A stretch of 64,000 bases of DNA from Aequorivita soesokkakensis (GTDB lineage: Bacteria > Bacteroidota > Bacteroidia > Flavobacteriales > Flavobacteriaceae), in the NCBI RefSeq assembly GCF_001641085.1, contig NZ_LXIE01000001.1, positions 124,001 through 188,000 on the forward strand, written 5' to 3'. This document shows positions 1-64,000 of this stretch, one piece after another. The notes under the pieces are model-generated. The model saw nothing but the letters and a program-made list of their open reading frames with translations, did not search any database and had not been told where the DNA came from. Each line of letters starts with the position of its first letter. Positions within the stretch are counted from its first letter, which is position 1. The translations under genes and the position numbers were made by a program.

Positions 1-1950
1 CCCCAGTTTTAATTGGGGCACGAAGACGTCAACAATTTTATTATAAACAACAAATTCGTAATCAATATATTGATTCGTTGTGACCTCCTGCGGAATATAA
101 TTCGCATAAATACTGGCAATTCCATTCTGGAAAAGGTTGGGAATATCTTCAATTAAAAACTCCCCGGAAATCTTTCCGTTTATTATATCTGGTGAATTTA
201 TTTCAATAGTGCGAACTTTTCCCTCAAAAGAGGAAGTAATGGTGAAATCATCAAAATAGTAATAGTCTCGTTCGTTTTGGTAAAAAGTTTGGGCGAAATT
301 GATTGTGCCAACAACATCGTCAATGGTTTTTCCCTCCATATCAACCACCACTTTTCCCGTAAAGACGGAAATGCTATCACGCTTTATTAAATTCAGTTTG
401 TTCAAATCTGAATATTCAATATCTGCCTCGAAATCAAGCTGGTTTGTCTCTGCCGAAGCATCAATCAAACCTTTAAATTGCAACTTCAAGTTTGGGTCGT
501 CAATGGAAAGTTCCCCGTTAAAAAGAGGATTTTTCAGATTCCCGGAAACCACAATATTTTGATAATTATAATCTTCAAAATAAAAAGAAGATACGGTACC
601 CGAAACCTCTGTATTTACAGTGTTTTTGCTGAAACCACGCCCATCAAAATCCAGATCGGCGGTCATTTTTCCCAAGGAAGTGGTGTTGGCAATTTTTCCT
701 AAATTAAAGTCTTTCAGAACAACATTTCCTTTATAATAGGCATTGTCAATATTATTGATATTGCCCATTTTAAGATCAACATTGGCCTGCCCTATTCCGC
801 TTCGTAAATTGCTTTTTGTATTAAGTTCACTGCCAATTATTGAAGTATTTCCGCTGAGATTGAAGGCGCCCAATTCTTTCAATTCCACAGGAACAACATC
901 ACCCAAAACTTTGGGCATAAAACGTCTTAGATCGAAATAATTGGTAGAAATATTATGGTTGGTTGCAGTAATGGCGTATTCTTTTTCGGAATCCAAAATA
1001 TTTTCAAAAGAATAATCTCCTTCAATATTTGTATCTCCCGTTTGAAATTTAAGATTGTTTGCAGTAAAATTATTTAAAGTTCCCTTAAACTCCGTATCGA
1101 GTAAAATCATTTGGTCGGGGCCAAATTCATTATAAAACGCATTCAAATCATTTGTTGCTATTTTTGAATCCTTCAAATTGGCAATGATCACAACGTCATT
1201 TACAAAATTCGCCATTCCATTTTTGGAATAGTCCAAATCAATTTCACCAACAATTTTAGATTCTTCTGTTTCAAGATTTAAATCTTTAAGCGTAATATTT
1301 GTAGCGGTATAAGCAAAATCAGCTTGCATATCCTTAATTGTGATTCCGCGTGCGGCAATTAATGAAAGGGATTTTATGTTTGCCTTTACATCTGTGTCTT
1401 CAATTTTAAAATTATCGGCAACAACATTTACGCTGTTCAAAATAAAAACATCAGGATTTTCAAGGTTTTCGTCAGTAATCTTTATTTTACTATTGGTCAA
1501 GCTCACGTCATTACTGAAAAGTGAAAAAGGCGAAGTACTTGGTTTGCCGGTATCAAACTTTTTTGCGAAAATGGAAAGATTATCGGTTTCTTCACCTTTA
1601 TAGGTTTTAACGTAAAGCTTGGCGCGGTCCAAGGCAATATTTCCAAAACCCAAATCGCCTTGAATTAAATTTTGAAAGCTGATAATATTAGTTTGAACTT
1701 CCTTACTATAAATTAAAGTATCTTGATGATGGTCGGCAATATAAACCTCACGTATATCAACTTCTCCCTTCCAGTTAAGGCCTAAGCGTTTAATATTGAT
1801 ATCGGTGCCGTAAGTTTCGTTAAGGTTTGTAGTCACTTTATTGGCGACCCAAGTTTGCACTGCGGGAATGGAAAAAATAATCACTATAAGCACGAGCAGC
1901 AATACAATGATTACGAAGGTGCGAACTATTATTTTCCGAAGTTTTTTGAT
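1..1950 (-). CDS. tamB: TamB-family translocation/assembly module (C-terminus beyond window)
   Basis: This is the first ~650 codons of a very large envelope protein that runs off the left edge. The visible part has a basic start (KKLRK), one hydrophobic segment of about 20 residues ending near SIPAVQTWVANKV, then long repetitive beta-rich sequence alternating Asn/Asp/Ser with hydrophobic residues. That is the pattern of AsmA/TamB (DUF490) proteins, which are anchored in the inner membrane and bridge the periplasm for outer-membrane biogenesis or lipid transport. The start is unresolved: an in-frame stop lies at 1957-1959 and no ATG, GTG or TTG precedes the membrane segment. ATC at 1950, followed by AAA AAA CTT, is the best-placed codon, about 30 nt below a -7-like TATATTTA. 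It diverges from tsaD. Confidence 0.85.
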   Translation of the reverse strand, partial: MKKLRKIIVRTFVIIVLLLVLIVIIFSIPAVQTWVANKVTTNLNETYGTDINIKRLGLNWKGEVDIREVYIADHHQDTLIYSKEVQTNIISFQNLIQGDLGFGNIALDRAKLYVKTYKGEETDNLSIFAKKFDTGKPSTSPFSLFSNDVSLTNSKIKITDENLENPDVFILNSVNVVADNFKIEDTDVKANIKSLSLIAARGITIKDMQADFAYTATNITLKDLNLETEESKIVGEIDLDYSKNGMANFVNDVVIIANLKDSKIATNDLNAFYNEFGPDQMILLDTEFKGTLNNFTANNLKFQTGDTNIEGDYSFENILDSEKEYAITATNHNISTNYFDLRRFMPKVLGDVVPVELKELGAFNLSGNTSIIGSELNTKSNLRSGIGQANVDLKMGNINNIDNAYYKGNVVLKDFNLGKIANTTSLGKMTADLDFDGRGFSKNTVNTEVSGTVSSFYFEDYNYQNIVVSGNLKNPLFNGELSIDDPNLKLQFKGLIDASAETNQLDFEADIEYSDLNKLNLIKRDSISVFTGKVVVDMEGKTIDDVVGTINFAQTFYQNERDYYYFDDFTITSSFEGKVRTIEINSPDIINGKISGEFLIEDIPNLFQNGIASIYANYIPQEVTTNQYIDYEFVVYNKIVDVFVPQLKLG

Positions 1951-1980
1951 ACGCTTTTAAAGTTTTAATTTTATACCCAA

Positions 1981-1988
1981 TAAATATA
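1981..1988 (-). promoter_or_regulatory. Probable -7 box for tamB
   Basis: Read on the minus strand this is TATATTTA, close to the Bacteroidota -7 consensus TAnnTTTG. It lies in the short divergent gap between tsaD and tamB. It places transcription start near 1975, so tamB translation should begin downstream of that point. No convincing -33 element was identified. Confidence 0.4.
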
Positions 1989-1999
1989 CCTCTTTTGCT

Positions 2000-3022
2000 T
2001 TGACACAAAAAAATTGTTATATCCTCGGCATTGAATCTTCCTGTGATGACACTGCTGCTGCCGTAATCAACAACGGCGAAATACTCAGCAATGTTGTTGC
2101 TACTCAGGCAATTCACGAACAATATGGCGGTGTGGTTCCCGAACTTGCTTCGCGTGCGCACCAACAAAATATTGTACCCGTTGTGCACCAGGCTTTACAA
2201 AAAGCAAATATCGATAAAAATCAGTTATCAGCCATTGCTTTTACACGCGGACCTGGCTTGATGGGTTCGTTGCTCGTAGGCACCTCATTTTCAAAATCTT
2301 TGGCCTTGGGTTTGGGCATTCCGCTGATAGATGTGAACCACATGCAGGCACATATTTTGGCGCATTTTATTAAAGCTGAAGGACAGAATGCACCTAACTT
2401 TCCATTTTTGGCGATGACAATCAGTGGTGGCCACACACAGATTGTGAAAGTGACGGATTATTTTGAAATGGAAATAATTGGTCAAACTATTGACGATGCC
2501 GTAGGCGAAGCGTTTGATAAAAGTGCGAAAATACTTGGGCTACCCTACCCCGGTGGTCCGCTGGTTGACAAATATGCACAACAAGGAAACCCAAAAGCGT
2601 TCAAATTTCCGAAGCCAAAAGTTGGTCCGATGGATTTCAGTTTTAGCGGCTTGAAAACTTCAGTACTCTATTTTGTAGAAAAAGAAGTAGCACAAAACCC
2701 TGATTTTATTTCCGAAAATATTGAAGACATCTGCGCAAGCCTTCAGTTTACCATTGTTGATTATTTGATGGACAAGCTGAAAAATGCTGTGAAAAAAACT
2801 GGTATAAAGGAAATAGCCATTGGCGGTGGCGTTTCAGCAAATAGCGGTATTCGCAATGCTTTAAAAGAAGCTGAAACAAAATACGGTTGGAAAACGCATA
2901 TTCCCAAATTTGAGTTTTGTACAGATAATGCGGCAATGATTGCCATTGTGGGCGAGTTGAAATATAAAACTCAAAATTTTGCTGAAAATAATGTTGTAGC
3001 TTCGGCACGTATGAAGTTTTAA
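2000..3022 (+). CDS. tsaD: tRNA N6-adenosine threonylcarbamoyltransferase TsaD
   Basis: Cytoplasmic enzyme that transfers the threonylcarbamoyl group to A37 of ANN-decoding tRNAs (t6A), working with TsaB and TsaE. The 340-residue length is typical. The N-terminal ASKHA signature GIESSCDDTA is at residues 10-19, the metal-binding histidines are H114 and H118 (NHMQAH), GGHTQ is at 143-147, and the late TDNAAMIA motif is present. The start is TTG: no ATG precedes the conserved region, and translation opens with TQKNCYILGIESS. It heads a tight rightward cluster with a TfoX-like gene and rsmE. Confidence 0.96.
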   Translation: MTQKNCYILGIESSCDDTAAAVINNGEILSNVVATQAIHEQYGGVVPELASRAHQQNIVPVVHQALQKANIDKNQLSAIAFTRGPGLMGSLLVGTSFSKSLALGLGIPLIDVNHMQAHILAHFIKAEGQNAPNFPFLAMTISGGHTQIVKVTDYFEMEIIGQTIDDAVGEAFDKSAKILGLPYPGGPLVDKYAQQGNPKAFKFPKPKVGPMDFSFSGLKTSVLYFVEKEVAQNPDFISENIEDICASLQFTIVDYLMDKLKNAVKKTGIKEIAIGGGVSANSGIRNALKEAETKYGWKTHIPKFEFCTDNAAMIAIVGELKYKTQNFAENNVVASARMKF

Positions 3023-3026
3023 GAAT

Positions 3027-3359
3027 ATGAATCCCAATTCCGAAGAAATATTAAAACGCATTAGAATTGCACTCCAACCTTGGAAAAAGGATATTGAGGA
3101 AAAGCGAATGTTTGGTGGCACTTGTTTTCTTTTTAAAGGAAAAATGTGCGTGGGCGAAACCAAGGAACGGCTTATGGTTCGCGTGCCGCGCGAAAAAATG
3201 GAAGAAGTACTGACCAATCCATTTGTTGGCCCAATGAATTTTACGGGCAAACCGATGAAGGAATTCATTTTTGTAACAAAACAAGGTTTTGATACAGAGG
3301 AAAAATTACAGCAATGGGCCGAAATAGGCGTTGCACACGCAAAAACAAAACTGAAATAA
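3027..3359 (+). CDS. TfoX/Sxy N-terminal domain protein
   Basis: A 110-residue cytoplasmic protein made of a single TfoX N-terminal domain. Visible signatures are the RMFGGTCFLFKGKMCVG segment near residues 27-43, then VRVPREK and the FVGPMNFTGKPMKEFIFV stretch typical of this family. In gammaproteobacteria Sxy/TfoX regulates competence. The stand-alone short bacteroidotal versions have no established role, so no competence function is claimed. It begins 4 nt after tsaD and its stop codon directly abuts the rsmE start, so the three are probably co-transcribed. Confidence 0.88.
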   Translation: MNPNSEEILKRIRIALQPWKKDIEEKRMFGGTCFLFKGKMCVGETKERLMVRVPREKMEEVLTNPFVGPMNFTGKPMKEFIFVTKQGFDTEEKLQQWAEIGVAHAKTKLK

Positions 3360-4070
3360 ATGCAGCTTTTTTACAATCCAAACATTTCAAAATTAGAAAA
3401 AGAAGTAACTTTTGACAAAGAGGAAAGCCGCCATATTGTAAAGGTTTTACGGATGAAGGACGGTGATACTTTTAAAATAACAAATGGTAAAGGTTCTTTC
3501 TTTTCTGCGGAAATGATTAATGCGAATCCAAAGGGCTGTTTGGTGAAAATTCTTTCGGAAGAAATGCAGCAACCCCTTCCCTATCAGCTTCATTTGGCAG
3601 TTGCGCCCACAAAGCTCAACGATCGCTATGAATGGTTTTTGGAAAAAGCCACAGAGATCGGCATTTCAGAAATAACCCCGATAATCTGCGACCACAGCGA
3701 ACGAAAAACAATAAAACCCGAACGTTACGAAAAAATCCTTCAAAGTGCGATGAAACAATCGTTGAAGGCATATTTGCCAATTTTGAACGAAGCCGTTTCG
3801 TATAAAGATTTTATAAATTCTGAAAAGAATTCCGAAGGTTTAAAGTGTATTGCACATTGTGAAGAAACTGATAAAAAATCCTTGAAATCTGTTTTGAAAC
3901 CTAATCAGAAAATCACCATTCTAATCGGTCCCGAAGGCGATTTTTCTTCCGAAGAAATTGAACTTGCAAAAGCAAATGGCTTTATTCCCGTCACTTTGGG
4001 TGAAAGCCGTTTGCGCACGGAAACTGCAGCAGTTGTGGCTTGTCATAGTGTTGCATTCGTAAACGAATAA
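3360..4070 (+). CDS. rsmE: 16S rRNA (uracil-1498-N3)-methyltransferase RsmE
   Basis: SPOUT-class methyltransferase that modifies U1498 of 16S rRNA using S-adenosylmethionine. The 236-residue length fits the family. An N-terminal PUA-like domain comes first (EESRHIVKVLRMKDGD near residues 21-36). The trefoil-knot SAM-binding motifs follow: GPEGDF at 190-195 and LGESRLRTETA at about 213-223. AVAPTKLNDRYEWFLEKATE is the conserved central motif. The ATG follows the preceding stop with no gap, which suggests translational coupling. The gene ends at a large bidirectional hairpin. Confidence 0.96.
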   Translation: MQLFYNPNISKLEKEVTFDKEESRHIVKVLRMKDGDTFKITNGKGSFFSAEMINANPKGCLVKILSEEMQQPLPYQLHLAVAPTKLNDRYEWFLEKATEIGISEITPIICDHSERKTIKPERYEKILQSAMKQSLKAYLPILNEAVSYKDFINSEKNSEGLKCIAHCEETDKKSLKSVLKPNQKITILIGPEGDFSSEEIELAKANGFIPVTLGESRLRTETAAVVACHSVAFVNE

Positions 4071-4073
4071 ATA

Positions 4074-4136
4074 AACCCAACAGATTTCAATTTTTGGGAA
4101 AAACCTTCAAAATTGGAGGATAAATCTGTTGGGTTT
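4074..4136. terminator. Long inverted repeat between convergent genes
   Basis: AACCCAACAGATTT (4074-4087) pairs with the matching arm at 4122-4136, and an inner arm pair (AATTTTTG with CAAAATT) extends the stem. It sits exactly between the convergent rsmE and DUF1223 stops and probably serves both. Confidence 0.75.
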
Positions 4137-4148
4137 CAAAGGAACCGA

Positions 4149-4925
4149 TTATATTTTTTCCTGCGCAGCAGCAGTAATATCAAAATTTTGGGATTGGATA
4201 AATCCAATCAAAGTGAGCGAATCTCCATTTTCAACCAACTCTGGGATTTTTATAATTCCGCTTCCGGAGGTTTTATTCAGGGAAATTTCTATTTGTTCAA
4301 CCACAATATTCACGCTGGAAAGCTTACGTCCACTGTTTTCGCCGCGTTTCACATTTGTTTCCTTTTTTTCGATAGCCAAAGCAATTTTTAAATTTTTTCC
4401 GGCAACATTTCCTTCCACTTTATAATTAAATTCTATTTGGTTGTCCATCTTTTTCAATTCAGAAATTTCTAAGGTATTTTCAGAATCCATCCCTAAATAT
4501 TTTGATAAATAACTGTTCATTTTTGCTTCACTGGAACCCACAAAATGAACCCCTCCATTTACAATAGCCTGTGGAGTGTAAACGCTGGAGCTCCCAAATT
4601 TACTGCTGTAGCTGTATTGCAAGTCTGAAAATTCCTTTTTACTGAAAACATCTTTCCAGCCCAAACGGTTCCAATAATCTACATGATAGGAAAGCACGAA
4701 AACATTTTTTCCTTCATATTCCTTTTCCACTTTTTCCAAAAGTAAATCAGCACTTGGACAGCTACTGCATCCTTGTGAAGTAAAAAGTTGAACAATGGCA
4801 AAGGGTTTGTTTTCAGGTGTGATTGTAGTTTTGGTTGTTATTTCCGAAGATTTATTAGGTTCTTTATTGAAAGAACACATTCCTAAAATAACTGGGAAAA
4901 TAAGCAAAGACGCTAAAAATTTCAT
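4149..4925 (-). CDS. DUF1223 secreted thioredoxin-like protein
   Basis: A 258-residue exported protein of the DUF1223 family, which has a thioredoxin-like core and no firmly assigned substrate. The N-terminus is a signal sequence; Cys17 follows LGM, an imperfect lipobox, so lipidation is possible but uncertain. The family hallmark QLFTSQGCSSCPSADLLL carries the CxxC pair C53/C56, followed by VLSYHVDYWNRLGWKD and YTPQAIVNGG, which contains the expected cis-proline region. A periplasmic redox role is inferred from the fold and CxxC only. It is convergent with rsmE. Confidence 0.86.
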   Translation of the reverse strand: MKFLASLLIFPVILGMCSFNKEPNKSSEITTKTTITPENKPFAIVQLFTSQGCSSCPSADLLLEKVEKEYEGKNVFVLSYHVDYWNRLGWKDVFSKKEFSDLQYSYSSKFGSSSVYTPQAIVNGGVHFVGSSEAKMNSYLSKYLGMDSENTLEISELKKMDNQIEFNYKVEGNVAGKNLKIALAIEKKETNVKRGENSGRKLSSVNIVVEQIEISLNKTSGSGIIKIPELVENGDSLTLIGFIQSQNFDITAAAQEKI

Positions 4926-5033
4926 AGTAATATTTTAAACTTTGTCCGTACGTTCCCAAAAAACTTACATACCGAGTATTTTCAAAAATTGTTTTTTACA
5001 TTTATTCTTCCTGAATTAGTACTTTTGAAAACT

Positions 5034-5678
5034 ATGCGCTTAAAACTCTTTTCAATTTTCTTTTTTGTTTTTATTGGAAGCCTTTCAGCCCAAGAAATCG
5101 CGCTTTTGCAATACGGCGGCGGTGGCGATTGGTATGCAAATCCAACTTCACTTCCCAATTTGGCCAAATTCTGCAATGAGCATATTGATACTTCCCTAAA
5201 GGAAAAAACGCAAACGGTTACGCCCGGAAGTGTGGATATTTTTGATTATCCCTTTGTGCATATGACGGGCCACGGAAATGTTTATTTTTCTGCTGAAGAA
5301 GCTGAAAACCTAAGAAATTACTTGATGAGCGGTGGCTTTCTCCATATTGATGACAACTACGGGATTGACCAATATATTCGAAAAGAAATCGTAAAAATAT
5401 TTCCAAATAAGGAATTAAAAGAGCTTCCAGCCAATTTCCCGATGTTCAGTTATTTTTACAAATTTCCACAGGGAATGCCCAAAATACACGAGCACGACGG
5501 CGGACGACCACAAGCGTTTGGCATTTTTGTGGAAGACAGATTGGTTTTACTTTACACTTTTGAAACCGATCTTGGTGACGGTTGGGAAAACCCTGAAGTA
5601 CACAACGATCCGCAGGATGTTAGGCTGAAAGCACTGCAAATGGGAGCCAATATCATAAAATACGTTTTTGAGAATTGA
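5034..5678 (+). CDS. DUF4159 exported protein
   Basis: A 214-residue protein of the DUF4159 family, common in Bacteroidota and often next to gliding or secretion genes but without an assigned activity. The chosen ATG gives a classical signal peptide ending near SLSAQ. The upstream ATG at 4989 would add an atypical 15-residue leader and lies above a good -7 box (TACTTTTG, 5020-5027). Conserved features visible are LLQYGGGGDWYANPTSL, PFVHMTGHGNV, an SGGFLHIDDNYGID segment and PEVHNDP. The box-to-ATG distance implies a very short leader. Confidence 0.85.
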   Translation: MRLKLFSIFFFVFIGSLSAQEIALLQYGGGGDWYANPTSLPNLAKFCNEHIDTSLKEKTQTVTPGSVDIFDYPFVHMTGHGNVYFSAEEAENLRNYLMSGGFLHIDDNYGIDQYIRKEIVKIFPNKELKELPANFPMFSYFYKFPQGMPKIHEHDGGRPQAFGIFVEDRLVLLYTFETDLGDGWENPEVHNDPQDVRLKALQMGANIIKYVFEN

Positions 5679-5756
5679 CTTCACCCAAAACCCCGCATCC
5701 AACACCCTTAACAAAACTTTGATTTTTTCTACAAAGGAATATAGTATATTTACTTT

Positions 5757-6851
5757 GTGAAAGCCACTGCAAATGCAATAACTATAGGAATACTTAGAGC
5801 ACTCGCTGTAATAGCGGGTATTTTTATTTTGTTATGGTTTCTTTTCGATATCCAAGCCCTTATTCTCTACATTGGTCTTGCGCTTGTACTGTCATTGGTT
5901 GGACGACCCGTTGTTTTGTTTTTAAGACGTCGGTTGAGACTGGGCAATACGTTCGCCTCTGTAGTTACGCTCCTTTTAATTATGGGGACTTTCGGTTTGT
6001 TGTTGAGCATTTTTGTTCCAATTATTATTGAACAGGGGAAACATATTTCCCAAATTGATTTTGAGCAGGTTAAGCGCGATTTAAACGAACTGAATGTACA
6101 AGCCAGTGATTATCTTGGTGTGGACCATTTTCAGCTGGTTGAAGCTATAAAACGCACCTCATATGTTCAAAATCTGGATGTGGAAATAATCCCCAGTTTT
6201 ATAGATATTTTCTTTGGAAACATTGGCAGCACCATTGTTGGTCTTTTCTCTGTTTTGTTTATTTCCTTTTTCCTTCTCAAAGACGAGTACCTAATAGCCC
6301 GTTCTGTGCTGGCGTTTTCAAAAAGGGGTGATGAAGAAAAATTCAAAAGAATATTGATAAAAGTAAAGGAATTGCTTTCCAGATATTTTATTGGGCTTTT
6401 GTTCCAGATTTCTATACTGGCGCTTTTTTATTCGGTTTTATTGCTCTTTTTGGACATTAAGGATGCCGTTGCCGTTGCAATAATTTGCGCTTTTTTAAAT
6501 ATAGTTCCCTATTTGGGCCCATTAATTGGTTGGATTTTGATGCTTTTAGTAATTGTTTCAAATAATTTGGGAGCCGATTTCTCATCGGGACTTTTGCCAC
6601 CTTTACTTTGGGCTTCCGGGTATTATGCCTTGGCCCAATTATTTGATAATTTAATTTCCCAGCCCGTTATTTTCGGTCATAGTGTACGCTCCCATCCCTT
6701 AGAGATTTTTATTGTAATCTTAATCGGTGGTTTTGTTTTTGGCATTCCGGGAATGATACTTGCCGTGCCTACTTACACTACTTTAAAAGTTATAGCGAAG
6801 GAATTTCTTTCAGAATATAAAGTGGTGCAGCGTCTCACCAAAAACATGTAG
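5757..6851 (+). CDS. AI-2E family transporter (PerM/TqsA-like)
   Basis: A 364-residue inner-membrane permease with the layout of the AI-2E exporter family: N-terminal hydrophobic helices (about residues 10-75), a hydrophilic periplasmic stretch (about 85-150), then five or six further helices including the conserved AIICAFLNIVPYLGPLIGWI region and LAVPTYTTLKVI near the end. The family includes AI-2, auxin and sodium exporters, so the substrate cannot be deduced. The start is GTG, 4 nt after a TATATTTA box at 5745-5752 with TTTG at 5718-5721, so the leader is very short. The next gene starts 3 nt after its stop. Confidence 0.9.
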   Translation: MKATANAITIGILRALAVIAGIFILLWFLFDIQALILYIGLALVLSLVGRPVVLFLRRRLRLGNTFASVVTLLLIMGTFGLLLSIFVPIIIEQGKHISQIDFEQVKRDLNELNVQASDYLGVDHFQLVEAIKRTSYVQNLDVEIIPSFIDIFFGNIGSTIVGLFSVLFISFFLLKDEYLIARSVLAFSKRGDEEKFKRILIKVKELLSRYFIGLLFQISILALFYSVLLLFLDIKDAVAVAIICAFLNIVPYLGPLIGWILMLLVIVSNNLGADFSSGLLPPLLWASGYYALAQLFDNLISQPVIFGHSVRSHPLEIFIVILIGGFVFGIPGMILAVPTYTTLKVIAKEFLSEYKVVQRLTKNM

Positions 6852-6854
6852 CCA

Positions 6855-8024
6855 TTGCTCAACAAAGCGCTATTAAATAAAGAAGTTCAGAAATTCATTC
6901 AAAACTTTGAAGGGGAAGTTTCCAAATTGGCCTTTGCAGGAAGCCCGTTTGAAAATGTTTCGGTGCAAGAGTTGATGCAGCAAATTGAAAGCAGAAAAAA
7001 GGCTGAAAAAAAACTGCCACACTGGTTTGAAACCCAAAATATTCTTTTTCCACCCAAATTAAATCTTGAGCAGACTTCTTCCAAAATAACAGCTGAATAC
7101 AAAGCTTCGTTATTAAAAGGTGAAAATCTTGCAGATATAACGGGAGGTTTCGGAATTGACAGTTTTTTCTTTTCTGAAAAAATTGCCACGGTGCATCATT
7201 TTGAAATAAATCCTGCGCTTTCAGAAATAGCTGCGCATAATTTTAAAGTTTTCGGGAAAGAAAATATAAAATGTTTTTCCGAAGATGGATTACAGGCAGT
7301 TTTAGCCAAAAAATACAATGTAATTTATGCCGATCCTTCCCGTCGCCACGATTGCAAAGGAAAAGTGTTTTTTTTGAAAGACTGCCAGCCAAACATTCCT
7401 GAAAATATTTCAGAAATAATGGCACAGTGTGACCAATTTCTTTTGAAGACATCTCCAATGCTCGACATTTCAGTTGGCTTGAATGAACTGCAAAATGTTT
7501 CAGAAATTCATATAGTTGCGATTGATAATGAAGTGAAGGAACTTCTTTGGCTGTTAAAAAAAGATACTTCCGAAGCACTAAAAATAAAAACGATAAATTT
7601 TATAAAATCGGGCGCCGAAACTTTTGATTTTGATTGGAACGAAGCAGCAACCGCCAATTTCAGTTTGCCTCAAAAATATCTTTTTGAACCAAACGCTGCC
7701 ATTTTAAAAAGCGGGGCTTTCGACTTAATTTCCGAAAAACTGAAAGTAAACAAACTTCACAAAAACACACATCTTTACACAAGTGAAACCTTAGTTGATT
7801 TCCCGGGGAGAAGTTTTTTAATTGAAAAAGCAGTTCTTTATTCCAAAAGCGAAATGCGGGCTACGCTAACTTTCAAAAAAGCAAATATTGCAACCCGGAA
7901 TTTCCCTGAATCTGTTGAGACACTTCGAAAAAAATGGAAAATAGCGGATGGTGGAGATGTATATTTGTTTTTTGAAACCAATCTAGAGGACAAAAAACAA
8001 ATGTTGATTTGTTTTAAAGTTTAA
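6855..8024 (+). CDS. Class I SAM-dependent methyltransferase, THUMP-like type
   Basis: A 389-residue predicted methyltransferase. Motif I is LADITGGFGIDSF (residues 92-104), the acidic strand is FEINP (116-120), and YADPSRRH (158-165) resembles the DPPR-type motif of RNA methyltransferases linked to THUMP-like domains. The C-terminal ~150 residues would form the THUMP-like substrate-binding part. Substrate unknown; an RNA target is inferred from the architecture. The start is TTG; no in-frame ATG precedes the conserved region and the AI-2E gene stops 3 nt upstream. Transcription ends before the oppositely oriented tRNAs. Confidence 0.83.
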   Translation: MLNKALLNKEVQKFIQNFEGEVSKLAFAGSPFENVSVQELMQQIESRKKAEKKLPHWFETQNILFPPKLNLEQTSSKITAEYKASLLKGENLADITGGFGIDSFFFSEKIATVHHFEINPALSEIAAHNFKVFGKENIKCFSEDGLQAVLAKKYNVIYADPSRRHDCKGKVFFLKDCQPNIPENISEIMAQCDQFLLKTSPMLDISVGLNELQNVSEIHIVAIDNEVKELLWLLKKDTSEALKIKTINFIKSGAETFDFDWNEAATANFSLPQKYLFEPNAAILKSGAFDLISEKLKVNKLHKNTHLYTSETLVDFPGRSFLIEKAVLYSKSEMRATLTFKKANIATRNFPESVETLRKKWKIADGGDVYLFFETNLEDKKQMLICFKV

Positions 8025-8035
8025 TTTCCAAAAAC

Positions 8036-8061
8036 AAAAAATCCCCAAAAGATGGGGATTT
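8036..8061 (-). terminator. Terminator of the tRNA cluster
   Basis: AAATCCCC (8039-8046) pairs with GGGGATTT (8054-8061). On the minus strand a run of T follows, so it ends the leftward tRNA transcript. It may also help to stop the rightward methyltransferase gene. Confidence 0.75.
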
Positions 8062-8065
8062 AAAG

Positions 8066-8139
8066 TGATCGCGACAGGATTCGAACCTGTGACCGTCTGC
8101 TTAGAAGGCAGATGCTCTATCCAGCTGAGCTACGCGACC
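8066..8139 (-). tRNA. tRNA-Arg (TCT)
   Basis: A complete cloverleaf reads on the minus strand: acceptor GGTCGCG paired with CGCGATC (one G-T), D-arm GCTC/GAGC, anticodon loop CTTCTAA, and T-arm ACAGG-TTCGAAT-CCTGT. The anticodon is TCT. The 3' CCA is not encoded. Confidence 0.97.
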
Positions 8140-8150
8140 ATTGATAAACA

Positions 8151-8178
8151 AAAAAACCGAACAGTGTGTCCGGTTTTT
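8151..8178 (-). terminator. Hairpin between tRNA-Pro and tRNA-Arg
   Basis: AAAAACCG (8152-8159) pairs with CGGTTTTT (8171-8178). On the minus strand it is followed by seven T, a typical intrinsic terminator after tRNA-Pro. tRNA-Arg may therefore rely on read-through or processing. Confidence 0.6.
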
Positions 8179-8179
8179 G

Positions 8180-8254
8180 TCGGGGTGGCAGGATTCGAAC
8201 CTGCGGCCTCCTGCTCCCAAAGCAGGCGCGATAACCGGGCTACGCTACACCCCG
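8180..8254 (-). tRNA. tRNA-Pro (TGG)
   Basis: A cloverleaf on the minus strand: acceptor CGGGGTG with CACCCCG, anticodon stem CCTGC/GCAGG around TTTGGGA, T-arm GCAGG-TTCGAAT-CCTGC, discriminator A. The anticodon is TGG. No encoded CCA. Confidence 0.97.
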
Positions 8255-8312
8255 TGAACAGCAATTAATATTGTTCACTGTAATTTTGGAGTTTTGTTTA
8301 AACTCTATAATG

Positions 8313-8396
8313 CGGAGAGACAGGGACTCGAACCCTGGCGACGGTTACCCGTCGACAGATTAGCAATCTGCTCCGTTACCACTCCGGCACCTCTCC
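8313..8396 (-). tRNA. tRNA-Ser (GCT)
   Basis: A class II tRNA with a long variable arm (a stem around CGACGGGTAACCGTCG). Acceptor GGAGAGG pairs with TCTCTCC, the anticodon loop is TTGCTAA and the discriminator is G, as expected for serine. The anticodon is GCT. First gene of the leftward tRNA cluster. Confidence 0.97.
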
Positions 8397-8547
8397 AGTT
8401 TTTTATGAACGTGTCATCCTAAAATGCGGTTGCAAATGTAACTTTATAAATGCTATAACGCAACAAAAATTTTACGTTTTTTTTATAAAATTAAACCGCT
8501 CTCTTTATGAGCATATTACAATCGTAAAAAACACAATACAAATTAAA

Positions 8548-10593
8548 CTATTCAGGATATTCAACCCTAAGATGATAAATATTGTTCAGTTTCTTTTTCA
8601 AAACTTTCTTTATCATTTCAATTTCCTTAAACGTAATGTTCGCATTTAAGAACTGACCCTGCGCCATTTGATTGTTTATTATCTTTTCAACAAACTCATC
8701 AATTATTGTAGATGAAGGTTCTTTAAGGCTTTTGCTTGCTGCCTCTACACTATCTGCCATCATCAAAATTGCAGTTTCCTTTGAAAAGGGAATTGGTCCG
8801 GGATAAATAAAATCTTCCTTGTTTGCTTCGCCTTGTTGCTCTCGTTCCTTTTTATAAAAATAATAGACCAAACTTGTTCCGTGGTGGGTTCGAATAAAAT
8901 CAATTACCCTGTCGGGAAGATTATTTTTTCGGGCTATTTCTATTCCCTTTATAACGTGGTCAATAATAATTTGGGCACTTTCTTTTGGATCGAGCTCGTT
9001 GTGTGAATTGATTGAATTCGCTTGATTTTCTGTAAACATTGTTGGGTTAAGCATTTTGCCAATGTCGTGATAAAGCGCACCTACTCGAACCAACATACTG
9101 TTGGCACCAATTTCGTTCGCGGAAGCTTCCGCCAAATTTGCCACATTTAACGAATGGTGAAAGGTCCCGGGAGCTTTGTTTGATAGTTCTTTTAACAATT
9201 TTGAATTGGTATCACTAAGTTCCAGCAATGAAACGTCTGAAACCAAGCCGAAGACTTTTTCATATAAATAAATCAGTGGATGTGCAAAAAGCGTGGCAAG
9301 ACCGCAAAGAATAAAATACTGGAAATTCTGCCATTCCATGGTTTGTATATTTCCTTCCTGAATTACGAAGAAAGCAAAGTAACCCAGAATATAAATCAAG
9401 GTAATCTGCCCAACGGAAATAAAAAGATTGGCGCGTTTATATAATTCCGACACGGTAAGTATTGTAACGATTCCCGCAATAAACTGAAGGAACATATATT
9501 CAAAGCTATTCGGGACTATAAACCCGAGCAGGAGAATCGTCAAAACGTGCACAAAAAGCCCAACGCGAGGATCAAAAAAGGCTTTCAGAATAAGTGGTAA
9601 AATACAGATTGGTACAACATAAACATAATCTGCATGCACTTTCAACACCAACGTGGTTAGAAAAACCATCAAAAAGATGTTGAAAAATATAAAGGTGACC
9701 TTTGTGTTGTTGTTATATATATACGGTCTATAATTTTTCAAAAAGAGGAAAAGCATCAAAAACACCAAAGACACTAACATAGAGTATCCCACCAAAAGCC
9801 ACAGATAATTATTTTTGCTCCAAATCTGGCTTTGGAATTCAGCCTTCAACGAATTGAGTATTTGGAATTTATCACCCTCCACTACTTCACCTTTGGCAAT
9901 AATCCTTCCTCCTTTTTCAATAATTCCGCGATTTGGGTTTAGTGCTTTAATTTCAGCATCTATGGAAGATTCCGTCAGTTTACCGTTTAGTTTTACGTTG
10001 GGCTCAAAAACTTCGTTCAGTACATTATAAAGAAGCACTTGAATATCTTCGGTTTTATTTTTTTCAACTATAGCCCGCACCTTTTTGTTCAAGTCTTCTT
10101 TTTTGAACAATTGCGAATAGTTGCGCTCCCCTATTTCGTTCCCGTTTTTTAAATAGATAAGCTTGTCGTCATCATAGGCGTGGATTTCATCTGTTACCCC
10201 ATTTTCATAAGCTTCCTTTATTATGGCTTCGCCCAGGTTTTCAACAACTTTCTTCGGTGTTTTGTATAGACTGTCAACATACCTTGTTTCAAGATTATTA
10301 TGAAAACTTTCTGAAACGTTTTCTTTTACCTCGCTATTATATTCAAAATAAGGGATGGCATTGGCACGAATTTCTTCTTTTTCCTTTTTTAGGGTTTCAT
10401 CATCTTTTTTTATGGTAAAACTGAAAGGCGCATATAAATTTTCATACTGCCAAGGCTTTCCTTTTTGGAAATTGTATTTGAATTGGCCGCCTTTCGGCAG
10501 GAAGTAAATAATTAAAAGCGTGGAAACTATGAAAAGAAAAACCTTGTATATAAGGGATTGGTTTTTTGCGAACAAAGAAAAAAGGTTCTTCAT
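8548..10593 (-). CDS. 7TM-HD domain phosphohydrolase, PgpH type
   Basis: A 681-residue membrane hydrolase. One N-terminal helix is followed by a large extracytoplasmic domain (about residues 40-290), seven transmembrane helices (about 300-460), and a cytosolic HD domain with GTFHHSLNVANLAE (H479/H480), YHDIGK (H509-D510) and IRTHHGTSLV. Proteins of this architecture (PgpH) degrade cyclic di-AMP; that activity is inferred from architecture. The start at 10593 gives MKNLFSLFAKNQ and a normal membrane leader. The open frame continues further upstream, but only as antisense of the thiolase gene. Divergent from the thiolase. Confidence 0.93.
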   Translation of the reverse strand: MKNLFSLFAKNQSLIYKVFLFIVSTLLIIYFLPKGGQFKYNFQKGKPWQYENLYAPFSFTIKKDDETLKKEKEEIRANAIPYFEYNSEVKENVSESFHNNLETRYVDSLYKTPKKVVENLGEAIIKEAYENGVTDEIHAYDDDKLIYLKNGNEIGERNYSQLFKKEDLNKKVRAIVEKNKTEDIQVLLYNVLNEVFEPNVKLNGKLTESSIDAEIKALNPNRGIIEKGGRIIAKGEVVEGDKFQILNSLKAEFQSQIWSKNNYLWLLVGYSMLVSLVFLMLFLFLKNYRPYIYNNNTKVTFIFFNIFLMVFLTTLVLKVHADYVYVVPICILPLILKAFFDPRVGLFVHVLTILLLGFIVPNSFEYMFLQFIAGIVTILTVSELYKRANLFISVGQITLIYILGYFAFFVIQEGNIQTMEWQNFQYFILCGLATLFAHPLIYLYEKVFGLVSDVSLLELSDTNSKLLKELSNKAPGTFHHSLNVANLAEASANEIGANSMLVRVGALYHDIGKMLNPTMFTENQANSINSHNELDPKESAQIIIDHVIKGIEIARKNNLPDRVIDFIRTHHGTSLVYYFYKKEREQQGEANKEDFIYPGPIPFSKETAILMMADSVEAASKSLKEPSSTIIDEFVEKIINNQMAQGQFLNANITFKEIEMIKKVLKKKLNNIYHLRVEYPE

Positions 10594-10660
10594 AAATTTA
10601 TTACTTAAAGTAAAGGTATAAATAAGGAACGAGTTATCCCAAAACCAATACTTGCAAAGA

Positions 10661-10691
10661 TTGATAATTAAGTTAGAAATCCGTAATTTCG
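10661..10691 (+). promoter_or_regulatory. Promoter of the thiolase gene
   Basis: TTG at 10661-10663 and TAATTTCG at 10684-10691 are 20 nt apart, matching the -33/-7 layout of Bacteroidota primary-sigma promoters. The -7 box ends 32 nt before the thiolase ATG. Confidence 0.5.
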
Positions 10692-10723
10692 CAGTCCTTA
10701 TTTCAAATATATAAAAAAGTAGC

Positions 10724-11902
10724 ATGAGCAATAAAGTAGTTATAGTATCCGCAGCCAGAACCCCCATTGGAAGTTTTATGGGAAGTCTTTCTTCATTAAC
10801 CGCAACCCAATTGGGTTCAGCTGCCATTAAAGGCGCTATGGAAAAAATAAACCTTGACCCATCTTTGGTGCAGGAAGTTTTTATGGGTAATGTTGTGCAA
10901 GCGGGCGTTGGCCAAGCTCCTGCACGCCAAGCTGCTTTGGGCGCCGGCTTACCAGACACTGTTCCCGCTACCACTGTTAATAAAGTTTGTGCCTCTGGCA
11001 TGAAAGCCGTAATGCAAGCCGCACAAGCAATCGCGCTTGGCGATGCAGATGTTGTGGTTGCCGGCGGAATGGAAAGCATGAGCAATATTCCACATTATGT
11101 GCATATGCGTAACGGAACAAAATTTGGCCCTGCCTCATTGATTGACGGAATGCAAAAAGACGGTTTGGTTGATGCTTACGATCATAATGCAATGGGAACC
11201 TGCGCAGATCTTTGTGCTACCGAATATAATTTTTCGCGTGAAGAACAAGATGCTTTCGCTATAAAATCATACGAACGTTCCGCAAAAGCTTGGGCTGACG
11301 GAAAGTTTAAAGATGAAGTAATTTCCGTTGAAGTCCCACAACGTCGCGGAGAACCAGTTATAGTTTCAGAAGATGAGGAATACAAAAATGTGAAAATGGA
11401 CAAAATATCTTCTTTGCGTCCAGCATTTTCAAAAGACGGAACCGTTACAGCCGCAAACGCATCAACAATAAATGACGGTGCGGGCGCGATGGTTTTGATG
11501 AGCGAAGCGAAAGCGAAAGAAATGGGCTTAACTCCCTTGGCTTATATAAAAAGTTATGCCGATGCCGCACAGGAACCAAAATGGTTTACTACCGCTCCGG
11601 CAAAGGCACTTCCAAAAGCCATTGCAAAAGCCGGAATTGATATTAAAGATGTGGATTATTTTGAATTCAACGAAGCTTTCTCAGTTGTAGGGCTTGCCAA
11701 TATGAAAATTTTAGGGCTTAACGACAGTAATGTAAACGTGAACGGAGGCGCAGTTTCTTTAGGCCATCCGCTTGGTTGTAGTGGCGTTCGTATTTTGATT
11801 ACACTTCTAAATGTTTTAAAACAAAACGATGCCAAAATTGGTGCCGCAGCTATCTGCAACGGCGGTGGCGGTGCATCTGCAATGGTAATTGAAAGAATCT
11901 AA
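10724..11902 (+). CDS. Acetyl-CoA C-acetyltransferase (thiolase)
   Basis: A 392-residue cytoplasmic thiolase that condenses two acetyl-CoA to acetoacetyl-CoA or carries out the reverse thiolysis. All catalytic elements are present: the nucleophile C89 in NKVCASGMKA, H348 in GGAVSLGHPLGCSG, C378 in AICNGGGGASAM, and the NEAF motif. The length matches biosynthetic acetoacetyl-CoA thiolases. There is no partner hydroxyacyl-CoA dehydrogenase or CoA-transferase beside it, so the direction of use is not clear from context. The next gene, 24 nt on, encodes a cell-wall hydrolase and may be co-transcribed. Confidence 0.95.
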   Translation: MSNKVVIVSAARTPIGSFMGSLSSLTATQLGSAAIKGAMEKINLDPSLVQEVFMGNVVQAGVGQAPARQAALGAGLPDTVPATTVNKVCASGMKAVMQAAQAIALGDADVVVAGGMESMSNIPHYVHMRNGTKFGPASLIDGMQKDGLVDAYDHNAMGTCADLCATEYNFSREEQDAFAIKSYERSAKAWADGKFKDEVISVEVPQRRGEPVIVSEDEEYKNVKMDKISSLRPAFSKDGTVTAANASTINDGAGAMVLMSEAKAKEMGLTPLAYIKSYADAAQEPKWFTTAPAKALPKAIAKAGIDIKDVDYFEFNEAFSVVGLANMKILGLNDSNVNVNGGAVSLGHPLGCSGVRILITLLNVLKQNDAKIGAAAICNGGGGASAMVIERI

Positions 11903-11926
11903 ACCGTATATTTCAATAAATTCTGA

Positions 11927-12676
11927 ATGGATTACGGCATCAGTAATTTAAGTATTGTTCCTCTCCGAGCCGAAGCTTCCGATGCGAGTGAAATGGTGAC
12001 GCAAGTGCTTTACGGCGAACATTTCAAAATATTGGAAACCCGAAAAAAATGGAGCCGCATCCGTTTGGCGTTTGATAAATATGAAGGCTGGATAGACAAC
12101 AAACAATACATAACTATTTCCGAGGAAAATTATTCCGATTTTGAAGCGAAAGAACTTGAACTTTCTTCAGATTTGGTTGATTTTGTTACCGCGCAGGACA
12201 ATCAATTGTTTTCCATTTGTTTGGGAAGCAACATTTCTTCCGCTGCATTTTTAAAACACCATTTTGAAGGGAAGTCTATTTCCGAAATTCTTCCGAAGGA
12301 ACATTTAATTGAAACCGCATTACTCTATTTAAATTCACCGTATTTATGGGGAGGTAAAAGTCCGTTCGGCATTGATTGCAGTGGCTTTACGCAAATGGTC
12401 TATAAGTTGAACGGCTACAAATTGCTTCGCGATGCCAGCCAACAGGCAACGCAAGGGGAGGCATTAAGTTTTATTGAAGAAAGCGAACCTGGCGATTTAG
12501 CTTTTTTTGACAATGACGAAGGAAAAATTACGCACGTGGGCATCATAATGAAGGATAATTATATAATTCACGCCCACGGAAAAGTTCGCATTGACAGATT
12601 GGACCACAGTGGAATTTTCAATTATGAAATGCGCAACCACACCCACAAACTTCGGGTTATAAAACGAATTATTTAA
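11927..12676 (+). CDS. C40-family peptidase (SH3 + NlpC/P60)
   Basis: A 249-residue peptidoglycan hydrolase. Residues 1-65 look like a bacterial SH3 domain, with tryptophan and basic residues around RKKWSRIRLAFDKYEGWI. The NlpC/P60 domain occupies the C-terminal half, with the catalytic cysteine C151 in GIDCSGFTQMVY, a histidine in ITHVGIIM and a third polar position in YIIHAHGKVRID. No signal peptide is visible from the ATG at 11927, which is unusual for a wall enzyme, so export may use another route or the protein may act in the cytoplasm. A perfect terminator palindrome follows. Confidence 0.9.
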   Translation: MDYGISNLSIVPLRAEASDASEMVTQVLYGEHFKILETRKKWSRIRLAFDKYEGWIDNKQYITISEENYSDFEAKELELSSDLVDFVTAQDNQLFSICLGSNISSAAFLKHHFEGKSISEILPKEHLIETALLYLNSPYLWGGKSPFGIDCSGFTQMVYKLNGYKLLRDASQQATQGEALSFIEESEPGDLAFFDNDEGKITHVGIIMKDNYIIHAHGKVRIDRLDHSGIFNYEMRNHTHKLRVIKRII

Positions 12677-12682
12677 AAAACG

Positions 12683-12708
12683 AAAACCCCTGAAATTTCA
12701 GGGGTTTT
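12683..12708. terminator. Bidirectional terminator
   Basis: A perfect palindrome: AAAACCCCTGAAA (12683-12695) followed directly by its reverse complement to 12708. It lies between the convergent NlpC/P60 and TPR genes. Confidence 0.9.
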
Positions 12709-12730
12709 GTGAAAAATTAAACAGGATTTA

Positions 12731-13990
12731 TTATCCTTTAGCTTCCATAGCTTCAAGTTTAGTTTTCATTTCTTTGTATTTTGCATCTTCACCAATCTGA
12801 CCATAAATGTTCATTAAATATTTAACCACATTTTGATTGGAAGGATTTATATTATATGCCTTTTCTAAATATGGCAAGGCTTCCTTATAAGTATTTTGAC
12901 GCTCAATTTTAAGCTCATCATATCTTTTATTATCTGCTGCTGAGTTTCCTAAACTGTTCATTTCCTCCACTAACTTATCCTCTCCTGAAAGTTTTAAGGC
13001 AGCAAGATTGATTAGTGCAGCTTCGTATTCAGGTTTTAATTCCAAAGCTTTCGTATAATATTCCAAAGCTTTTTCCTTATTTCCAAGCTGATCATTACTG
13101 ATACCTAAGTTGAAATAAAGCTCAGGATTTTCAGGATCTGTGGCAACAATTTTTTCCATTAATTCATTATATCTGGCAACGTCTCCCATTTTATAACTCA
13201 TATCGGCATCAGCACGCATTAAATAAACATCGCTTGGATTTTCCGCACGGGCGGTTTTCATTAAAGCTGTTGCTTTTTCGGTGTCCCCTTGTTCTATATA
13301 TATAAGAGTCATATTCCTAAGAACTTCCCCTTTTTTGGATTCAGTAACGCGTTTCTCAGGCTTAATATATTGGCCAGTTTTTAAAGCTATATTTCTTAAA
13401 TTTTCACTTTCAAATGCTTTAACTTCACCGGTTTCCTTATCTGTTGCAATAAATTCTTCAGTTTCTCCAGTATAACCAGAATCCAATACCATTTGATAAT
13501 ATTTCAATGCGGTATCATAATCTTTTCCATTTACTGCATTTCCAGCTGCATAATATAAATCAGAAGGATCTTTGCTAATCATATAACTTGCATAAAGTTT
13601 TTCTGTAGCTAATTTATATTGCTGCGCATTTTGATCTTTAATAGCACCATTAATTAACGCTGCTCTTAGGTTTTGAATTGGATCAGCCAATTCATCTTTC
13701 ATTTTGGGATCTAAAGAAATTGCTGTTTCAAAAGCTTCGGCCGAAGCTTTCAATTTTGTAAAATCTGATCCGCCAGGCCCTAATAAAGCTTGGCCTTTTA
13801 TAGCATAAAATTGTGCTTTTGTCTCATTATCAGCAGCGCTGAGCAACCCTTCCGCTTCACCCAAATAGGTTAAAGCCTCTGCATAAGAATTGGATTTAAC
13901 TGCTTTTTCGGCTTTTTTAATTTCCTTTTTCTGTCCAAATGAAATAGCAGATACAAAAGCCAGTCCTGTTATTAAAATTCGTGTTTTCAT
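12731..13990 (-). CDS. Exported tetratricopeptide-repeat protein
   Basis: A 419-residue protein with a signal peptide (LAFVSAISFGQ) and many TPR units, for example ENPELYFNLGISNDQLGNKE with EKALEYYTKALELKPEYEAA. TPRs mediate protein-protein contacts; no catalytic domain is visible. It lies 10 nt downstream of gyrA in the same direction and is probably in the same transcript, an arrangement that says little about its role. It ends at the palindromic terminator shared with the NlpC/P60 gene. Confidence 0.87.
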   Translation of the reverse strand: MKTRILITGLAFVSAISFGQKKEIKKAEKAVKSNSYAEALTYLGEAEGLLSAADNETKAQFYAIKGQALLGPGGSDFTKLKASAEAFETAISLDPKMKDELADPIQNLRAALINGAIKDQNAQQYKLATEKLYASYMISKDPSDLYYAAGNAVNGKDYDTALKYYQMVLDSGYTGETEEFIATDKETGEVKAFESENLRNIALKTGQYIKPEKRVTESKKGEVLRNMTLIYIEQGDTEKATALMKTARAENPSDVYLMRADADMSYKMGDVARYNELMEKIVATDPENPELYFNLGISNDQLGNKEKALEYYTKALELKPEYEAALINLAALKLSGEDKLVEEMNSLGNSAADNKRYDELKIERQNTYKEALPYLEKAYNINPSNQNVVKYLMNIYGQIGEDAKYKEMKTKLEAMEAKG

Positions 13991-14000
13991 GTGTTAAAGT

Positions 14001-16529
14001 TTATTCGTTATTTTCGGTTTGAGTTTCGTTATTATCAAGAGTAGTGCCATCATTGGAATCATCCATTGCATCAGTGATTTCTTCTTCCTCTTCATCCTTC
14101 ATTGCTTTTGCAACTGCGGCAATGGCATCATCCTCCCTAACTTTAATCAATCGCACGCCTTGTGTGGCGCGGCCCATAACGCGAAGATCTGCAACGGCCA
14201 TTCTGATAGCAATTCCAGATTTGTTGATGATCATTAAATCATCATCATCGGTTACGTTCTTGATTGCCACTAATTTACCGGTTTTTTCGGTAATATTAAT
14301 AGTTTTTACTCCTTTTCCGCCACGGTTTGTGATTCGGTAGTCTTCAATAGATGAACGTTTACCATAACCGTTTTCAGAAACAACCAATATTTCAGAATCA
14401 CCTTCATCTACTGCAATCATTCCTACTACTTCGTCATTTTTATTGCCTAGTGAAATTCCGCGAACCCCAGAAGCATTTCTTCCCATCGGTCTGGTTTTTT
14501 CTTCTTCAAAGCGAATGGCTTTCCCAGATTTTACGGCAAGCATTACTTGGCTCTTACCGGTTGTCAATTTTGCTTCAAGCAATTCGTCATCCTCACGAAT
14601 AGTGATGGCGTTTATACCATTTGTTCTTGGACGTGAATATTGCTCCAAAGGTGTCTTTTTAACTTGCCCTTTTTTAGTGGCCATAATTACATAATGACTG
14701 TTTATGTAATCTTCATCCTTCAAATCCTGTGTACAGATAAAAGCTTTCACTTTATCATCTGGCTCAATATTAATAAGGTTTTGTATCGCTCTTCCTTTTG
14801 AAGTTCTTGTTCCTTCTGGAATTTCAAAAACGCGCATCCAGAAACATTTTCCTTTTTGGGTGAAGAAAAGCATATATTGGTGATTGGTTCCTACAAAAAG
14901 ATGCTCTAAGAAATCCTCATTCCTTGTAGCGGAAGCTTTTTGGCCAACCCCACCTCTATTTTGGGTTTTGTATTCTGAAAGCGAGGTACGCTTAATATAA
15001 CCTGCATGCGAAATAGTCAAAACAACCTGTTCATCGGCTATCAAGTCTGTAATACTCACGTCACCGCCAGCATATTCAATAGTTGAACGGCGTTCATCAC
15101 CGTATTTTGCGCGAATTTCCTCAAGTTCTTCTTTGATTATCTGCATTCTACGTTCTTTGCTCGCAAGAATGTCTTTATAATCACCAATAGTTTTCATCAA
15201 TTCTTCATACTCACTTCTAAGTTTATCCTGCTCCAGACCCGTCAATTGACGAAGACGCATTTCAACAATGGCCTTGGCTTGGATTTCGGTGAGTTTGAAA
15301 GCTTCCATCAATTTCTCCCTTGCTTCATCTGCATTGGAAGAAGCGCGAATCAGTCTAATTACTTCATCTATATTATCAGAAGCAATAATCAATCCTTCAA
15401 GAATATGAGCGCGCTCCTCTGCTTTGCGAAGCAAATATTCAGTACGGCGAACCACAACTTCGTGACGATGTTCCACAAAATAGTGGATCAATTCCTTCAA
15501 ATTCAGCATTTGCGGTCTTCCTTTTACTAACGCAATATTATTCACGCTGAAACTGGATTGCAATGCAGTGTATTTATATAAGGTATTTAGAACAATATTA
15601 GGGATGGCGTCACGCTTTAAAATGTAAACGATGCGCATTCCATTCCTATCACTCTCGTCTCGAATGTTTGAAATGCCCTCAATTTTCTTTTCGTTTACCA
15701 TATCAGCGGTTTTTTTGATCATATCCGCTTTGTTCACTTGATATGGAATTTCAGTAACGATGATGCATTCGCGGCCTTGAACTTCTTCAAAACTCGCTTT
15801 GGCACGCATTACTACGCGGCCACGACCTGTATGGAAAGCCTCTCGAACACCTTCGTAGCCGTAAATAATTCCACCCGTTGGGAAATCAGGCGCTTTTACG
15901 TGCTGCATTAAACCATCGATATCTATATCGTTATCCTCAATATAGGCGATGATTCCATTTACAACTTCGGTTAAGTTATGTGGAGGCATATTTGTTGCCA
16001 TACCTACCGCAATTCCGGAAGCTCCATTGATTAAAAGTCCAGGAACACGAGTTGGAAGGACAGTTGGCTCCTTTAAGGTATCGTCAAAGTTTAATTGATG
16101 ATCAACGGTTTCTTTATCAATATCAGCGAGCATATCTTCAGAAATCTTCTGCATTCTCGCTTCTGTATATCGCATTGCAGCCGGGCTATCACCATCAACT
16201 GAGCCAAAGTTTCCCTGGCCGTCAACCAGCAAATAGCGCAAACTCCATTCTTGCGCCATACGCACCATCGCGTCATAAACAGATGTATCTCCGTGTGGAT
16301 GGTATTTACCGAGAACCTCTCCCACAATTCTCGCGGATTTTTTATGAGCGCCCGTAGCTCTAATGCCCAGTTCGTGCATTCCGAACAAAACTCTTCTGTG
16401 TACAGGTTTCATTCCATCGCGAACATCTGGCAGCGCACGTGACACTATGACCGACATCGAATAATCGATGTAGGCAGATTTCATTTCATCTTCAATGTTA
16501 ATAGGGATTATTTTATCACCTTCAGCCAT
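14001..16529 (-). CDS. gyrA: DNA gyrase subunit A
   Basis: A 842-residue breakage-reunion subunit of gyrase, which introduces negative supercoils with GyrB. Catalytic Tyr121 lies in [10 protein letters not shown]. The quinolone-pocket stretch [10 protein letters not shown] (77-86) has Thr where E. coli has Ser83 and keeps the acidic Asp equivalent to Asp87. The C-terminal beta-pinwheel carries NRGGKG, a GyrA-box-like motif, and the tail is strongly acidic (DEEEEE). The ATG at 16529 gives the canonical [26 protein letters not shown] box lies upstream on the minus strand. Confidence 0.98.
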
Positions 16530-16624
16530 AAAAAATAGGATTAATTATCGTTGTTAAACTAATGGAGCAAGATACACTTTTTCGTAGGTTTAACAGGGGT
16601 TTTTGCCATTCGTTATTCACGAAT

Positions 16625-16659
16625 TTATTAACAAAATTGGGGGTCAAAATCGTTAATAA
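16625..16659. promoter_or_regulatory. Dyad in the gyrA/clpC divergent region
   Basis: TTATTAAC (16625-16632) is repeated inverted as GTTAATAA (16652-16659), 19 nt apart, in the 256-bp gap between gyrA and clpC. It could be an operator for either gene, but short AT-rich dyads also arise by chance. Confidence 0.3.
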
Positions 16660-16785
16660 GTATCGTTGCATATCCTTTGAATTCCACTATATATTTTGTC
16701 CTTTTACTAAAATGATATCAAAGAGGAACAGTTTTTGTCCTATTTTGGTTAATTTAGTACCAAACAGAAGAGAGGTTTTTAAAAT

Positions 16786-19341
16786 ATGGATGATAATTTT
16801 TCCCCCAGAGTAAAAGATGTAATAGCATACAGCAAAGAAGAAGCGCTGCGCTTAGGCCACGACTTTATTGGCACTGAGCATTTAATGCTAGGCCTTTTAA
16901 GAGATGGTAACGGCAAGGCAGTAACTATTCTGAATGCACTTGCTATAGACTTAAACCATTTAAGAAGAAAGGTAGAAATATTAAGCCCTGCAAACCCGGG
17001 CGTGACTACAAATACAAACGATAAAAAGAACCTTCACCTAACCCGTCAAGCGGAAAGGGCACTGAAGACCACATTTTTGGAAGCGAAACTTTTTCAAAGT
17101 AATTCCATTAATACCGCACATTTGCTATTGTGTATTCTTCGGAATGAAAATGACCCAACAACAAAGCTGTTGAACAAAATGAAAGTGGATTATGACGTAG
17201 TGAAAGACCAATTTAAACTTATGATAACGAACGACGACGATTATATAGACAACACCCCAAGTGCCGAATCATTCCCAAATGATGACGACACTTCTGCTGA
17301 GGATGCTAACAAGGAGAACCTTTTTTCGGGAACTACCGCAAAAACGAACAAAAAATCCAAAACCCCTGTTTTGGATAACTTCGGAAGAGATCTAACTGCG
17401 ATGGCAGAAGAAGGAAAATTAGACCCTGTTGTAGGCCGCGAAAGCGAAATACAACGTGTGTCACAGATTTTGAGCAGGAGAAAGAAAAACAATCCATTAT
17501 TGATTGGCGAACCTGGTGTTGGAAAATCTGCTATTGCCGAAGGTTTGGCATTGCGAATAATTCAACGAAAAGTTTCGCGAATCCTTTACGATAAAAGAGT
17601 TGTTACTTTAGATTTAGCTAGCCTAGTTGCGGGAACAAAATACCGCGGGCAGTTTGAAGAACGTATGAAAGCCGTAATGAACGAACTTGAAAAGAATGAC
17701 GATATTATTCTTTTTATAGATGAAATTCACACAATTGTTGGTGCCGGTGGAGCTACAGGTTCATTGGATGCATCAAATATGTTTAAACCTGCACTTGCAA
17801 GAGGTGAAATTCAATGCATTGGTGCTACTACTTTAGACGAATATCGTCAGTATATTGAAAAAGACGGTGCTTTGGAACGCCGTTTTCAAAAAGTATTGGT
17901 TGAACCTACAACGGTTGAAGAAACCATTGAAATTTTGACCAATATCAAAGACAAATACGAAGCGCACCACAATGTAATTTATACTGATGAAGCCATAAAA
18001 GCTTGCGTAACTCTTACCAACAGATATATGACGGAGCGCTTCCTTCCGGACAAGGCTATTGATGCATTGGACGAAGCAGGCTCTCGCGTGCATATCACAA
18101 ACATTCACGTTCCCGATAAAATTCTGGAAATTGAAAAACAATTGGAGGAAGTTCGCGAATTAAAAAACACTGTCGTAAAAAAACAGAAATACGAAGAAGC
18201 CGCAAAGCTTCGTGACGATGAGAAAAATCTTGAAAAGGAACTTGTTGTGCAACAGGAACAATGGGAAGCAGATTCAAAACTTCACAAAGAAACCGTTGAT
18301 GAAGAAAATGTTGCTGAAGTAGTTTCAATGATGACCGGTATTCCCGTAAACAGAATTGCACAAACTGAAAGTACCAAACTTGCCGCCCTACCCGACCGAA
18401 TTAAGGGAAAAGTAGTTGGTCAAGACGAAGCCGTTGCAAAAGTGGTGAAAGCAATCCAGCGAAACCGCGCAGGATTGAAAGACCCCAATAAACCAATTGG
18501 TTCTTTCATCTTTTTGGGACAAACGGGTGTTGGTAAAACACAACTTGCAAAAGTTTTGGCACGTGAGCTGTTTGATTCAGACAACGCTTTAGTACGGATC
18601 GATATGAGCGAGTATATGGAAAAATTCGCCATTTCGCGTTTGGTTGGAGCGCCTCCAGGATATGTGGGTTATGAAGAAGGCGGTCAGTTGACCGAAAAAA
18701 TTAGAAGAAAACCGTATGCAGTGGTTCTTTTGGATGAAATTGAAAAAGCACATCCAGATGTTTTCAATATGTTGCTACAGGTTTTGGATGATGGATATTT
18801 AACCGATAGTCTTGGAAGAAAGATTGATTTTAGAAATACAATCATTATTATGACTTCCAATATTGGTGCGCGCCAAATAAAGGATTTTGGACAAGGAGTT
18901 GGTTTTGGAACCGCTGCGAAAAAGAGCCAAGAAGAAACACACACCAAAAGTGTAATTGAAAATGCATTGAAGAAAACCTTTGCACCTGAATTTTTGAACC
19001 GAATTGATGACGTAATGGTTTTTAATCCTTTGGAAAGAGAAGATATTCATAAAATCATCGATATTGAGCTTGATAAACTTTTTGCCAGAATTGCAGATTT
19101 AGGTTACGAATTAAAGCTTACTGATAAAGCGAAGGATTATATTGCAGACAAAGGATTTGACAAGCAATATGGAGCAAGACCTTTAAACAGGGCAATTCAA
19201 AAGTATATTGAAGATGCACTGGCTGAAGAAATCATCAATAGCAGTTTGCAGGAAGGTGATGGTATAACAATGGATTTAGACGAAAAAACAAATGAACTTA
19301 CAATAAAAATCAAGAAACAGAAGAAAACAACTGAGTCTTAG
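16786..19341 (+). CDS. clpC: ATP-dependent Clp protease ATP-binding subunit ClpC
   Basis: An 851-residue Hsp100 unfoldase that feeds ClpP. In order: two Clp_N repeats (about 1-150), AAA1 with Walker A GEPGVGKS (241-248), a short middle domain with a UVR-like coiled coil (KQKYEEAAKLRDDEKNLEKE), and AAA2 with Walker A GQTGVGKT (578-585) and the VGAPPGYVGYEEGG pore loop. The short middle domain separates ClpC from ClpB. No mcsA/mcsB/ctsR genes are nearby, so regulation differs from the Firmicutes model. It is divergent from gyrA and monocistronic up to the terminator at 19361. Confidence 0.97.
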   Translation: MDDNFSPRVKDVIAYSKEEALRLGHDFIGTEHLMLGLLRDGNGKAVTILNALAIDLNHLRRKVEILSPANPGVTTNTNDKKNLHLTRQAERALKTTFLEAKLFQSNSINTAHLLLCILRNENDPTTKLLNKMKVDYDVVKDQFKLMITNDDDYIDNTPSAESFPNDDDTSAEDANKENLFSGTTAKTNKKSKTPVLDNFGRDLTAMAEEGKLDPVVGRESEIQRVSQILSRRKKNNPLLIGEPGVGKSAIAEGLALRIIQRKVSRILYDKRVVTLDLASLVAGTKYRGQFEERMKAVMNELEKNDDIILFIDEIHTIVGAGGATGSLDASNMFKPALARGEIQCIGATTLDEYRQYIEKDGALERRFQKVLVEPTTVEETIEILTNIKDKYEAHHNVIYTDEAIKACVTLTNRYMTERFLPDKAIDALDEAGSRVHITNIHVPDKILEIEKQLEEVRELKNTVVKKQKYEEAAKLRDDEKNLEKELVVQQEQWEADSKLHKETVDEENVAEVVSMMTGIPVNRIAQTESTKLAALPDRIKGKVVGQDEAVAKVVKAIQRNRAGLKDPNKPIGSFIFLGQTGVGKTQLAKVLARELFDSDNALVRIDMSEYMEKFAISRLVGAPPGYVGYEEGGQLTEKIRRKPYAVVLLDEIEKAHPDVFNMLLQVLDDGYLTDSLGRKIDFRNTIIIMTSNIGARQIKDFGQGVGFGTAAKKSQEETHTKSVIENALKKTFAPEFLNRIDDVMVFNPLEREDIHKIIDIELDKLFARIADLGYELKLTDKAKDYIADKGFDKQYGARPLNRAIQKYIEDALAEEIINSSLQEGDGITMDLDEKTNELTIKIKKQKKTTES

Positions 19342-19360
19342 TTTTTAGTTTAAACCCCTA

Positions 19361-19392
19361 AAAAAATCCCTAAGAAAACTTAGGGATTTTTT
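19361..19392 (+). terminator. Terminator after clpC
   Basis: AAAAAATCCCTAAG (19361-19374), an AAAA loop, then CTTAGGGATTTTTT (19379-19392): a strong stem followed by a T run. Confidence 0.92.
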
Positions 19393-19468
19393 AATTTATA
19401 GATGGGTTTAGCTTTTTACTTGTATTTATATTGTTAAAACATTAAAAATCCGTAACTTAACTATTCAA

Positions 19469-19855
19469 ATGCGCATATTGATGATTGAAACTTTACATTT
19501 TGAATTTGGGGAAATTAGAATTTTTAAAAATTTTGTAGTCGTGGTTATGAAAGAAGGTATTACCGTAAAACCTGAATACAATAACGATTTAATAGCTATT
19601 TCAGAAAAGTATTTTAATGAAAGACCTTTTGGTTATATAACATATCGAAAAAATTCCTATTCTGTAAATCCAATGGTTTATATAGAAACTTCAAAAATTG
19701 AAAATTTGATAGGCTTTGCCGTGGTTTCCTCAGAAGGATTAAAGGTCAGCAATTTAGAATTGGAAAAAAGATTTTTAAAAAAGCCTCTCAGACATTTCAT
19801 TAATTTAGACGATGCCAAAGATTGGATAAACGGGCTAATCGAAGAAGGGGCTTAA
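19469..19855 (+). CDS. Small SpoIIAA/STAS-like protein, uncharacterised
   Basis: A 128-residue soluble protein I cannot assign to a named function. It begins with strand-forming segments (EIRIFKNFVVVVMKEGITV), has a central FGYITYRKNSYSVNPMVYIE, and ends with FINLDDAKDWINGLIEE. The layout resembles flavobacterial SpoIIAA/STAS-like proteins, and it is a likely paralogue of the product at 57460-57825. ATG 19481 is an alternative start that leaves more leader below a weak -7-like TAACTTAA at 19453. It converges on the sorting-domain gene. Confidence 0.65.
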   Translation: MRILMIETLHFEFGEIRIFKNFVVVVMKEGITVKPEYNNDLIAISEKYFNERPFGYITYRKNSYSVNPMVYIETSKIENLIGFAVVSSEGLKVSNLELEKRFLKKPLRHFINLDDAKDWINGLIEEGA

Positions 19856-19868
19856 AAATAAAAGCTGG

Positions 19869-20753
19869 TTATTTTATTATTTTAAAAGATTTATTAGCTC
19901 CCCCAAATCCATTCGCAACAACAATATACATCCCACTTTGATAACCTGAAAAATCTATATTAAATGAATTTCGACCAGCGTTCTTTATAACTTTTAGCTT
20001 TTTCCCCGAAAGATTAAAAACTGTTATACTTTTCACATTTTTAGCATTGCTTACCACACAGTCACCGCTATTATTTCCTTTTGAAATCACTACGTTTTCC
20101 AAACTGTACTTTTCTATTCCTAAATGAAGCGGAATACAATCATTAATGGAATCTAAATTTGCATAAAAAACTTCTGTATCCTTAAAAAAACAGCTCAAAT
20201 GTCCGCTGCCATTTATGTCGGGGTGGCCGCCCGGGGCGTTGATTATAGATAAAGAACCTGCACCTTCAACCCAAACCGCGTTTTCTGTACTTATTGTATT
20301 TCCCGGAGCTGGTGAAAAATAAAAATGTCTGTAATCATTGCCGTCAGCCAATGGTCTTTCAATTATTGAATCCAATATAAACGCACCGCCATCCTGAGGA
20401 AATGGACTATACGGATTCAGCATATTAAAAGTATCGCCTTCATTTAATGAGAAATCATAAAGCAAAAATTCTTCATTGTGACCCAGAGCTACTTTATTCA
20501 GAAAAACCTTTTTGTTGTTTACCTCTTCGCGAAGCAAAAATGTGCGGGATATGTAGTGAAAACCATCCAAAATCTTGTAGGCTTTTCCATCAACAATAGT
20601 ATCGCCATCAGTGTAATAAACATCAGTCAAACAACCCGAAAAGCAAGTGGTAACGTGCCATTCGTTCAAGTTGTCCAATAACGGTTTGTATACCTGGGAA
20701 TAACCTTGCAGACTAAAAACAGAAAAAATTGAAAGGAGTATAATTTTCTTCAT
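19869..20753 (-). CDS. Type IX secretion sorting-domain protein
   Basis: A 294-residue exported protein of unknown function. The signal peptide ends near LQGYSQ. The C-terminal ~75 residues are a T9SS type A sorting domain: VKSITVFNLSGKKLKVIKN, then FSGYQSGMYIVVANG and the final SFKIIK. That domain directs passage through the outer membrane via the Por/gliding secretion system. The middle (about 20-215) has no motif I recognise. It lies 25 nt downstream of hutH in the same orientation. Confidence 0.88.
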   Translation of the reverse strand: MKKIILLSIFSVFSLQGYSQVYKPLLDNLNEWHVTTCFSGCLTDVYYTDGDTIVDGKAYKILDGFHYISRTFLLREEVNNKKVFLNKVALGHNEEFLLYDFSLNEGDTFNMLNPYSPFPQDGGAFILDSIIERPLADGNDYRHFYFSPAPGNTISTENAVWVEGAGSLSIINAPGGHPDINGSGHLSCFFKDTEVFYANLDSINDCIPLHLGIEKYSLENVVISKGNNSGDCVVSNAKNVKSITVFNLSGKKLKVIKNAGRNSFNIDFSGYQSGMYIVVANGFGGANKSFKIIK

Positions 20754-20778
20754 AATTAGGATTTTAGTTTTTTAAAAG

Positions 20779-22290
20779 TTATCCGAACAAAATTTCCGAA
20801 TCAACATCCAAAGCTTGCAAAAATGCTACAGTTGCGTGAATATCGTCAGCCATCAACCTGTCATCTTCTATAAATGAAACTACGGAACGGTATGGTTTTA
20901 AAAATGATTCAATAAAGGGAGAAGATTTTTTTGGGCTTCTAAAACAAAGTGCCTGAGAGGCGTTCATCAATTCAATGGATAGAATGGTTTCAATATTTTC
21001 AATAATCCGCAAACATTTTGTAGCTCCGTTTGCCCCCATACTAACGTGATCTTCCTGACCATTTGATGAAACTATGGAATCTACCGAGGCTGGAGTTGCC
21101 AATTGTTTGTTTTGGCTCACAATGCTTGCGGCTGTATATTGCGGAATCATAAACCCGCTGTTAAGCCCCGGATTGTTTACCAAAAATGCTGGCAGATCCC
21201 TTAAACCGGAAACTAATTGATAGGTTCTTCTTTCTGAAATATTGCCTAATTCAGCCATTGCAATCGCTAAATAATCTAAAGCTAAGGCCAAAGGTTGTCC
21301 GTGAAAATTTCCTCCGGAAATAATAACATCCTCGTTTACAAAAATGTTGGGATTGTCTGTTACCGAGTTTATTTCGGTCTTAAAGGTTTTATGAACAAAA
21401 TGCAATGTATCTTTTGTTGCCCCGTGAACTTGCGGAATACAACGGAAAGAATAAGGATCTTGCACATTTTTCTTTTCGGAAAGACCCAATTCGCTTCCTT
21501 CCAAAAACTCTAAAATCTGCTCTGCTGTTTTTACCTGCCCTCTGTGTGGACGAACCAAATGCACCAAAGCATTATAAGGACTCATATTACAATCAAAAGC
21601 ATCAACGGAAATAGCACCAATTAAATCAGCCAAATAAGAGAGTTTAAAACTTTTCAAAAGGCAATAAACGCCGTAGGCACTCATAAACTGTGTGCCATTG
21701 AGCAACGCCAAACCTTCTTTTGCTTGCAATGTAATTGGCTCCCAATTGAATTTTTTCAGCATTTTTTCGGAAGAAATCCGTTCCCCGCCGTAATACACTT
21801 CGCCTTTTCCAAGCAAAGGAAGGGACAGATGCGCCAATGGGGCCAAATCGCCCGAAGCACCTAAACTTCCTTGATTGTAAATTACTGGTAAAATATCATT
21901 GTTGTAAAAATCGATTAGCCTTTCCACGGTTTCAAGTTGCACCCCACTGTAGCCATAACTCAACGATTGAATTTTGAGCAAAAGCATCAATTTTATGATA
22001 GGTTTTGGAACAAATTCACCCGTGCCACACGCGTGGGACATCACGAGATTTTCTTGAAGTTTCGAAAGGTTTTCGGAAGAGATTTTCACATTGCATAAAG
22101 ACCCAAAACCTGTGTTTATACCATAAACAGGGGTTTCGTTATCCTTCATTTTATGAATGAGATATTCCCGTGACTTTTTAATGTTTAATTGTGCTTCTTC
22201 TGAAAGCTCAAGGGTTTTATGCTTATCTATAATTTCTTTGACGAGGGCCAAGTCCAAGATTTCTGAACTTATGTAATGAGTTTCTTGCAT
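20779..22290 (-). CDS. hutH: Histidine ammonia-lyase
   Basis: A 503-residue enzyme that deaminates L-histidine to urocanate. The MIO prosthetic group forms from Ala-Ser-Gly at 145-147 within NQGSLGASGDLAPLAH. Tyr56 in PVYGINTGFG and the FHGQPLALALDYL segment are also present. The length is typical. No hutU, hutI or other histidine-utilisation genes are adjacent, so in this window it stands alone. On the minus strand TATTTTTG at 22317-22310 is a good -7 box about 20 nt before the ATG. Confidence 0.94.
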   Translation of the reverse strand: MQETHYISSEILDLALVKEIIDKHKTLELSEEAQLNIKKSREYLIHKMKDNETPVYGINTGFGSLCNVKISSENLSKLQENLVMSHACGTGEFVPKPIIKLMLLLKIQSLSYGYSGVQLETVERLIDFYNNDILPVIYNQGSLGASGDLAPLAHLSLPLLGKGEVYYGGERISSEKMLKKFNWEPITLQAKEGLALLNGTQFMSAYGVYCLLKSFKLSYLADLIGAISVDAFDCNMSPYNALVHLVRPHRGQVKTAEQILEFLEGSELGLSEKKNVQDPYSFRCIPQVHGATKDTLHFVHKTFKTEINSVTDNPNIFVNEDVIISGGNFHGQPLALALDYLAIAMAELGNISERRTYQLVSGLRDLPAFLVNNPGLNSGFMIPQYTAASIVSQNKQLATPASVDSIVSSNGQEDHVSMGANGATKCLRIIENIETILSIELMNASQALCFRSPKKSSPFIESFLKPYRSVVSFIEDDRLMADDIHATVAFLQALDVDSEILFG

Positions 22291-22474
22291 TGGGAAGGTA
22301 ATCTTTTCGCAAAAATACTATTTTTAAATTGTTGCGCCACCTTTCTTTGTTTCAAAAGCATATTTGGGCGCTTCTTTTAATATTAAATCCTTATAAAATT
22401 AACAAAATGAAGTGGAGTGAATTATCTGCGCAATATGTAATTTTACATTCCAATTTCTCAAATATTTTGTTCAG

Positions 22475-23842
22475 ATGAAAAAATTAAGTTTATTCGTTTT
22501 AGTGCTCTTTGTAATTTCTTGCAAACAAGAAGAAAAACCACAATATTCCGTGATTAACGGAACAGTTGAAAACAATACCGCCGAAACTGTCTTGGTACGC
22601 GGAAATAACTTTGAAACCAAGATCCCAATTGCTGAAAATGGCACATTTGCAGATACACTTCATATTGCCAATGATGGTTTTTATGATCTGTATGTAGGCA
22701 GGGAGCGGACTGGAATCTATCTTGAAAAGGGGAAAAACCTTTCCGTAAATTTAAATGCCGATGAATTTGACGAAACGTTGAAATATTCCGGAGATTTGGC
22801 GAATGTGAATAATTTTTTAGCGGCAAAATATCTCTGGAACGAGAAGAATCTTGATTTTAAAGAAGTTTTTTCAATGGATGAGGAAGGTTTTATTAAGCAA
22901 TTGGAAAGCAACCAAAAAAGCGTGGATAGCCTTTACGCCGCAAACAAAATTACAGATGATAACTTTAAGAGTAAACTCGCTGAAGAAGACAAATATTCAC
23001 GGGCAATTATGCTTGAAAACTATAAAGACGCCCACAGATATTATTCAGGAGAACAGGATTTTAGGGTTTCCGATGGTTTTTATGATGAATTGAAAAGTAT
23101 AAATTTCAAAGACACGCTTGCCTACCGAAATTCAGTAGCATACCAAAATTTACTGGAGGCACATTTCAACAGATTGGTGAATGAAGAAACTTTTGAAAGT
23201 GGAAACAATAACCAAAATGTTATGTATCTAAAAAAGGTAAATGAAGCTTTACCTAACGGCTATGCAAAAGATAAAATGATGAGTTCCTATTTGCAGTTTG
23301 GGCTTAAGCCAGATGCAACTTTAGATGAAGCATATACTATTTATAAAAACAGCGATCCAAATCCTGAAAATCTTGCAAAGATCACGGAACACTACAACAA
23401 ACTGAAAGCAATTACCGAAGGAAACCCCTCGCCTACTTTCAATTATGAAAACCACAAAGGTGGCACTACCGATTTGGCATCTTTAAAAGGTAAATTTGTT
23501 TATATAGATGTTTGGGCAACTTGGTGCGGACCTTGTTTACGTGAAATACCTTCATTGCAACAGGTTGAAAAAGATTATCACGGAAAGAATATTGAGTTTG
23601 TAAGCATTTCCATTGACGAGCCTAAGGATTACGACAAATGGAAAGCGATGGTTTCTGAAAAACAATTGGGCGGAATCCAACTGTTGGCAGACAATAACTG
23701 GAAATCAAAATTTATAGAAGACTACGCCATTATGGGAATCCCAAGATTTATATTGATTGATCCGAAAGGAAATATCGTTTCTGCAGATGCGCCACGACCT
23801 TCAGATCCAGAGTTAAGAAAAACATTGGATGGATTGATGTAA
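22475..23842 (+). CDS. TlpA-family thioredoxin-like lipoprotein
   Basis: A 455-residue envelope protein. The signal peptide ends in a lipobox (LFVISC), so it is probably lipid-anchored. Residues 25-120 resemble the DUF4369 beta-rich domain found in front of bacteroidotal thioredoxins. The C-terminal ~140 residues are a TlpA/ResA-like thioredoxin domain with WCGPC (C351, C354) and the cis-proline in IMGIPRFILID. A periplasmic disulfide reductase role is inferred. Its promoter includes TAATTTTA near 22436. It is divergent from hutH. Confidence 0.9.
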   Translation: MKKLSLFVLVLFVISCKQEEKPQYSVINGTVENNTAETVLVRGNNFETKIPIAENGTFADTLHIANDGFYDLYVGRERTGIYLEKGKNLSVNLNADEFDETLKYSGDLANVNNFLAAKYLWNEKNLDFKEVFSMDEEGFIKQLESNQKSVDSLYAANKITDDNFKSKLAEEDKYSRAIMLENYKDAHRYYSGEQDFRVSDGFYDELKSINFKDTLAYRNSVAYQNLLEAHFNRLVNEETFESGNNNQNVMYLKKVNEALPNGYAKDKMMSSYLQFGLKPDATLDEAYTIYKNSDPNPENLAKITEHYNKLKAITEGNPSPTFNYENHKGGTTDLASLKGKFVYIDVWATWCGPCLREIPSLQQVEKDYHGKNIEFVSISIDEPKDYDKWKAMVSEKQLGGIQLLADNNWKSKFIEDYAIMGIPRFILIDPKGNIVSADAPRPSDPELRKTLDGLM

Positions 23843-23866
23843 ATTATTAATTCAATAAATATTAAG

Positions 23867-23911
23867 CCACGAATTCACGAATACTTTATAAAAATATTCG
23901 TGAATTCGTGG
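23867..23911. terminator. 17-bp perfect inverted repeat abutting nnr
   Basis: CCACGAATTCACGAATA (23867-23883) is exactly complementary to 23895-23911 around an 11-nt loop. It lies between convergent genes and touches the nnr stop codon. The arm contains a smaller palindrome (GAATTC), and it resembles dispersed intergenic palindromes of environmental bacteria. Confidence 0.75.
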
Positions 23912-25456
23912 TTAATTTTTTCCATTCGCTTCATTATCAGTTTCTGGCTTTGCAAATAAATCCAAATAAGCTTCCCCCAAATTATCAATAATATCTCCCG
24001 CCATTACTGCTTCGTAGCCCATTTGACCCGCTGTGATATCGCCTGCGCAACCGTGCATATAAATTCCAAAAACTGAAGCCAATAACGGATCATAACCTTG
24101 GGAAAGCAAACCAGTAATAACGCCACTTAACGCATCGCCGCTGCCAGCCGTTGCCATTCCAGGATTTCCGGAAGTGTTTATATAGAGTTTATCACCATAA
24201 ACCGTGATGGTATAAGCACCTTTAATGACTATAACAACTTCGTGTTTCTCTGAAAACTTCTTTACTTCTTCAAGCTTGTCGTAATCGTTTTTCCATTCGC
24301 CGATGAGTCTTTTTAATTCGCCGGGATGAGGCGTTAAAACTGAATTCTTCGGAAGCAGTTTCAACAGTTCTTTATTTTCAGAAATGTTATTTAAGGCATC
24401 TGCGTCTATAACAAAAGGAATTTCACTGTCTTTAAATAACTTTTTCAAAGCTGCAACTGTAGCTTTATTTTTGCCGATACCCATCCCAATTCCAATTGCG
24501 GAAGGCTCAAAATCAAAAGAAACAGTACTGATAAATTCTTCTTCAGTATCCGTAATGACCATTGCCTCGGGAATGGCTGTCTGCAAAATGTTGTAGCCAC
24601 ATTTTGGAACAAAAGCCGTCACCATTCCCGCGCCAATCCTAAAAGCAGCAGTGGTTGAAAGTACGGCAGCTCCCATCTTTCCATAGCTTCCGGCAACAAT
24701 CAAAGCGTGGCCATAAGTTCCTTTATGTCCAAATTTTTCCCGAGTTTGATAAAAACGTTGTGCTTCAGGTTTTGAAATGAGTTGCGCTATTGGTTCAGTA
24801 TTATATAAAAACTCTAAATCCAAATCGATATCCAAAACATCAAAATTTGAAACAAAGCCAGCTGTTTCAGGCAAAAAGAAAGCGAGCTTCGGAGCTTGGA
24901 AAGTCAAGGTGTGGTTTGCTTTTAATACGGCTTCATAGTCTTCCAATGGTGAGTTTGAATAAAGCCCACTTGGAATATCTATCGCCAATTTAAAGGCTTT
25001 ACTTTCGTTGAGATATTGGATTAATTTTTTCACCCAACCGCCGGGACAGCGATTTAAACCTATTCCGAAAATGGCATCCACAATAATATCCTCGGAATTT
25101 ATTTTGGGGAAATCGTTTTCGCCTTTCATTAAAATGGGCCAATTTTTGGTCACATTTTTAATCTTGTCATAATTCAGCAGAAAGTTTTTAGAGCGCTTAT
25201 CACTACAATTTACAACATATACAACCACATTGTAGCCGTGTTCAATAAGCAACCTGCCCACCACTAAACCATCCCCTCCATTATCGCCAATACCGCAAAA
25301 AATATGTATGGGCACGGGCGCTCCATTTAAACGTTGGTGCAACCATTGAAATAGCTGCGTTCCCGCTCGTTCCATCAAGTCTTCTGAAGTGATTTGTTGC
25401 TTTTCTATCGTGATTTTGTCAGCTTCGTATAATTGTTCAGCGGAGAATATTTTCAT
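23912..25456 (-). CDS. nnr: Bifunctional NAD(P)H-hydrate epimerase/dehydratase
   Basis: A 514-residue metabolite-repair enzyme. The N-terminal YjeF_N domain (about 1-210; GIGDNGGDGLVVGRLL, IFGIGLNR) epimerises damaged NAD(P)HX. The C-terminal ribokinase-like YjeF_C domain (about 225-500; LTPHPGELKRL, then GNPGMATAGSGDALSG) dehydrates it with ADP or ATP. Both halves are complete and fused in the usual order. The last residues (ETDNEANGKN) are a short polar tail that ends against the long inverted repeat. Confidence 0.95.
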   Translation of the reverse strand: MKIFSAEQLYEADKITIEKQQITSEDLMERAGTQLFQWLHQRLNGAPVPIHIFCGIGDNGGDGLVVGRLLIEHGYNVVVYVVNCSDKRSKNFLLNYDKIKNVTKNWPILMKGENDFPKINSEDIIVDAIFGIGLNRCPGGWVKKLIQYLNESKAFKLAIDIPSGLYSNSPLEDYEAVLKANHTLTFQAPKLAFFLPETAGFVSNFDVLDIDLDLEFLYNTEPIAQLISKPEAQRFYQTREKFGHKGTYGHALIVAGSYGKMGAAVLSTTAAFRIGAGMVTAFVPKCGYNILQTAIPEAMVITDTEEEFISTVSFDFEPSAIGIGMGIGKNKATVAALKKLFKDSEIPFVIDADALNNISENKELLKLLPKNSVLTPHPGELKRLIGEWKNDYDKLEEVKKFSEKHEVVIVIKGAYTITVYGDKLYINTSGNPGMATAGSGDALSGVITGLLSQGYDPLLASVFGIYMHGCAGDITAGQMGYEAVMAGDIIDNLGEAYLDLFAKPETDNEANGKN

Positions 25457-25591
25457 AAATCAACTATGTTTTCATCTGTGTTCTCAAAGATAACAACATT
25501 CCTTCGTAATTGTTGAAAACAAAGTTTATAACTAATCCCAGGATTTACAAATAAACACAGCTTAATCTTTAATTTTAGAAAAAACCACACA

Positions 25592-25996
25592 ATGGAAACT
25601 AGAGATAGTATGCTACTTCGTATGCGCCCCGAAATTCCTTCCGCCAAAATCACACCCAATATGTCTGCCGACGAATGTTTTCAAAACAAAACATTGCGGC
25701 CTGTGGCGAAGCTTCAGAATGATTTGTTGCTGGCGGTTTTCCGGAACTATGCTGCAAAGCACAAAAATGTTTTTTATGATCTTACCATAGAAAAGCGGTT
25801 GGATTATATTGAAAACGCCATCCACAAGGATATGAAATTCCGAAATTCCCTGAAAGGCATTATAATTGGGCAGTTCACTTTGGAAGAGTTTGATATTTAT
25901 ATACAAAACTCCTCTGCGCTAAACAAGCGGATGATGGACATAGTGAAGGAACGACTGAAAAGCAATATCCAACTTTTGGAATACGATTTTGCTTAA
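25592..25996 (+). CDS. Conserved flavobacterial protein, function unknown
   Basis: A 134-residue soluble protein, predicted mostly helical, with no signal peptide or membrane segment. Similar flavobacterial proteins are sometimes labelled glyoxalase, but I see none of the metal-ligand pattern of that superfamily, so I do not use that name. Notable stretches are LRPVAKLQNDLLLAVFRNYA, LKGIIIGQFTLEEFDIYI and SSALNKRMMDIVKERL. It is divergent from nnr, with a TAATTTTA box about 20 nt above the ATG, and converges on the DUF2461 gene. Confidence 0.7.
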   Translation: METRDSMLLRMRPEIPSAKITPNMSADECFQNKTLRPVAKLQNDLLLAVFRNYAAKHKNVFYDLTIEKRLDYIENAIHKDMKFRNSLKGIIIGQFTLEEFDIYIQNSSALNKRMMDIVKERLKSNIQLLEYDFA

Positions 25997-26007
25997 TAAC
26001 GTTTAAA

Positions 26008-26691
26008 CTAATTTTCAAGCAACGATTCACCATTCAGATCGGTGGTCAGCACGTCGCTCATATAGTTGAAAAATGGGCGGAGCAATTGGTAATGGTGTAT
26101 CAGATTATCCTTAAAATCTGTGGCAAATACCTCTTCGTCGGTAAAGCGATGGTTTACGAAGAAATTCTTAAGCCTTATTAAATCTATGTTTTCGTCTTCT
26201 TTATTAAAACCTTTCGGTGCGGTTTTCACGGCGTATTCCTGATTGAAATTTCCAAAGGCATTTTTAAAATCTTTCTGATCCAAGATTTCCCTTATTTCAG
26301 AACTGTCCATTTCAAACTCTTTTCTTATTCTTAAAAGATCTGCAGGATTTGGATCAAAGAAACCTCCTGCCATATAGCTGTTCCCTGATTCCAAACGCAA
26401 GTAATAACCACCCCGGCGCTGGGCTCCTGCCCTACTGAAACTTACGCTGCGATGCACGTTGTACGGCGTTTTATCATTACTGAAGCGGATGTCGCGGTTT
26501 ATTCTGAAAATCTTGGTTGTTGCAATTTCATCGGTAACATTCAGGCCTTTTTCTACAGCTGCATAAAATTCTTTTAAAGCTTTTTCATTTGCCAGATATT
26601 CTTTTTTATGCTCCTGCATCCATTCGCGGTTGTTGTTCTTTTTTAGTTTTAAAAGGAAATCAAATGCAGCTTTTGGAATAGTTGGAGTCAT
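26008..26691 (-). CDS. DUF2461 domain protein
   Basis: A 227-residue cytoplasmic protein of the DUF2461 (TIGR02453) family. The hallmark is present: FRINRDIRFSNDKTPYNVH (about 64-82), preceded by FLLKLKKNNNREWMQEHKKEY and followed by GGYYLRLESGNSYMAGGFF. The biochemical role of the family is not established. It is convergent with the preceding gene (11 nt between stops) and divergent from the small membrane protein at 26824. Confidence 0.9.
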   Translation of the reverse strand: MTPTIPKAAFDFLLKLKKNNNREWMQEHKKEYLANEKALKEFYAAVEKGLNVTDEIATTKIFRINRDIRFSNDKTPYNVHRSVSFSRAGAQRRGGYYLRLESGNSYMAGGFFDPNPADLLRIRKEFEMDSSEIREILDQKDFKNAFGNFNQEYAVKTAPKGFNKEDENIDLIRLKNFFVNHRFTDEEVFATDFKDNLIHHYQLLRPFFNYMSDVLTTDLNGESLLEN

Positions 26692-26765
26692 TGTTTTTTG
26701 TTTTTAGAAAAGTAAATATACAATGAACAATTAGCAATGAATAAATACGGAAGCATAATTAGCGA

Positions 26766-26796
26766 TTGATAGAGTAAATAAAATTGCCTACATTTA
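26766..26796 (+). promoter_or_regulatory. Promoter of the small membrane gene
   Basis: TTG at 26766-26768 and TACATTTA at 26789-26796 with a 20-nt spacer fit the -33/-7 pattern. The ATG follows 27 nt after the -7 box. Confidence 0.45.
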
Positions 26797-26823
26797 TGGC
26801 AACAACCTTAAAACCAATTTAAT

Positions 26824-27258
26824 ATGACTACTACACCAAAACCAAACACGGCCTTTTGGATCATTGCCGTGCTCGCACTTTTATGGAATATTATAGGCGT
26901 TTATATGTGGCTTTATGAATATTTCCTAATGACCGACGAAATAAGAGACTCCCTTCCTCCGGAGCAAGTAGAGATTATGGCCAATGCGCCCGCTTGGAAT
27001 ATGTACTTGTATGGTCTTGCAGTTATTACTGGGCTATTGGCAAGCCTGTTGCTGCTAATGCGAAAAAAATCGGCAGTAGGTGTGTTTATGCTTTCCCTAA
27101 TTGCTGTGCTGGCACTGCAATTGTACTGGATGTTCGCAATGGATATTGTTGAGAAAATGGGTCCATCCTCTTTGATTATGCCCCTTATCGTTATAGCTAT
27201 TGCAATATTTGAATATTTCTACAGCAAAGGTGCTGCTCGAAATGGTTGGTTAATGTAA
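26824..27258 (+). CDS. Small inner-membrane protein, function unknown
   Basis: A 144-residue polypeptide with four predicted membrane helices: about 11-31 (WIIAVLALLWNIIGVYMWLY), 59-79, 85-107 and 116-133. The acidic, polar loop between helices 1 and 2 (LMTDEIRDSLPPEQVEIMANAP) is the only sizeable soluble part. I recognise no transport or enzyme motif. It is monocistronic with its own promoter and a following hairpin. Confidence 0.75.
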   Translation: MTTTPKPNTAFWIIAVLALLWNIIGVYMWLYEYFLMTDEIRDSLPPEQVEIMANAPAWNMYLYGLAVITGLLASLLLLMRKKSAVGVFMLSLIAVLALQLYWMFAMDIVEKMGPSSLIMPLIVIAIAIFEYFYSKGAARNGWLM

Positions 27259-27278
27259 TTGCCTATGAACTATAAAAT

Positions 27279-27325
27279 AAAACGTTTTGATAAAGCACTA
27301 TATGTGTTCTTCCAAAACGTTTTTT
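27279..27325. terminator. Convergent terminator
   Basis: AAAACGTTTTG (27279-27289) pairs with CAAAACGTTTTTT (27313-27325), between the small membrane gene and yitT. Confidence 0.75.
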
Positions 27326-27348
27326 CTATTCTATAGTTTCAAAAATAC

Positions 27349-28206
27349 TTAGGCCATGATATTGTTGGATTCCAAAACAGTGATGTTTGCATTGGGATCA
27401 ATTTTGTGGATTATGTTTTTTACTACCTCCAGCTTTTTGGTGTTTTTCGTTACCAAAATCATTTTCTCATTGCTATCGTGGTGAATTAGTTTTAGTATGC
27501 CGTCCGTACTTTTTCTGTTTAACAGAATTTCTTCCTGTATCAAAAGGTTTTTATCTGAAAAGACCAAGATGGTTTTGTTCTGAACAGATTTCTTCATAAA
27601 ATATTCAATGGTTTTACTGATGGCTATAATAGCAACGATACTGTATGCCGCCATCGTAAAATCTGCAAATACCACTGTTCCCAAGAGAATTACAATTCCA
27701 TCCACAATCAAGATGAGTTGGTTGTAGGGCAATCTTATTTTTGTGGAAAGAATCCGTACCAAAATATCATTCCCTCCCGTGGTTGCGCCAGCGTTCATTA
27801 CAATAGCAACCGCTACGCCAATGATTACACCACCAAATACCGAAGACATCAATACATCATTAATAAAAACTCTTCCGTCTGTCAATGAAGTTATTAGGTC
27901 TATGTAAAAAGAAACCAATACCATAGAAAACAAAGTCTTCACTCCTGTTTTGGCGCCCAAGACCTTTGTGCCCCACAACAGTAATGGTATGTTTATCAAT
28001 AAAGCTATCCAGCCAACCGAAAAGCCCGTTAGTTCTTTGATAACAATACTCAGCCCCAAGATTCCACCTGGTACAATGTGGTGCGGAATGATTAGCAAGG
28101 CATAAGCTATTGATAATAGTAGGGAACCCAGAAATACATAGGTATAACTTTTTAGCTCTGTAAGCACTATTTGCTTTTCTAATTTGATGGCGAAAACTCT
28201 TTTCAT
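27349..28206 (-). CDS. YitT family membrane protein
   Basis: A 285-residue protein with five or six helices over residues 20-205 and a soluble C-terminal DUF2179 domain (about 220-280, NKTILVFSDKNLLIQEEILL to ITVLES). The conserved glycine-rich IIPHHIVPGGILGLSIVI and NAGATTGGNDIL segments identify the YitT/DUF161 family. The transported substrate is unknown. The region above it is unusual: a hairpin with a U7 tract ends 14 nt before the ATG, leaving no room for a separate promoter, so expression must pass through a terminator-like structure. Confidence 0.9.
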   Translation of the reverse strand: MKRVFAIKLEKQIVLTELKSYTYVFLGSLLLSIAYALLIIPHHIVPGGILGLSIVIKELTGFSVGWIALLINIPLLLWGTKVLGAKTGVKTLFSMVLVSFYIDLITSLTDGRVFINDVLMSSVFGGVIIGVAVAIVMNAGATTGGNDILVRILSTKIRLPYNQLILIVDGIVILLGTVVFADFTMAAYSIVAIIAISKTIEYFMKKSVQNKTILVFSDKNLLIQEEILLNRKSTDGILKLIHHDSNEKMILVTKNTKKLEVVKNIIHKIDPNANITVLESNNIMA

Positions 28207-28220
28207 TTTAATTATTGTAT

Positions 28221-28261
28221 AAAAAAACTCCCTTTGATTTTGGCTTTATCAAAGGGAGTTT
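28221..28261 (-). terminator. Terminator-like hairpin directly above yitT
   Basis: AAACTCCCTTTGAT (28225-28238) pairs with ATCAAAGGGAGTTT (28248-28261). On the minus strand seven T follow at once, then the yitT ATG 14 nt later. It looks like an attenuator rather than a gene-end terminator. Confidence 0.75.
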
Positions 28262-28282
28262 AAAACGTTTGTTATGGTTTTA

Positions 28283-28369
28283 TTATTCACTTTGAGGTAT
28301 AGGTATATTCTTGCGAATACGCTTAGGCATATTACACTTAATAGAATTGGAATGTGATGTATTTATCAT
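28283..28369 (-). CDS. Candidate 28-residue leader ORF 2 upstream of yitT
   Basis: A 28-codon ORF with two consecutive TAA stops. The product is basic and polar; its second half begins MPKRIRKNIPIPQSE, and an internal ATG at 28330 could start a 15-residue form. It is bracketed by two terminator-like hairpins and precedes yitT. There is no paralogue in the window to prove coding, so this is a proposal based on position and architecture. Confidence 0.35.
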   Translation of the reverse strand: MINTSHSNSIKCNMPKRIRKNIPIPQSE

Positions 28370-28390
28370 TTTCAATAGTTTGTTAAACGA

Positions 28391-28424
28391 AAAAAGCGTT
28401 CCTCTTTGGGGAGGAACGCTTTTT
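28391..28424. terminator. 14-bp stem hairpin between the two leader ORFs
   Basis: AAAAAGCGTTCCTC (28391-28404) and GAGGAACGCTTTTT (28411-28424) enclose a 6-nt loop; T runs are present on both strands. No gene on the plus strand ends here. Confidence 0.8.
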
Positions 28425-28444
28425 ATATTTTATATATAATCGCC

Positions 28445-28504
28445 CTATACCCCAGAGATTTCTCTGTGCATCTTACAAATGATATTTGAGCGAAAGTTTT
28501 TCAT
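28445..28504 (-). CDS. Candidate 19-residue leader ORF 1
   Basis: A short ORF (MKNFRSNIICKMHREISGV) starting 12 nt below a good -7 box and ending about 20 nt before the hairpin at 28391-28424. The promoter, tiny ORF and terminator order resembles a leader-peptide attenuator. Coding is not proven. Confidence 0.3.
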   Translation of the reverse strand: MKNFRSNIICKMHREISGV

Positions 28505-28515
28505 AATTATAGGTG

Positions 28516-28523
28516 CAAATCTA
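28516..28523 (-). promoter_or_regulatory. -7 box for the yitT leader
   Basis: Reads TAGATTTG on the minus strand, an exact TAnnTTTG match. It is the only good promoter box between the J-KTSC gene and yitT. A clear -33 element was not found. Confidence 0.45.
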
Positions 28524-28597
28524 TGACAATATTTTTTAGGGGAAATGCTCTTTTGGGAAAAGTTTTTGATTTATTTATGCGTAGGTTATTTCTTACC

Positions 28598-28651
28598 TGA
28601 CCTTAATTAAACCTTAAGTAAACCCGAAGTAAACCCGAAATAAACCTTAAA
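28598..28651. repeat. 11-nt tandem repeat
   Basis: Four full 11-nt units (TAAACCTTAAG, TAAACCCGAAG, TAAACCCGAAA, TAAACCTTAAA; 28608-28651) plus a degenerate unit before them. They lie just past the stop of the J-KTSC gene. The unit length is not a multiple of three and is near one helical turn. Confidence 0.8.
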
Positions 28652-28657
28652 TAACTA

Positions 28658-29107
28658 TTAAGCAGGTTCTAGGGTTCGCTTTGATTTTCTGTATAGATAA
28701 TTTGGATAAATAGTCCGCTTTGCAAAACGGTTCAGTTTATCACTGTTTACCATTTTTATATATACTTGTCTGGTAACACCGAAATATTCATAGGTATTGC
28801 CATCCAAATAAGTAATCTCTAACAGCATTCCTTTATGTTGAAAATCAGCAATGCCTGAGTTTGTTATGGTTTCAGTGTATTCTTCAAGGTTTGCTGCTTT
28901 TGTTTCTGGAGCAATACTAACTAGAAAATGATAACCGTCTATAATCTTTCGGCTGTTAACTTCTGCTTCTTCACGTAAAGCATCTCCTTCTTGGAATTTA
29001 TCCGGATGCCACTCTTTAACCAGGTTTCGATAACTGGTTTTTAAAGCTTTTAGCTCTATTTCCTTTTCAACCCCAAAGAGTTTTTTGTATTCACTGATGC
29101 GTTTCAT
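28658..29107 (-). CDS. J-domain / KTSC-domain fusion protein
   Basis: A 149-residue cytoplasmic protein. Residues 1-66 are a J-domain with the HPD tripeptide (H34-P35-D36) in VKEWHPDKF, which in other proteins stimulates Hsp70 ATPase. Residues about 85-145 resemble a KTSC domain (SGIADFQHKGMLLEITY, then YEYFGVTRQVYIKMVNS), a small domain often fused to nucleic-acid enzymes. The combination suggests a specialised DnaK co-chaperone, which is inference. It is followed by the 11-nt repeats and, on the same strand, the yitT leader. Confidence 0.8.
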   Translation of the reverse strand: MKRISEYKKLFGVEKEIELKALKTSYRNLVKEWHPDKFQEGDALREEAEVNSRKIIDGYHFLVSIAPETKAANLEEYTETITNSGIADFQHKGMLLEITYLDGNTYEYFGVTRQVYIKMVNSDKLNRFAKRTIYPNYLYRKSKRTLEPA

Positions 29108-29175
29108 TTACTTACTGTTTTTGCGGGCGCGAAAGTACAGTTTAATATTGAGGAAATAACTATTTAAGAAACACA

Positions 29176-29607
29176 TTATTTCCAAGCATCAAAAGTCATT
29201 TCAAATTTAATTTCATCTTTGCCATGGGTTCCTATCTCTGTCCAGCCCGCTTTTCTATAAAAACTTTCAGCTCTTGTGTTTGGAGCGGTTCCTAACCAAA
29301 CGGTTTTATTGGTTTGTGCAAAATACCAATTCAGCATAAGGTCGTGCAATTGTTTTCCTATTCCGCGTTTATCATAATTTGGATGGACAAACAAAGCCCA
29401 GATGTTATTTTCTTTTAAGTCTGCAATAGCGAAGCCTACTATTTGGTTGTCTATTTCACATACCCATCCTTTACCTCTATTTATTATAAACTCCAGACAG
29501 TCTTCGTCCGTTACTAAGGCTGGATTGGAGAGTGCATTTTCGGTTACCGCATTTCTTACTAGCTGAATCTGCTTAATATCTGCCGCTATTGCTTCTCTGA
29601 AGATCAT
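29176..29607 (-). CDS. GNAT family N-acetyltransferase
   Basis: A 143-residue single-domain acetyltransferase that would use acetyl-CoA. The GNAT core is clear: NIWALFVHPNYDKRGIGKQLHDLML carries the pyrophosphate-binding R/Q-x-x-G-x-G/A pattern (KRGIGKQL), and TAPNTRAESFYRKAGWTEIG is the C-terminal motif B. The acceptor substrate cannot be read from sequence. It lies 68 nt upstream of the J-KTSC gene on the same strand and may share its transcript. Confidence 0.9.
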   Translation of the reverse strand: MIFREAIAADIKQIQLVRNAVTENALSNPALVTDEDCLEFIINRGKGWVCEIDNQIVGFAIADLKENNIWALFVHPNYDKRGIGKQLHDLMLNWYFAQTNKTVWLGTAPNTRAESFYRKAGWTEIGTHGKDEIKFEMTFDAWK

Positions 29608-29770
29608 TTTTCATTTGGTTTTTAGTTTTTGAAAGCAATCAAGGTAATTTATTATGGATTTATTGGTAGTTTGATTCATAATCCGAAGATAGTGAATTGT
29701 AATAAGTTGGCGATTCTGGGAAGTTTTTACACAATGTTTTTCTGAAAGAGTTAATTTAATCGTTTTTAAT

Positions 29771-29798
29771 AAAGTAAAATAGTTTTTCGTTCGTCTTC
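29771..29798 (+). promoter_or_regulatory. Candidate ECF promoter of the sigma operon
   Basis: AAAGTAAAA (29771-29779), 12 nt, then CGTCTTC (29792-29798). The same two blocks with the same spacing recur at 30806-30833. The CGTC core is typical of ECF -10 elements, so autoregulation by the adjacent sigma factor is inferred. Confidence 0.55.
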
Positions 29799-29827
29799 CT
29801 AAATATAAAGACGCCTATCTAACCCAA

Positions 29828-30379
29828 ATGAGTAACCAAAACGACAGTGTTATTAATGATTCCATTCAGCAATTTGAAGGGAAACTGTCTGGATTTATTC
29901 GGAAACGGGTTCGCAATGAAGCGGATGCGGAAGATATTCTTCAGGATGTTTGGTTGCAGTTGAGCAATTTTGCGAATCTGGCCGATTTGGAAAATATTGG
30001 TGCGTGGCTTTATCGTGTGGCCCGCAACAGGGTTACGGATCGCTACCGAAAAAAAACAACCGATTCCTTGGAAGATTTTGTGTATGAAAGTGATGATGAA
30101 GATAGTGTGTTTAAGGAATTGTTACTGTTGGACGACAGTAATAGCCCAGAGCTAACACTTTTCAAGGAAAACTTTTGGGACGAGTTGATGGAAGCATTGG
30201 AGGAACTTCCAGAAAAGCAAAGAGAAGTTTTTATATGGAACGAAATTGAAGATATGACGCTTCAGCAAATAGCTGATAATACCGGTGAGAATATTAAAAC
30301 TATTATAAGCCGAAAAGGCTATGCCGTAAAACATTTACGCAAAAAATTAAATTATTTATACGAAGAATTAAATCAGTAA
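29828..30379 (+). CDS. ECF-type RNA polymerase sigma factor
   Basis: A 183-residue sigma factor of the extracytoplasmic-function group. Region 2 is visible as RKRVRNEADAEDILQDVWLQL through VARNRVTDRYRKK (about 22-77). Region 4 is LEELPEKQREVFIWNEIEDM with the helix-turn-helix LQQIADNTGENIKTIISRKGYAVKHLRKKL (about 120-175). No anti-sigma factor of the classical zinc-binding type is adjacent. Instead the next gene, 4 nt on, encodes a two-helix membrane protein with a Cys/His cluster that may take that role. Confidence 0.93.
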   Translation: MSNQNDSVINDSIQQFEGKLSGFIRKRVRNEADAEDILQDVWLQLSNFANLADLENIGAWLYRVARNRVTDRYRKKTTDSLEDFVYESDDEDSVFKELLLLDDSNSPELTLFKENFWDELMEALEELPEKQREVFIWNEIEDMTLQQIADNTGENIKTIISRKGYAVKHLRKKLNYLYEELNQ

Positions 30380-30383
30380 TACT

Positions 30384-30728
30384 ATGAAAATGAATGCTTT
30401 TAATAGAAAAGGAAGAAAAGTGTGTGGGGGATTGTTTTTTCTAGCGCTCCTGTCTCTTCTACCGTTGGCAATACAAGCACTGTGGAACGGTATTCTGCCA
30501 GAAATTATGAATGTATCCACAATAACCTATTGGCAAGCCATGGGATTGTTTGTTCTAAGCCGGATTTTGTTTGGAGGTTTTGGCGGAGGCAAGCATTGTG
30601 GTGGCAAACGCTGTGGTGGCAAAAAGGGTTCATTCGGAAGAGCGAGCATTAAGGAAAAGTTTATGAATATGACCGAGGAGGAAAAAGCGGCTTTCAAAGA
30701 ACGTTGGAAAGATCGTTGTAAGCGATAA
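30384..30728 (+). CDS. Two-helix membrane protein with Cys/His cluster
   Basis: A 114-residue protein I cannot name. It has a basic N-terminus, two predicted membrane helices (about 18-37 and 49-66), then KHCGGKRCGGKKG with H71, C72 and C77, and a tail (MTEEEKAAFKERWKDR, from residue 96) reminiscent of the LTxEE helices of CpxP-like metal or stress sensors. Two further cysteines are C14 and C112. Co-transcription with the ECF sigma gene (4-nt gap) suggests a sigma regulator or a metal/redox sensor; that is inference. Confidence 0.75.
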   Translation: MKMNAFNRKGRKVCGGLFFLALLSLLPLAIQALWNGILPEIMNVSTITYWQAMGLFVLSRILFGGFGGGKHCGGKRCGGKKGSFGRASIKEKFMNMTEEEKAAFKERWKDRCKR

Positions 30729-30752
30729 AATATTATATTGAAAATGTTTTAT

Positions 30753-30783
30753 AAAAGCCATCACATATGTTGATGGCTTTTTT
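30753..30783 (+). terminator. Terminator of the ECF operon
   Basis: AAAAGCCATCA (30753-30763), a 7-nt loop, TGATGGCTTTTTT (30771-30783). Confidence 0.92.
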
Positions 30784-30805
30784 CATAAAAAAAATTGAAA
30801 ACTTT

Positions 30806-30833
30806 AAAGTAAAAACAAGATTCGGTCGTCTTC
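30806..30833 (+). promoter_or_regulatory. Second copy of the ECF-type promoter motif
   Basis: AAAGTAAAA (30806-30814), 12 nt, CGTCTTC (30827-30833), matching the motif above the sigma gene; TTCG and T also match inside the spacer. It lies 63 nt above the HMA-like ORF. Confidence 0.55.
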
Positions 30834-30896
30834 ACTTATATAGAGCAAAATTTATCTGCTTTCTTAACGGACTGTTTTACCAAATTTCTAAAAGTT

Positions 30897-31163
30897 ATGT
30901 TTGAACTAACCACTCTTGACCTCAACCAAACAACTACCTTAAACCAGCAGGTACTGGTTTTTGGAAGTAATATTGACACACAACTAAAGGAGACTGTTGT
31001 GAAAGTGCTATTGCAAGACCTTCCAGGCGTAACTGATATTAGTGTTGATAGAGATAATTGGGAACGCATATTGCGCCTTGAATGCAACCCAGAAGTTCCT
31101 TCTGATTTGGTGGTGGCTAAGGTTAGGAGTATTGGGTTTAAGTGCTATGAATTGGTGGGCTAA
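30897..31163 (+). CDS. Small HMA-like ferredoxin-fold protein
   Basis: An 88-residue protein with a predicted beta-alpha-beta-beta-alpha-beta order: QVLVFGSNID, KETVVKVLLQDLPGVTDISVDRDN, RILRLECN, SDLVVAKVRSIGFKCYELVG. That order, and LPGVTDISVD in particular, resembles heavy-metal-associated domains, but the metal-binding CxxC of the first loop is absent. A metallochaperone role is therefore doubtful; a sensor or partner-binding role is possible. It shares a promoter motif with the ECF sigma operon. Its 3' end overlaps the convergent 2H gene by 26 nt. Confidence 0.7.
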   Translation: MFELTTLDLNQTTTLNQQVLVFGSNIDTQLKETVVKVLLQDLPGVTDISVDRDNWERILRLECNPEVPSDLVVAKVRSIGFKCYELVG

Positions 31164-31713
31164 ATCTAGGAGTCTCTTTAAAACAAACTTCAAAAGCCAA
31201 TTGCCACTTATGTAAAGATTTTGCTGGTCTTTTTAAAACAACAAGTCTGTTTACAAGAAAAGTATCTTCAAACTTTTCATCTTTAAATAAATTCCAACTT
31301 CTATTTAAATCATTTAATGAGTTTAGTTTAGCAATTGTTAAATGTGGTGCAGAAATCATTTTTGCGTGCTTAGCGTTTAATTTTACTTGACTTCTCAAAA
31401 CGGTTACCAAATGTCTCGATAGATTAATTAATTGATCTTTTGAAACTTGCATATATAGAGTATTGCTTCCTTCAAATCTGTTGAAGCTATTAATTTGAAC
31501 TTCAAAACTTTTAAAGGAATTGAAATAAAGATTTAAATCACGCTTTAGAAATATTTCACGTTCTTCCAACATCTCAAATTTATTCAAACTAATATGGCCT
31601 TTTGATTTTAAGAACGTGGCATCACCAAAATTTCTTTTATATAAATCTTTATAAAAATTTATTGATTTTTGAATTTGCTCGGGTGGGCTAACTATAATAA
31701 AGTATTCCTTCAT
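31138..31713 (-). CDS. 2H phosphoesterase (2'-5' RNA ligase-like)
   Basis: A 191-residue protein of the 2H phosphoesterase superfamily. Two catalytic H-x-[S/T] motifs are visible, in KGHISL (H40, S42) and APHLTI (H124, T126), spaced as in LigT-like proteins. Members act on 2',3'-cyclic phosphates or 2'-5' linkages in RNA or nucleotides; the substrate here is unknown. The C-terminus extends into the end of the convergent HMA-like gene. Confidence 0.82.
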   Translation of the reverse strand: MKEYFIIVSPPEQIQKSINFYKDLYKRNFGDATFLKSKGHISLNKFEMLEEREIFLKRDLNLYFNSFKSFEVQINSFNRFEGSNTLYMQVSKDQLINLSRHLVTVLRSQVKLNAKHAKMISAPHLTIAKLNSLNDLNRSWNLFKDEKFEDTFLVNRLVVLKRPAKSLHKWQLAFEVCFKETPRFSPPIHST

Positions 31714-31746
31714 CGAAAAATAATTTTATCTAAGATATAAATTACT

Positions 31747-32682
31747 CTACTTTTTATGCTTGCTAACTTTTCCAGAAAACCTTGGAAGCGTTATAGATGT
31801 ACGAGTAGTATTAATAAAATAAACCCCCGTTAAAAGCACCGCAGCAGCAATTATTGATTGCAACGTAATCTGTTCATCTAAAATATACCAACCCAAAATA
31901 AGTGCAATGATTGGGTTTACATAAGTTGAAGTAGCAACTTTATCTGGGGAAACTGTTTTAAGTAGATAGTTGAAAGACGTAAAAGCTACAATACTTCCAA
32001 AAATAATCAACAATACCATACTCAATTGTACAGGTTGCCCCCATTCAGATGGTGCAATCCATTGTTCACCAAAAGTTAAACTGGCAAGTGCGAGCGTAAT
32101 ACCCGCTGTAAACATTTGGTATCCTGTATTTACAAAAAAGTTTTTAGGTAGGTCTGCTTTACCCACAAAAAGACTGCCATAAGCCCAACTGAGCATACAG
32201 GCAAAAATCATTATCATTCCTAAAACAGTACCCTCTTTGGCGATAATTTGTTTTTGACCAACGAGCAAGAAAATACCCAATATTCCCAACCCTACGCCTA
32301 CCAATGACATTGGTTTAATTCGCTTGCCCTGCAAAAGCAGCATTAGCAAAAGAACAACCAAAGGCTGTGCAGAAATTTCCAAAGCCGCAAAACCACTGTC
32401 AACATATTTTAAGGCCCAAACAATGATGCCGTTGCCAAAAGAAAGAAACAAAACGCCCACTATAAAAGCATTCAAAAACTGCTTTCTAGTAATAGCGAGG
32501 CTTTTGCCCATCGCTTTCGAAATAATAAATATTAAAAGTCCGGCGGTGGTAAAACGAATGGATGCCAAAAAGAAAGGAGGCAATTCTGCAACCGCCACTT
32601 TGTTTAGCATATATGTGGAACCCCAAATAACATAGATGGAGAAGAATGCAAGAATAATTAAAAGATTGCTTTTTGGCTTCAG
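31747..32682 (-). CDS. DMT/EamA family transporter, probable CTG start
   Basis: A drug/metabolite transporter with ten helices in two EamA repeats. Translating upstream of the first ATG (32610) in frame restores a normal first helix, SNLLIILAFFSIYVIWGSTY, that any EamA protein needs. The only reasonable start for it is CTG at 32682-32680 (CTG AAG CCA AAA), since no ATG, GTG or TTG lies between the in-frame stop near 32739 and 32610. The full product is then 311 residues. Substrate unknown. It follows the DEAD-box gene by 64 nt. Confidence 0.82.
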   Translation of the reverse strand: MKPKSNLLIILAFFSIYVIWGSTYMLNKVAVAELPPFFLASIRFTTAGLLIFIISKAMGKSLAITRKQFLNAFIVGVLFLSFGNGIIVWALKYVDSGFAALEISAQPLVVLLLMLLLQGKRIKPMSLVGVGLGILGIFLLVGQKQIIAKEGTVLGMIMIFACMLSWAYGSLFVGKADLPKNFFVNTGYQMFTAGITLALASLTFGEQWIAPSEWGQPVQLSMVLLIIFGSIVAFTSFNYLLKTVSPDKVATSTYVNPIIALILGWYILDEQITLQSIIAAAVLLTGVYFINTTRTSITLPRFSGKVSKHKK

Positions 32683-32746
32683 GGGTAAAGGGATTGTTGG
32701 GTTATTAGATGGTTGGATCGATCGATGGTTGCTTTCTGCTTAAAGT

Positions 32747-34093
32747 TTATTTTCCCCTTTTATTTTTTCTGAAATTCTTATCGCCGCGGGTTTTTGGTTT
32801 TTTGTATTTCTGCTTTATAATCCGCTTATAGGAACCGCCCTGATTTTCCTTTTTGTTTTTCTCTTTCTTTTCGTGAAAAGCGGGACCAACCTCTTCCATA
32901 TTGTTGGGATTGTTAATCTCTACAACTTGTGGCTGTTCCTCATAAGTAAGTTGTTTTGAAATTTCAACTTCGCTTGGGAAATCCAGTTCTTTTATTTTTA
33001 AATCCATCAATGTTTCAATGGATTCTTTAGCATCATTTTCCTTTTCGGTGTAAAGCAGAATAGCGGTTCCGTCCTGTTCTGCCCTTCCCGTTCTACCTAT
33101 GCGGTGCATATAATTTTCAGGGAAGTTTGGCACGTCAAAATTGATGACGTGACTGATTTGGTCTAAATCCAAACCACGTGCCATGACATCAGTCGTTACA
33201 AGGATTCGCGTTTTTTCAGCGTTAAAGTTTTCTATGGAACGGATTCTGTAATTCTGTGTTTTGTTTGAATGGATTACGGCTACCTCACTTCCGAAGAATT
33301 CATCCAAAATATCAAAGAGCAGATCGGCACTTTTTTTATTCGGAACAAAAATGAGTACCTTTTTGAAATCCTTTTCATTCTGAAGCAAATGTTTCAGCAG
33401 ATTTGCTTTTGTGTAAAAATTAGGAACAGCATAAGCAAACTGCGAAATATTTTCCAAGGGTGTGCCACTAACGGCCACGGAAACCGTTGTGGGCGCAATA
33501 AAGAAATCGTGGATAAAAACATTCACCTCATCCGTCATTGTTGCCGAAAACATAATATTTTGACGCTTTGTGGGAAGTAATTCCAAAATGTTTGTAAGCT
33601 GAAAACGGAAGCCCAAATCGAGCATGACATCTACTTCATCAATTACCACTTTTTTAATGGCTTTTAACTGAAGCGCACGACTAACTACTAAATCATAAAG
33701 CCTTCCGGGAGTTGCAACAATAATATCTGCTCCTTCTGCAACGGCTTCTTTTTGACGGTTTATATTTGTTCCGCCGAAAACTCCAATTACACGAATGGAA
33801 GCGTATTTTCCAAATTTCTCAATCTCTTCAACAACCTGTAAAACCAATTCGCGGGTAGGAACCATTACCAGAACGCGCGGATTTGTTTCTTTTGAAAACT
33901 TCAAATCCTGCAAAATAGGAAGCATATATGCAAAGGTTTTTCCAGTTCCGGTCTGCGCTATCCCAACCATATCAGTCCCCGACATAATTACCGAAAACGA
34001 CTGTGCTTGAATTGGCGTTGGCTTTTCAAAACCCAAATCTGCAATGGCATACTGCATTTGTTTGGAAATGTTAAGCTCGTTGAATGATTCCAT
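32747..34093 (-). CDS. DEAD-box RNA helicase (RhlE/CshA-like)
   Basis: A 448-residue SF2 RNA helicase. Motifs run in order: Q motif (KPTPIQAQ, 24-31), Walker A AQTGTGKT (46-53), PTRELVLQ, TPGR, motif II VIDEVDVM (DEVD rather than DEAD), FSATM, VTTDVMARGLD and HRIGRTGRAEQDG. The C-terminal tail is lysine/arginine-rich (KKPKTRGDKNFRKNKRGK), as in RNA-binding tails. Roles in ribosome assembly or mRNA decay are usual for the family. It is followed by the DMT transporter. Confidence 0.93.
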   Translation of the reverse strand: MESFNELNISKQMQYAIADLGFEKPTPIQAQSFSVIMSGTDMVGIAQTGTGKTFAYMLPILQDLKFSKETNPRVLVMVPTRELVLQVVEEIEKFGKYASIRVIGVFGGTNINRQKEAVAEGADIIVATPGRLYDLVVSRALQLKAIKKVVIDEVDVMLDLGFRFQLTNILELLPTKRQNIMFSATMTDEVNVFIHDFFIAPTTVSVAVSGTPLENISQFAYAVPNFYTKANLLKHLLQNEKDFKKVLIFVPNKKSADLLFDILDEFFGSEVAVIHSNKTQNYRIRSIENFNAEKTRILVTTDVMARGLDLDQISHVINFDVPNFPENYMHRIGRTGRAEQDGTAILLYTEKENDAKESIETLMDLKIKELDFPSEVEISKQLTYEEQPQVVEINNPNNMEEVGPAFHEKKEKNKKENQGGSYKRIIKQKYKKPKTRGDKNFRKNKRGK

Positions 34094-34144
34094 GGAAGGT
34101 TATTTAGTGCAAAAGTAGTGAATTGTAAGTTGGTGAATATTCGA

Positions 34145-35710
34145 TTAATCTTCGGGTGGATAACCGTGAATTTCTTCAAAAACGGTATCAAAATTATCGC
34201 GAAGGTAACTGCGTAGTTTTAAGCGATAATCGTCCTTTAACCAACTAATAAAGTTATGTGTACTTTTACTTATACATTGCGAATATTTTTCAATACGATG
34301 GTCTATATCATCGCCAAGCATTTTTGCCAAACCAAGCGCATCATATACATCTTCACTGTTTTCTATACAAATATAAGCGTGTTGCGCAATGGAACGCTCA
34401 AGCACTACTTTTGAAGATTCGCCTCTATAAGTAGCTTCTTGATAGGTGGATTTTATATCAAAATAAACTTCTTTGCTTTTCGCAAACTCTGCGCGAAGTT
34501 CTTCTGGCATTTCATAGCGAAAAGTGCTTTCCAAGTCTTCATCGCTCAACAGGCGGTCCATATAATAATCGGGCGAACGGAAAATTGCCTGCCAATCCAA
34601 TGGGGCTTCCCAAGGTCCGAAACGTTGGTAATTGTTCCCCAAATCGATAACAGAAAAACGAGATTTATTGTTTAAAATCCGCGACCCACGACCAATCATT
34701 TGGAAATACAAAGTCAATGAGCGAGTTGCTCTATTCAGAATAATTGTATCAATTGTTGGTTCGTCAAAACCAGTGGTTAAAATACTCACTGAAGTTAAAA
34801 TAGCATCGGGCGTTTCGTGGAACCATCGCAATATTTGTTTACGTTGCTTTTTGGTTGCTGTATTATCCAAATGCATAATAGGCAAACCTTCCGCCTTCAG
34901 ATGATAATACACTTGAATGGAAGTATTTATACCATTGTTAAAAATCAAGGTTTTCTTTCCTTTGGAATGGTTTAAGTATGCTTGGTACAACTGATCCAAC
35001 ATTCCCACTGCGGAATATAAATCGTCGGAAGATTTTACGGTATAATCACCATTGGAGCCTATTTCAAGTGAAGTAAGGCCCATATTATATTGGAAAACCT
35101 CAACTTGCGCCAAAAATTCATTATCAATTAAAGACTGAATGCTTTCGCCAACAATCAATTCCTGATAATTGTCCTTCATAGGAAGGTTTCTGTTGGAACT
35201 GAGTGGCGTTGCTGTAACCCCGAGAATAAAGGATTTCTCGAAAAATTTGAAAAGTTTTGTAAACGAATTATAATGGGCCTCGTCAATGATAACCAAACCA
35301 ATGTCTGAAATATCCAGTTTGTTATCGTTCAAACGATTGTTCAAGGTTTCAACCATTGCAACAAAACAACTGTACTTTTCTTGGTCATCTAAGTTTGCGG
35401 TGCTGTTAACCACTTTGTTTACTACTCCAAAACTTGTAAGCATTTCTGAAGTCTGTTTGCAAAGTTCCACACGATGGGTCATTACAAGCACCTTTTTGTT
35501 GTGATGCTTTAAATATTGGCGGACTATTTCAGAAAAGATAACGGTTTTTCCACCACCAGTTGGCAATTGGTAAAGCAAGTGATAATCATCGGGTGCGGTT
35601 TCAAATTTTTCAAATATTCTGTCAATAGCTCCTTTTTGGTAACTATACAGTTCTTTGTCAGTCTTTTTTTCTTGAATTGCGTCTTTAGCCTCAGTCATAA
35701 AATCCCCCAT
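34145..35710 (-). CDS. SF2 DEXH helicase, RadD-like
   Basis: A 521-residue DNA or RNA helicase. The N-terminal ATPase domain has the SYQKGAIDRIF Q-like region, Walker A LPTGGGKT (49-56), VIIDEAH (motif II) and LGVTATPL (motif III). The second domain has TLIFNNGINT, LTTGFDEPTID and motif VI MIGRGSR. The C-terminal ~150 residues match no domain I know. RadD-type helicases act in DNA repair; assignment to that role is by resemblance. ATG 35698 (MTEAKD) is an alternative start. An exact -7 box sits 14 nt above the first ATG. Confidence 0.87.
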   Translation of the reverse strand: MGDFMTEAKDAIQEKKTDKELYSYQKGAIDRIFEKFETAPDDYHLLYQLPTGGGKTVIFSEIVRQYLKHHNKKVLVMTHRVELCKQTSEMLTSFGVVNKVVNSTANLDDQEKYSCFVAMVETLNNRLNDNKLDISDIGLVIIDEAHYNSFTKLFKFFEKSFILGVTATPLSSNRNLPMKDNYQELIVGESIQSLIDNEFLAQVEVFQYNMGLTSLEIGSNGDYTVKSSDDLYSAVGMLDQLYQAYLNHSKGKKTLIFNNGINTSIQVYYHLKAEGLPIMHLDNTATKKQRKQILRWFHETPDAILTSVSILTTGFDEPTIDTIILNRATRSLTLYFQMIGRGSRILNNKSRFSVIDLGNNYQRFGPWEAPLDWQAIFRSPDYYMDRLLSDEDLESTFRYEMPEELRAEFAKSKEVYFDIKSTYQEATYRGESSKVVLERSIAQHAYICIENSEDVYDALGLAKMLGDDIDHRIEKYSQCISKSTHNFISWLKDDYRLKLRSYLRDNFDTVFEEIHGYPPED

Positions 35711-35723
35711 TTGTGAAGTTTTG

Positions 35724-35731
35724 CAAAACTA
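35724..35731 (-). promoter_or_regulatory. -7 box of the RadD-like gene
   Basis: TAGTTTTG on the minus strand, an exact TAnnTTTG match, 14 nt before ATG 35710 and 26 nt before ATG 35698. The spacing slightly favours the downstream start. Confidence 0.5.
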
Positions 35732-35792
35732 CGTCCTTTTGTAGGTTTTTGACGAAGAAATGGCAAATTAATTACGAACGAATTTTCTGATG

Positions 35793-36014
35793 TTACTTAA
35801 ACTTGGTTTTTAAATAAAGCTGCTCTACCTTTTCACGCGCCCAAGGTGTTTTACGAAGAAAAGTTAAGCTCGATTTGATGGAAGGATTGCTGTTGAAGGA
35901 ATTAATTTTAATTTTTTCACCCAAAACCTCCCAACCGTAATACTCCACAAGATATTCCAGAATATCTGCAAGTTTAATTCCGTGTAATGGGTTGTTAGGC
36001 TGTTGATTATCCAT
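35793..36014 (-). CDS. VF530-family DNA-binding protein
   Basis: A 73-residue protein of the VF530 (DUF2132) family. The family signature [20 protein letters not shown] (8-27) and [28 protein letters not shown] are both intact. These small helical proteins are described as DNA-binding; no target is known. It stands between the SDR gene and the RadD-like helicase, all leftward. Confidence 0.92.
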
Positions 36015-36084
36015 TCTTATTATTGTGCAAGTTTAGTCTTGTTTCGTTCAGCGAAGCGATCTTGATTTTTGGCTCTTTGAAAAA

Positions 36085-37695
36085 CTACCAATCAACCGGC
36101 CTATAATCTTTCAAAAACTTTCCGCTCCAATGTTTTCCAGTGTTTATTCCATCAATTAATGGATCCATTACCCTCGCGGCGCCATCAACAATATCCAAAG
36201 GCGGTTGAAAATCGTGTAGCTCCATTTTGCGTTTCGCCAATTCTACAGGGTCTTCATCAGTAACCCATCCTGTATCTACTGCATTTATATAAATTCCTTC
36301 TTTTGCAAGACTTCCGGCAGCAGTGTGGGTCAACATGTTTAGCGCAGCTTTCGCCATATTGGTATGTGGATGGCGATCTTCCTTAAAAAAACGATGGAAC
36401 TTCCCTTCCATTGCCGAAACGTTTATAATGTGTTTTTTGCCCGTATTTTCTTTCTTCATTATTTCTCCTAAACGATTGCAAAGCACAAAAGGAGCGATTG
36501 AGTTTACCAATTGAACTTCAATCATTTCCGTAGTTTCAATTTCACCAAGCCTTAAACGCCAGCTATTTGTTTTTCGAAGGTCAATTTGTTGCAAATCGGC
36601 ATCCAATTTTCCCTCGGGGAAAACTTCTTTTGCGCTTAATGAATTGTCAAAACTATACGGGATCTGTGAAAGTTTTGCCGAAGCGCGAATACCAATTCCT
36701 GGTTCCGAACCATGCCAGGTTACGGGAAGATTTTTGTTTTTGCCAATGTCTGCCGTAAGTGTTTTCAACTCTTGCAAACAATTCATATGGTCATGCAATA
36801 AATCCTTCACAAATTGTGGATGCTCTTCAAAAGGCATTTCCTCCCTCGCCATTAAATGTTGGTAAAAACCTGCTGGCCTTCTCACTGTTTGCGCAGCGTT
36901 ATTGATGAGAATGTCAAGATTTTCATATTTCTGCTCAATGTAATTGCAGAAAATTTCCACGCTTGGAATATGCCGAAGATCCAGTCCGTGAATTTTTAAT
37001 CGGTCTGCCCATTGATGAAAATCCTCTTCCTGTGCAAAGCGATATGCGGAGTCTGCAGGAAATCGCGTTGTAGCAACAACGGTAGCACCTGCACGAAGTA
37101 ACATCAGAGAAATGTGATAGCCAATTTTTAAACGCGACCCTGTCATAACTGCAACTTGCCCAGTTAAATCTGCAGTTTGAAAACGTTTTGCATAATTGAA
37201 ATCGCCACACTCAGTACACATAGTATCATAAAAGTGATGCAATTTTGTGAACAGCGTTTTGCAGACGTAACAGTTGCGGGGAGTTTCAAGTTCAAGTTCC
37301 CTTTTATTGGAAAGCTCAGATGTTTGAAGCAATTTTGGAGCAACAAAGACAATGTTTTCGCGAGCGCTTCTTATTCCTGTTTCTTTTCTAGCAGTTCGGT
37401 CTTTATTGGCTTGTTTGCGCTTCTTGGCTTTCTTCGCGTCTTTTTTTCTTCGAGAAAATTCATCGCGGTCAGGTCTTGAAAGCTGGCCTGAAGCTTTTAT
37501 TAAAGCTGTGCGCTGTTCTTTTGGAATTTCGAATATTTGATCTGTATTATTATTTAAATACTCGAGAATAGCAATGCATTTAGCTATTTCTTCAGCATTG
37601 ATTTCTTGGTTGGAATCAACTTTAGAAACTTCTTTTTTCAAATTTTCCATTTCTTCCTTTGTGGAAGTTTCAGTTTCAGAAACCCGCTGCGACAT
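36085..37695 (-). CDS. SDR-fold oxidoreductase with N-terminal zinc ribbon
   Basis: A 536-residue protein. Residues 1-110 are charged, including a basic run [14 protein letters not shown] (82-95). Next comes a probable zinc ribbon with C142, C145, C160 and C163. A Rossmann SDR domain starts at [12 protein letters not shown] (181-192) with a LINNAAQ segment. The usual catalytic YxxxK appears as TNMAK (445-449), so the catalytic Tyr is replaced by Thr, while a Ser (S427) and the Lys remain. It may bind NAD(P)H without classical SDR chemistry. Substrate unknown. Confidence 0.82.
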
Positions 37696-37756
37696 AAATT
37701 AATTTTCGGCAAATATAGTCACAGTTTGAATGTGCAAAAGAATTTATTTTAATTGG

Positions 37757-39859
37757 TTACTGATTAACCAATTCCTTTTGAACATTGGCCGGAACGGGCT
37801 GATAGGATGAAAACGAAGATTTAAACGTTGCCCTACCCTGCGTCAACGATCGCAAATCTGTTGAAAAACCGTACAATTCAGCTTCAGGAGTCAAACATTT
37901 TAAAACCTGATAATTATTGTTGCTTTCAATTCCTTGAATCATTGAGCGGCGCGACTGTAAATCAGTCATTACGTTACCCACCATTTCTTCGGGCACTTTT
38001 ACGGTAAGCTCTAAAACGGGTTCCAAAAGTTTTGGATTCGCATTCATAAATGCTTCTTTGAAAGCATGCGCACCCGCAATTTTAAAGGAAATGTCGTTGG
38101 AGTCCACCGAATGCATTTTTCCGTCATAAACCATAACGCGCACATCGCGAATATACGAACGTACCAAAGGACCTTCTTCCATTACTTCCAAAACACCTTT
38201 CATAATTGAGGGTAAATAGCGTTGGTCTATCACTCCGCCAACTATACAATTGTAGAAAACCAGTTTACCGCCCCATGAAAGGTCAACCTCTTCTCTGCCG
38301 CGAATGTTGAAACCCTGCGGCTCTTCCATATTTTCATACCAAGGCTCAATTTTTAGGTGAACCTCTGCAAACTGCCCAGAGCCTCCCGATTGTTTTTTGT
38401 GCCTATAATTTGAAGCCGAAGACCGTTGAATCGTTTCCCTGAAAGCAATTTTAGGTTTTTCGAACTTTGCTTCCACTCCATAAATATTGTTTAAAGTCCA
38501 ATCAATAGTGGCAAGATGCAGATCGCCTTGGCAGGAAAGAATGAGTTGTTTCGCTTCCTTTGAAAAGGAAATTTCAACCGTTGGGTCTTGGCTATGGATT
38601 TTCTTTAAAGACTCGCTAAGTTTTTCTTCATCTTTTGTATTTACAGCAAAAACGGCTTTTTTAATTCTTGGCTGAGGAAATTTAATGGGTTTTATGGCAA
38701 TCACATTTTTTGGTGAACCCAAAGTATCATTGGTTTCAGTGTATTTAAGTTTTAGGGTCGCGCCAATATCGCCAACCGTTAATTTGGTGACGGGTTGCCG
38801 TTCCTTGCCGTCCATTATGAAAAGTTGGTTAATAACCTCCGTTTCGCCGTTTTGTGAATTAATTAGTTTATCGTTCAATTGCACTTCCCCACTCATTACT
38901 TTGAAAAAGGTAATCTGCCCTAAATTGGGCTGATAATCGGTTTTAAAAACGAAGAGTGCCGTGGGACTTTCTTTTGAGGAAATTACTTCTTTTCCTTCGG
39001 TGCTTTGTTCGGGTTTTAAATCGGCAGCGGCCGGAGCTACATTATCAATAAAACCCATTAAACGTCCCGTACCCATATCGTTTAAGGCAGAAACACAGAA
39101 TACAGGAAATAGTTCGTGGTTCAACATACCAGCTTTGATACCGAGACGCATTTCATCTTCGTTCAAAGTTCCCTTATCAAAAAAAAGTTCCATCAATGTT
39201 TCATCATTTTCTGCAGCTTTTTCTATCAATTCATTGTTAAGTTCGTTGGCCAATTCCTTTTGATCTTCGGGAATTTCCAACTTTTCAGGCTTTCCTCCAT
39301 CTGGAGAGAATTTGTACATTTTCATCTTTAACACATCAATAATGCACTGTGCCCCATCTACAACCAAAGGATATTGAATTTTCACGGCATTGTTGCCGAC
39401 CAAGTTTTTTATGCTTTTAAAACTTTCATCAAACTTCGCATTAATATGATCTATTTGGTTAATTACGAAAATTGTGGGTTTATGATATTTATCAATGTAG
39501 TTCCATATTATTTCTGTGCCAACCTCTACGCCGTGTTGTGCGTTCATAACAGTAAGAATGGTATCTGAAACGCGAATAGAGGAAATGATTTCACCTATAA
39601 AATCATCTAAACCGGGAGTGTCAATAATGTTGATTTTGTAATTGCGCCATTCTGTATGCAGCGGTGTGGCGAAAATGGAGTTGCCCCTTTCGTGCTCCAC
39701 GTCATGATAATCTGAAACCGTGTTTTTGTTTTCAACCGTTCCGCGACGGTTTATGAGGCCTGCTTCAAAAAGCATCGTTTCGGCAAGTGTAGTTTTCCCA
39801 CTGTTGTGGGCGCCAACAAAAACTACATTTTTAATGTGTTTGTCGTCATATATTTTCAT
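37757..39859 (-). CDS. EF-G paralogue with altered GTPase motifs
   Basis: A 700-residue translational GTPase with full EF-G length and domains: G domain (1-290), domain II, III/IV (SGGSGQFAEVHLKIEP) and V (VPEEMVGNVMTDLQSRRSMIQGIE). The G motifs differ from canonical EF-G: P-loop GAHNSGKT, G3 DTPGL (D80-L84) with Leu replacing the catalytic His, and G4 NQID instead of NKxD. The family resemblance is to bacteroidotal EF-G2, reported to act without normal GTP hydrolysis. The gene has a leader of about 110 nt below TATCTTTA (39983-39976, minus strand). Confidence 0.9.
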   Translation of the reverse strand: MKIYDDKHIKNVVFVGAHNSGKTTLAETMLFEAGLINRRGTVENKNTVSDYHDVEHERGNSIFATPLHTEWRNYKINIIDTPGLDDFIGEIISSIRVSDTILTVMNAQHGVEVGTEIIWNYIDKYHKPTIFVINQIDHINAKFDESFKSIKNLVGNNAVKIQYPLVVDGAQCIIDVLKMKMYKFSPDGGKPEKLEIPEDQKELANELNNELIEKAAENDETLMELFFDKGTLNEDEMRLGIKAGMLNHELFPVFCVSALNDMGTGRLMGFIDNVAPAAADLKPEQSTEGKEVISSKESPTALFVFKTDYQPNLGQITFFKVMSGEVQLNDKLINSQNGETEVINQLFIMDGKERQPVTKLTVGDIGATLKLKYTETNDTLGSPKNVIAIKPIKFPQPRIKKAVFAVNTKDEEKLSESLKKIHSQDPTVEISFSKEAKQLILSCQGDLHLATIDWTLNNIYGVEAKFEKPKIAFRETIQRSSASNYRHKKQSGGSGQFAEVHLKIEPWYENMEEPQGFNIRGREEVDLSWGGKLVFYNCIVGGVIDQRYLPSIMKGVLEVMEEGPLVRSYIRDVRVMVYDGKMHSVDSNDISFKIAGAHAFKEAFMNANPKLLEPVLELTVKVPEEMVGNVMTDLQSRRSMIQGIESNNNYQVLKCLTPEAELYGFSTDLRSLTQGRATFKSSFSSYQPVPANVQKELVNQ

Positions 39860-40192
39860 CTGTACGGATTTTTGGTTAGTACTTTTTTCAGATGCAATGC
39901 GCCAAACAATTTTTTTGAGGTTTGGACTTGCTTAATTTCTGTGAATCATATTGTTAAATGTGCTTTATTTACATTTAAAGATAGGAAATAATTTCAAGAA
40001 AAATTTTAGGATGGTTTTTATTTATTGGAATATAAATTCAAAAAGAAATGATTTTTAAAAAATTTCAAAATGTAGAATTGTGAATACTTTATTAAATCAA
40101 ATACTTATGTATTAAATAAATACTAAAGTAGATTCAAAATTATAAGGGAGACTTCCAAAAGCGTATCTTTATATAAATTTAAAAAAAACAAC
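39860..40192. other. Divergent intergenic region, EF-G paralogue / YtxH
   Basis: 333 bp without a gene. On the minus strand a TATCTTTA box (39983-39976) implies a 110-nt leader for the EF-G paralogue. On the plus strand TATCTTTA (40164-40171) lies 21 nt above the YtxH ATG. The middle is plain AT-rich sequence with a direct repeat ATTAAAT; I see no further gene or RNA. Confidence 0.5.
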
Positions 40193-40426
40193 ATGAACAA
40201 TAAAGGAAAAGGAATATTGGCATTGCTAGGAGTAGCAGCTGGCGCATTTGCATTTTGGAAATACAAAAACATGTCGCCTGAAGAAAAACAAAGGCTTAAG
40301 GATAAAGCAAATGAAACTGGCAGAAAAATAAAAGAGAAGGCTGGAGAAGTTGAGGATACCATTTCTGAAAAATATGAGCAGCTTAAAAACGCTGCCAAAA
40401 AAGAAGCAAACGATATTACTAATTAA
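40193..40426 (+). CDS. YtxH-like small membrane-anchored protein
   Basis: A 77-residue protein: a short basic start, one hydrophobic segment (ILALLGVAAGAFAFWKY, about 8-24) and a highly charged helical tail (KIKEKAGEVEDTISEKYEQL). It is the layout of YtxH/CsbD-type general-stress proteins. The function of such proteins is largely structural or unknown. It has its own promoter and a strong terminator. Confidence 0.82.
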   Translation: MNNKGKGILALLGVAAGAFAFWKYKNMSPEEKQRLKDKANETGRKIKEKAGEVEDTISEKYEQLKNAAKKEANDITN

Positions 40427-40446
40427 TATTCTGGTTATTAAAAAAG

Positions 40447-40474
40447 AAAAATCCCGCCTAGAGCGGGATTTTTT
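40447..40474. terminator. Bidirectional terminator
   Basis: AAAAATCCCGC (40447-40457), a 5-nt loop, GCGGGATTTTTT (40463-40474), between the convergent YtxH and cold-shock genes. Confidence 0.93.
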
Positions 40475-40491
40475 GTACACATTCTTAATGT

Positions 40492-40938
40492 TTATATTTT
40501 AGTAACCTTCACAGCGTTCATTCCGCGTTGTCCTTTTTCCAGTTCAAAGGAAACATTATCATTTTCAGAAATTTCGTCAATAATACCGCTTACGTGGGTA
40601 AAGTACTTCTCGCTATTTTCATTATCTATAATAAACCCAAAGCCTTTGGATGAGTCGTAGAAGGAAACTGTTCCTTTTCTAACAGGATCAAATGCTTCGC
40701 GATCGCCTTCTTCTTTAGGAGGAATGCCAAGCACGATGTCTTCAGCCTCAATTTCAACTTTCATTGATGGGTCTGGCGGGGTATCTACCAAGTTTCCATT
40801 ATAGTCAACATAAACAAAGTCAATTCCGGGAGTTTTATCTGCCTTACGAGCTTCTTTCTTCTTCTGCTTTTCTTCCCGCTTTTTCAGCTTTGCTTTTTCT
40901 TTTTCTTTCTTACTGTATGTTTGTTGCGATTTTGCCAT
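40492..40938 (-). CDS. Cold-shock-domain protein with charged N-terminal extension
   Basis: A 148-residue nucleic-acid-binding protein. The C-terminal ~62 residues are a cold-shock OB fold with RNP1 SKGFGFI and RNP2 KYFTHV (VRKGTVSFYDSS begins it), ending EKGQRGMNAVKVTKI. The first ~35 residues are a lysine-rich helix (KKEKEKAKLKKREEKQKKKE), likely adding RNA affinity, followed by a proline/acidic linker. Single-domain cold-shock proteins are about 65-70 residues, so this is a long form. Its ~120-nt leader is structured (see the regulatory entry). Confidence 0.93.
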   Translation of the reverse strand: MAKSQQTYSKKEKEKAKLKKREEKQKKKEARKADKTPGIDFVYVDYNGNLVDTPPDPSMKVEIEAEDIVLGIPPKEEGDREAFDPVRKGTVSFYDSSKGFGFIIDNENSEKYFTHVSGIIDEISENDNVSFELEKGQRGMNAVKVTKI

Positions 40939-40954
40939 TTGTTTTTTTTAAAAT

Positions 40955-41071
40955 AAAAAAAGTCATCCACGGTGAGCAGATGACCTTTGAATTAGTTAAT
41001 ATGTAATTAGTTGTTTTATTGGTTTACCTAGCTGGGGTTTAAATTTTGCTCACCTTAGTGGCACAAAGGTA
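40955..41071 (-). promoter_or_regulatory. Structured leader of the cold-shock gene (candidate attenuator)
   Basis: On the minus strand an exact -7 box TACCTTTG (41071-41064) starts a leader of about 120 nt. Near its end GTCATC (40984-40979) pairs with GATGAC (40967-40962), extended by A-U pairs and followed by seven U, a terminator-like hairpin 17 nt above the ATG. Its loop holds TGCTCACC (40978-40971), exactly complementary to GGTGAGCA (41054-41047) at the start of the leader. The two pairings would compete or form a pseudoknot. Confidence 0.5.
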
Positions 41072-41130
41072 CAGTAAATTAAATAGTTAAAATCATAAAA
41101 AGGGTTAAAAGAGAAAAACCCCAGGAAAGC

Positions 41131-41586
41131 TTATTCAATGCCTTCCCAAGTTTCAGAATTATAAACGCCAAACTTCTTTTCTACAGCAATCATTTGTTTG
41201 GCAATTCTTTTCATTTCTAAAGCGTTAGGTGCATTGTTTAAAATACTGCTAATAACATATATTTTACTTTCTTCAATGTCATGTATCATTTTTGTTTTTA
41301 GCTTCTCTTGCTCTACATTTAAAGATTTTATATAATCTTTTAATATTCGTTTATTGAGAATAGCATCTTCAAAAGTGTTCAGAGTTTCATCTGCTTTTTC
41401 GTAATTGGGAATGTACTCTTTCATATTCAAACCAATTTCGTTGGCTTTTTCTTCGGTCATTCTATTTAGTTCTCGCATTAGCTCAACCTGTTGCATTTCT
41501 GGAAATGTTTTTACCCAAACAATAAAGTCGGCATTGCTTTCAACATTGTTTTGCATAAACTCCAATATTTTACTCCTATAATCCAT
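41131..41586 (-). CDS. Helical protein, function unknown
   Basis: A 151-residue soluble protein predicted almost wholly helical, with no signal peptide. It opens with MDYRSKILEFMQNN and includes FPEMQQVELMRELNRMTEEKANEIG and a long charged helix EQEKLKTKMIHDIEES. I do not recognise the family. It sits between msrB and the cold-shock gene on the same strand, but separate terminator-like elements on both sides suggest its own unit. Confidence 0.65.
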   Translation of the reverse strand: MDYRSKILEFMQNNVESNADFIVWVKTFPEMQQVELMRELNRMTEEKANEIGLNMKEYIPNYEKADETLNTFEDAILNKRILKDYIKSLNVEQEKLKTKMIHDIEESKIYVISSILNNAPNALEMKRIAKQMIAVEKKFGVYNSETWEGIE

Positions 41587-41628
41587 TGGTTTAGAAATAT
41601 ATCATATCAAATTTAAAAAATAATTCAT

Positions 41629-41654
41629 AAAAAAAGCCTCCCGAAAGAGGCTTT
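41629..41654 (-). terminator. Terminator of msrB
   Basis: AAAGCCTC (41633-41640) and GAGGCTTT (41647-41654) form a stem; on the minus strand seven T follow. Confidence 0.88.
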
Positions 41655-41682
41655 CCAAGCATAACTATAATTGGGGAATTAT

Positions 41683-42240
41683 TTAGTTCTGCTTTATAAA
41701 TTTTAAAGCTGCGGAATTCATACAATATCTTAAACCTGTTGGTTCAGGCCCATCATTAAAAACATGTCCCAAATGTAACCCGGTTGCTTTTTCAACTATT
41801 TCATCACGGGTCATTCCCAAGCTATTGTCTTTTACCCAAACAACTGCACTATCATTAATTGGTTTTGTGAACGAAGGCCATCCAGTTCCCGATTCAAATT
41901 TATCTTCACTGCTGAACAATGGTTCGCCAGTTGCGGCACTAACGTAAATACCTTTTTCATGATTATCGTAATATTCATTATTAAAAGGTGGCTCCGTCCC
42001 TTTTTTTACCATAATTTCAAACTGGTCCGCAGTGAGTATCTTCATCCATTCCTTTTCTGTCTTGGCCTCTGGAAATTTAGATGCCATTGCACTTTCTTCT
42101 GAAGTACTCATTGCTTCCCTAACAGAAGTATTCATTGCTTTATCTGTTTCTTTTTTTTGATTGTTTTGACAAGATATTTGTGTAAGGCTTATCATCAATC
42201 CAAAAGAAACTGTAAGTGTTTTTAATAAAGAGGTTTTCAT
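41683..42240 (-). CDS. msrB: Peptide-methionine (R)-S-oxide reductase, lipoprotein form
   Basis: A 185-residue exported MsrB that reduces methionine-R-sulfoxide in proteins. The signal peptide ends in a lipobox (TQISC), so the enzyme is probably anchored in the envelope. SelR motifs are clear: GTEPPFNNEY, SGTGWPSF, HLGHVFNDGP and RYCMNSAAL with catalytic Cys173. The zinc-ligand CxxC pairs of many MsrBs are absent (YVSAATGEPLF has Ala where Cys is usual), so this is the zinc-free type. It is divergent from the gene at 42449. Confidence 0.94.
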   Translation of the reverse strand: MKTSLLKTLTVSFGLMISLTQISCQNNQKKETDKAMNTSVREAMSTSEESAMASKFPEAKTEKEWMKILTADQFEIMVKKGTEPPFNNEYYDNHEKGIYVSAATGEPLFSSEDKFESGTGWPSFTKPINDSAVVWVKDNSLGMTRDEIVEKATGLHLGHVFNDGPEPTGLRYCMNSAALKFIKQN

Positions 42241-42351
42241 AACATTTCTTCTTTTAAAGTTTATCTACTTTATGAAAATATACGTAAGTTCTGTCGTATT
42301 GGTTTGTGTATACTTTCAAGGAATCAGTAACTATTTGTTTTATAACGCTTT

Positions 42352-42396
42352 AAAAATAAAGCTTCAAAAATGCCCAATTTTCGAAGCTTTATTTTT
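42352..42396. terminator. Orphan terminator-like hairpin in a divergent gap
   Basis: AAAAATAAAGCTTC (42352-42365) pairs with GAAGCTTTATTTTT (42383-42396). It lies between two divergent genes, where no known transcript ends. Confidence 0.7.
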
Positions 42397-42448
42397 GAGA
42401 TACTAATCAATTTTATATCTTGGAACCAATTATAAATACAACTTCCCA

Positions 42449-43066
42449 ATGTTCAAAAAATTACTCTTTGTATTGCTAATAGCAATAATCTATACTCCTA
42501 CTTCCCTATTTTCCCAAGAAAAACCAATAGAAATTGTTGAGGAAGAAAAAGCAAATCGGCTTTTTCTGTATGCCCTAAACAAAAATGAACAGGATCTGGA
42601 CGTAATGATTACCGTTGAAGGAACCAACTTTCGCCAAAGTAAAAGTAAACCAAGGATGATCCGTGTTCCTGCAGCATCTAAAGTATTGCTTACAAATTTG
42701 TTTGTTGAAAGAGGTAAAAGAGCAAATTACACCTATAAATTGGTTGTAAATGACAGTCTTTCACGGCGGGCACTACCACGGGAATTTGAGCCTATAAAAA
42801 TAGAGCCAAAAAAGAAAGTAATTGTTTATATACCGGAAAACTGCGCAACTTGCGACAGCCTTGTTTCCAATCTTGATAAAAGCAGATATTTATATACTTC
42901 CTATCGATTTTCCGAAAAACCTGAGTTGAAAGGCCAATTGGCGCCTGCATTTACAAATGCGACAGTAAAAATAGATTCAGTAACCACTCCAATAATAAGT
43001 TTGGGCGGCGTGCTTCACGTAAAAATTGAGGATTATGACCAATTACTGGAAGAGCTGAATAAATAA
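42449..43066 (+). CDS. Exported protein with C-terminal glutaredoxin-like domain
   Basis: A 205-residue exported protein (signal peptide ending near SLFSQ). Residues 30-118 look like a beta-sandwich (RLFLYALNKNEQDLDVMITVEGTN, then KVLLTNLFVERGKRANYTYKLVV). Residues 122-205 resemble a glutaredoxin or thioredoxin fold: VIVYIPENCATCD with C132/C135, a TPIISLGG turn in the cis-proline position, and a final helix DYDQLLEEL. A periplasmic redox function is inferred. I know no named family with this pairing. It is divergent from msrB, another envelope redox gene. Confidence 0.72.
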   Translation: MFKKLLFVLLIAIIYTPTSLFSQEKPIEIVEEEKANRLFLYALNKNEQDLDVMITVEGTNFRQSKSKPRMIRVPAASKVLLTNLFVERGKRANYTYKLVVNDSLSRRALPREFEPIKIEPKKKVIVYIPENCATCDSLVSNLDKSRYLYTSYRFSEKPELKGQLAPAFTNATVKIDSVTTPIISLGGVLHVKIEDYDQLLEELNK

Positions 43067-43088
43067 ATCTTTCTCACACCTTTTTCAT

Positions 43089-43135
43089 TTCTTATCATAC
43101 ATCAATGTGTGGGTTTAAACCACGCCATACTTTTG
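43089..43135 (+). promoter_or_regulatory. Promoter and upstream site of the YceI gene
   Basis: Site TTCTTATCATACATCAATGT (43089-43108), 19 nt, then an exact -7 box TACTTTTG (43128-43135). The same site, differing at one base, stands 19 nt above the -7 box of the first pirin gene. It contains the half-site TTGAT on the opposite strand, as in Crp/Fnr boxes. Confidence 0.65.
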
Positions 43136-43170
43136 TACCATAAATAATTAATAACAAAAAAAATTATATT

Positions 43171-43692
43171 ATGGACAATGCAAAAACAGTTTGGAATATT
43201 GATACTACTCATTCAGAAATCAATTTTAAGGTGAAACATATGATGATTTCTACCGTAACGGGTAGTTTCGAAAAATTTGACGGTAAGGTTGAAGCTTCAA
43301 ATGATGATTTTAAAAATGGTAATTTTTCTTTTTCAGCGGAAATTGATTCCGTAAACACAAACAATAAAGATCGCGACAATCATTTAAAGAGTGATGAATT
43401 TTTTGGAGCCGAAAATAATCCGAAGTTAACTTTCAAATCAAAATCATTTGACGGAAATAAAATGATAGGCGATTTAACCATAAAAGGTGTTACCAAAGAA
43501 GTTGAATTGGAAACTGAATACAACGGAACCGCCGTTGATCCCTACGGACAGACAAAAGCAGGTTTTGAATTTGAAGGCCAAATAAACCGTAAAGATTTTG
43601 GTTTAACCTGGAACGCAGTGACCGAAGCTGGAAGCGTGGTTGTAAGCGACAAAGTGAAATTGATTGCTTCACTGCAATTCGTAAAACAATAA
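43171..43692 (+). CDS. YceI family protein
   Basis: A 173-residue lipocalin-like YceI protein, a fold that binds isoprenoid or amphiphilic ligands. Family signatures: WNIDTTHSEINFKVKHMMISTV, DRDNHLKSDEFFGAENNPKLTF, GDLTIKGVTKEVEL and NRKDFGLTWN. Unlike E. coli YceI it has no signal peptide and starts MDNAKTVW, so it is probably cytoplasmic. It shares a 20-nt upstream site with the first pirin gene, which suggests co-regulation. Confidence 0.94.
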   Translation: MDNAKTVWNIDTTHSEINFKVKHMMISTVTGSFEKFDGKVEASNDDFKNGNFSFSAEIDSVNTNNKDRDNHLKSDEFFGAENNPKLTFKSKSFDGNKMIGDLTIKGVTKEVELETEYNGTAVDPYGQTKAGFEFEGQINRKDFGLTWNAVTEAGSVVVSDKVKLIASLQFVKQ

Positions 43693-43815
43693 TTCCCCAA
43701 GATTTTACTGTTCCCCTTTTAAGAATCGAGGGCTTTGTTTATTGAAAACAAAGTTCTCGATTTATTTTTCAAAAGAACTATTTCCTTATCGCTATTTCCT
43801 TTTCGTTAATAACAG

Positions 43816-43862
43816 TTCTTAACATACATCAATGTAAAACAGTCTTTTGGTTTGTAGTTTTA
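43816..43862 (+). promoter_or_regulatory. Promoter and upstream site of pirin 1
   Basis: Site TTCTTAACATACATCAATGT (43816-43835), 19 nt, then TAGTTTTA (43855-43862). Nineteen of 20 site bases equal those above the YceI gene, at identical spacing. Confidence 0.65.
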
Positions 43863-43887
43863 CATAGTAATATAAAAAACAAAAACA

Positions 43888-44763
43888 ATGAAAACACGAC
43901 AAATAGAACGCGTATTAACACCTCCTGCTCCACACATGGTTGGCGATGGTTTTAGAGTTCATCAATATATTCCTTCCGGAATACAGGAAGGTTTTGAAAG
44001 AATGGATCCATTTATTATGATGGACTATAACAGCAAGTTTTACTTCCCTCCCACTGATCAACCCCGGGGTGTGGATGTACATCCGCACAGAGGTTTTGAA
44101 ACGGTAACTATTGCCTATAAAGGAAGTGTTGCCCATCACGACAGCTCTGGAAATAGTGGCATTATTGGTGAAGGCGACGTGCAGTGGATGACGGCTGCTT
44201 CGGGCATTCTTCACAAAGAATATCACGAAGAGCAATTCAGCAAAGCAGGTGGTTATTTCCAAATGGTGCAATTGTGGGTAAATCTTCCCGCGAAGGACAA
44301 AATGAGCGCCCCAAAATATCAAGGGATTACAAATGCTGAAATGAAAAAAGTTCAACTTCCCGATAATGCAGGCATAGTTGAAGTAATTGCTGGCGAATAT
44401 AAGGGTGAAAAAGGTCCAGCTTTTACTTTTACTCCAGTCCATATGCTGAACGCAAAGTTGAATAAAGGCGGAAAAGCAACCTTCAATTTTCCGCAAAATT
44501 ATAATACTACGGTTTTAGTGATTGAAGGAAATATAAAAGTGAACAATCAAGAAGAAATAAAAACCGATAGTTTGGGATTGTTTGCAAATGACGGCGAAGA
44601 ATTCACCATTGAAGCAACGGATGATGCAATAGTTTTAATACTTAGTGGCGAACCCATAAATGAACCGATTGCAGCCCAAGGCCCATTTGTTATGAACACA
44701 CGTAGCGAAATAGTGCAAGCTATAAGTGATTTTAATATGGGGAAATTTGGTTATTTGGAATAA
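43888..44763 (+). CDS. Pirin family protein 1
   Basis: A 291-residue bicupin of the pirin family, some members of which are quercetinases and others redox-sensing regulators. The N-terminal cupin has the metal ligands in HPHRGFETV and GILHKEYHEE, matching the H-x-H and H-x-E sets of pirins. The C-terminal cupin is FVMNTRSEIVQA-ended, with the family's NEPIAAQGPFVMN. The substrate is not deducible. It probably responds to the same regulator as the YceI gene and is followed by its own terminator. Confidence 0.93.
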   Translation: MKTRQIERVLTPPAPHMVGDGFRVHQYIPSGIQEGFERMDPFIMMDYNSKFYFPPTDQPRGVDVHPHRGFETVTIAYKGSVAHHDSSGNSGIIGEGDVQWMTAASGILHKEYHEEQFSKAGGYFQMVQLWVNLPAKDKMSAPKYQGITNAEMKKVQLPDNAGIVEVIAGEYKGEKGPAFTFTPVHMLNAKLNKGGKATFNFPQNYNTTVLVIEGNIKVNNQEEIKTDSLGLFANDGEEFTIEATDDAIVLILSGEPINEPIAAQGPFVMNTRSEIVQAISDFNMGKFGYLE

Positions 44764-44782
44764 TAAAATTTAAGTAACTTAG

Positions 44783-44824
44783 GGATGCTAAATATTGGTA
44801 TAACCAACATTTGGCATCCTTTTT
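44783..44824 (+). terminator. Terminator between the pirin genes
   Basis: GGATGCTAAAT (44783-44793) pairs with ATTTGGCATCC (44809-44819), with an inner TTGGT/ACCAA stem and five T. Confidence 0.88.
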
Positions 44825-44836
44825 AATTTTAGAAAT

Positions 44837-45706
44837 ATGTCAAACCTCAAAACAATAATCCCGGAACGCGCTGCAAATATTGGTAATTTTATGGTTGGTC
44901 GTTTGTTGCCTTTTCGTGAAAAAAGAATGGTTGGTCCATTTGCGTTTATAGATCATATGGGCCCGGTAACAATGGATGAAACACAAAATCTCGATGTTCC
45001 GCCGCACCCGCATATTGGACTTTCAACACTCACTTATCTTTTTGAAGGAAGCATTATGCATCGTGATAGTCTGGGTTCAGAAGTTGAAATTACGCCCGGT
45101 GCCGTAAATTGGATGACGGCGGGAAAAGGGGTGGTTCATTCAGAAAGAACGCCGGAAAGTCTTCGCAATTCACGGAAATCATTGCACGGTTTACAGATTT
45201 GGGTGGCACTTCCGAAGCATTTGGAAAATATGGAGCCTTCATTTCATCATACTGAAAAACAGGAAATTCCTTCTTTCGAAAAAGATGGTGTTTTAATAAA
45301 AGTAATTGCCGGGGAAGTTTTCGGAAAAAAATCGCCTGTTCCAGTTCACAGTAATCTGTATTTTCTTGAATTGAAAAGTGGAAAAAAGCGAAAAGTTAAA
45401 CTTGGCGATTACCTTTTTGGCGAAAGCGGACTTTATATTTTGGAAGGCAACGTTTTCAGCGAAGGAAATACCTACGAACCCAAACAAATTTTAGCTGCGA
45501 ACGACAGCACACTCTGCGAATTTGAAATGGACCACAACACCACCGTATACATTTTTGGTGGTGAGCCATTTCCCGAAGAGCGACATATTCACTGGAATTT
45601 TGTTGCTTCGGAAAAAGAAACTATTGAAAAGGCTCGCGAAGATTGGAAGGCGCAACGATTTCCAAAAGTACCGGGAGAAACAGAATTTGTTCCACTTCCG
45701 GATTAA
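44837..45706 (+). CDS. Pirin family protein 2
   Basis: A 289-residue pirin, paralogous to the upstream one but clearly diverged. Metal ligands lie in PPHPHIGLSTLTYLFEG and GVVHSERTPES (H-x-H and H-x-E). The C-terminal part carries FGGEPFPEERHIHWNFVAS and a last helix EKAREDWKAQRFPKVPG, a feature of the YhhW-like subgroup. It has its own short leader after the terminator; a TAATTTTA element lies at 44824. The 3' end overlaps the convergent Crp/Fnr gene by 4 nt. Confidence 0.93.
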   Translation: MSNLKTIIPERAANIGNFMVGRLLPFREKRMVGPFAFIDHMGPVTMDETQNLDVPPHPHIGLSTLTYLFEGSIMHRDSLGSEVEITPGAVNWMTAGKGVVHSERTPESLRNSRKSLHGLQIWVALPKHLENMEPSFHHTEKQEIPSFEKDGVLIKVIAGEVFGKKSPVPVHSNLYFLELKSGKKRKVKLGDYLFGESGLYILEGNVFSEGNTYEPKQILAANDSTLCEFEMDHNTTVYIFGGEPFPEERHIHWNFVASEKETIEKAREDWKAQRFPKVPGETEFVPLPD

Positions 45707-46320
45707 TTCGTTTTAAAATTTTTATGAGCTAATTCTTTCCTAACGCGGCTCAAACTTTCGGGTGTAATACCCAAATAGGAAGCGATCATCCATTGCGGAA
45801 CGCGAAGCAATAAATCTGGATACATTTCAATAAAGCTTAAATACCTTTTTTCTGCAGTAGCTCCCAGCAACAGGTTGATGCGTTTCTGCATTTGCCGAAT
45901 ATGGTTGTGCAACAATTTATCATTGTAGCGCCCAAAAATTTGGCTTACTTCTGCGGCGTGGCACATAAAATCTTCCCCAATAAAGACCACATCCGTATCT
46001 TCAATGGCTTCAATATAACTTTCTGAAGGGTCATTAAAATAAACGCTACTTCTATCAACAATAAACCAATTTTCCGGAGCAAACTGTATAACGTGTTCCT
46101 TTCCACTTTCATCCAGCATATAAGATCGCAACAGTCCTTTTTCAACAAAAAAAGAATGCTTGCAGATATCTCCCCTTTTTAAGAGAATACTTCCTCTTTC
46201 ATAGCGCATCCGTGTTAATGGAAGCGATAGTTGTTCCGCATCAGCTTCAGATAAACCAACAGTTTCCATCAAATAGGATGTAAAATCTTTTGGAATTGTA
46301 TGGTTTTCGTTTTTAATCAT
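45703..46320 (-). CDS. Crp/Fnr family transcription regulator
   Basis: A 205-residue regulator: a cyclic-nucleotide-type beta-barrel (about 25-125; RGSILLKRGDICKHSFFVEKG), a dimerisation helix and a C-terminal helix-turn-helix (VPQWMIASYLGITPESLSRV, about 174-193). The cysteines (C53, C120) do not form an Fnr-type cluster, so direct oxygen sensing is unlikely. It converges on the second pirin gene. The shared Crp/Fnr-like site above YceI and pirin 1 makes it the obvious candidate regulator of both, as inference. Confidence 0.9.
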   Translation of the reverse strand: MIKNENHTIPKDFTSYLMETVGLSEADAEQLSLPLTRMRYERGSILLKRGDICKHSFFVEKGLLRSYMLDESGKEHVIQFAPENWFIVDRSSVYFNDPSESYIEAIEDTDVVFIGEDFMCHAAEVSQIFGRYNDKLLHNHIRQMQKRINLLLGATAEKRYLSFIEMYPDLLLRVPQWMIASYLGITPESLSRVRKELAHKNFKTN

Positions 46321-46447
46321 ATTAAAAGTGTGAATTTCTAACTTATGCTTAAAATTAAGCTATTCTTTTGGAACGTGTTTCCAAAGCGGAAAAAACTGTG
46401 GCACTTTTTTTGTTTTCCAAGAAAAGAACACTAAACCACTTTCAATT

Positions 46448-46996
46448 ATGAGAAATTCAATGCCCTCCGTAAATGCCGGCAGTATGGCCGACATCGCCTT
46501 TTTACTTTTAATTTTCTTTTTGGTAACCTCCATGATTCCCAATGACAAAGGGATAGCCCGCGACCTTCCACAGCCCTGCCCTCCCGGTGCGGAATGCAAT
46601 ATTCCTATTAAAAAGAACAATCTTTTTGCTATAAGCTTAAATGAAAAAGGTGAAATATTCGCCAATAATGAAATAACAAATATTGAAGACTTGAAAGAAA
46701 AGTTGAAGGATTTTATTGATAATGGTGGCGACGAATCCTGCAAATACTGCAAAGGCGAAAAATTTCCTGCATTTTCAGACAACCCCCAGAAAGCTTCAAT
46801 TTCCGTGTCAATCCATCGCGAAACACCTTATCAAAATTTTATTTCCGTTCAAGACGAAATTGCAAAAGCTTATTTTGAGCTTCGTGAAAAATACGTCATC
46901 GAAGTTTTGAAAACCACTTCTGAAAACATTACTAAAGAGGAATTGAAAAAAATGCAAGAAGCCTATCCATTTAGGGTTATTGAAACGGATTTTTAA
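46448..46996 (+). CDS. ExbD/TolR-type biopolymer transporter
   Basis: A 182-residue inner-membrane protein of the ExbD family. The single helix is SMADIAFLLLIFFLVTSMI (12-30), with the essential Asp15 of the proton channel; the rest is periplasmic. In ExbB-ExbD-TonB systems it uses proton motive force to energise outer-membrane transport. No exbB or tonB is nearby, so it is a lone copy here. The periplasmic part carries four cysteines (PCPPGAEC and SCKYC), an uncommon feature that could allow disulfides or metal binding. Confidence 0.88.
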   Translation: MRNSMPSVNAGSMADIAFLLLIFFLVTSMIPNDKGIARDLPQPCPPGAECNIPIKKNNLFAISLNEKGEIFANNEITNIEDLKEKLKDFIDNGGDESCKYCKGEKFPAFSDNPQKASISVSIHRETPYQNFISVQDEIAKAYFELREKYVIEVLKTTSENITKEELKKMQEAYPFRVIETDF

Positions 46997-47045
46997 AAAT
47001 TCAATTAATTTTAATGATATCTTTGATAGTAATAGCTTTAAAAAT

Positions 47046-47222
47046 ATGAACTGGACCTTTGAAAACTTTAAGCCGCATTTGGAAAATTTAACGCCCCAGG
47101 CTCGTGAGAAAGCTTTGGAAATTGCGGAACATTTAATGGAAAAAGGTGGTATTTCTGAAGAAAAGGCAATCAAAGAAGCAATTGTTCGTGCAGAGGAATG
47201 GTTTTTAAATTCTGAGGGTTAA
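47046..47222 (+). CDS. Small helical protein, function unknown
   Basis: A 58-residue acidic, helical protein (MNWTFENFKPHLENLTPQ, ending VRAEEWFLNSEG). I do not know a function. The start at 47046 is preferred over an in-frame ATG at 46980 because an exact -7 box TATCTTTG lies at 47018-47025, inside the longer version. It sits between exbD and the DUF1287 gene. Confidence 0.65.
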   Translation: MNWTFENFKPHLENLTPQAREKALEIAEHLMEKGGISEEKAIKEAIVRAEEWFLNSEG

Positions 47223-47234
47223 ACTGATTAATCG

Positions 47235-47813
47235 ATGAAAAAAATACTGTTCTTTCTTTTTGTTGCTTCTTTAAGTTGCTTCAGTCAAAATAGCACAGAC
47301 AGTTTTGCGCTTTCAAATGCCGCGCTTAGTCTCACAAAACAAAATGTGAGTTACGATCCAAGTTATTTTTCAATAGATTATCCCAACGGTGATGTGCCCA
47401 GTGATAAAGGCGTTTGCACGGATGTAATCATTAGAGCCTATAGAAAACTGGGCGTTGATCTTCAAAAAGAAGTTCACGAAGATATGAAGGCAAACTTCAG
47501 CTTATACCCCCAAAACTGGGGGCTGCGCAATACAGATAAAAATATTGATCACCGTCGCGTTCCAAATCTAATGACTTTTTTTAAACGAAAAGGAGCTGAA
47601 AAACCAATAACGGCGAATTTAAAAGACTATCTGCCTGGCGATATTGTTTGCTGGAGTTTGGGCGGCGGCCTAACCCATATTGGGATTGTGGTAAATAAAA
47701 AAGCTTCGAACGGAAAAAGAAATTTAATAGTCCACAATATTGGCGCGGGCCAAGTTTTGGAAGATTGTCTTTTTAAATATAAAATTATTGGGCATTATCG
47801 TTTTAAAAACTAA
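47235..47813 (+). CDS. DUF1287 exported protein
   Basis: A 192-residue exported protein of the DUF1287 family, related to NlpC/P60 peptidases. After a signal peptide (ending LSCFSQ) come GVCTDVIIRAYRKLGVDLQ with the nucleophile-position cysteine, NIDHRRVPNLMTFFKRKG, and GDIVCWSLGGGLTHIGIVV with the histidine. A wall-associated hydrolase role is plausible, though activity of the family is not well established. It starts 12 nt after the small gene upstream. Confidence 0.88.
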   Translation: MKKILFFLFVASLSCFSQNSTDSFALSNAALSLTKQNVSYDPSYFSIDYPNGDVPSDKGVCTDVIIRAYRKLGVDLQKEVHEDMKANFSLYPQNWGLRNTDKNIDHRRVPNLMTFFKRKGAEKPITANLKDYLPGDIVCWSLGGGLTHIGIVVNKKASNGKRNLIVHNIGAGQVLEDCLFKYKIIGHYRFKN

Positions 47814-47844
47814 AAACAATAATTTAGAAAATATAAAAACGGAA

Positions 47845-49110
47845 CTACTCTTTTTCGTGTTCTTCCAAATCCTTCCGAAGATCCAATTTCCGCAGTTTTG
47901 GGAAAAAGAAACCTGTCCCAACAACAGTAAGTATTGTCATTCCGCCACCAAAAACTACGGCGGTCACCGTTCCCATTAATTTTGCTGTAAGTCCACTTTC
48001 AAAGGCACCTAATTCATTGGAAGAACCCACAAACATAGAATTAACGGAAGCTACCCGCCCACGCATTGCATCTGGAGTTCTAAGTTGTAAAATTGTAGAA
48101 CGGATAACCATAGAAATACCATCTGTAGCACCGCTTAGGAAAAGTGCAATCACTGAAACCCAAAACCAGGTGGAAACTCCAAACACTATAATGCAGATAC
48201 CAAAGCCAAAAATAGCTGCAAGCAGTTTCATTCCCGCATTTTTATTCAATGGAAAATGTGCGGAAGTAAACATAATAATCAATGCTCCCACAGCTGGAGC
48301 TGCGCGAAGAATCCCAAAACCTTCTGGGCCAACTTTAAGAATATCCTGGGCATAAATAGGAAGTAAAGCCACCGCGCCACCAAAAAGAACTGCAAACATA
48401 TCTAAAGTTAGTGCTCCTAAAATTACCCGAGTATTCATAACGAATTTGATTCCTTCTTTTAGGCTTTTCATAACGGGCTCTCCAATATTTGGATTTAAAA
48501 TAGGTTTCTTCGGAATCTGCAACAAAAGCAACAAAGCCATTAATGAAAAGGCAAAAACGAAGCACATGGACCAATGCACCCCGATCCAATGAATAAAGAA
48601 ACCTCCCGCTGCAGGCCCTACAACTGAACCCATTTGCCAAATGGAACTACTCCAAGTAGCAGCATTAGGATATATTTTTTTTGGAACCAATAAAGAGAAT
48701 AAAGAAAAGATTGTAGGTCCCAAAAACGCTCGAACTATTCCGCCGAGAAAAACTAAAAAATAAACTGAGTAAAGCACAGTATCTGTAGAAAGGTCACCAA
48801 CTACGCGCGGCCAAGTAAGCAGAAAAAGGCCAAGACTAACCACTGAAAACCCAAAAATACATTTAAATAAAAGTCCGCGCTTTTCACGCTGGTCCACAAT
48901 ATGGCCAGCAAATAGAGCCATGGAAACCGCTGGAATTACTTCCATTAAACCTATTATTCCTAAGGAAAGTGGATTTTTGGTAATACTATATACCTCCCAT
49001 TCAATAACAACAAACTGCATGCTCCACGCAAAAACCATTGCAAAACGGACTAACAGAAAAATATTGAACTCCCGAAATCGTAATGCAGCGTAGGGATCGT
49101 TTTTCTTCAT
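47845..49110 (-). CDS. Major facilitator superfamily transporter
   Basis: A 421-residue, 12-helix MFS permease of the enterobactin-exporter/MFS_3 type. Recognisable parts are the FLLVRFAMVFAWSMQFVVIEWEVY first helix, AGHIVDQREKRGLL (the loop 2-3 motif A region), and GATDGISMVIRSTILQLRTPDAMRGRVASVNSMF, characteristic of this subgroup. Siderophore or drug export is typical; the substrate is unknown here. The charged tail ends LRKDLEEHEKE. Confidence 0.92.
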   Translation of the reverse strand: MKKNDPYAALRFREFNIFLLVRFAMVFAWSMQFVVIEWEVYSITKNPLSLGIIGLMEVIPAVSMALFAGHIVDQREKRGLLFKCIFGFSVVSLGLFLLTWPRVVGDLSTDTVLYSVYFLVFLGGIVRAFLGPTIFSLFSLLVPKKIYPNAATWSSSIWQMGSVVGPAAGGFFIHWIGVHWSMCFVFAFSLMALLLLLQIPKKPILNPNIGEPVMKSLKEGIKFVMNTRVILGALTLDMFAVLFGGAVALLPIYAQDILKVGPEGFGILRAAPAVGALIIMFTSAHFPLNKNAGMKLLAAIFGFGICIIVFGVSTWFWVSVIALFLSGATDGISMVIRSTILQLRTPDAMRGRVASVNSMFVGSSNELGAFESGLTAKLMGTVTAVVFGGGMTILTVVGTGFFFPKLRKLDLRKDLEEHEKE

Positions 49111-49183
49111 TTAAAAGAAAGGTGAATTTTTTTAATGAAAAGTAATTTCTTCCAAAACAAAATGCTTTGGAATATCAAAAGTA

Positions 49184-49798
49184 CTACACCAAACTGAATA
49201 TGGCAATGGCATAAAGATAAAACCTCACAAAACGAAGTAAACCAAACAATAGATAGTTTCTAAATTTATAGTGAATGGTTCCGGCGGCCATACTTGTTAT
49301 GGAATATGGAATTGGCAACAATGCACCAACCACAATCAAAAAACCACCCCATTTGCGAATTTGCTTAAGGTGTTTTTTCATTTTTCCTTCCATATAAACA
49401 TAAACTCTTGGAATGGTGAAAATCCATTTCCCAATGAAGTAGGAAATAATTCCCCCAATATATGAAAGTGTTGCGAGAAGTGTCAAATACAGAATTGGCT
49501 CCGGCATTTTATCACTCCAAGCAATAAATATTTCTGGCGGCACCAACCCTAAAAGTGATTCAGAAGCAAGAAAAACCAAAAGTATATTTATTGGTGCATA
49601 GGTTTCAGTGATATATGTGAAAAGGTTGCTAAAGTCAATTACATACAAATCAACAACAATGAGTGCAGCTATTACCGCAATAATTGGAATAATGGCTTTC
49701 TTAAGGCTTTGTCCCACAAAAGAATAGAACCCAGTATATTTATAATATAAGTGGGCGCGCTTTAATTTATTTGTTTCAGTTTTTTTAACGGTGTTCAT
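49184..49798 (-). CDS. VTT/DedA-type membrane protein
   Basis: A 204-residue membrane protein of the SNARE-associated (VTT, DedA) family, whose members act in membrane lipid scrambling or undecaprenyl-phosphate recycling. Motifs: LVPPEIFIAWSDK, the glycine-rich SYIGGIISYFIGKW and GGFLIVVGALLPIPYSITSMAAG. The start at 49798 is preferred over 49861 because an exact -7 box (49849-49842) lies between them. Substrate unassigned. Confidence 0.86.
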   Translation of the reverse strand: MNTVKKTETNKLKRAHLYYKYTGFYSFVGQSLKKAIIPIIAVIAALIVVDLYVIDFSNLFTYITETYAPINILLVFLASESLLGLVPPEIFIAWSDKMPEPILYLTLLATLSYIGGIISYFIGKWIFTIPRVYVYMEGKMKKHLKQIRKWGGFLIVVGALLPIPYSITSMAAGTIHYKFRNYLLFGLLRFVRFYLYAIAIFSLV

Positions 49799-49841
49799 GG
49801 AAACTTGAATGGCAATAAAAATGTGAATTAATTTCTGGTTG

Positions 49842-49849
49842 CAAATATA
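49842..49849 (-). promoter_or_regulatory. -7 box of the VTT gene
   Basis: TATATTTG on the minus strand, an exact TAnnTTTG match 43 nt above ATG 49798. It decides the start of that gene. Confidence 0.55.
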
Positions 49850-49993
49850 TACCGAAAACACCTACCCTGCAATCATTTGGCAAAGCGTTGACGGTTAATG
49901 GTATGTTAAACAATAACTCTTAATGATATTGAAGATTTATTTCAGCCTAAAAGTTAATATTACGTTAAATCATTACTTTGTATTACATAGTAC

Positions 49994-50021
49994 TGTAACA
50001 AATCTGAAACTGTTGCGTCTT
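49994..50021 (+). promoter_or_regulatory. ECF-type promoter of the micro-ORF cluster
   Basis: TGTAAC (49994-49999), a 16-nt spacer, then CGTCTT (50016-50021). Both elements and the spacing are textbook for ECF sigma factors. The first micro-ORF ATG lies 29 nt downstream. No primary-sigma -7 box of comparable quality lies between it and the ATG. Confidence 0.6.
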
Positions 50022-50050
50022 TTAAGTATAACCCAATAAATTAAAATACA

Positions 50051-50137
50051 ATGAGAACTTTAGACAGCAATCTTTTAACAGAAAAAATGAAAACCTCAAG
50101 AGCATATACTTGGAATATGAAAAGAAGGTTTCGCTAA
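50051..50137 (+). CDS. Micro-ORF A: 28-residue basic peptide
   Basis: First of three tandem short ORFs. The 28-residue product starts MRTLDSN, has a variable centre (LLTEKMKTS) and ends AYTWNMKRRFR; estimated net charge +6. It matches micro-ORF B in length, start and end, and the DNA differences in MRTLDSN are all third-base synonymous changes (ACT/ACA, TTA/TTG, AGC/AGT, AAT/AAC). That pattern shows selection on the peptide. An A-rich leader (ATTAAAATACA) precedes the ATG. No signal peptide; function unknown. Confidence 0.78.
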   Translation: MRTLDSNLLTEKMKTSRAYTWNMKRRFR

Positions 50138-50171
50138 ACAATTAATCAGAAACAATAAAAACTTAAAAATC

Positions 50172-50258
50172 ATGAGAACATTGGACAGTAACGAAAAACA
50201 ACACAGACCCATTAATTCCAAAGCTTATAATTGGAATTTAAAAAGACGTTTTAAGTAA
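50172..50258 (+). CDS. Micro-ORF B: 28-residue paralogue of A
   Basis: Second of the tandem. Exactly 28 codons like A, product MRTLDSN, then a different centre (EKQHRPINS) and AYNWNLKRRFK. In the C-terminal block A (GCA/GCT) and R (AGG/CGT) are encoded differently but preserved, and M/L and R/K changes are conservative. It starts 34 nt after the stop of A behind an A-rich leader. The conserved Trp at residue 21 and KRRF at 24-27 are the most likely functional part. Function unknown. Confidence 0.78.
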   Translation: MRTLDSNEKQHRPINSKAYNWNLKRRFK

Positions 50259-50291
50259 CGGCACCAACAGAACACCCAAAAACAATTAACT

Positions 50292-50426
50292 ATGAAAACC
50301 TTGAGAAACATTCAAAAAAGAATTAAATGCGGATCGCAAAAGCAACATACGTTGAATTACCTTAACGGAAACCAACACTTGTTTGAAGATCCTACAATCA
50401 GAAAAACATGCAGATACGCTTATTGA
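50292..50426 (+). CDS. Micro-ORF C: 44-residue basic peptide
   Basis: Third of the cluster, 33 nt after B. The product begins MKTLRNIQKRIKCG, so it shares the M-[RK]-T-L start, but it is longer (44 residues), has two cysteines (C13 and C40) and ends TCRYAY. Estimated net charge about +7. It is more diverged and its coding status rests on synteny, the shared start and the regular leader spacing (33-34 nt). It ends shortly before a strong terminator. Confidence 0.65.
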   Translation: MKTLRNIQKRIKCGSQKQHTLNYLNGNQHLFEDPTIRKTCRYAY

Positions 50427-50451
50427 AACATATAAAAAGAGAAAACAATTG

Positions 50452-50488
50452 AAGCTGGATTGAAGAAATTTAATTCAGCTTTTTTTTT
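50452..50488 (+). terminator. Terminator of the micro-ORF cluster
   Basis: AAGCTG (50452-50457) pairs with CAGCTT (50476-50481), with an inner ATT/AAT extension, then a run of eight T. It overlaps the last codons of the convergent DUF1456 gene. Confidence 0.82.
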
Positions 50489-50774
50489 GTTTGGGATTTG
50501 GATTGTATTTACGCACAGGCTTTGGTTTTGCTGCAATTTCTTTTTTTTCAGGCATCGGCCCGCGTAAGTGAATAACCAAACCATTTAAAAAATTACGCAG
50601 AAACTGATCCCCGCATTCCATATATTTTTCGTGGTTTTCATTTCTGAAAATGGCTCCCAATTCACTTTTGGTTACGGCAAAATCTACCAAAGAACATATT
50701 TTTACAATATCCTCATCGCGCAGTTTGTGGGCTACGCGCAGTTTTTTCATTATATCATTATTGCTTAAAGCCAT
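50475..50774 (-). CDS. DUF1456 (YehS-like) protein
   Basis: A 99-residue protein of the DUF1456 family: MALSNNDIMKKLRVAHKLRD, then IVKICSLVDFAVTKSELGAIFRNE and CGDQFLRNFLNGLVIHLRG. The E. coli relative YehS carries two such repeats; here one repeat is followed by a basic tail (KPKPVRKYNPNPKQKK). Function unknown. It is convergent with the micro-ORF cluster and its stop codon lies inside the shared terminator stem. Confidence 0.88.
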   Translation of the reverse strand: MALSNNDIMKKLRVAHKLRDEDIVKICSLVDFAVTKSELGAIFRNENHEKYMECGDQFLRNFLNGLVIHLRGPMPEKKEIAAKPKPVRKYNPNPKQKKS

Positions 50775-50822
50775 AAAAAAATTGTTTGTCCAAAGGTATG
50801 CTTAATTATTAATCTCATAAAA

Positions 50823-51296
50823 TTAATCAGCTTCCCTCCTATTTTCACCTGTTGGCACCATATATACAGGAATAGTTGTATGCTCCAAAACACTGGAAGC
50901 CACGGTCCCCAAAAATAATTTTTCCAAAGTGCCGTGATGGTGGGCGCCCATGACAATCAAATCTGCTCCCCATTCTTTTGCATATTCCAAAATCATTTTG
51001 GCTGTATCGCCTTCTGCCAAATGGGTTGAAATATTCTTTTCTCCCAAATGTGCTGCAGTTTTATCTAAATAATCCTTAGCTACTTTTACAAATTCTTCCT
51101 GAATTTTAAAATCCACCGGAAATGCATAGCCTTCATAGCCCATAAAAGGTTCGTATTGCATTCCGTAATAGCGCATTTCAGAAAGAACGTGAAACAAGCA
51201 AACTTCAGCGTTCATAAGCTTTACAAGCTCGTGCCCCTTGTTTACTACTATTTCTGAATTTGGATTATAGTCAAGAGTAATCAGTACTTTTTTCAT
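50823..51296 (-). CDS. Universal stress protein (UspA family)
   Basis: A 157-residue cytoplasmic UspA-domain protein. The start VLITLDYNPNSEIVVNKG and the late ATP-binding region DLIVMGAHHHGTLEKLFLGT followed by VASSVLEHTTIPVYMV fit the nucleotide-binding class. Such proteins are induced by starvation and stress; the target is unknown. It lies 48 nt upstream of the DUF1456 gene on the same strand and may be co-transcribed with it. Confidence 0.93.
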   Translation of the reverse strand: MKKVLITLDYNPNSEIVVNKGHELVKLMNAEVCLFHVLSEMRYYGMQYEPFMGYEGYAFPVDFKIQEEFVKVAKDYLDKTAAHLGEKNISTHLAEGDTAKMILEYAKEWGADLIVMGAHHHGTLEKLFLGTVASSVLEHTTIPVYMVPTGENRREAD

Positions 51297-51373
51297 ATTT
51301 CGGTAAATTACAAAGTAAAGTTACAGAACGAAATCGGAAAAAAATACTTTATCAGAAAAACTAATTTTCAAAA

Positions 51374-52027
51374 TTATTGCTTCACAACAATGGCCGTGGC
51401 TTTATTGCCAGTGAGAAGATCCCATTCATACGAAGCCAACAAATTACCTATTTCGTCATAAATATTTAACTGCGCCGTATTTGGGCCGGAAGACCCTTGG
51501 TTAAGTGCCTGAAAATCTATTTTATTAAAACCGTCTTGTAATGGAAGGTCAAAACCTCTAAAACTTCCTTCCAGTCTAGCTTGAGGTATCACAATTTCTC
51601 CGTTTACATACACACGTATCATATCGCCATCAACAAATTCGTGGTCGCGGTACATTATGGTAGCTTTTTTGGCGGTAGTTTTAAAATCGCCTAAATATTG
51701 ATCTTTTCCATATTCAGGCTTTTCCTCTTTGTCCTGCGAGAAATATTTAGGAGCTTTGTTTGTGCCAGTATAATCTATTAGCCCATCTCCGTTTTGAAGA
51801 TCCAACTGATTTTCTTTTTCTTTCCCTAAATCAGAATTATTTGGGGAGTTGGGATTTTGGGTTTTTGAAAGTGATGGAGCTTTTACGGCAGGAATTTCAA
51901 ATCCAGTTGTGCTTTCTACGGTAGATTCTGAAGCATCAAAACGGACGGAATTATTGGGCAAGTCTATTTGCGAAAAAGCAGTACCTCCTATTATCACAAA
52001 AACTACGGAAAATATATTTTTTATCAT
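51374..52027 (-). CDS. Exported beta-rich protein, function unknown
   Basis: A 217-residue exported protein. The chosen ATG yields a clean signal peptide (MIKNIFSVVFVIIGGTAFSQ). The middle (about 30-105) is polar and low-complexity. The C-terminal ~110 residues look like a small beta-sandwich: DHEFVDGDMIRVYVNGEIV, LPLQDGFNKIDFQALNQG and NGATAQ-like strands ending TAIVVKQ. I know no function; similar proteins are frequent in Flavobacteriaceae. An upstream ATG at 52054 would bury the signal peptide, so it is not used. Confidence 0.72.
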   Translation of the reverse strand: MIKNIFSVVFVIIGGTAFSQIDLPNNSVRFDASESTVESTTGFEIPAVKAPSLSKTQNPNSPNNSDLGKEKENQLDLQNGDGLIDYTGTNKAPKYFSQDKEEKPEYGKDQYLGDFKTTAKKATIMYRDHEFVDGDMIRVYVNGEIVIPQARLEGSFRGFDLPLQDGFNKIDFQALNQGSSGPNTAQLNIYDEIGNLLASYEWDLLTGNKATAIVVKQ

Positions 52028-52113
52028 CACTTTTATATTTTGAAGTGCAAACACAACAATTGCACCAAAAATAATATCAAAAAAGTATAACTTGCTGTTA
52101 AATATTTAAAAGA

Positions 52114-52323
52114 TTATTTCTTCGATTTATTTTTCTTTCCGCGCCAAATAAAGAAAAACAAAACAGCGCACAGGGGTAAAATTATATAAATTATAATATC
52201 TGCAGGATTGCTTAAATCTATGGGTTTATCACTTGGCTTAGGTACTTCGGTCGGTTTTTGGGCGTTTATGGCAATGCTGTAAAACAGCAAAGCCAAAAAA
52301 GCATTCCTTTTTCTATATATCAT
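52114..52323 (-). CDS. Small exported single-helix membrane protein
   Basis: A 69-residue protein with a signal peptide (ending NAQ), a proline/lysine-rich stretch (KPTEVPKPSDKPIDLSNP), one membrane helix (IIIYIILPLCAVLFFFIW) and a basic end (RGKKNKSKK). The topology puts the proline-rich part outside and the basic tail inside. Function unknown. Confidence 0.7.
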   Translation of the reverse strand: MIYRKRNAFLALLFYSIAINAQKPTEVPKPSDKPIDLSNPADIIIYIILPLCAVLFFFIWRGKKNKSKK

Positions 52324-52375
52324 TTCAATTTATTTTTTTTAAATATATAAAAAATAAGGCAATGTAAAATTTTAA

Positions 52376-52395
52376 CAAATAGTGTTAACTATTTG
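52376..52395. promoter_or_regulatory. Perfect dyad upstream of rpoD
   Basis: CAAATAGT (52376-52383) and ACTATTTG (52388-52395), 4 nt apart, 57 nt above the rpoD ATG. It has operator-like geometry, or could form a small hairpin in a leader. Confidence 0.4.
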
Positions 52396-52451
52396 GAAAT
52401 TATCATATAAAATGGTACTATGCCGTGTTATTATAAATATAAAAAGAATAT

Positions 52452-53318
52452 ATGAGACAACTTAAAATCACGAAGCAAGTAACCAACCGCGAAACCAAAT
52501 CTTTAAACAGTTACCTACAGGACGTTAGCAAGATAGATTTAATAACGGCAGAAGAGGAAGTGGAGTTGGCGCAGCGCATTCGTGAAGGAGATCAGGCTGC
52601 TTTAAATAAATTGAGCAGAGCAAATTTACGATTTGTGATTTCCGTAGCAAAACAATATCAAAACCAAGGCCTTAGTCTTCCTGATTTAATTAACGAAGGA
52701 AATGTGGGCTTGGTTAAAGCCGCTAAAAGATTTGATGAAACTAGAGGTTTTAAATTTATTTCGTATGCCGTTTGGTGGATTCGTCAAGCAATTTTGCAAG
52801 CAATCGCGGAACAATCCCGTGTTGTTAGGTTACCGTTGAATAAAATTGGCGATATCAATAAAATAAAGAAAGCATCTATTCATCTGGAGCAAAAGTTCCA
52901 GCGAATTCCTACGGCAGCTGAAATTGCCAAAGAACTTGACTTCAGTGAATCAAAAGTGAAAAGTTCACTTAAAAATTCCACTCGAAGTCTCTCTATGGAT
53001 GCTCCATTCCAGGAAGGTGAAAATGACAACAATCTTTACGACGTTTTAAGTTCTGGGGAAAGTCCGAATCCTGATAAAAGTTTGTTGCACGAATCACTTC
53101 GTATTGAAATAAACCGTGCACTTGATACTTTAGCGCCCCGTGAAGCTGATGTTGTTAAATTGAATTTCGGTCTTTGCGGTCAACCACCAATGACGCTTCA
53201 GGAAATTGGGGATACCTTTGATTTGAGCCGTGAGCGCGTTCGGCAGATTCGTGAAAAAGCAATTAGAAGGCTTCGCCAAACTTCGAAAAGCCACATATTG
53301 AAAAAATATCTCGGATAA
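52452..53318 (+). CDS. rpoD: Primary RNA polymerase sigma factor RpoD
   Basis: The 288-residue sigma-70 of Bacteroidota, shorter than E. coli RpoD because most of region 1.1 and the non-conserved insert are missing. Region 1.2 is [20 protein letters not shown]; region 2 is [33 protein letters not shown] with [18 protein letters not shown] (2.4/2.5); region 3 follows; and region 4.2 is [28 protein letters not shown]. It would recognise the TAnnTTTG promoters seen across the window. Confidence 0.97.
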
Positions 53319-53329
53319 AAAATGTTAAA

Positions 53330-53353
53330 AATATTGGGTGCGCCAATATTTTA
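53330..53353 (+). terminator. Terminator after rpoD
   Basis: AATATTGG (53330-53337), a 5-nt loop and CCAATATT (53343-53350), followed by T residues. Confidence 0.75.
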
Positions 53354-53416
53354 TGAATTCCTTAGGAACGGGTTTTATTTCTGCGGTTATCTTTATAAGA
53401 CAAACCATCAAACCAA

Positions 53417-55243
53417 ATGACCACAGAAATAATACTCGTTTTTTCTATTCTGTTTGTTACCATTATTCTTTTCGCTTTTGAAGTCTTTTCAGTAGACAAA
53501 ATTGCGATGTTGATTATTGCTTCCCTTGCCCTTACAGGTTTGGTGGAACCGGAAGAAGCAATCTCAGGATTTTCAAATACTGCAACCATAACGGTGCTTT
53601 CATTAATGATTATTGCCTTAGCGCTCGAAGACAACGGCGTTATTGCTTCTTTGGCGCGTTTTCTGAAAAACCTACATGTATTACCGTTGTTTCTGCTTTT
53701 ACCCGTTTTTATGTTTATTACGGGTGGAATTTCAGCATTTATAAACACCACGGCGGTTGTGATTGTTTTTATAAAAATTATCTCAGAACTGTCCAAACGT
53801 TTCAATCTTCCACAATCAAAACTTTTATTACCTATTTCCTTTGCTGGAATTTTGGGCGGAAGTTGTACGCTGATGGGAACGTCCACAAACCTCATCGTAA
53901 ATTCTGTAGCAAAAGACTTGGGGGCTGAAAAATTCAGTTTTTTTGAATTTTCCTTTTTCGGTTTAATCTTTTTGATTGTTGGGATTATTGTGGTAACAAT
54001 CGCTTCCCGTTGGCTCCCGAATGATTCCAAAGAAAATTTACGCGATGCATACGATTTGGAAAATTATGTAACTACTGTTGTAATCAGTAAAGACTCCAAT
54101 TTAATCGATAAAAATATTGAAGACACTTTTCTATATACCAACCCTGAAATTTCAATATTAAAACTTACCCGAAACAAACAAATCACAAACGCCCCAGGTC
54201 GTTATATTACCTTGAAAGCGAATGATAAATTGGTTTTAATGTGCGACATTGAAAATCTAGCAAAACTAAACGATGCCGAAGGTTTGAGTGTGCATAAAAC
54301 ACAGGAGAAAGACAAAAAAAGACAGGTTATAGAAAATGGTGAAGAAAATAAAAACGCAAAGAAGCAAGACGACTTAGGCTTTGTTGAACTTTTGATTTTA
54401 CCCGGTTCCATCCTTATTGGAAAAAACTTGAAGCAGCTTAGAAAGCAGACTTTTCAAAGTGCATTGCCAATTGCCATTAGAAAACGAAGAAATATCAGAA
54501 ACACCAAAGAGCGCTTGTTTAGAAAGGATATTGACCAAATAACCCTAAAACCGGGAGACAGGTTGCTTGTTGAAGTTCCCAAGAACGAAATAGGACAACT
54601 TTATGACATGGAAAACGTAGCAATTCTTCAGGAGCACAAAACCAAACCTTCGGTCAATAATACAAAAAGAACAATGTCTTTTGCTATACTGCTATTGGTT
54701 GTTGGTTTAGCCGCGAGTGGCATTTTACCAATTCTGGTAAGCGCCCTCACAGGAGTCTGTTTGTTATTGCTAACTCGCTGTTTGGATTTAAATGATGTGT
54801 ATCACCGCGTCAACTGGCAAGTAATTTTTTTACTTGCGGGAATGATTCCCCTTGGAATTGCGATGAACAATACGGGGGCGGACAAATGGATTTCAGATCA
54901 TTTATTGGCTATTTTGAGCGGGCAATCAAACTTAGTAGTAATCGGGCTCATATTTTTAATAACGATGCTTATGAGCAGCGTGGTTAGCAATAATGCAACC
55001 GCTATTATAATGACCCCCATTGCTATTGCTGTTGCCGTAGGTTTAGATTTATCTATGAAACCTTTTATACTTTCAGTCCTGTTCGGAGCCAATTTTAGCT
55101 TTTTCACGCCTATGGGGTATCAAACTAATACTTTAATTTATGGAATGGGCTTTTATAAGTTCAAACATTTCTTTATAATTGGAGGCATTCTATCCATTAT
55201 TTTGTGGGTTTTGGGTACTTTTATGCTTTCCACTCTTTTTTAA
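53417..55243 (+). CDS. SLC13/DASS-type permease with TrkA_C domains
   Basis: A 608-residue transporter. An N-terminal set of helices (1-190) includes the FINTTAVVIVFIKI and LGGSCTLMGTSTNLIVNS ion-binding hairpin. Two RCK-type TrkA_C domains sit at about 215-290 and 325-405 (ISILKLTRNKQITNAPGRYITLKANDKLVLMC). A second helical set carries SSVVSNNATAIIMTPIAIA. This is the layout of CitT/SAC1-like and sulfate/dicarboxylate permeases; the substrate is unknown. It starts about 100 nt after rpoD and is followed by an MscS gene 12 nt on. Confidence 0.9.
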   Translation: MTTEIILVFSILFVTIILFAFEVFSVDKIAMLIIASLALTGLVEPEEAISGFSNTATITVLSLMIIALALEDNGVIASLARFLKNLHVLPLFLLLPVFMFITGGISAFINTTAVVIVFIKIISELSKRFNLPQSKLLLPISFAGILGGSCTLMGTSTNLIVNSVAKDLGAEKFSFFEFSFFGLIFLIVGIIVVTIASRWLPNDSKENLRDAYDLENYVTTVVISKDSNLIDKNIEDTFLYTNPEISILKLTRNKQITNAPGRYITLKANDKLVLMCDIENLAKLNDAEGLSVHKTQEKDKKRQVIENGEENKNAKKQDDLGFVELLILPGSILIGKNLKQLRKQTFQSALPIAIRKRRNIRNTKERLFRKDIDQITLKPGDRLLVEVPKNEIGQLYDMENVAILQEHKTKPSVNNTKRTMSFAILLLVVGLAASGILPILVSALTGVCLLLLTRCLDLNDVYHRVNWQVIFLLAGMIPLGIAMNNTGADKWISDHLLAILSGQSNLVVIGLIFLITMLMSSVVSNNATAIIMTPIAIAVAVGLDLSMKPFILSVLFGANFSFFTPMGYQTNTLIYGMGFYKFKHFFIIGGILSIILWVLGTFMLSTLF

Positions 55244-55255
55244 ACTTAAAATATT

Positions 55256-56146
55256 ATGTCAGAAAAATTTTCAGTAAGCAACTCTATATCAAATTTATGG
55301 GACAAATTAGACAGTTGGCTTGACGCCATCATTTTAAAACTTCCCAACTTTGCCGTGGCGATTCTTGTTATGGTGTTGTTTTATTTTATTGCAAGAGGTC
55401 TTAAAAAATTTTCGCATAAAGTACTTTTTAAAAAGCTTAGTGATGAATCCATTAAACAGATTCTTTCCAAATTAATTTACACCATTGTTATATTAATTGG
55501 CTTTTTTGTAGCGCTGGGCGTTTTGCAACTCGATAAGGTTTTAACCTCTATTTTGGCAGGTGCGGGTGTTATGGGACTGGCCATTGGCTTCGCACTACAG
55601 GGAACATTAAGCAACACCGTTTCAGGTTTTATGCTTTCATTCCAACCTAAAGTACGCATTGGAGACTTTATTGAAGCCCAGGGCAAAAGTGGTTATGTGG
55701 AAGAAATTGATCTAAGAGCAGTTTCAATTCGCCAAACCGATAATGACTATGTAATTATTCCGAATAAAATATTTGTTGATAGCCCTTTCACCAATTATTC
55801 TTGGACAGAGCGTGCCCGTATTTCCGTAAGCTGCGGTGTGGGCTATGAAAGTGATCTTCAAAAAGTGGAAGATTTGGTCACAAAAATAATTACAGAAAAT
55901 TTTGAACAACAACAAAACGAGGGTGTTGAATTTTATTTTACTGAATTTGGCGACAGTTCCATTAACTTCATCACCCGCTTTTGGATACAGAGTCAACAAC
56001 CTAGACCTAAATTTGAAGCACAACACAAAGCAATAAAACTTATTAAGAAAAACTTTGACGAAGCCGGAATCAATATACCTTTCCCTATCCGCACCTTGGA
56101 TTTTGGAAAGAACAAATTGCAGATGGCGCCAAATAAAGAAGAATAA
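55256..56146 (+). CDS. MscS-type mechanosensitive channel 1
   Basis: A 296-residue channel of the MscS family, which opens on osmotic downshock. Helices at about 33-50 and 70-95 are followed by the pore-lining TM3 ILAGAGVMGLAIGFALQGTLSNTVSGFML (about 100-128) and the cytoplasmic beta domain (VRIGDFIEAQGKSGYVEEID, then VIIPNKIFVDSPFTNYS). One of three MscS-like genes within 6.6 kb. It probably shares a transcript with the SLC13 gene. Confidence 0.93.
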   Translation: MSEKFSVSNSISNLWDKLDSWLDAIILKLPNFAVAILVMVLFYFIARGLKKFSHKVLFKKLSDESIKQILSKLIYTIVILIGFFVALGVLQLDKVLTSILAGAGVMGLAIGFALQGTLSNTVSGFMLSFQPKVRIGDFIEAQGKSGYVEEIDLRAVSIRQTDNDYVIIPNKIFVDSPFTNYSWTERARISVSCGVGYESDLQKVEDLVTKIITENFEQQQNEGVEFYFTEFGDSSINFITRFWIQSQQPRPKFEAQHKAIKLIKKNFDEAGINIPFPIRTLDFGKNKLQMAPNKEE

Positions 56147-56184
56147 ATTTACTATAATCAACACTACCTTTAAATAGATTCATT

Positions 56185-56322
56185 ATGAAAAAGTTGCTTA
56201 GAATTCTACTCGCCGGTTGGGGCGCAAAAAAAATTGGCGGCGGAAAATGCGGCTGTATTGGGACCATCGTGGTTTTTATAATTCTTTATTGGTTATTGGG
56301 ATATGTATTCGAAGTTTTCTAA
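56185..56322 (+). CDS. 45-residue membrane protein with CxC
   Basis: A short ORF with a basic start (MKKLLRILLAGWGAKKI), a glycine/cysteine turn GGGKCGC and one helix of about 20 residues (GTIVVFIILYWLLGYVF). The membrane helix and the ATG-rich A context make it a credible gene. It lies 38 nt after the MscS gene and before ompA. Function unknown. Confidence 0.6.
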   Translation: MKKLLRILLAGWGAKKIGGGKCGCIGTIVVFIILYWLLGYVFEVF

Positions 56323-56381
56323 AATATTCTTTTAACAAAACAATAGCATCCGTTAACTAATTTTTTGGTGTAGTTGCCTGT

Positions 56382-56389
56382 TATATTTG
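56382..56389 (+). promoter_or_regulatory. -7 box of the OmpA gene
   Basis: TATATTTG, an exact TAnnTTTG match 27 nt above ATG 56417. It lies over the in-frame ATG at 56387, which supports the downstream start. Confidence 0.6.
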
Positions 56390-56416
56390 CTTAACAAACC
56401 CTTAAAACTTAGTATT

Positions 56417-57259
56417 ATGAAAAAAGCTATTGCACTAACCATGCTGGCGACAGCAATTTTTGCTACCTCATGTGTATCAAAAAAGAAGTATGTAGAACTG
56501 GAAAATCAGTACAATGATACCCGCTCTACCCTATCTAAAACCCAGCTTGAAAAAGAAGAAATTGAAGCCAAATACGCCAAGATTGAAGAGCGCGTTGCAA
56601 GCTACAATTCAAAAATCCAATCATTGACTGATAGCAACAACAGTCGTCTTCAGGAAATTGAAGGTGTTGTGGTCTCAGAAAACGATAAGGAAAAAATGAG
56701 AAAAGCTCTAGCCAATGTAGATCCCCAAGAATTGGCCCAGGCAAAAACTCTTAAAGATTCAATGAATCTTATTGTTTCCCACAATCTTAAGAAAAACCTT
56801 GACAACAGTTTAGTTGGCGAAGGTGAGGAAGATGATATCAATATTGATATTGATGAAACTGTGGTAATGATTACAATTTCTGACAAGTTATTGTTTAAAT
56901 CAGGAAGTGCAAGCGTTAATTCTAAGGCTAATCCTTTGTTGGAGCGTCTTGCAAATGTAATCAACAGCGAACCAGCATTGGAAGTTATGGTTGAAGGCCA
57001 TACAGATAGCCAAACCGTAAAACCGGGCGCTTACATTAAAGACAACTGGGAGTTGAGTGTTGATCGTTCAACAGCCGTAATCCGAATTCTACAGGATAAA
57101 TACGGTGTTGCTCCTGAAAAGTTGATTGCCGCTGGACGAAGCAGTTTTCACCCACTTACCGAAAACGAGACCAAGGAAGGTCGCGCAACCAACAGAAGAA
57201 CGCGAATCGTAATCCTGCCAAATCTTGACAAATTTTTGGCCTTGCTTTCTGCCAACTAA
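56417..57259 (+). CDS. OmpA family lipoprotein
   Basis: A 280-residue envelope protein. The signal peptide ends in a lipobox with Cys19 (IFATSC), then a coiled coil (about 25-75: ELENQYNDTRSTLSKTQLEK) and an acidic linker. A C-terminal OmpA domain follows, with VMVEGHTDSQTV and RSTAVIRILQDKYGVAPEKLIAAGRS and the NRRTRIVILP end. It would tether the outer membrane to peptidoglycan. The start at 56417 is below an exact -7 box; starting at 56387 would overlap it. Confidence 0.95.
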   Translation: MKKAIALTMLATAIFATSCVSKKKYVELENQYNDTRSTLSKTQLEKEEIEAKYAKIEERVASYNSKIQSLTDSNNSRLQEIEGVVVSENDKEKMRKALANVDPQELAQAKTLKDSMNLIVSHNLKKNLDNSLVGEGEEDDINIDIDETVVMITISDKLLFKSGSASVNSKANPLLERLANVINSEPALEVMVEGHTDSQTVKPGAYIKDNWELSVDRSTAVIRILQDKYGVAPEKLIAAGRSSFHPLTENETKEGRATNRRTRIVILPNLDKFLALLSAN

Positions 57260-57282
57260 AAAAGAAGGTAAATAACTATGGT

Positions 57283-57320
57283 AAGAGCGAACTATTAAAA
57301 AATAGTTCGCTCTTTTTTTT
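57283..57320 (+). terminator. Terminator after ompA
   Basis: AAGAGCGAACTATT (57283-57296), AAAA loop, AATAGTTCGCTCTT, then a T run to 57320. Confidence 0.94.
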
Positions 57321-57459
57321 CTATTCACTAAACAACTTTTTTATAAATTTTGATTTGTTGAAAATCAAGTTAATTTAACTGGTTTTGGAAAAAGAAACCG
57401 CTTGTTAAAGCAATCAAAAAAAGATATATCTTTAATCAAATTAATGGATAATAGAGAAG

Positions 57460-57825
57460 ATGGAAAAAAAATTACTTTCTGATTTTTGTGAACTATATCT
57501 TTATGAAACCTATTCCCTACTTCGTGTCTTTGAAAATCAGCATATAGACCTAAAAAAAAATGATTGGATTAGGGCGAATTACAGAGCACATTTTGGCAAG
57601 AAACCATTTGTTGTAATTGCTGATAGAAGATACCAACATACCATCGATCTGGACATTTATAAAAATGGAAAGATGAGGAACAAAAAGGGAATGGCCATTG
57701 TTTCCACTTTGGAAGCAGAAAGGGAAAGAGCTCTTGTGGAACAAAAACTGTTTCCCCATAGTTTTGCCTTTTTTAACAATCTGGAAAACGCTCGCGCGTG
57801 GGCCCAATCATTTTCTTTCAAATAG
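57460..57825 (+). CDS. Second SpoIIAA/STAS-like protein
   Basis: A 121-residue soluble protein with the same plan as the 19469-19855 product: strands around LYETYSLLRVFENQHIDL, a central KPFVVIADRRYQHTIDLDIYK, KGMAIVSTLEAERERALVEQKLF, and a final FFNNLENARAWAQSF. The two align along their length at low identity. Function unknown; a single-domain STAS-like regulatory role is speculative. It converges on the SDR gene. Confidence 0.66.
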   Translation: MEKKLLSDFCELYLYETYSLLRVFENQHIDLKKNDWIRANYRAHFGKKPFVVIADRRYQHTIDLDIYKNGKMRNKKGMAIVSTLEAERERALVEQKLFPHSFAFFNNLENARAWAQSFSFK

Positions 57826-57826
57826 A

Positions 57827-58552
57827 CTATTTTGAAGGTGGCATTGTAGGCCGAACCTCAATCTTACTTGGCAATGTGCGCGGATTCATTTTCAATAAAT
57901 CCACAACCAACTTCCCAATATCTTCCTTTTGTATTTTCCAAGCATCTTTGGCATCCGGCTCATTTCCGTTGAAATGTGTGGAAACCGAACCCGGCATAAT
58001 AGTAGAAACTTTAACGCCGTGATCGCGTAAATCAAGCATCGCGGCTTGTGTGAAACCCGTTAAGCCAAATTTGCTGGCGTTGTATGCACTTCCACCTTTA
58101 AAAAAATTTGTCCCCGCCAAACTGGAAATACTTATAAAATAACCTTTGTTTTTTTTCAATTGGTCCACGCTCGCCTTCAACGAATAGAAAGGTCCCGAAA
58201 GATTGGTATCAATAGTTTCCTTCCATTCTTCAATAGTAATATCTTCCACCGAATTAAAATGGCCCAAACCGGCATTTGCAATTACAATATCAATGCCTCC
58301 AAATTTTTCAATCGCAGCTTCAACTGCATTTTGTTGGCTTTTATAATCACGGACATCAGCCTCCAAGCCTATAGCCTGTGCTCTATCATTTCCTTTGGAA
58401 TTTAAATCTTTGGCGGCCTTTTCTGCCGTTTCCTTTGTTCTTCCGGTTATTGCCACGTTAATGCCTTCTTTCAGCAAAGCTTCCGCAATTCCGTAACCTA
58501 TTCCTTTTGTACCGCCTGTAATGAGTGCGGATTTTTTTCCTAAATCATTCAT
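57827..58552 (-). CDS. SDR-family oxidoreductase (FabG-like)
   Basis: A 241-residue classical short-chain dehydrogenase. NADP-binding TGGTKGIGYGIAEALL (13-28), the NAG motif in IVIANAGLG, catalytic Ser in FISISSLAG and Tyr-x-x-x-Lys in SAYNASKFG are all intact, followed by IMPGSVST. Such enzymes reduce 3-oxoacyl or sugar carbonyls; the substrate is unknown. Unlike the zinc-ribbon SDR at 36085 it has the full catalytic set. Confidence 0.9.
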   Translation of the reverse strand: MNDLGKKSALITGGTKGIGYGIAEALLKEGINVAITGRTKETAEKAAKDLNSKGNDRAQAIGLEADVRDYKSQQNAVEAAIEKFGGIDIVIANAGLGHFNSVEDITIEEWKETIDTNLSGPFYSLKASVDQLKKNKGYFISISSLAGTNFFKGGSAYNASKFGLTGFTQAAMLDLRDHGVKVSTIMPGSVSTHFNGNEPDAKDAWKIQKEDIGKLVVDLLKMNPRTLPSKIEVRPTMPPSK

Positions 58553-58622
58553 AGTTTTTCGTTTTTCCCAAAGTTACAAATAGCGAAAGCGAATGTTATT
58601 AAATTCTGCTTAAATTTGAAAA

Positions 58623-59237
58623 ATGAAATTGTTTTCGATTCTCCTTTTCACTTTTTTATTCTTTAGTTTTTCTTCCGAAGAAAAATCGCAGGACCCACTT
58701 GTAAATCTTGAAACACTTTCAACAGAATTCATTTATGAAATCCGTTACGCCACGCCAAATAATTTTATAGGTGAAACACTTTACGATTGTCCAAAATGTT
58801 TGCTACAACCCGATGTTGCGGAAGCACTTTTAAAAGCCAATCAGTATTTTTGCGAAAAAGGGTATCGAATAAAAATTTACGATTGTTATAGGCCGCTGGA
58901 CGTGCAGAAAAAAATGTGGGCTAAAGTTCCTCGGGCAACTTATGTGGGCAATCCTTACGGTAACGGTTCCATTCACAACAAAGGTGCAGCGGTAGATATA
59001 ACTTTGGAGACCTTGGACGGCTGTTATGTTGAAATGGGAAGCGATTATGATTACTTCGGGCGGGAAGCGCATATTGACAACTATAACTTTTCAAAGGAAA
59101 TTTTAGCCAATCGCAAGCTACTTTTTGAAGGGATGCGAAAATTCGGCTTCAATACAATACGTACGGAATGGTGGCATTTCAGCTTCCGAAAAAACTGGAA
59201 CTACAAAACCTTGAACGTTCCCCTGCCCTGCGATTAG
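58623..59237 (+). CDS. ddpX: D-Ala-D-Ala dipeptidase, VanX/DdpX type
   Basis: A 204-residue zinc dipeptidase with an N-terminal signal sequence. Zinc and catalytic positions match VanX: SIHNKGAAVDITL (H118, D125) and TEWWHFSF (E182, H185); the substrate-binding YDCYRPLDVQKKMW is present. The export signal indicates a periplasmic role in recycling D-Ala-D-Ala, as for E. coli DdpX, rather than glycopeptide resistance; no vanH or vanA genes are nearby. Confidence 0.92.
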   Translation: MKLFSILLFTFLFFSFSSEEKSQDPLVNLETLSTEFIYEIRYATPNNFIGETLYDCPKCLLQPDVAEALLKANQYFCEKGYRIKIYDCYRPLDVQKKMWAKVPRATYVGNPYGNGSIHNKGAAVDITLETLDGCYVEMGSDYDYFGREAHIDNYNFSKEILANRKLLFEGMRKFGFNTIRTEWWHFSFRKNWNYKTLNVPLPCD

Positions 59238-59238
59238 A

Positions 59239-60165
59239 TCAATCTTCCTTTTCGGGAAGTTCACTTTGAACTTCTTTACTCATCTTAAAAGGAATTTCAG
59301 GTGTATTTTTATAAAGTTTCAATTCAACAACATCTGATGGCAGATTGAAATCATTTGCAGCCAATGCTTCTTTTACTTCTTTGATTATCAAACCACGCAA
59401 TACTCGCGAAGCCCTTCTATAATCAACTGTATCAACCCAAAAGAAAACTTTTAAATTAACGGTACTTGCGGCAAGTTCGTCTTCAATAACAAAATTTTCG
59501 TGAAACTCGTCCCTAATAATCTCTGCATTGCGGTCCAATATTTCCTGTATCACTTTTTTTGCAGCTTCAATGTCATCTTCATACCCAATGCCCACGGTAA
59601 AATCTACTCTGTAAAACCCATCGGCGGTGTAATTTTCTACCGGTTTTGTGAGCACATCGCTATTTGGAATATAGATATCGCGACCATCAAATGTTTTTAT
59701 GTGGGAATACCGAAAACTCAAAGCTTTCACCTTTCCGAAGATATCATCTACCTTAATGGTGTCGTTAATATTAAAGGGTCTGTTGAAAGCGAGAATAACT
59801 CCTGCAAGAAAGTTTTTCCCAATATCCTGAAAAGCAAATCCCAAAATTATTGCGCCACCACCAACTGCAGTTAAAAGTCCTGTGGCAATTCCATCCAATC
59901 CAGCAATTCGCAGTGCGAGCATAATGGCAATAATAATAAGCACGATCTTTACAGCTTGCGCCAAAAAACGGGACATTAGAGGATCTTCAGATTTTTTCTG
60001 AAACTGTCTTTTGTAAAAATTGGTAAGCAATTGCGCCAAAAGAACACCCAAAATTATTACTAAAATAGCCAAGGCTATTCGAGGCAAAACCTTTAAAAAT
60101 TCTTCGTAATAAGTTTCCAAGGAATTTTGAATTGTTTCCGTTGGCGATTGTATAAGTGCAAGCAT
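59239..60165 (-). CDS. MscS-type mechanosensitive channel 2
   Basis: A 308-residue MscS-like channel. An N-terminal helix pair (about 28-50 and 68-90), pore helix LLTAVGGGAIILGFAFQDIGKNFLAGVIL (about 103-132) and the beta domain (NINDTIKVDDIFGKVKAL, then YIPNSDVLTKPVENYTADG). It ends with a charged tail (SKEVQSELPEKED). Convergent with ddpX. Confidence 0.92.
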   Translation of the reverse strand: MLALIQSPTETIQNSLETYYEEFLKVLPRIALAILVIILGVLLAQLLTNFYKRQFQKKSEDPLMSRFLAQAVKIVLIIIAIMLALRIAGLDGIATGLLTAVGGGAIILGFAFQDIGKNFLAGVILAFNRPFNINDTIKVDDIFGKVKALSFRYSHIKTFDGRDIYIPNSDVLTKPVENYTADGFYRVDFTVGIGYEDDIEAAKKVIQEILDRNAEIIRDEFHENFVIEDELAASTVNLKVFFWVDTVDYRRASRVLRGLIIKEVKEALAANDFNLPSDVVELKLYKNTPEIPFKMSKEVQSELPEKED

Positions 60166-60276
60166 ATATTTTTCTTTTAAAGATAATCATTCTTCACAAA
60201 ACAATTCTGCGTTTAAATTAATCTTAAAATTTAGCAGGACATCCTGCAACATGTATCTTTGCAAAAAAATAAAACA

Positions 60277-60555
60277 GTGGAACTTTCAGTAAAAACCTTT
60301 AGATTGATAAGCACGTTGGAGGCTATTTCTTTTCTCGTACTTTTAGGAATTGCAATGCCGCTTAAATATATCTGGCACATGCCCGAAATGGTTCGCATAG
60401 TAGGTATGGCACACGGCGTGCTGTTTGTGCTTTATGTTGGCGGCGCCATTTATATGTTCAAAAAGCTGAAGTGGTCAATAACCGATTTATTTATCGTTAT
60501 TATGTGCTCCGTGCTGCCCTTTGGTCCTTTTTATGTGGAACGTAAATATCTATAA
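60277..60555 (+). CDS. DUF3817 small membrane protein
   Basis: A 92-residue integral membrane protein with three helices (about 12-30, 40-60, 70-85) and the DUF3817 features TLEAISFLVLLGIAMPLKY and GMAHGVLFVLYVGG. Function unknown. GTG 60277 is chosen over the in-frame TTG at 60259 because an exact -7 box TATCTTTG (60254-60261) covers that TTG. Its stop overlaps the next ATG by one base, so translation of the two is coupled. Confidence 0.86.
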   Translation: MELSVKTFRLISTLEAISFLVLLGIAMPLKYIWHMPEMVRIVGMAHGVLFVLYVGGAIYMFKKLKWSITDLFIVIMCSVLPFGPFYVERKYL

Positions 60556-61817
60556 TGAATAAAGAAACGCTTCAGCATTACAGTTGTTTGCTTCAGGAAT
60601 ATCTTGTTAGCGAGGGAATGACCTTGCAATGGGCTATTTTTCTGAATGTGGTTGTAAACTGCATTATTGCTTTTATTGGCGTTTTTATTCTGGATGTGGT
60701 TTTTAGAAAATTTATAATTGAAGCTTTTAAAGCTTTCAGTAACAAAACCAAAACCACTTTCGACGATTATTTGGTGAAAAGTAATTTTCCTAAATTCGTT
60801 GCCCATATTTTGCCCTTGGTCATTTTATGGAACATAATTCCAATAATTTTTATTGAATCTCCTTTTATGACAGAGCTTTTGCTGATTGTGGCGAAAGTTT
60901 TTTCCGTAATACTTTTTATCTATATTTTCAGAAGTATTCTGCGCAGCACCCGAAAATTTCTTGAAGAAAGCGAGCGCTTTAAGGACAAGCCACTGGAAAG
61001 CTATGTGCAGGTAATGATGATTTTTGCTTGGGGAGTGGGCATTTTTTGGATTATCCAACTTCTAACAGGGTTTTCGCTTGTTAGCCTTACCACACTTGGT
61101 GCGGCTTCGGCTGTTCTTCTTCTAATTTTTAAGGATACTATTCTCGGTTTTGTGGCGAGTATCCAAGTTTCAGTGAACGATATTGTTCGCATTGGCGATT
61201 GGATTACGTTCAGCAAATTTGGCGCAGATGGTTATGTAACTGAAATAAATCTTGCAACGGTTCGCGTGCAGAATTTTGACAATACATTTACAACAATTCC
61301 AACCTATAGCTTGATTGCAGATTCCTTCCAAAACTGGCGCGGAATGCAGGAAAGCGACGGAAGAAGAATAAAACGCGCTATTTTTATAAAACAATCTTCC
61401 ATCCGTTTTCTTTCCGAGGAAGATATTGAAGGATTAAAGAAAATTCAGTTAATCAAACCTTATTTGGAGCATCGTCAAAAAGACGTTGACAAATTCAACC
61501 GAAAAAACGAAATTGATAAGGAATTGTTGATAAACGGCAGAAACCAAACAAATCTGGGTGTTTTCCGTTATTACGCAGATGCGCTTTTAAATGAAAACTC
61601 AGCCATCAATAAAGATCTGTTTTTAATGGTTCGACATTTGGCGCCTACTGATAAAGGAATTCCAATAGAAATATTCTGCTACAGCCGCGACAAAAGTTGG
61701 GTGAATTACGAACACATTCAAGCAGATATTTTTGACCATCTACTGGCCGCTGTCCCCTATTTCGATTTGGAGATTTTTGAATTGCCAACGGGAAAAGATC
61801 TTCAAGCCTTGGCTTAA
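60555..61817 (+). CDS. MscS-type channel 3 (YbdG-like)
   Basis: A 420-residue channel, larger than the other two. An N-terminal set of four helices (about 20-180) precedes the pore helix SLVSLTTLGAASAVLLLIFKDTILGFVASIQVS and the beta domain (NDIVRIGDWITFSKFGADGYVTEIN, TIPTYSLIADSFQNW). The long C-terminal domain (about 280-420) resembles the YbdG/MscM-type cytoplasmic part. Coupled to the DUF3817 gene by a 1-nt overlap. Confidence 0.9.
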   Translation: MNKETLQHYSCLLQEYLVSEGMTLQWAIFLNVVVNCIIAFIGVFILDVVFRKFIIEAFKAFSNKTKTTFDDYLVKSNFPKFVAHILPLVILWNIIPIIFIESPFMTELLLIVAKVFSVILFIYIFRSILRSTRKFLEESERFKDKPLESYVQVMMIFAWGVGIFWIIQLLTGFSLVSLTTLGAASAVLLLIFKDTILGFVASIQVSVNDIVRIGDWITFSKFGADGYVTEINLATVRVQNFDNTFTTIPTYSLIADSFQNWRGMQESDGRRIKRAIFIKQSSIRFLSEEDIEGLKKIQLIKPYLEHRQKDVDKFNRKNEIDKELLINGRNQTNLGVFRYYADALLNENSAINKDLFLMVRHLAPTDKGIPIEIFCYSRDKSWVNYEHIQADIFDHLLAAVPYFDLEIFELPTGKDLQALA

Positions 61818-61819
61818 AA

Positions 61820-62209
61820 TTATTTAGCCAATCGATCCTTTACGTATTCTGTTTCAGTCTTTCCGTGCGGAAAAGGGTTTCCGTCTTCGTCCAAACTTAC
61901 CATCGTAATTCTATCAATACTGATAATAACTTCGCGTGTCATTTTGTTACGCACTTCGCAAGCGAGGGTCAATGAAGTTCTTCCAAATTTTGTTACTTCT
62001 AAGCCTATTTCAATAATATCGCCCTTTTTCGCGGAGCTTCTGAAATTTATTTCACTCATAAATTTCGTGACCGTGCGCGGGTTTTCAAGCTGGATTATTG
62101 CATAAAGTGCCGCTTCCTCATCAATCCATTCCAAAAGTCTTCCGCCGAAAAGCGTTCCGTTGGGGTTTAAATCTTCTGGTTTAATCCATTTTCTTGTATG
62201 AAAGTTCAT
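61820..62209 (-). CDS. Acyl-CoA thioesterase (YciA-like hotdog)
   Basis: A 129-residue hotdog-fold thioesterase that would hydrolyse acyl-CoA. The conserved DLNPNGTLFGGRLLEWIDEEAALYA segment (14-38) includes the catalytic Asn and Asp region of the YciA/BFIT group, then EINFRSSAKKGDIIEIG. It starts directly after the DUF72 stop (no gap), so the two are likely in one transcript. Confidence 0.9.
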   Translation of the reverse strand: MNFHTRKWIKPEDLNPNGTLFGGRLLEWIDEEAALYAIIQLENPRTVTKFMSEINFRSSAKKGDIIEIGLEVTKFGRTSLTLACEVRNKMTREVIISIDRITMVSLDEDGNPFPHGKTETEYVKDRLAK

Positions 62210-63097
62210 TTAAAATAAAGTATCTGGGTTATCCATTTGGGGTATGTGAAGATCCGTTCCAAAACGTTCATTCGCTTTTTTAATAAAATGTGCCGAAAGC
62301 AATGGCGAAGCTTTTTCAAGATTTTGGTGAACAAAGAAATAAATATTCTGCAAACCTTGATCAATCCAAGTTTCCAAACGGTCTATCCAATCATCGAGAC
62401 GCGTATAATCGCTTTTGTGGTTTGCGCCGTTATAACGAATGAAAGCAGTGGGCGTCGTTAGCCGCATATGAAGCAAATCGCGCCTTCCGGCGGAATCTAC
62501 AATGGCGTTTGTAATGTTGTAATTCTCAAGAATTTTATACAATTCATTAGCAACTTCTTCATTGTTGAACCAATCGGTATGCCGAAATTCAATAGCTGGT
62601 TTTATATCCTTCGGAAGCATTTTAAAGAATGGCTCCAATCTGTCTATATTTTTAGGACCGAAATTATCTGGCAGTTGCACAAAGGGCATTTCCAGTTTTT
62701 CCTTCAAATTTGAGGAATTCAGAATATATTCGTTGAGGTTATCTTCACAATTTTGAAGTCTTCCCCAATGTGATATTCCTTGAAAAAACTTCGGAAAAAA
62801 CCTGAAATCGGGCGGCGTCTTTTCATACCATCCCGCAAATGTATCTGCCGGAAAAATTCTGTAAAAAGTCGCGTTCAGTTCAATGCTATTAAACTGGGTT
62901 GAATAATAAGCAAGTTCGTCTTTTGTGCCTCGTGGATAAAACCCTTTTAAATCGGCTTTGTTCCATTTTGCACAGCCCACGTACAGATTAGGTTTTTTGG
63001 CTTTCTTCTGTTTTGAAAGAATTTCCTGCGTTCCTGGATGATCTGGAGGAAGCGTAAAATCTATATTGCCGGGATCTTCAACTTTTCCGAATTTCAT
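62210..63097 (-). CDS. DUF72 domain protein
   Basis: A 295-residue protein of the DUF72 family (TIM-barrel-like, activity not established). Conserved pieces: YVGCAKWNKADLKGFYPRGTKDELAYYSTQFNSIELNATFYRI (starting near residue 39), FVQLPDNFGPKNIDRLE, AIEFRHTDWF and RYNGANHKSDY. It precedes the thioesterase gene with no intergenic space. Confidence 0.9.
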   Translation of the reverse strand: MKFGKVEDPGNIDFTLPPDHPGTQEILSKQKKAKKPNLYVGCAKWNKADLKGFYPRGTKDELAYYSTQFNSIELNATFYRIFPADTFAGWYEKTPPDFRFFPKFFQGISHWGRLQNCEDNLNEYILNSSNLKEKLEMPFVQLPDNFGPKNIDRLEPFFKMLPKDIKPAIEFRHTDWFNNEEVANELYKILENYNITNAIVDSAGRRDLLHMRLTTPTAFIRYNGANHKSDYTRLDDWIDRLETWIDQGLQNIYFFVHQNLEKASPLLSAHFIKKANERFGTDLHIPQMDNPDTLF

Positions 63098-63207
63098 GTT
63101 TTATGATCTTTTTAAGTAAAGATACTTTTAAAAAATTCACCTTCAAAAAATAATCCTTTGTAACTTTTAATTATGCTGTTAGTCTTATATTTACTAAAAT
63201 TTAAAAA

Positions 63208-63282
63208 ATGTTTTATGAAATGCCCAAATATAAAATTTCAAACAAAATGAAGAAGGAAACGGGGCATTCCAACTTCCATTAA
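63208..63282 (+). CDS. Possible 24-residue micro-ORF
   Basis: A short ORF (MFYEMPKYKISNKMKK, ending HSNFH) that starts 15 nt below a TATATTTA box (63186-63193) and 21 nt above the next gene. A TGTAAC (63159-63164) with AGTCTT 16 nt on also resembles the ECF-type promoter above the 50-kb micro-ORFs. Coding is not proven; it may simply be leader sequence. Confidence 0.25.
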   Translation: MFYEMPKYKISNKMKKETGHSNFH

Positions 63283-63302
63283 AAAACAAATATTCTATAC
63301 AG

Positions 63303-64000
63303 ATGAAAATTTTAAAAACACTTACCATCGCTTTTTTATTGACTGCAATTGTGCCCGTATCTGCACAAACGGCAGATGAAATTATTAACAATTACCTAGA
63401 AAACACGGGCGGTAAAGCTGCTTGGGAAAAACTGCAAAGTGTAAAAATGACCGCCACAGCAAACGCTCAAGGAATGGAAATTCCCGTGGAAGTATATCAA
63501 ACCAAAGATGGTAAACAACTAATAAAAATTAATTTCCAAGGACAAGATATTACTCAACTTGCTTTTGATGGAGAAACTATGTGGAGCACGAATTTTATGA
63601 CGATGGCTCCTGAAAAGAGCGATGCCGAGGCTACTGAAAATATGAAGAAACAAATGAAGGATTTCCCTACTCCTTTTATGAATTACAAAGAAAAAGGGTT
63701 TACTGTTGAAATGATGGGTAAAGAAACTAAAGAAGGGACTGAAACCTATAAAATAAAACTAACCCAAGAGCCTATTATGGTTGATGGTGTGGAAGAACCC
63801 AACGTTTCCTATTATTATTTTGACACTGAAAACTATGTGCCAATTGTTACTGAAAGTGAAATAAAAAGTGGGCCAATGAAAGGACAGATGAACGTTAGCA
63901 CGATGAGTGACTATCAAGAAGTTAATGGTCTTTATTTTCCTTTTGCCCTTTCAATGGGAGGTCAGGGAATTCAACTAAAGGAAGTGATTCTAAATCCTGA
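63303..64000 (+). CDS. Outer-membrane lipoprotein-sorting protein, 3' truncated
   Basis: The first ~232 codons of an exported protein that runs off the right edge. The signal peptide ends near VPVSAQ. The mature part (DEIINNYLENTGGKAAWEKLQSVKM, then LAFDGETMWSTNFM, LYFPFALSMGG) is the repeat of beta-strands typical of the LolA/LolB-like outer-membrane lipoprotein-sorting proteins of Bacteroidota. The exact role cannot be told from the fragment. The C-terminus is not visible. Confidence 0.8.
   Translation, partial: MKILKTLTIAFLLTAIVPVSAQTADEIINNYLENTGGKAAWEKLQSVKMTATANAQGMEIPVEVYQTKDGKQLIKINFQGQDITQLAFDGETMWSTNFMTMAPEKSDAEATENMKKQMKDFPTPFMNYKEKGFTVEMMGKETKEGTETYKIKLTQEPIMVDGVEEPNVSYYYFDTENYVPIVTESEIKSGPMKGQMNVSTMSDYQEVNGLYFPFALSMGGQGIQLKEVILNP

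Follow-up and report, generated by a model that had tools for sequence, protein, structure and literature searches.

Tandem basic micropeptides accompany a conserved ECF-sigma-like promoter in Flavobacteriaceae

Introduction

Tandem genes for short, leaderless, basic peptides are known from leaderless bacteriocin clusters such as those of aureocin A70 and enterocin L50, whose products are hydrophobic or amphipathic and are accompanied by transport or immunity genes. Other small basic proteins bind RNA or the ribosome, among them RMF, bTHX and the arginine-rich region of lambda N, which uses arginine together with tryptophan. Genes of this size fall below the length usually kept by gene finders. 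In Flavobacterium psychrophilum, an ECF-type CGT box has been described, and ECF-like SM6 promoters are induced by low nutrient supply (passages of PMC9723704); the SM6 targets are T9SS and envelope genes, and those passages mention neither peptides nor the palindrome and GTTAA repeat described below.

We analyzed a 64,000-nt window (the whole stretch of Aequorivita soesokkakensis DNA under study) that contains three consecutive short ORFs, A, B and C. Like the leaderless bacteriocins, they are tandem, short, leaderless and basic; unlike them, they are very hydrophilic (median GRAVY −1.51) and stand alone in the window. They share with RMF, bTHX and lambda N a short, basic and presumably cytosolic character but differ in that neither an A/B profile nor C has a sequence match among PDB chains. 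At this GRAVY, the hydrophobic transmembrane peptide typical of type I toxins is absent, and so is the controlled gene in the same transcript that marks an attenuator leader, a terminator and an opposite-strand gene following instead. Searches of Pfam and NCBIfam gave no matches for the peptides, PHROGs gave none for A and B and only E-values of 0.095 and 0.36 for C, and we found no description of the peptides in the open-licence literature. They had been put forward as previously unrecognized, which these searches support, and we rate the micropeptide family as categorically new. A mobile or phage origin is unsupported, as B has no match in phages or plasmids.

Results

A stand-alone operon of three peptide genes

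Re-reading the window reproduced the coordinates of the three ORFs reported by the first-pass annotation, their lengths of 28, 28 and 44 codons and their gaps of 34 and 33 nt; the promoter, the terminator and the wider peptide superfamily go beyond its content (Table 1). The intrinsic terminator downstream of C has a fold z-score of −5.05, with 0 of 200 shuffles as stable, and its position implies that the predicted transcript carries A, B and C only. The flanking genes, encoding a VTT-domain protein upstream and DUF1456 and Usp proteins downstream, all lie on the opposite strand, and no transport or immunity gene adjoins the operon in the window. Judged from sequence, A, B and C very probably form one small stand-alone operon, a degree of confidence that applies to the operon and its coding parts alone.

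Table 1 Features of the peptide operon in window coordinates.
Feature	Coordinates	Strand	Evidence
Direct repeat GTTAA-N6-GTTAA with a period of 11 bp, candidate site for an activator	49953..49968	+	26-genome upstream alignment; function putative
Near-palindrome TACTTTGTATTACATAGTACT, possible winged-helix regulator operator	49974..49994	+	exact-site search of genome
ECF-sigma-like promoter, GTAAC + 16-bp spacer + CGTCT	49995..50020	+	upstream alignment
Peptide A, 28 aa, MRTLDSNLLTEKMKTSRAYTWNMKRRFR	50051..50137	+	28-codon orthologs in 26/26 genomes; dN/dS 0.19
Peptide B, 28 aa, MRTLDSNEKQHRPINSKAYNWNLKRRFK	50172..50258	+	28 codons in 24/25 scored genomes; dN/dS 0.21
Peptide C, 44 aa, basic and distinct from A/B	50292..50426	+	44 codons in 22/26, 43 codons in 4/26; dN/dS 0.10
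Intrinsic terminator, 14-pair stem + T run	50451..50482	+	fold analysis versus shuffles

Codon-level selection on A, B and C

Peptides A and B are identical at 16 of 28 positions, and B as query retrieves A from its own genome at E 3.7e-5, more than chance would give. Alignment bears out the common start MRTLDSN and the common end AYxWNxKRRF[RK] that had been noted for the pair, and by the codon table the four third-base differences within the first seven codons are indeed all synonymous. Further along, Ser, Ala and one Arg are encoded by different codons, so that most changes within the two shared ends are synonymous. The idea of a family of three ORFs stands for A and B, which are related, but not for C, which is no third copy but a different basic peptide of ~43–45 aa. 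A C-type peptide follows A/B arrays in many genera.

Homologous ORFs that keep the reading frame were found in relatives across the genus and the family. All three ORFs start with ATG in 25 of 26 cassettes, B of genome G027 having a TTG start. Over 25 genomes the spacers vary (A–B 19–71 nt, B–C 19–41 nt), ORF lengths are near-fixed, and length changes fall mostly in the spacers. Pooled dN/dS, calculated from 26 genomes for A, 24 for B and 22 for C after omitting B of G002 (32 codons), the TTG-start B of G027 and four 43-codon C ORFs, ranges from 0.10 to 0.21, far from the value near 1 with frame-breaking indels that would mark spurious ORFs. The earlier proposal of real peptide genes under selection thus agrees with the dN/dS values, the near-fixed ORF lengths and the variable spacers. 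On this comparative evidence, we regard it as established that A, B and C encode peptides and that purifying selection acts on them.

The start sites follow a recurrent pattern. Adenine occupies position −3 in 25/25, 25/25 and 23/25 cassettes for A, B and C, respectively, and position −12 in 24/25 cassettes for each, and at −6 it is common for B only (21/25, versus 5/25 for A and 4/25 for C). According to passages of a study in Flavobacterium johnsoniae, adenines at −3, −6 and −12 raise initiation (PMC6847099). These start-site adenines bear on the proposal that the transcript itself is an active regulatory RNA whose ORFs are incidental. Its short predicted length, with its own promoter and terminator, would suit such an RNA, but the codon-level selection, the near-fixed ORF lengths between variable spacers, the adenines and the lack of any Rfam match at gathering score make it scarcely credible.

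Two peptide lineages and their distribution

When each A or B peptide is paired with its closest counterpart from another genome, that counterpart belongs to the same group for 50 of 50 peptides, and over residues 8–15 identity is 69% for A–A, 57% for B–B and 5% for A–B comparisons. By these sequence relationships A and B represent two lineages, each an ortholog group of its own, and the separate conservation of A, B and C suggests a multi-peptide set.

The cassette occurs in 26 of 28 Aequorivita genomes, our own included, and is missing from G015 and G024. Apart from our own genome, 27 of the genus were searched, and the A/B profile matches 25 of them, with the weakest members at E 0.012 (B of G009) and 0.0017 (A of G002), and C matches the same 25, most weakly at ~1e-4 in G008 and G009. 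Across Flavobacteriaceae, a 20-peptide profile (E ≤ 0.01) detects the 28-aa family in 134 of 397 genomes, spread over 91 of 237 genera; in nine of these genomes the match is weak, with E between 0.001 and 0.01. The best 80 of 149 stretches, from which our set of 79 named loci derives, include relatives in Ulvibacter, Winogradskyella, Bizionia, Altibacter, Aquimarina and Formosa. An order-level sample of 346 genomes yielded nine matches, all in Flavobacteriaceae. A class-level sample of 376 yielded eight. Three of these, with E below 1e-12, are in Flavobacteriaceae; the five from outside the family, with E of 0.003–0.009, are partial or lie inside other frames and were judged to be chance. No credible match outside Flavobacteriaceae was therefore seen in the same-genus, order and class samples, the share of genomes lying outside the family not being established for the latter two.

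Tandem arrays of two to four copies are common, and genome G032 has ten matches. Copy numbers that reach 10–12 matches per genome (G032, G302) are what might be expected if the peptides worked through dosage, for storage or in a chaperone-like way and without a particular partner, for example as a nitrogen or amino-acid store or a charge shield; this role is highly unlikely, given that the separate A and B middles and the W and R positions, nearly fixed across the peptides, would be needless for storage.

A conserved upstream block with an ECF-like promoter

In the alignment of 26 cassettes the upstream block is better conserved than the peptides, and the same block is present in other genera. 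It consists, in order, of the GTTAA repeat, TACTTTG-N5-CATAGTACT and GTAAC-N16-CGTC, and TACTTTG or close forms of it recur with CATAGTACT between the GTTAA repeat and GTAAC. We take the GTAAC/CGTC pair to be ECF-sigma-like. CGTC lies exactly 16 bp past GTAAC, as −35 and −10 elements would, in 122 of 129 non-redundant sites, for whose selection GTAAC itself was used, so that part of the promoter conservation is a selection effect; a count of the first CGTC only gives 109/129 at 16 bp, and overlapping CGTCGTC accounts for the rest of the difference. An exact GTTAA-N5/6-GTTAA is present in 86 of these 129 promoters.

Within the A. soesokkakensis genome, TACTTTG-N5-CATAGTACT is a single exact site. 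Looser searches discriminate less: with up to 3 mismatches the palindrome has 29 genome matches, not above the 35 in controls, and looser ECF-like sites number 7 versus 4 in controls, barely above. Across the family, a pattern of palindrome plus GTAACA matches 189 of 397 genomes, a figure that counts in a second, CTTTAA kind of site, and the reversed-pattern control does not appear among the matches listed. The CTTTAA kind is represented in our own genome by the next best palindrome (1 mismatch), TACTTTGTTTTTCAAAGTACT, which has CTTTAA in place of GTAAC and precedes an operon that encodes a winged-helix protein of the HTH_34 type along with a membrane protein (locus L081, on C50 near 190003). 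Palindrome sites of this kind recur in many genomes of the family. PhoB/PhoP-like phosphate control, considered on account of the GTTAA repeat, is unsupported, with 14 matches versus 10 in controls and downstream genes without a common theme.

The promoter was found at 68 of the 79 named peptide loci (64 by a first script, and L217, L218, L247 and L259 by a looser rule) and is thus not universal. Seven loci, mostly from Winogradskyella, have neither the ECF pair nor the palindrome (L203, L216, L238, L241, L246, L252 and L253) and keep the GTTAA repeat together with a TAGATTTG box such as flavobacterial promoters usually have, which suggests that the repeat persists after loss of the ECF pair. 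Within this major family of marine bacteria the peptides are conserved, and the promoter before them is better conserved still.

Promoter-led detection of further peptide classes

The peptides share a core motif, K-x3-W-x3-R-[RN]-[FY] in its strict form. Of 209 distinct short peptides, 158 conform to this form; peptide A of the window has Arg in place of Lys. Scanned as K-x3-W-x3-R-[RNHQ]-[FYHC], the motif occurs in a peptide within 750 nt of 57 of 65 inspected GTAAC-type sites, a set that is not random (30 loci were tool-chosen, some are repeats, and others were hand-picked, partly in search of peptide-free sites). As a control, the motif is found in 0 of 1021 other like-sized ORFs of the same loci and at 1 of 10 CTTTAA-type sites. 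These genomic comparisons demonstrate that promoter and peptides travel together. The eight sites without a core peptide are L176 (twice), L309, L174, L303, L299, L295 and L305, of which L174, L303 and L299 carry near variants by eye.

The promoter can therefore serve as a search handle for divergent members that sequence search misses. Under the same promoter we found a class of 36–37 aa, exemplified by MKATSSRTATESKTGQYFSSFGNSKRAQWAQYRNFNR, and a class of 22–24 aa, exemplified by MRTTIFNNSKRVRWSAHRNYAIKS, some forms of both lying out of reach of the A/B sequence search. The 36–37-aa class occurs in 41 of 299 family genomes (four of them at E above 0.001, and some matches with stops) and in 36 of 236 genera, mostly other than those with the 28-aa class. 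Loci L290 and L291 hold minimal versions of 22–24 aa in arrays of 3 to 5, L290 with an extra single copy elsewhere.

So tight a tie between one promoter type and the peptides, together with their basic helix, might be read as feedback on their own regulon, with the peptides acting on transcription by binding RNA polymerase, the ECF sigma factor or an anti-sigma factor. We consider this rather unlikely, in that no sigma or anti-sigma gene recurs, by eye, beside the inspected arrays.

In genomes G131 (two sites) and G270, at loci L176 (two sites) and L309, what follows the promoter is a secreted-looking protein that carries ...LPxxFxPxKG repeats; the one such protein searched has no Pfam match. 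Its presence before secreted-looking proteins in two genomes indicates that the regulon would not consist of peptides only.

Physical properties and proposed function

Over 160 distinct 28-mers the median charge is +6, the median GRAVY is −1.51 and the maximum GRAVY is −0.89, and no signal or membrane segment is apparent by eye. AlphaFold models a relative of 31 aa entirely as helix, residues 17–30 forming a helix that spans the motif (mean pLDDT 73.5, pTM 0.32), and C is likewise helical (mean pLDDT 71.8, pTM 0.37), although a modelled helix is weak evidence in peptides this short. Within the motif, the conserved K, W and R are four residues apart and would thus share one face of a helix.

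The first-pass annotation had suggested binding to membranes, RNA or another acidic partner. Its membrane part is made unlikely by the strong hydrophilicity, which at a charge of about +6 argues against membrane lysis; binding to RNA or another acidic partner is retained. Basic peptides that contain a Trp, lack a leader and come in tandem might still act on the membrane or envelope, as leaderless-bacteriocin-like or envelope-binding agents, the more so as ECF factors often serve the envelope. Against such action stand the GRAVY values, the window operon of peptides only, with no adjoining transport or immunity gene, and the genus-wide retention of the cassette, which resembles that of a housekeeping trait; we judge it unlikely. 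Binding to an acidic machine is more likely than a role on the membrane, a storage role or a product that acts as RNA alone.

That binding is favored by the hydrophilicity, the charge of +6, the lack of a signal or membrane segment and the K/W/R face, which together point to a cytosolic binder of an acidic machine. We propose, as a reading somewhat better supported than not, a stress-promoter operon of cytosolic microproteins whose basic helix binds an acidic machine, with a putative sigma class, candidate regulators, a presumed inducing condition, a predicted helix and a proposed partner. In this model, an ECF-type sigma factor would turn the operon on under some stress or starvation, probably with the help of an activator that binds the GTTAA repeat and of a winged-helix regulator bound to the near-palindrome. 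In each A/B-type peptide a front half of variable sequence would lead into a basic helix at the C-terminus, on one face of which Lys (or Arg), Trp and Arg would align in the core motif, and tandem copies would raise the dosage. The helix would bind an acidic macromolecular machine, for which RNA, the ribosome or RNA polymerase is our tentative choice of target. A wider version is likewise conjectural: sets of tandem micropeptides of the cytosol, with a helix stripe of Lys, Trp and Arg, may be the main output of an undescribed Flavobacteriaceae-wide stress regulon and may jointly remodel the ribosome, RNA polymerase or RNA, their bodies diversifying (~22–45 aa) while promoter and core stay fixed. 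Should the ribosome, RNA or polymerase prove to be the target, the peptides would represent a new stress-response layer in Bacteroidota.

Genes near the peptide arrays

A lone exbD gene lies at 46448–46996 of the window. In 12 script-found loci of other genera, exbD follows C by ~66–115 nt (one gap value is an artefact), recurrently preceded, by eye, by a TATGGTAYTGTTTTTG-like element, and a hairpin with a T run separates C from exbD in L131, L155, L208 (identical) and L260. Membership of exbD in the operon was rejected on account of its own promoter-like element in other genera and its distance of 3 kb from the cassette in the window. At L137, three peptide copies are followed by a gene for a 113-aa protein that lacks a Pfam match and looks secreted.
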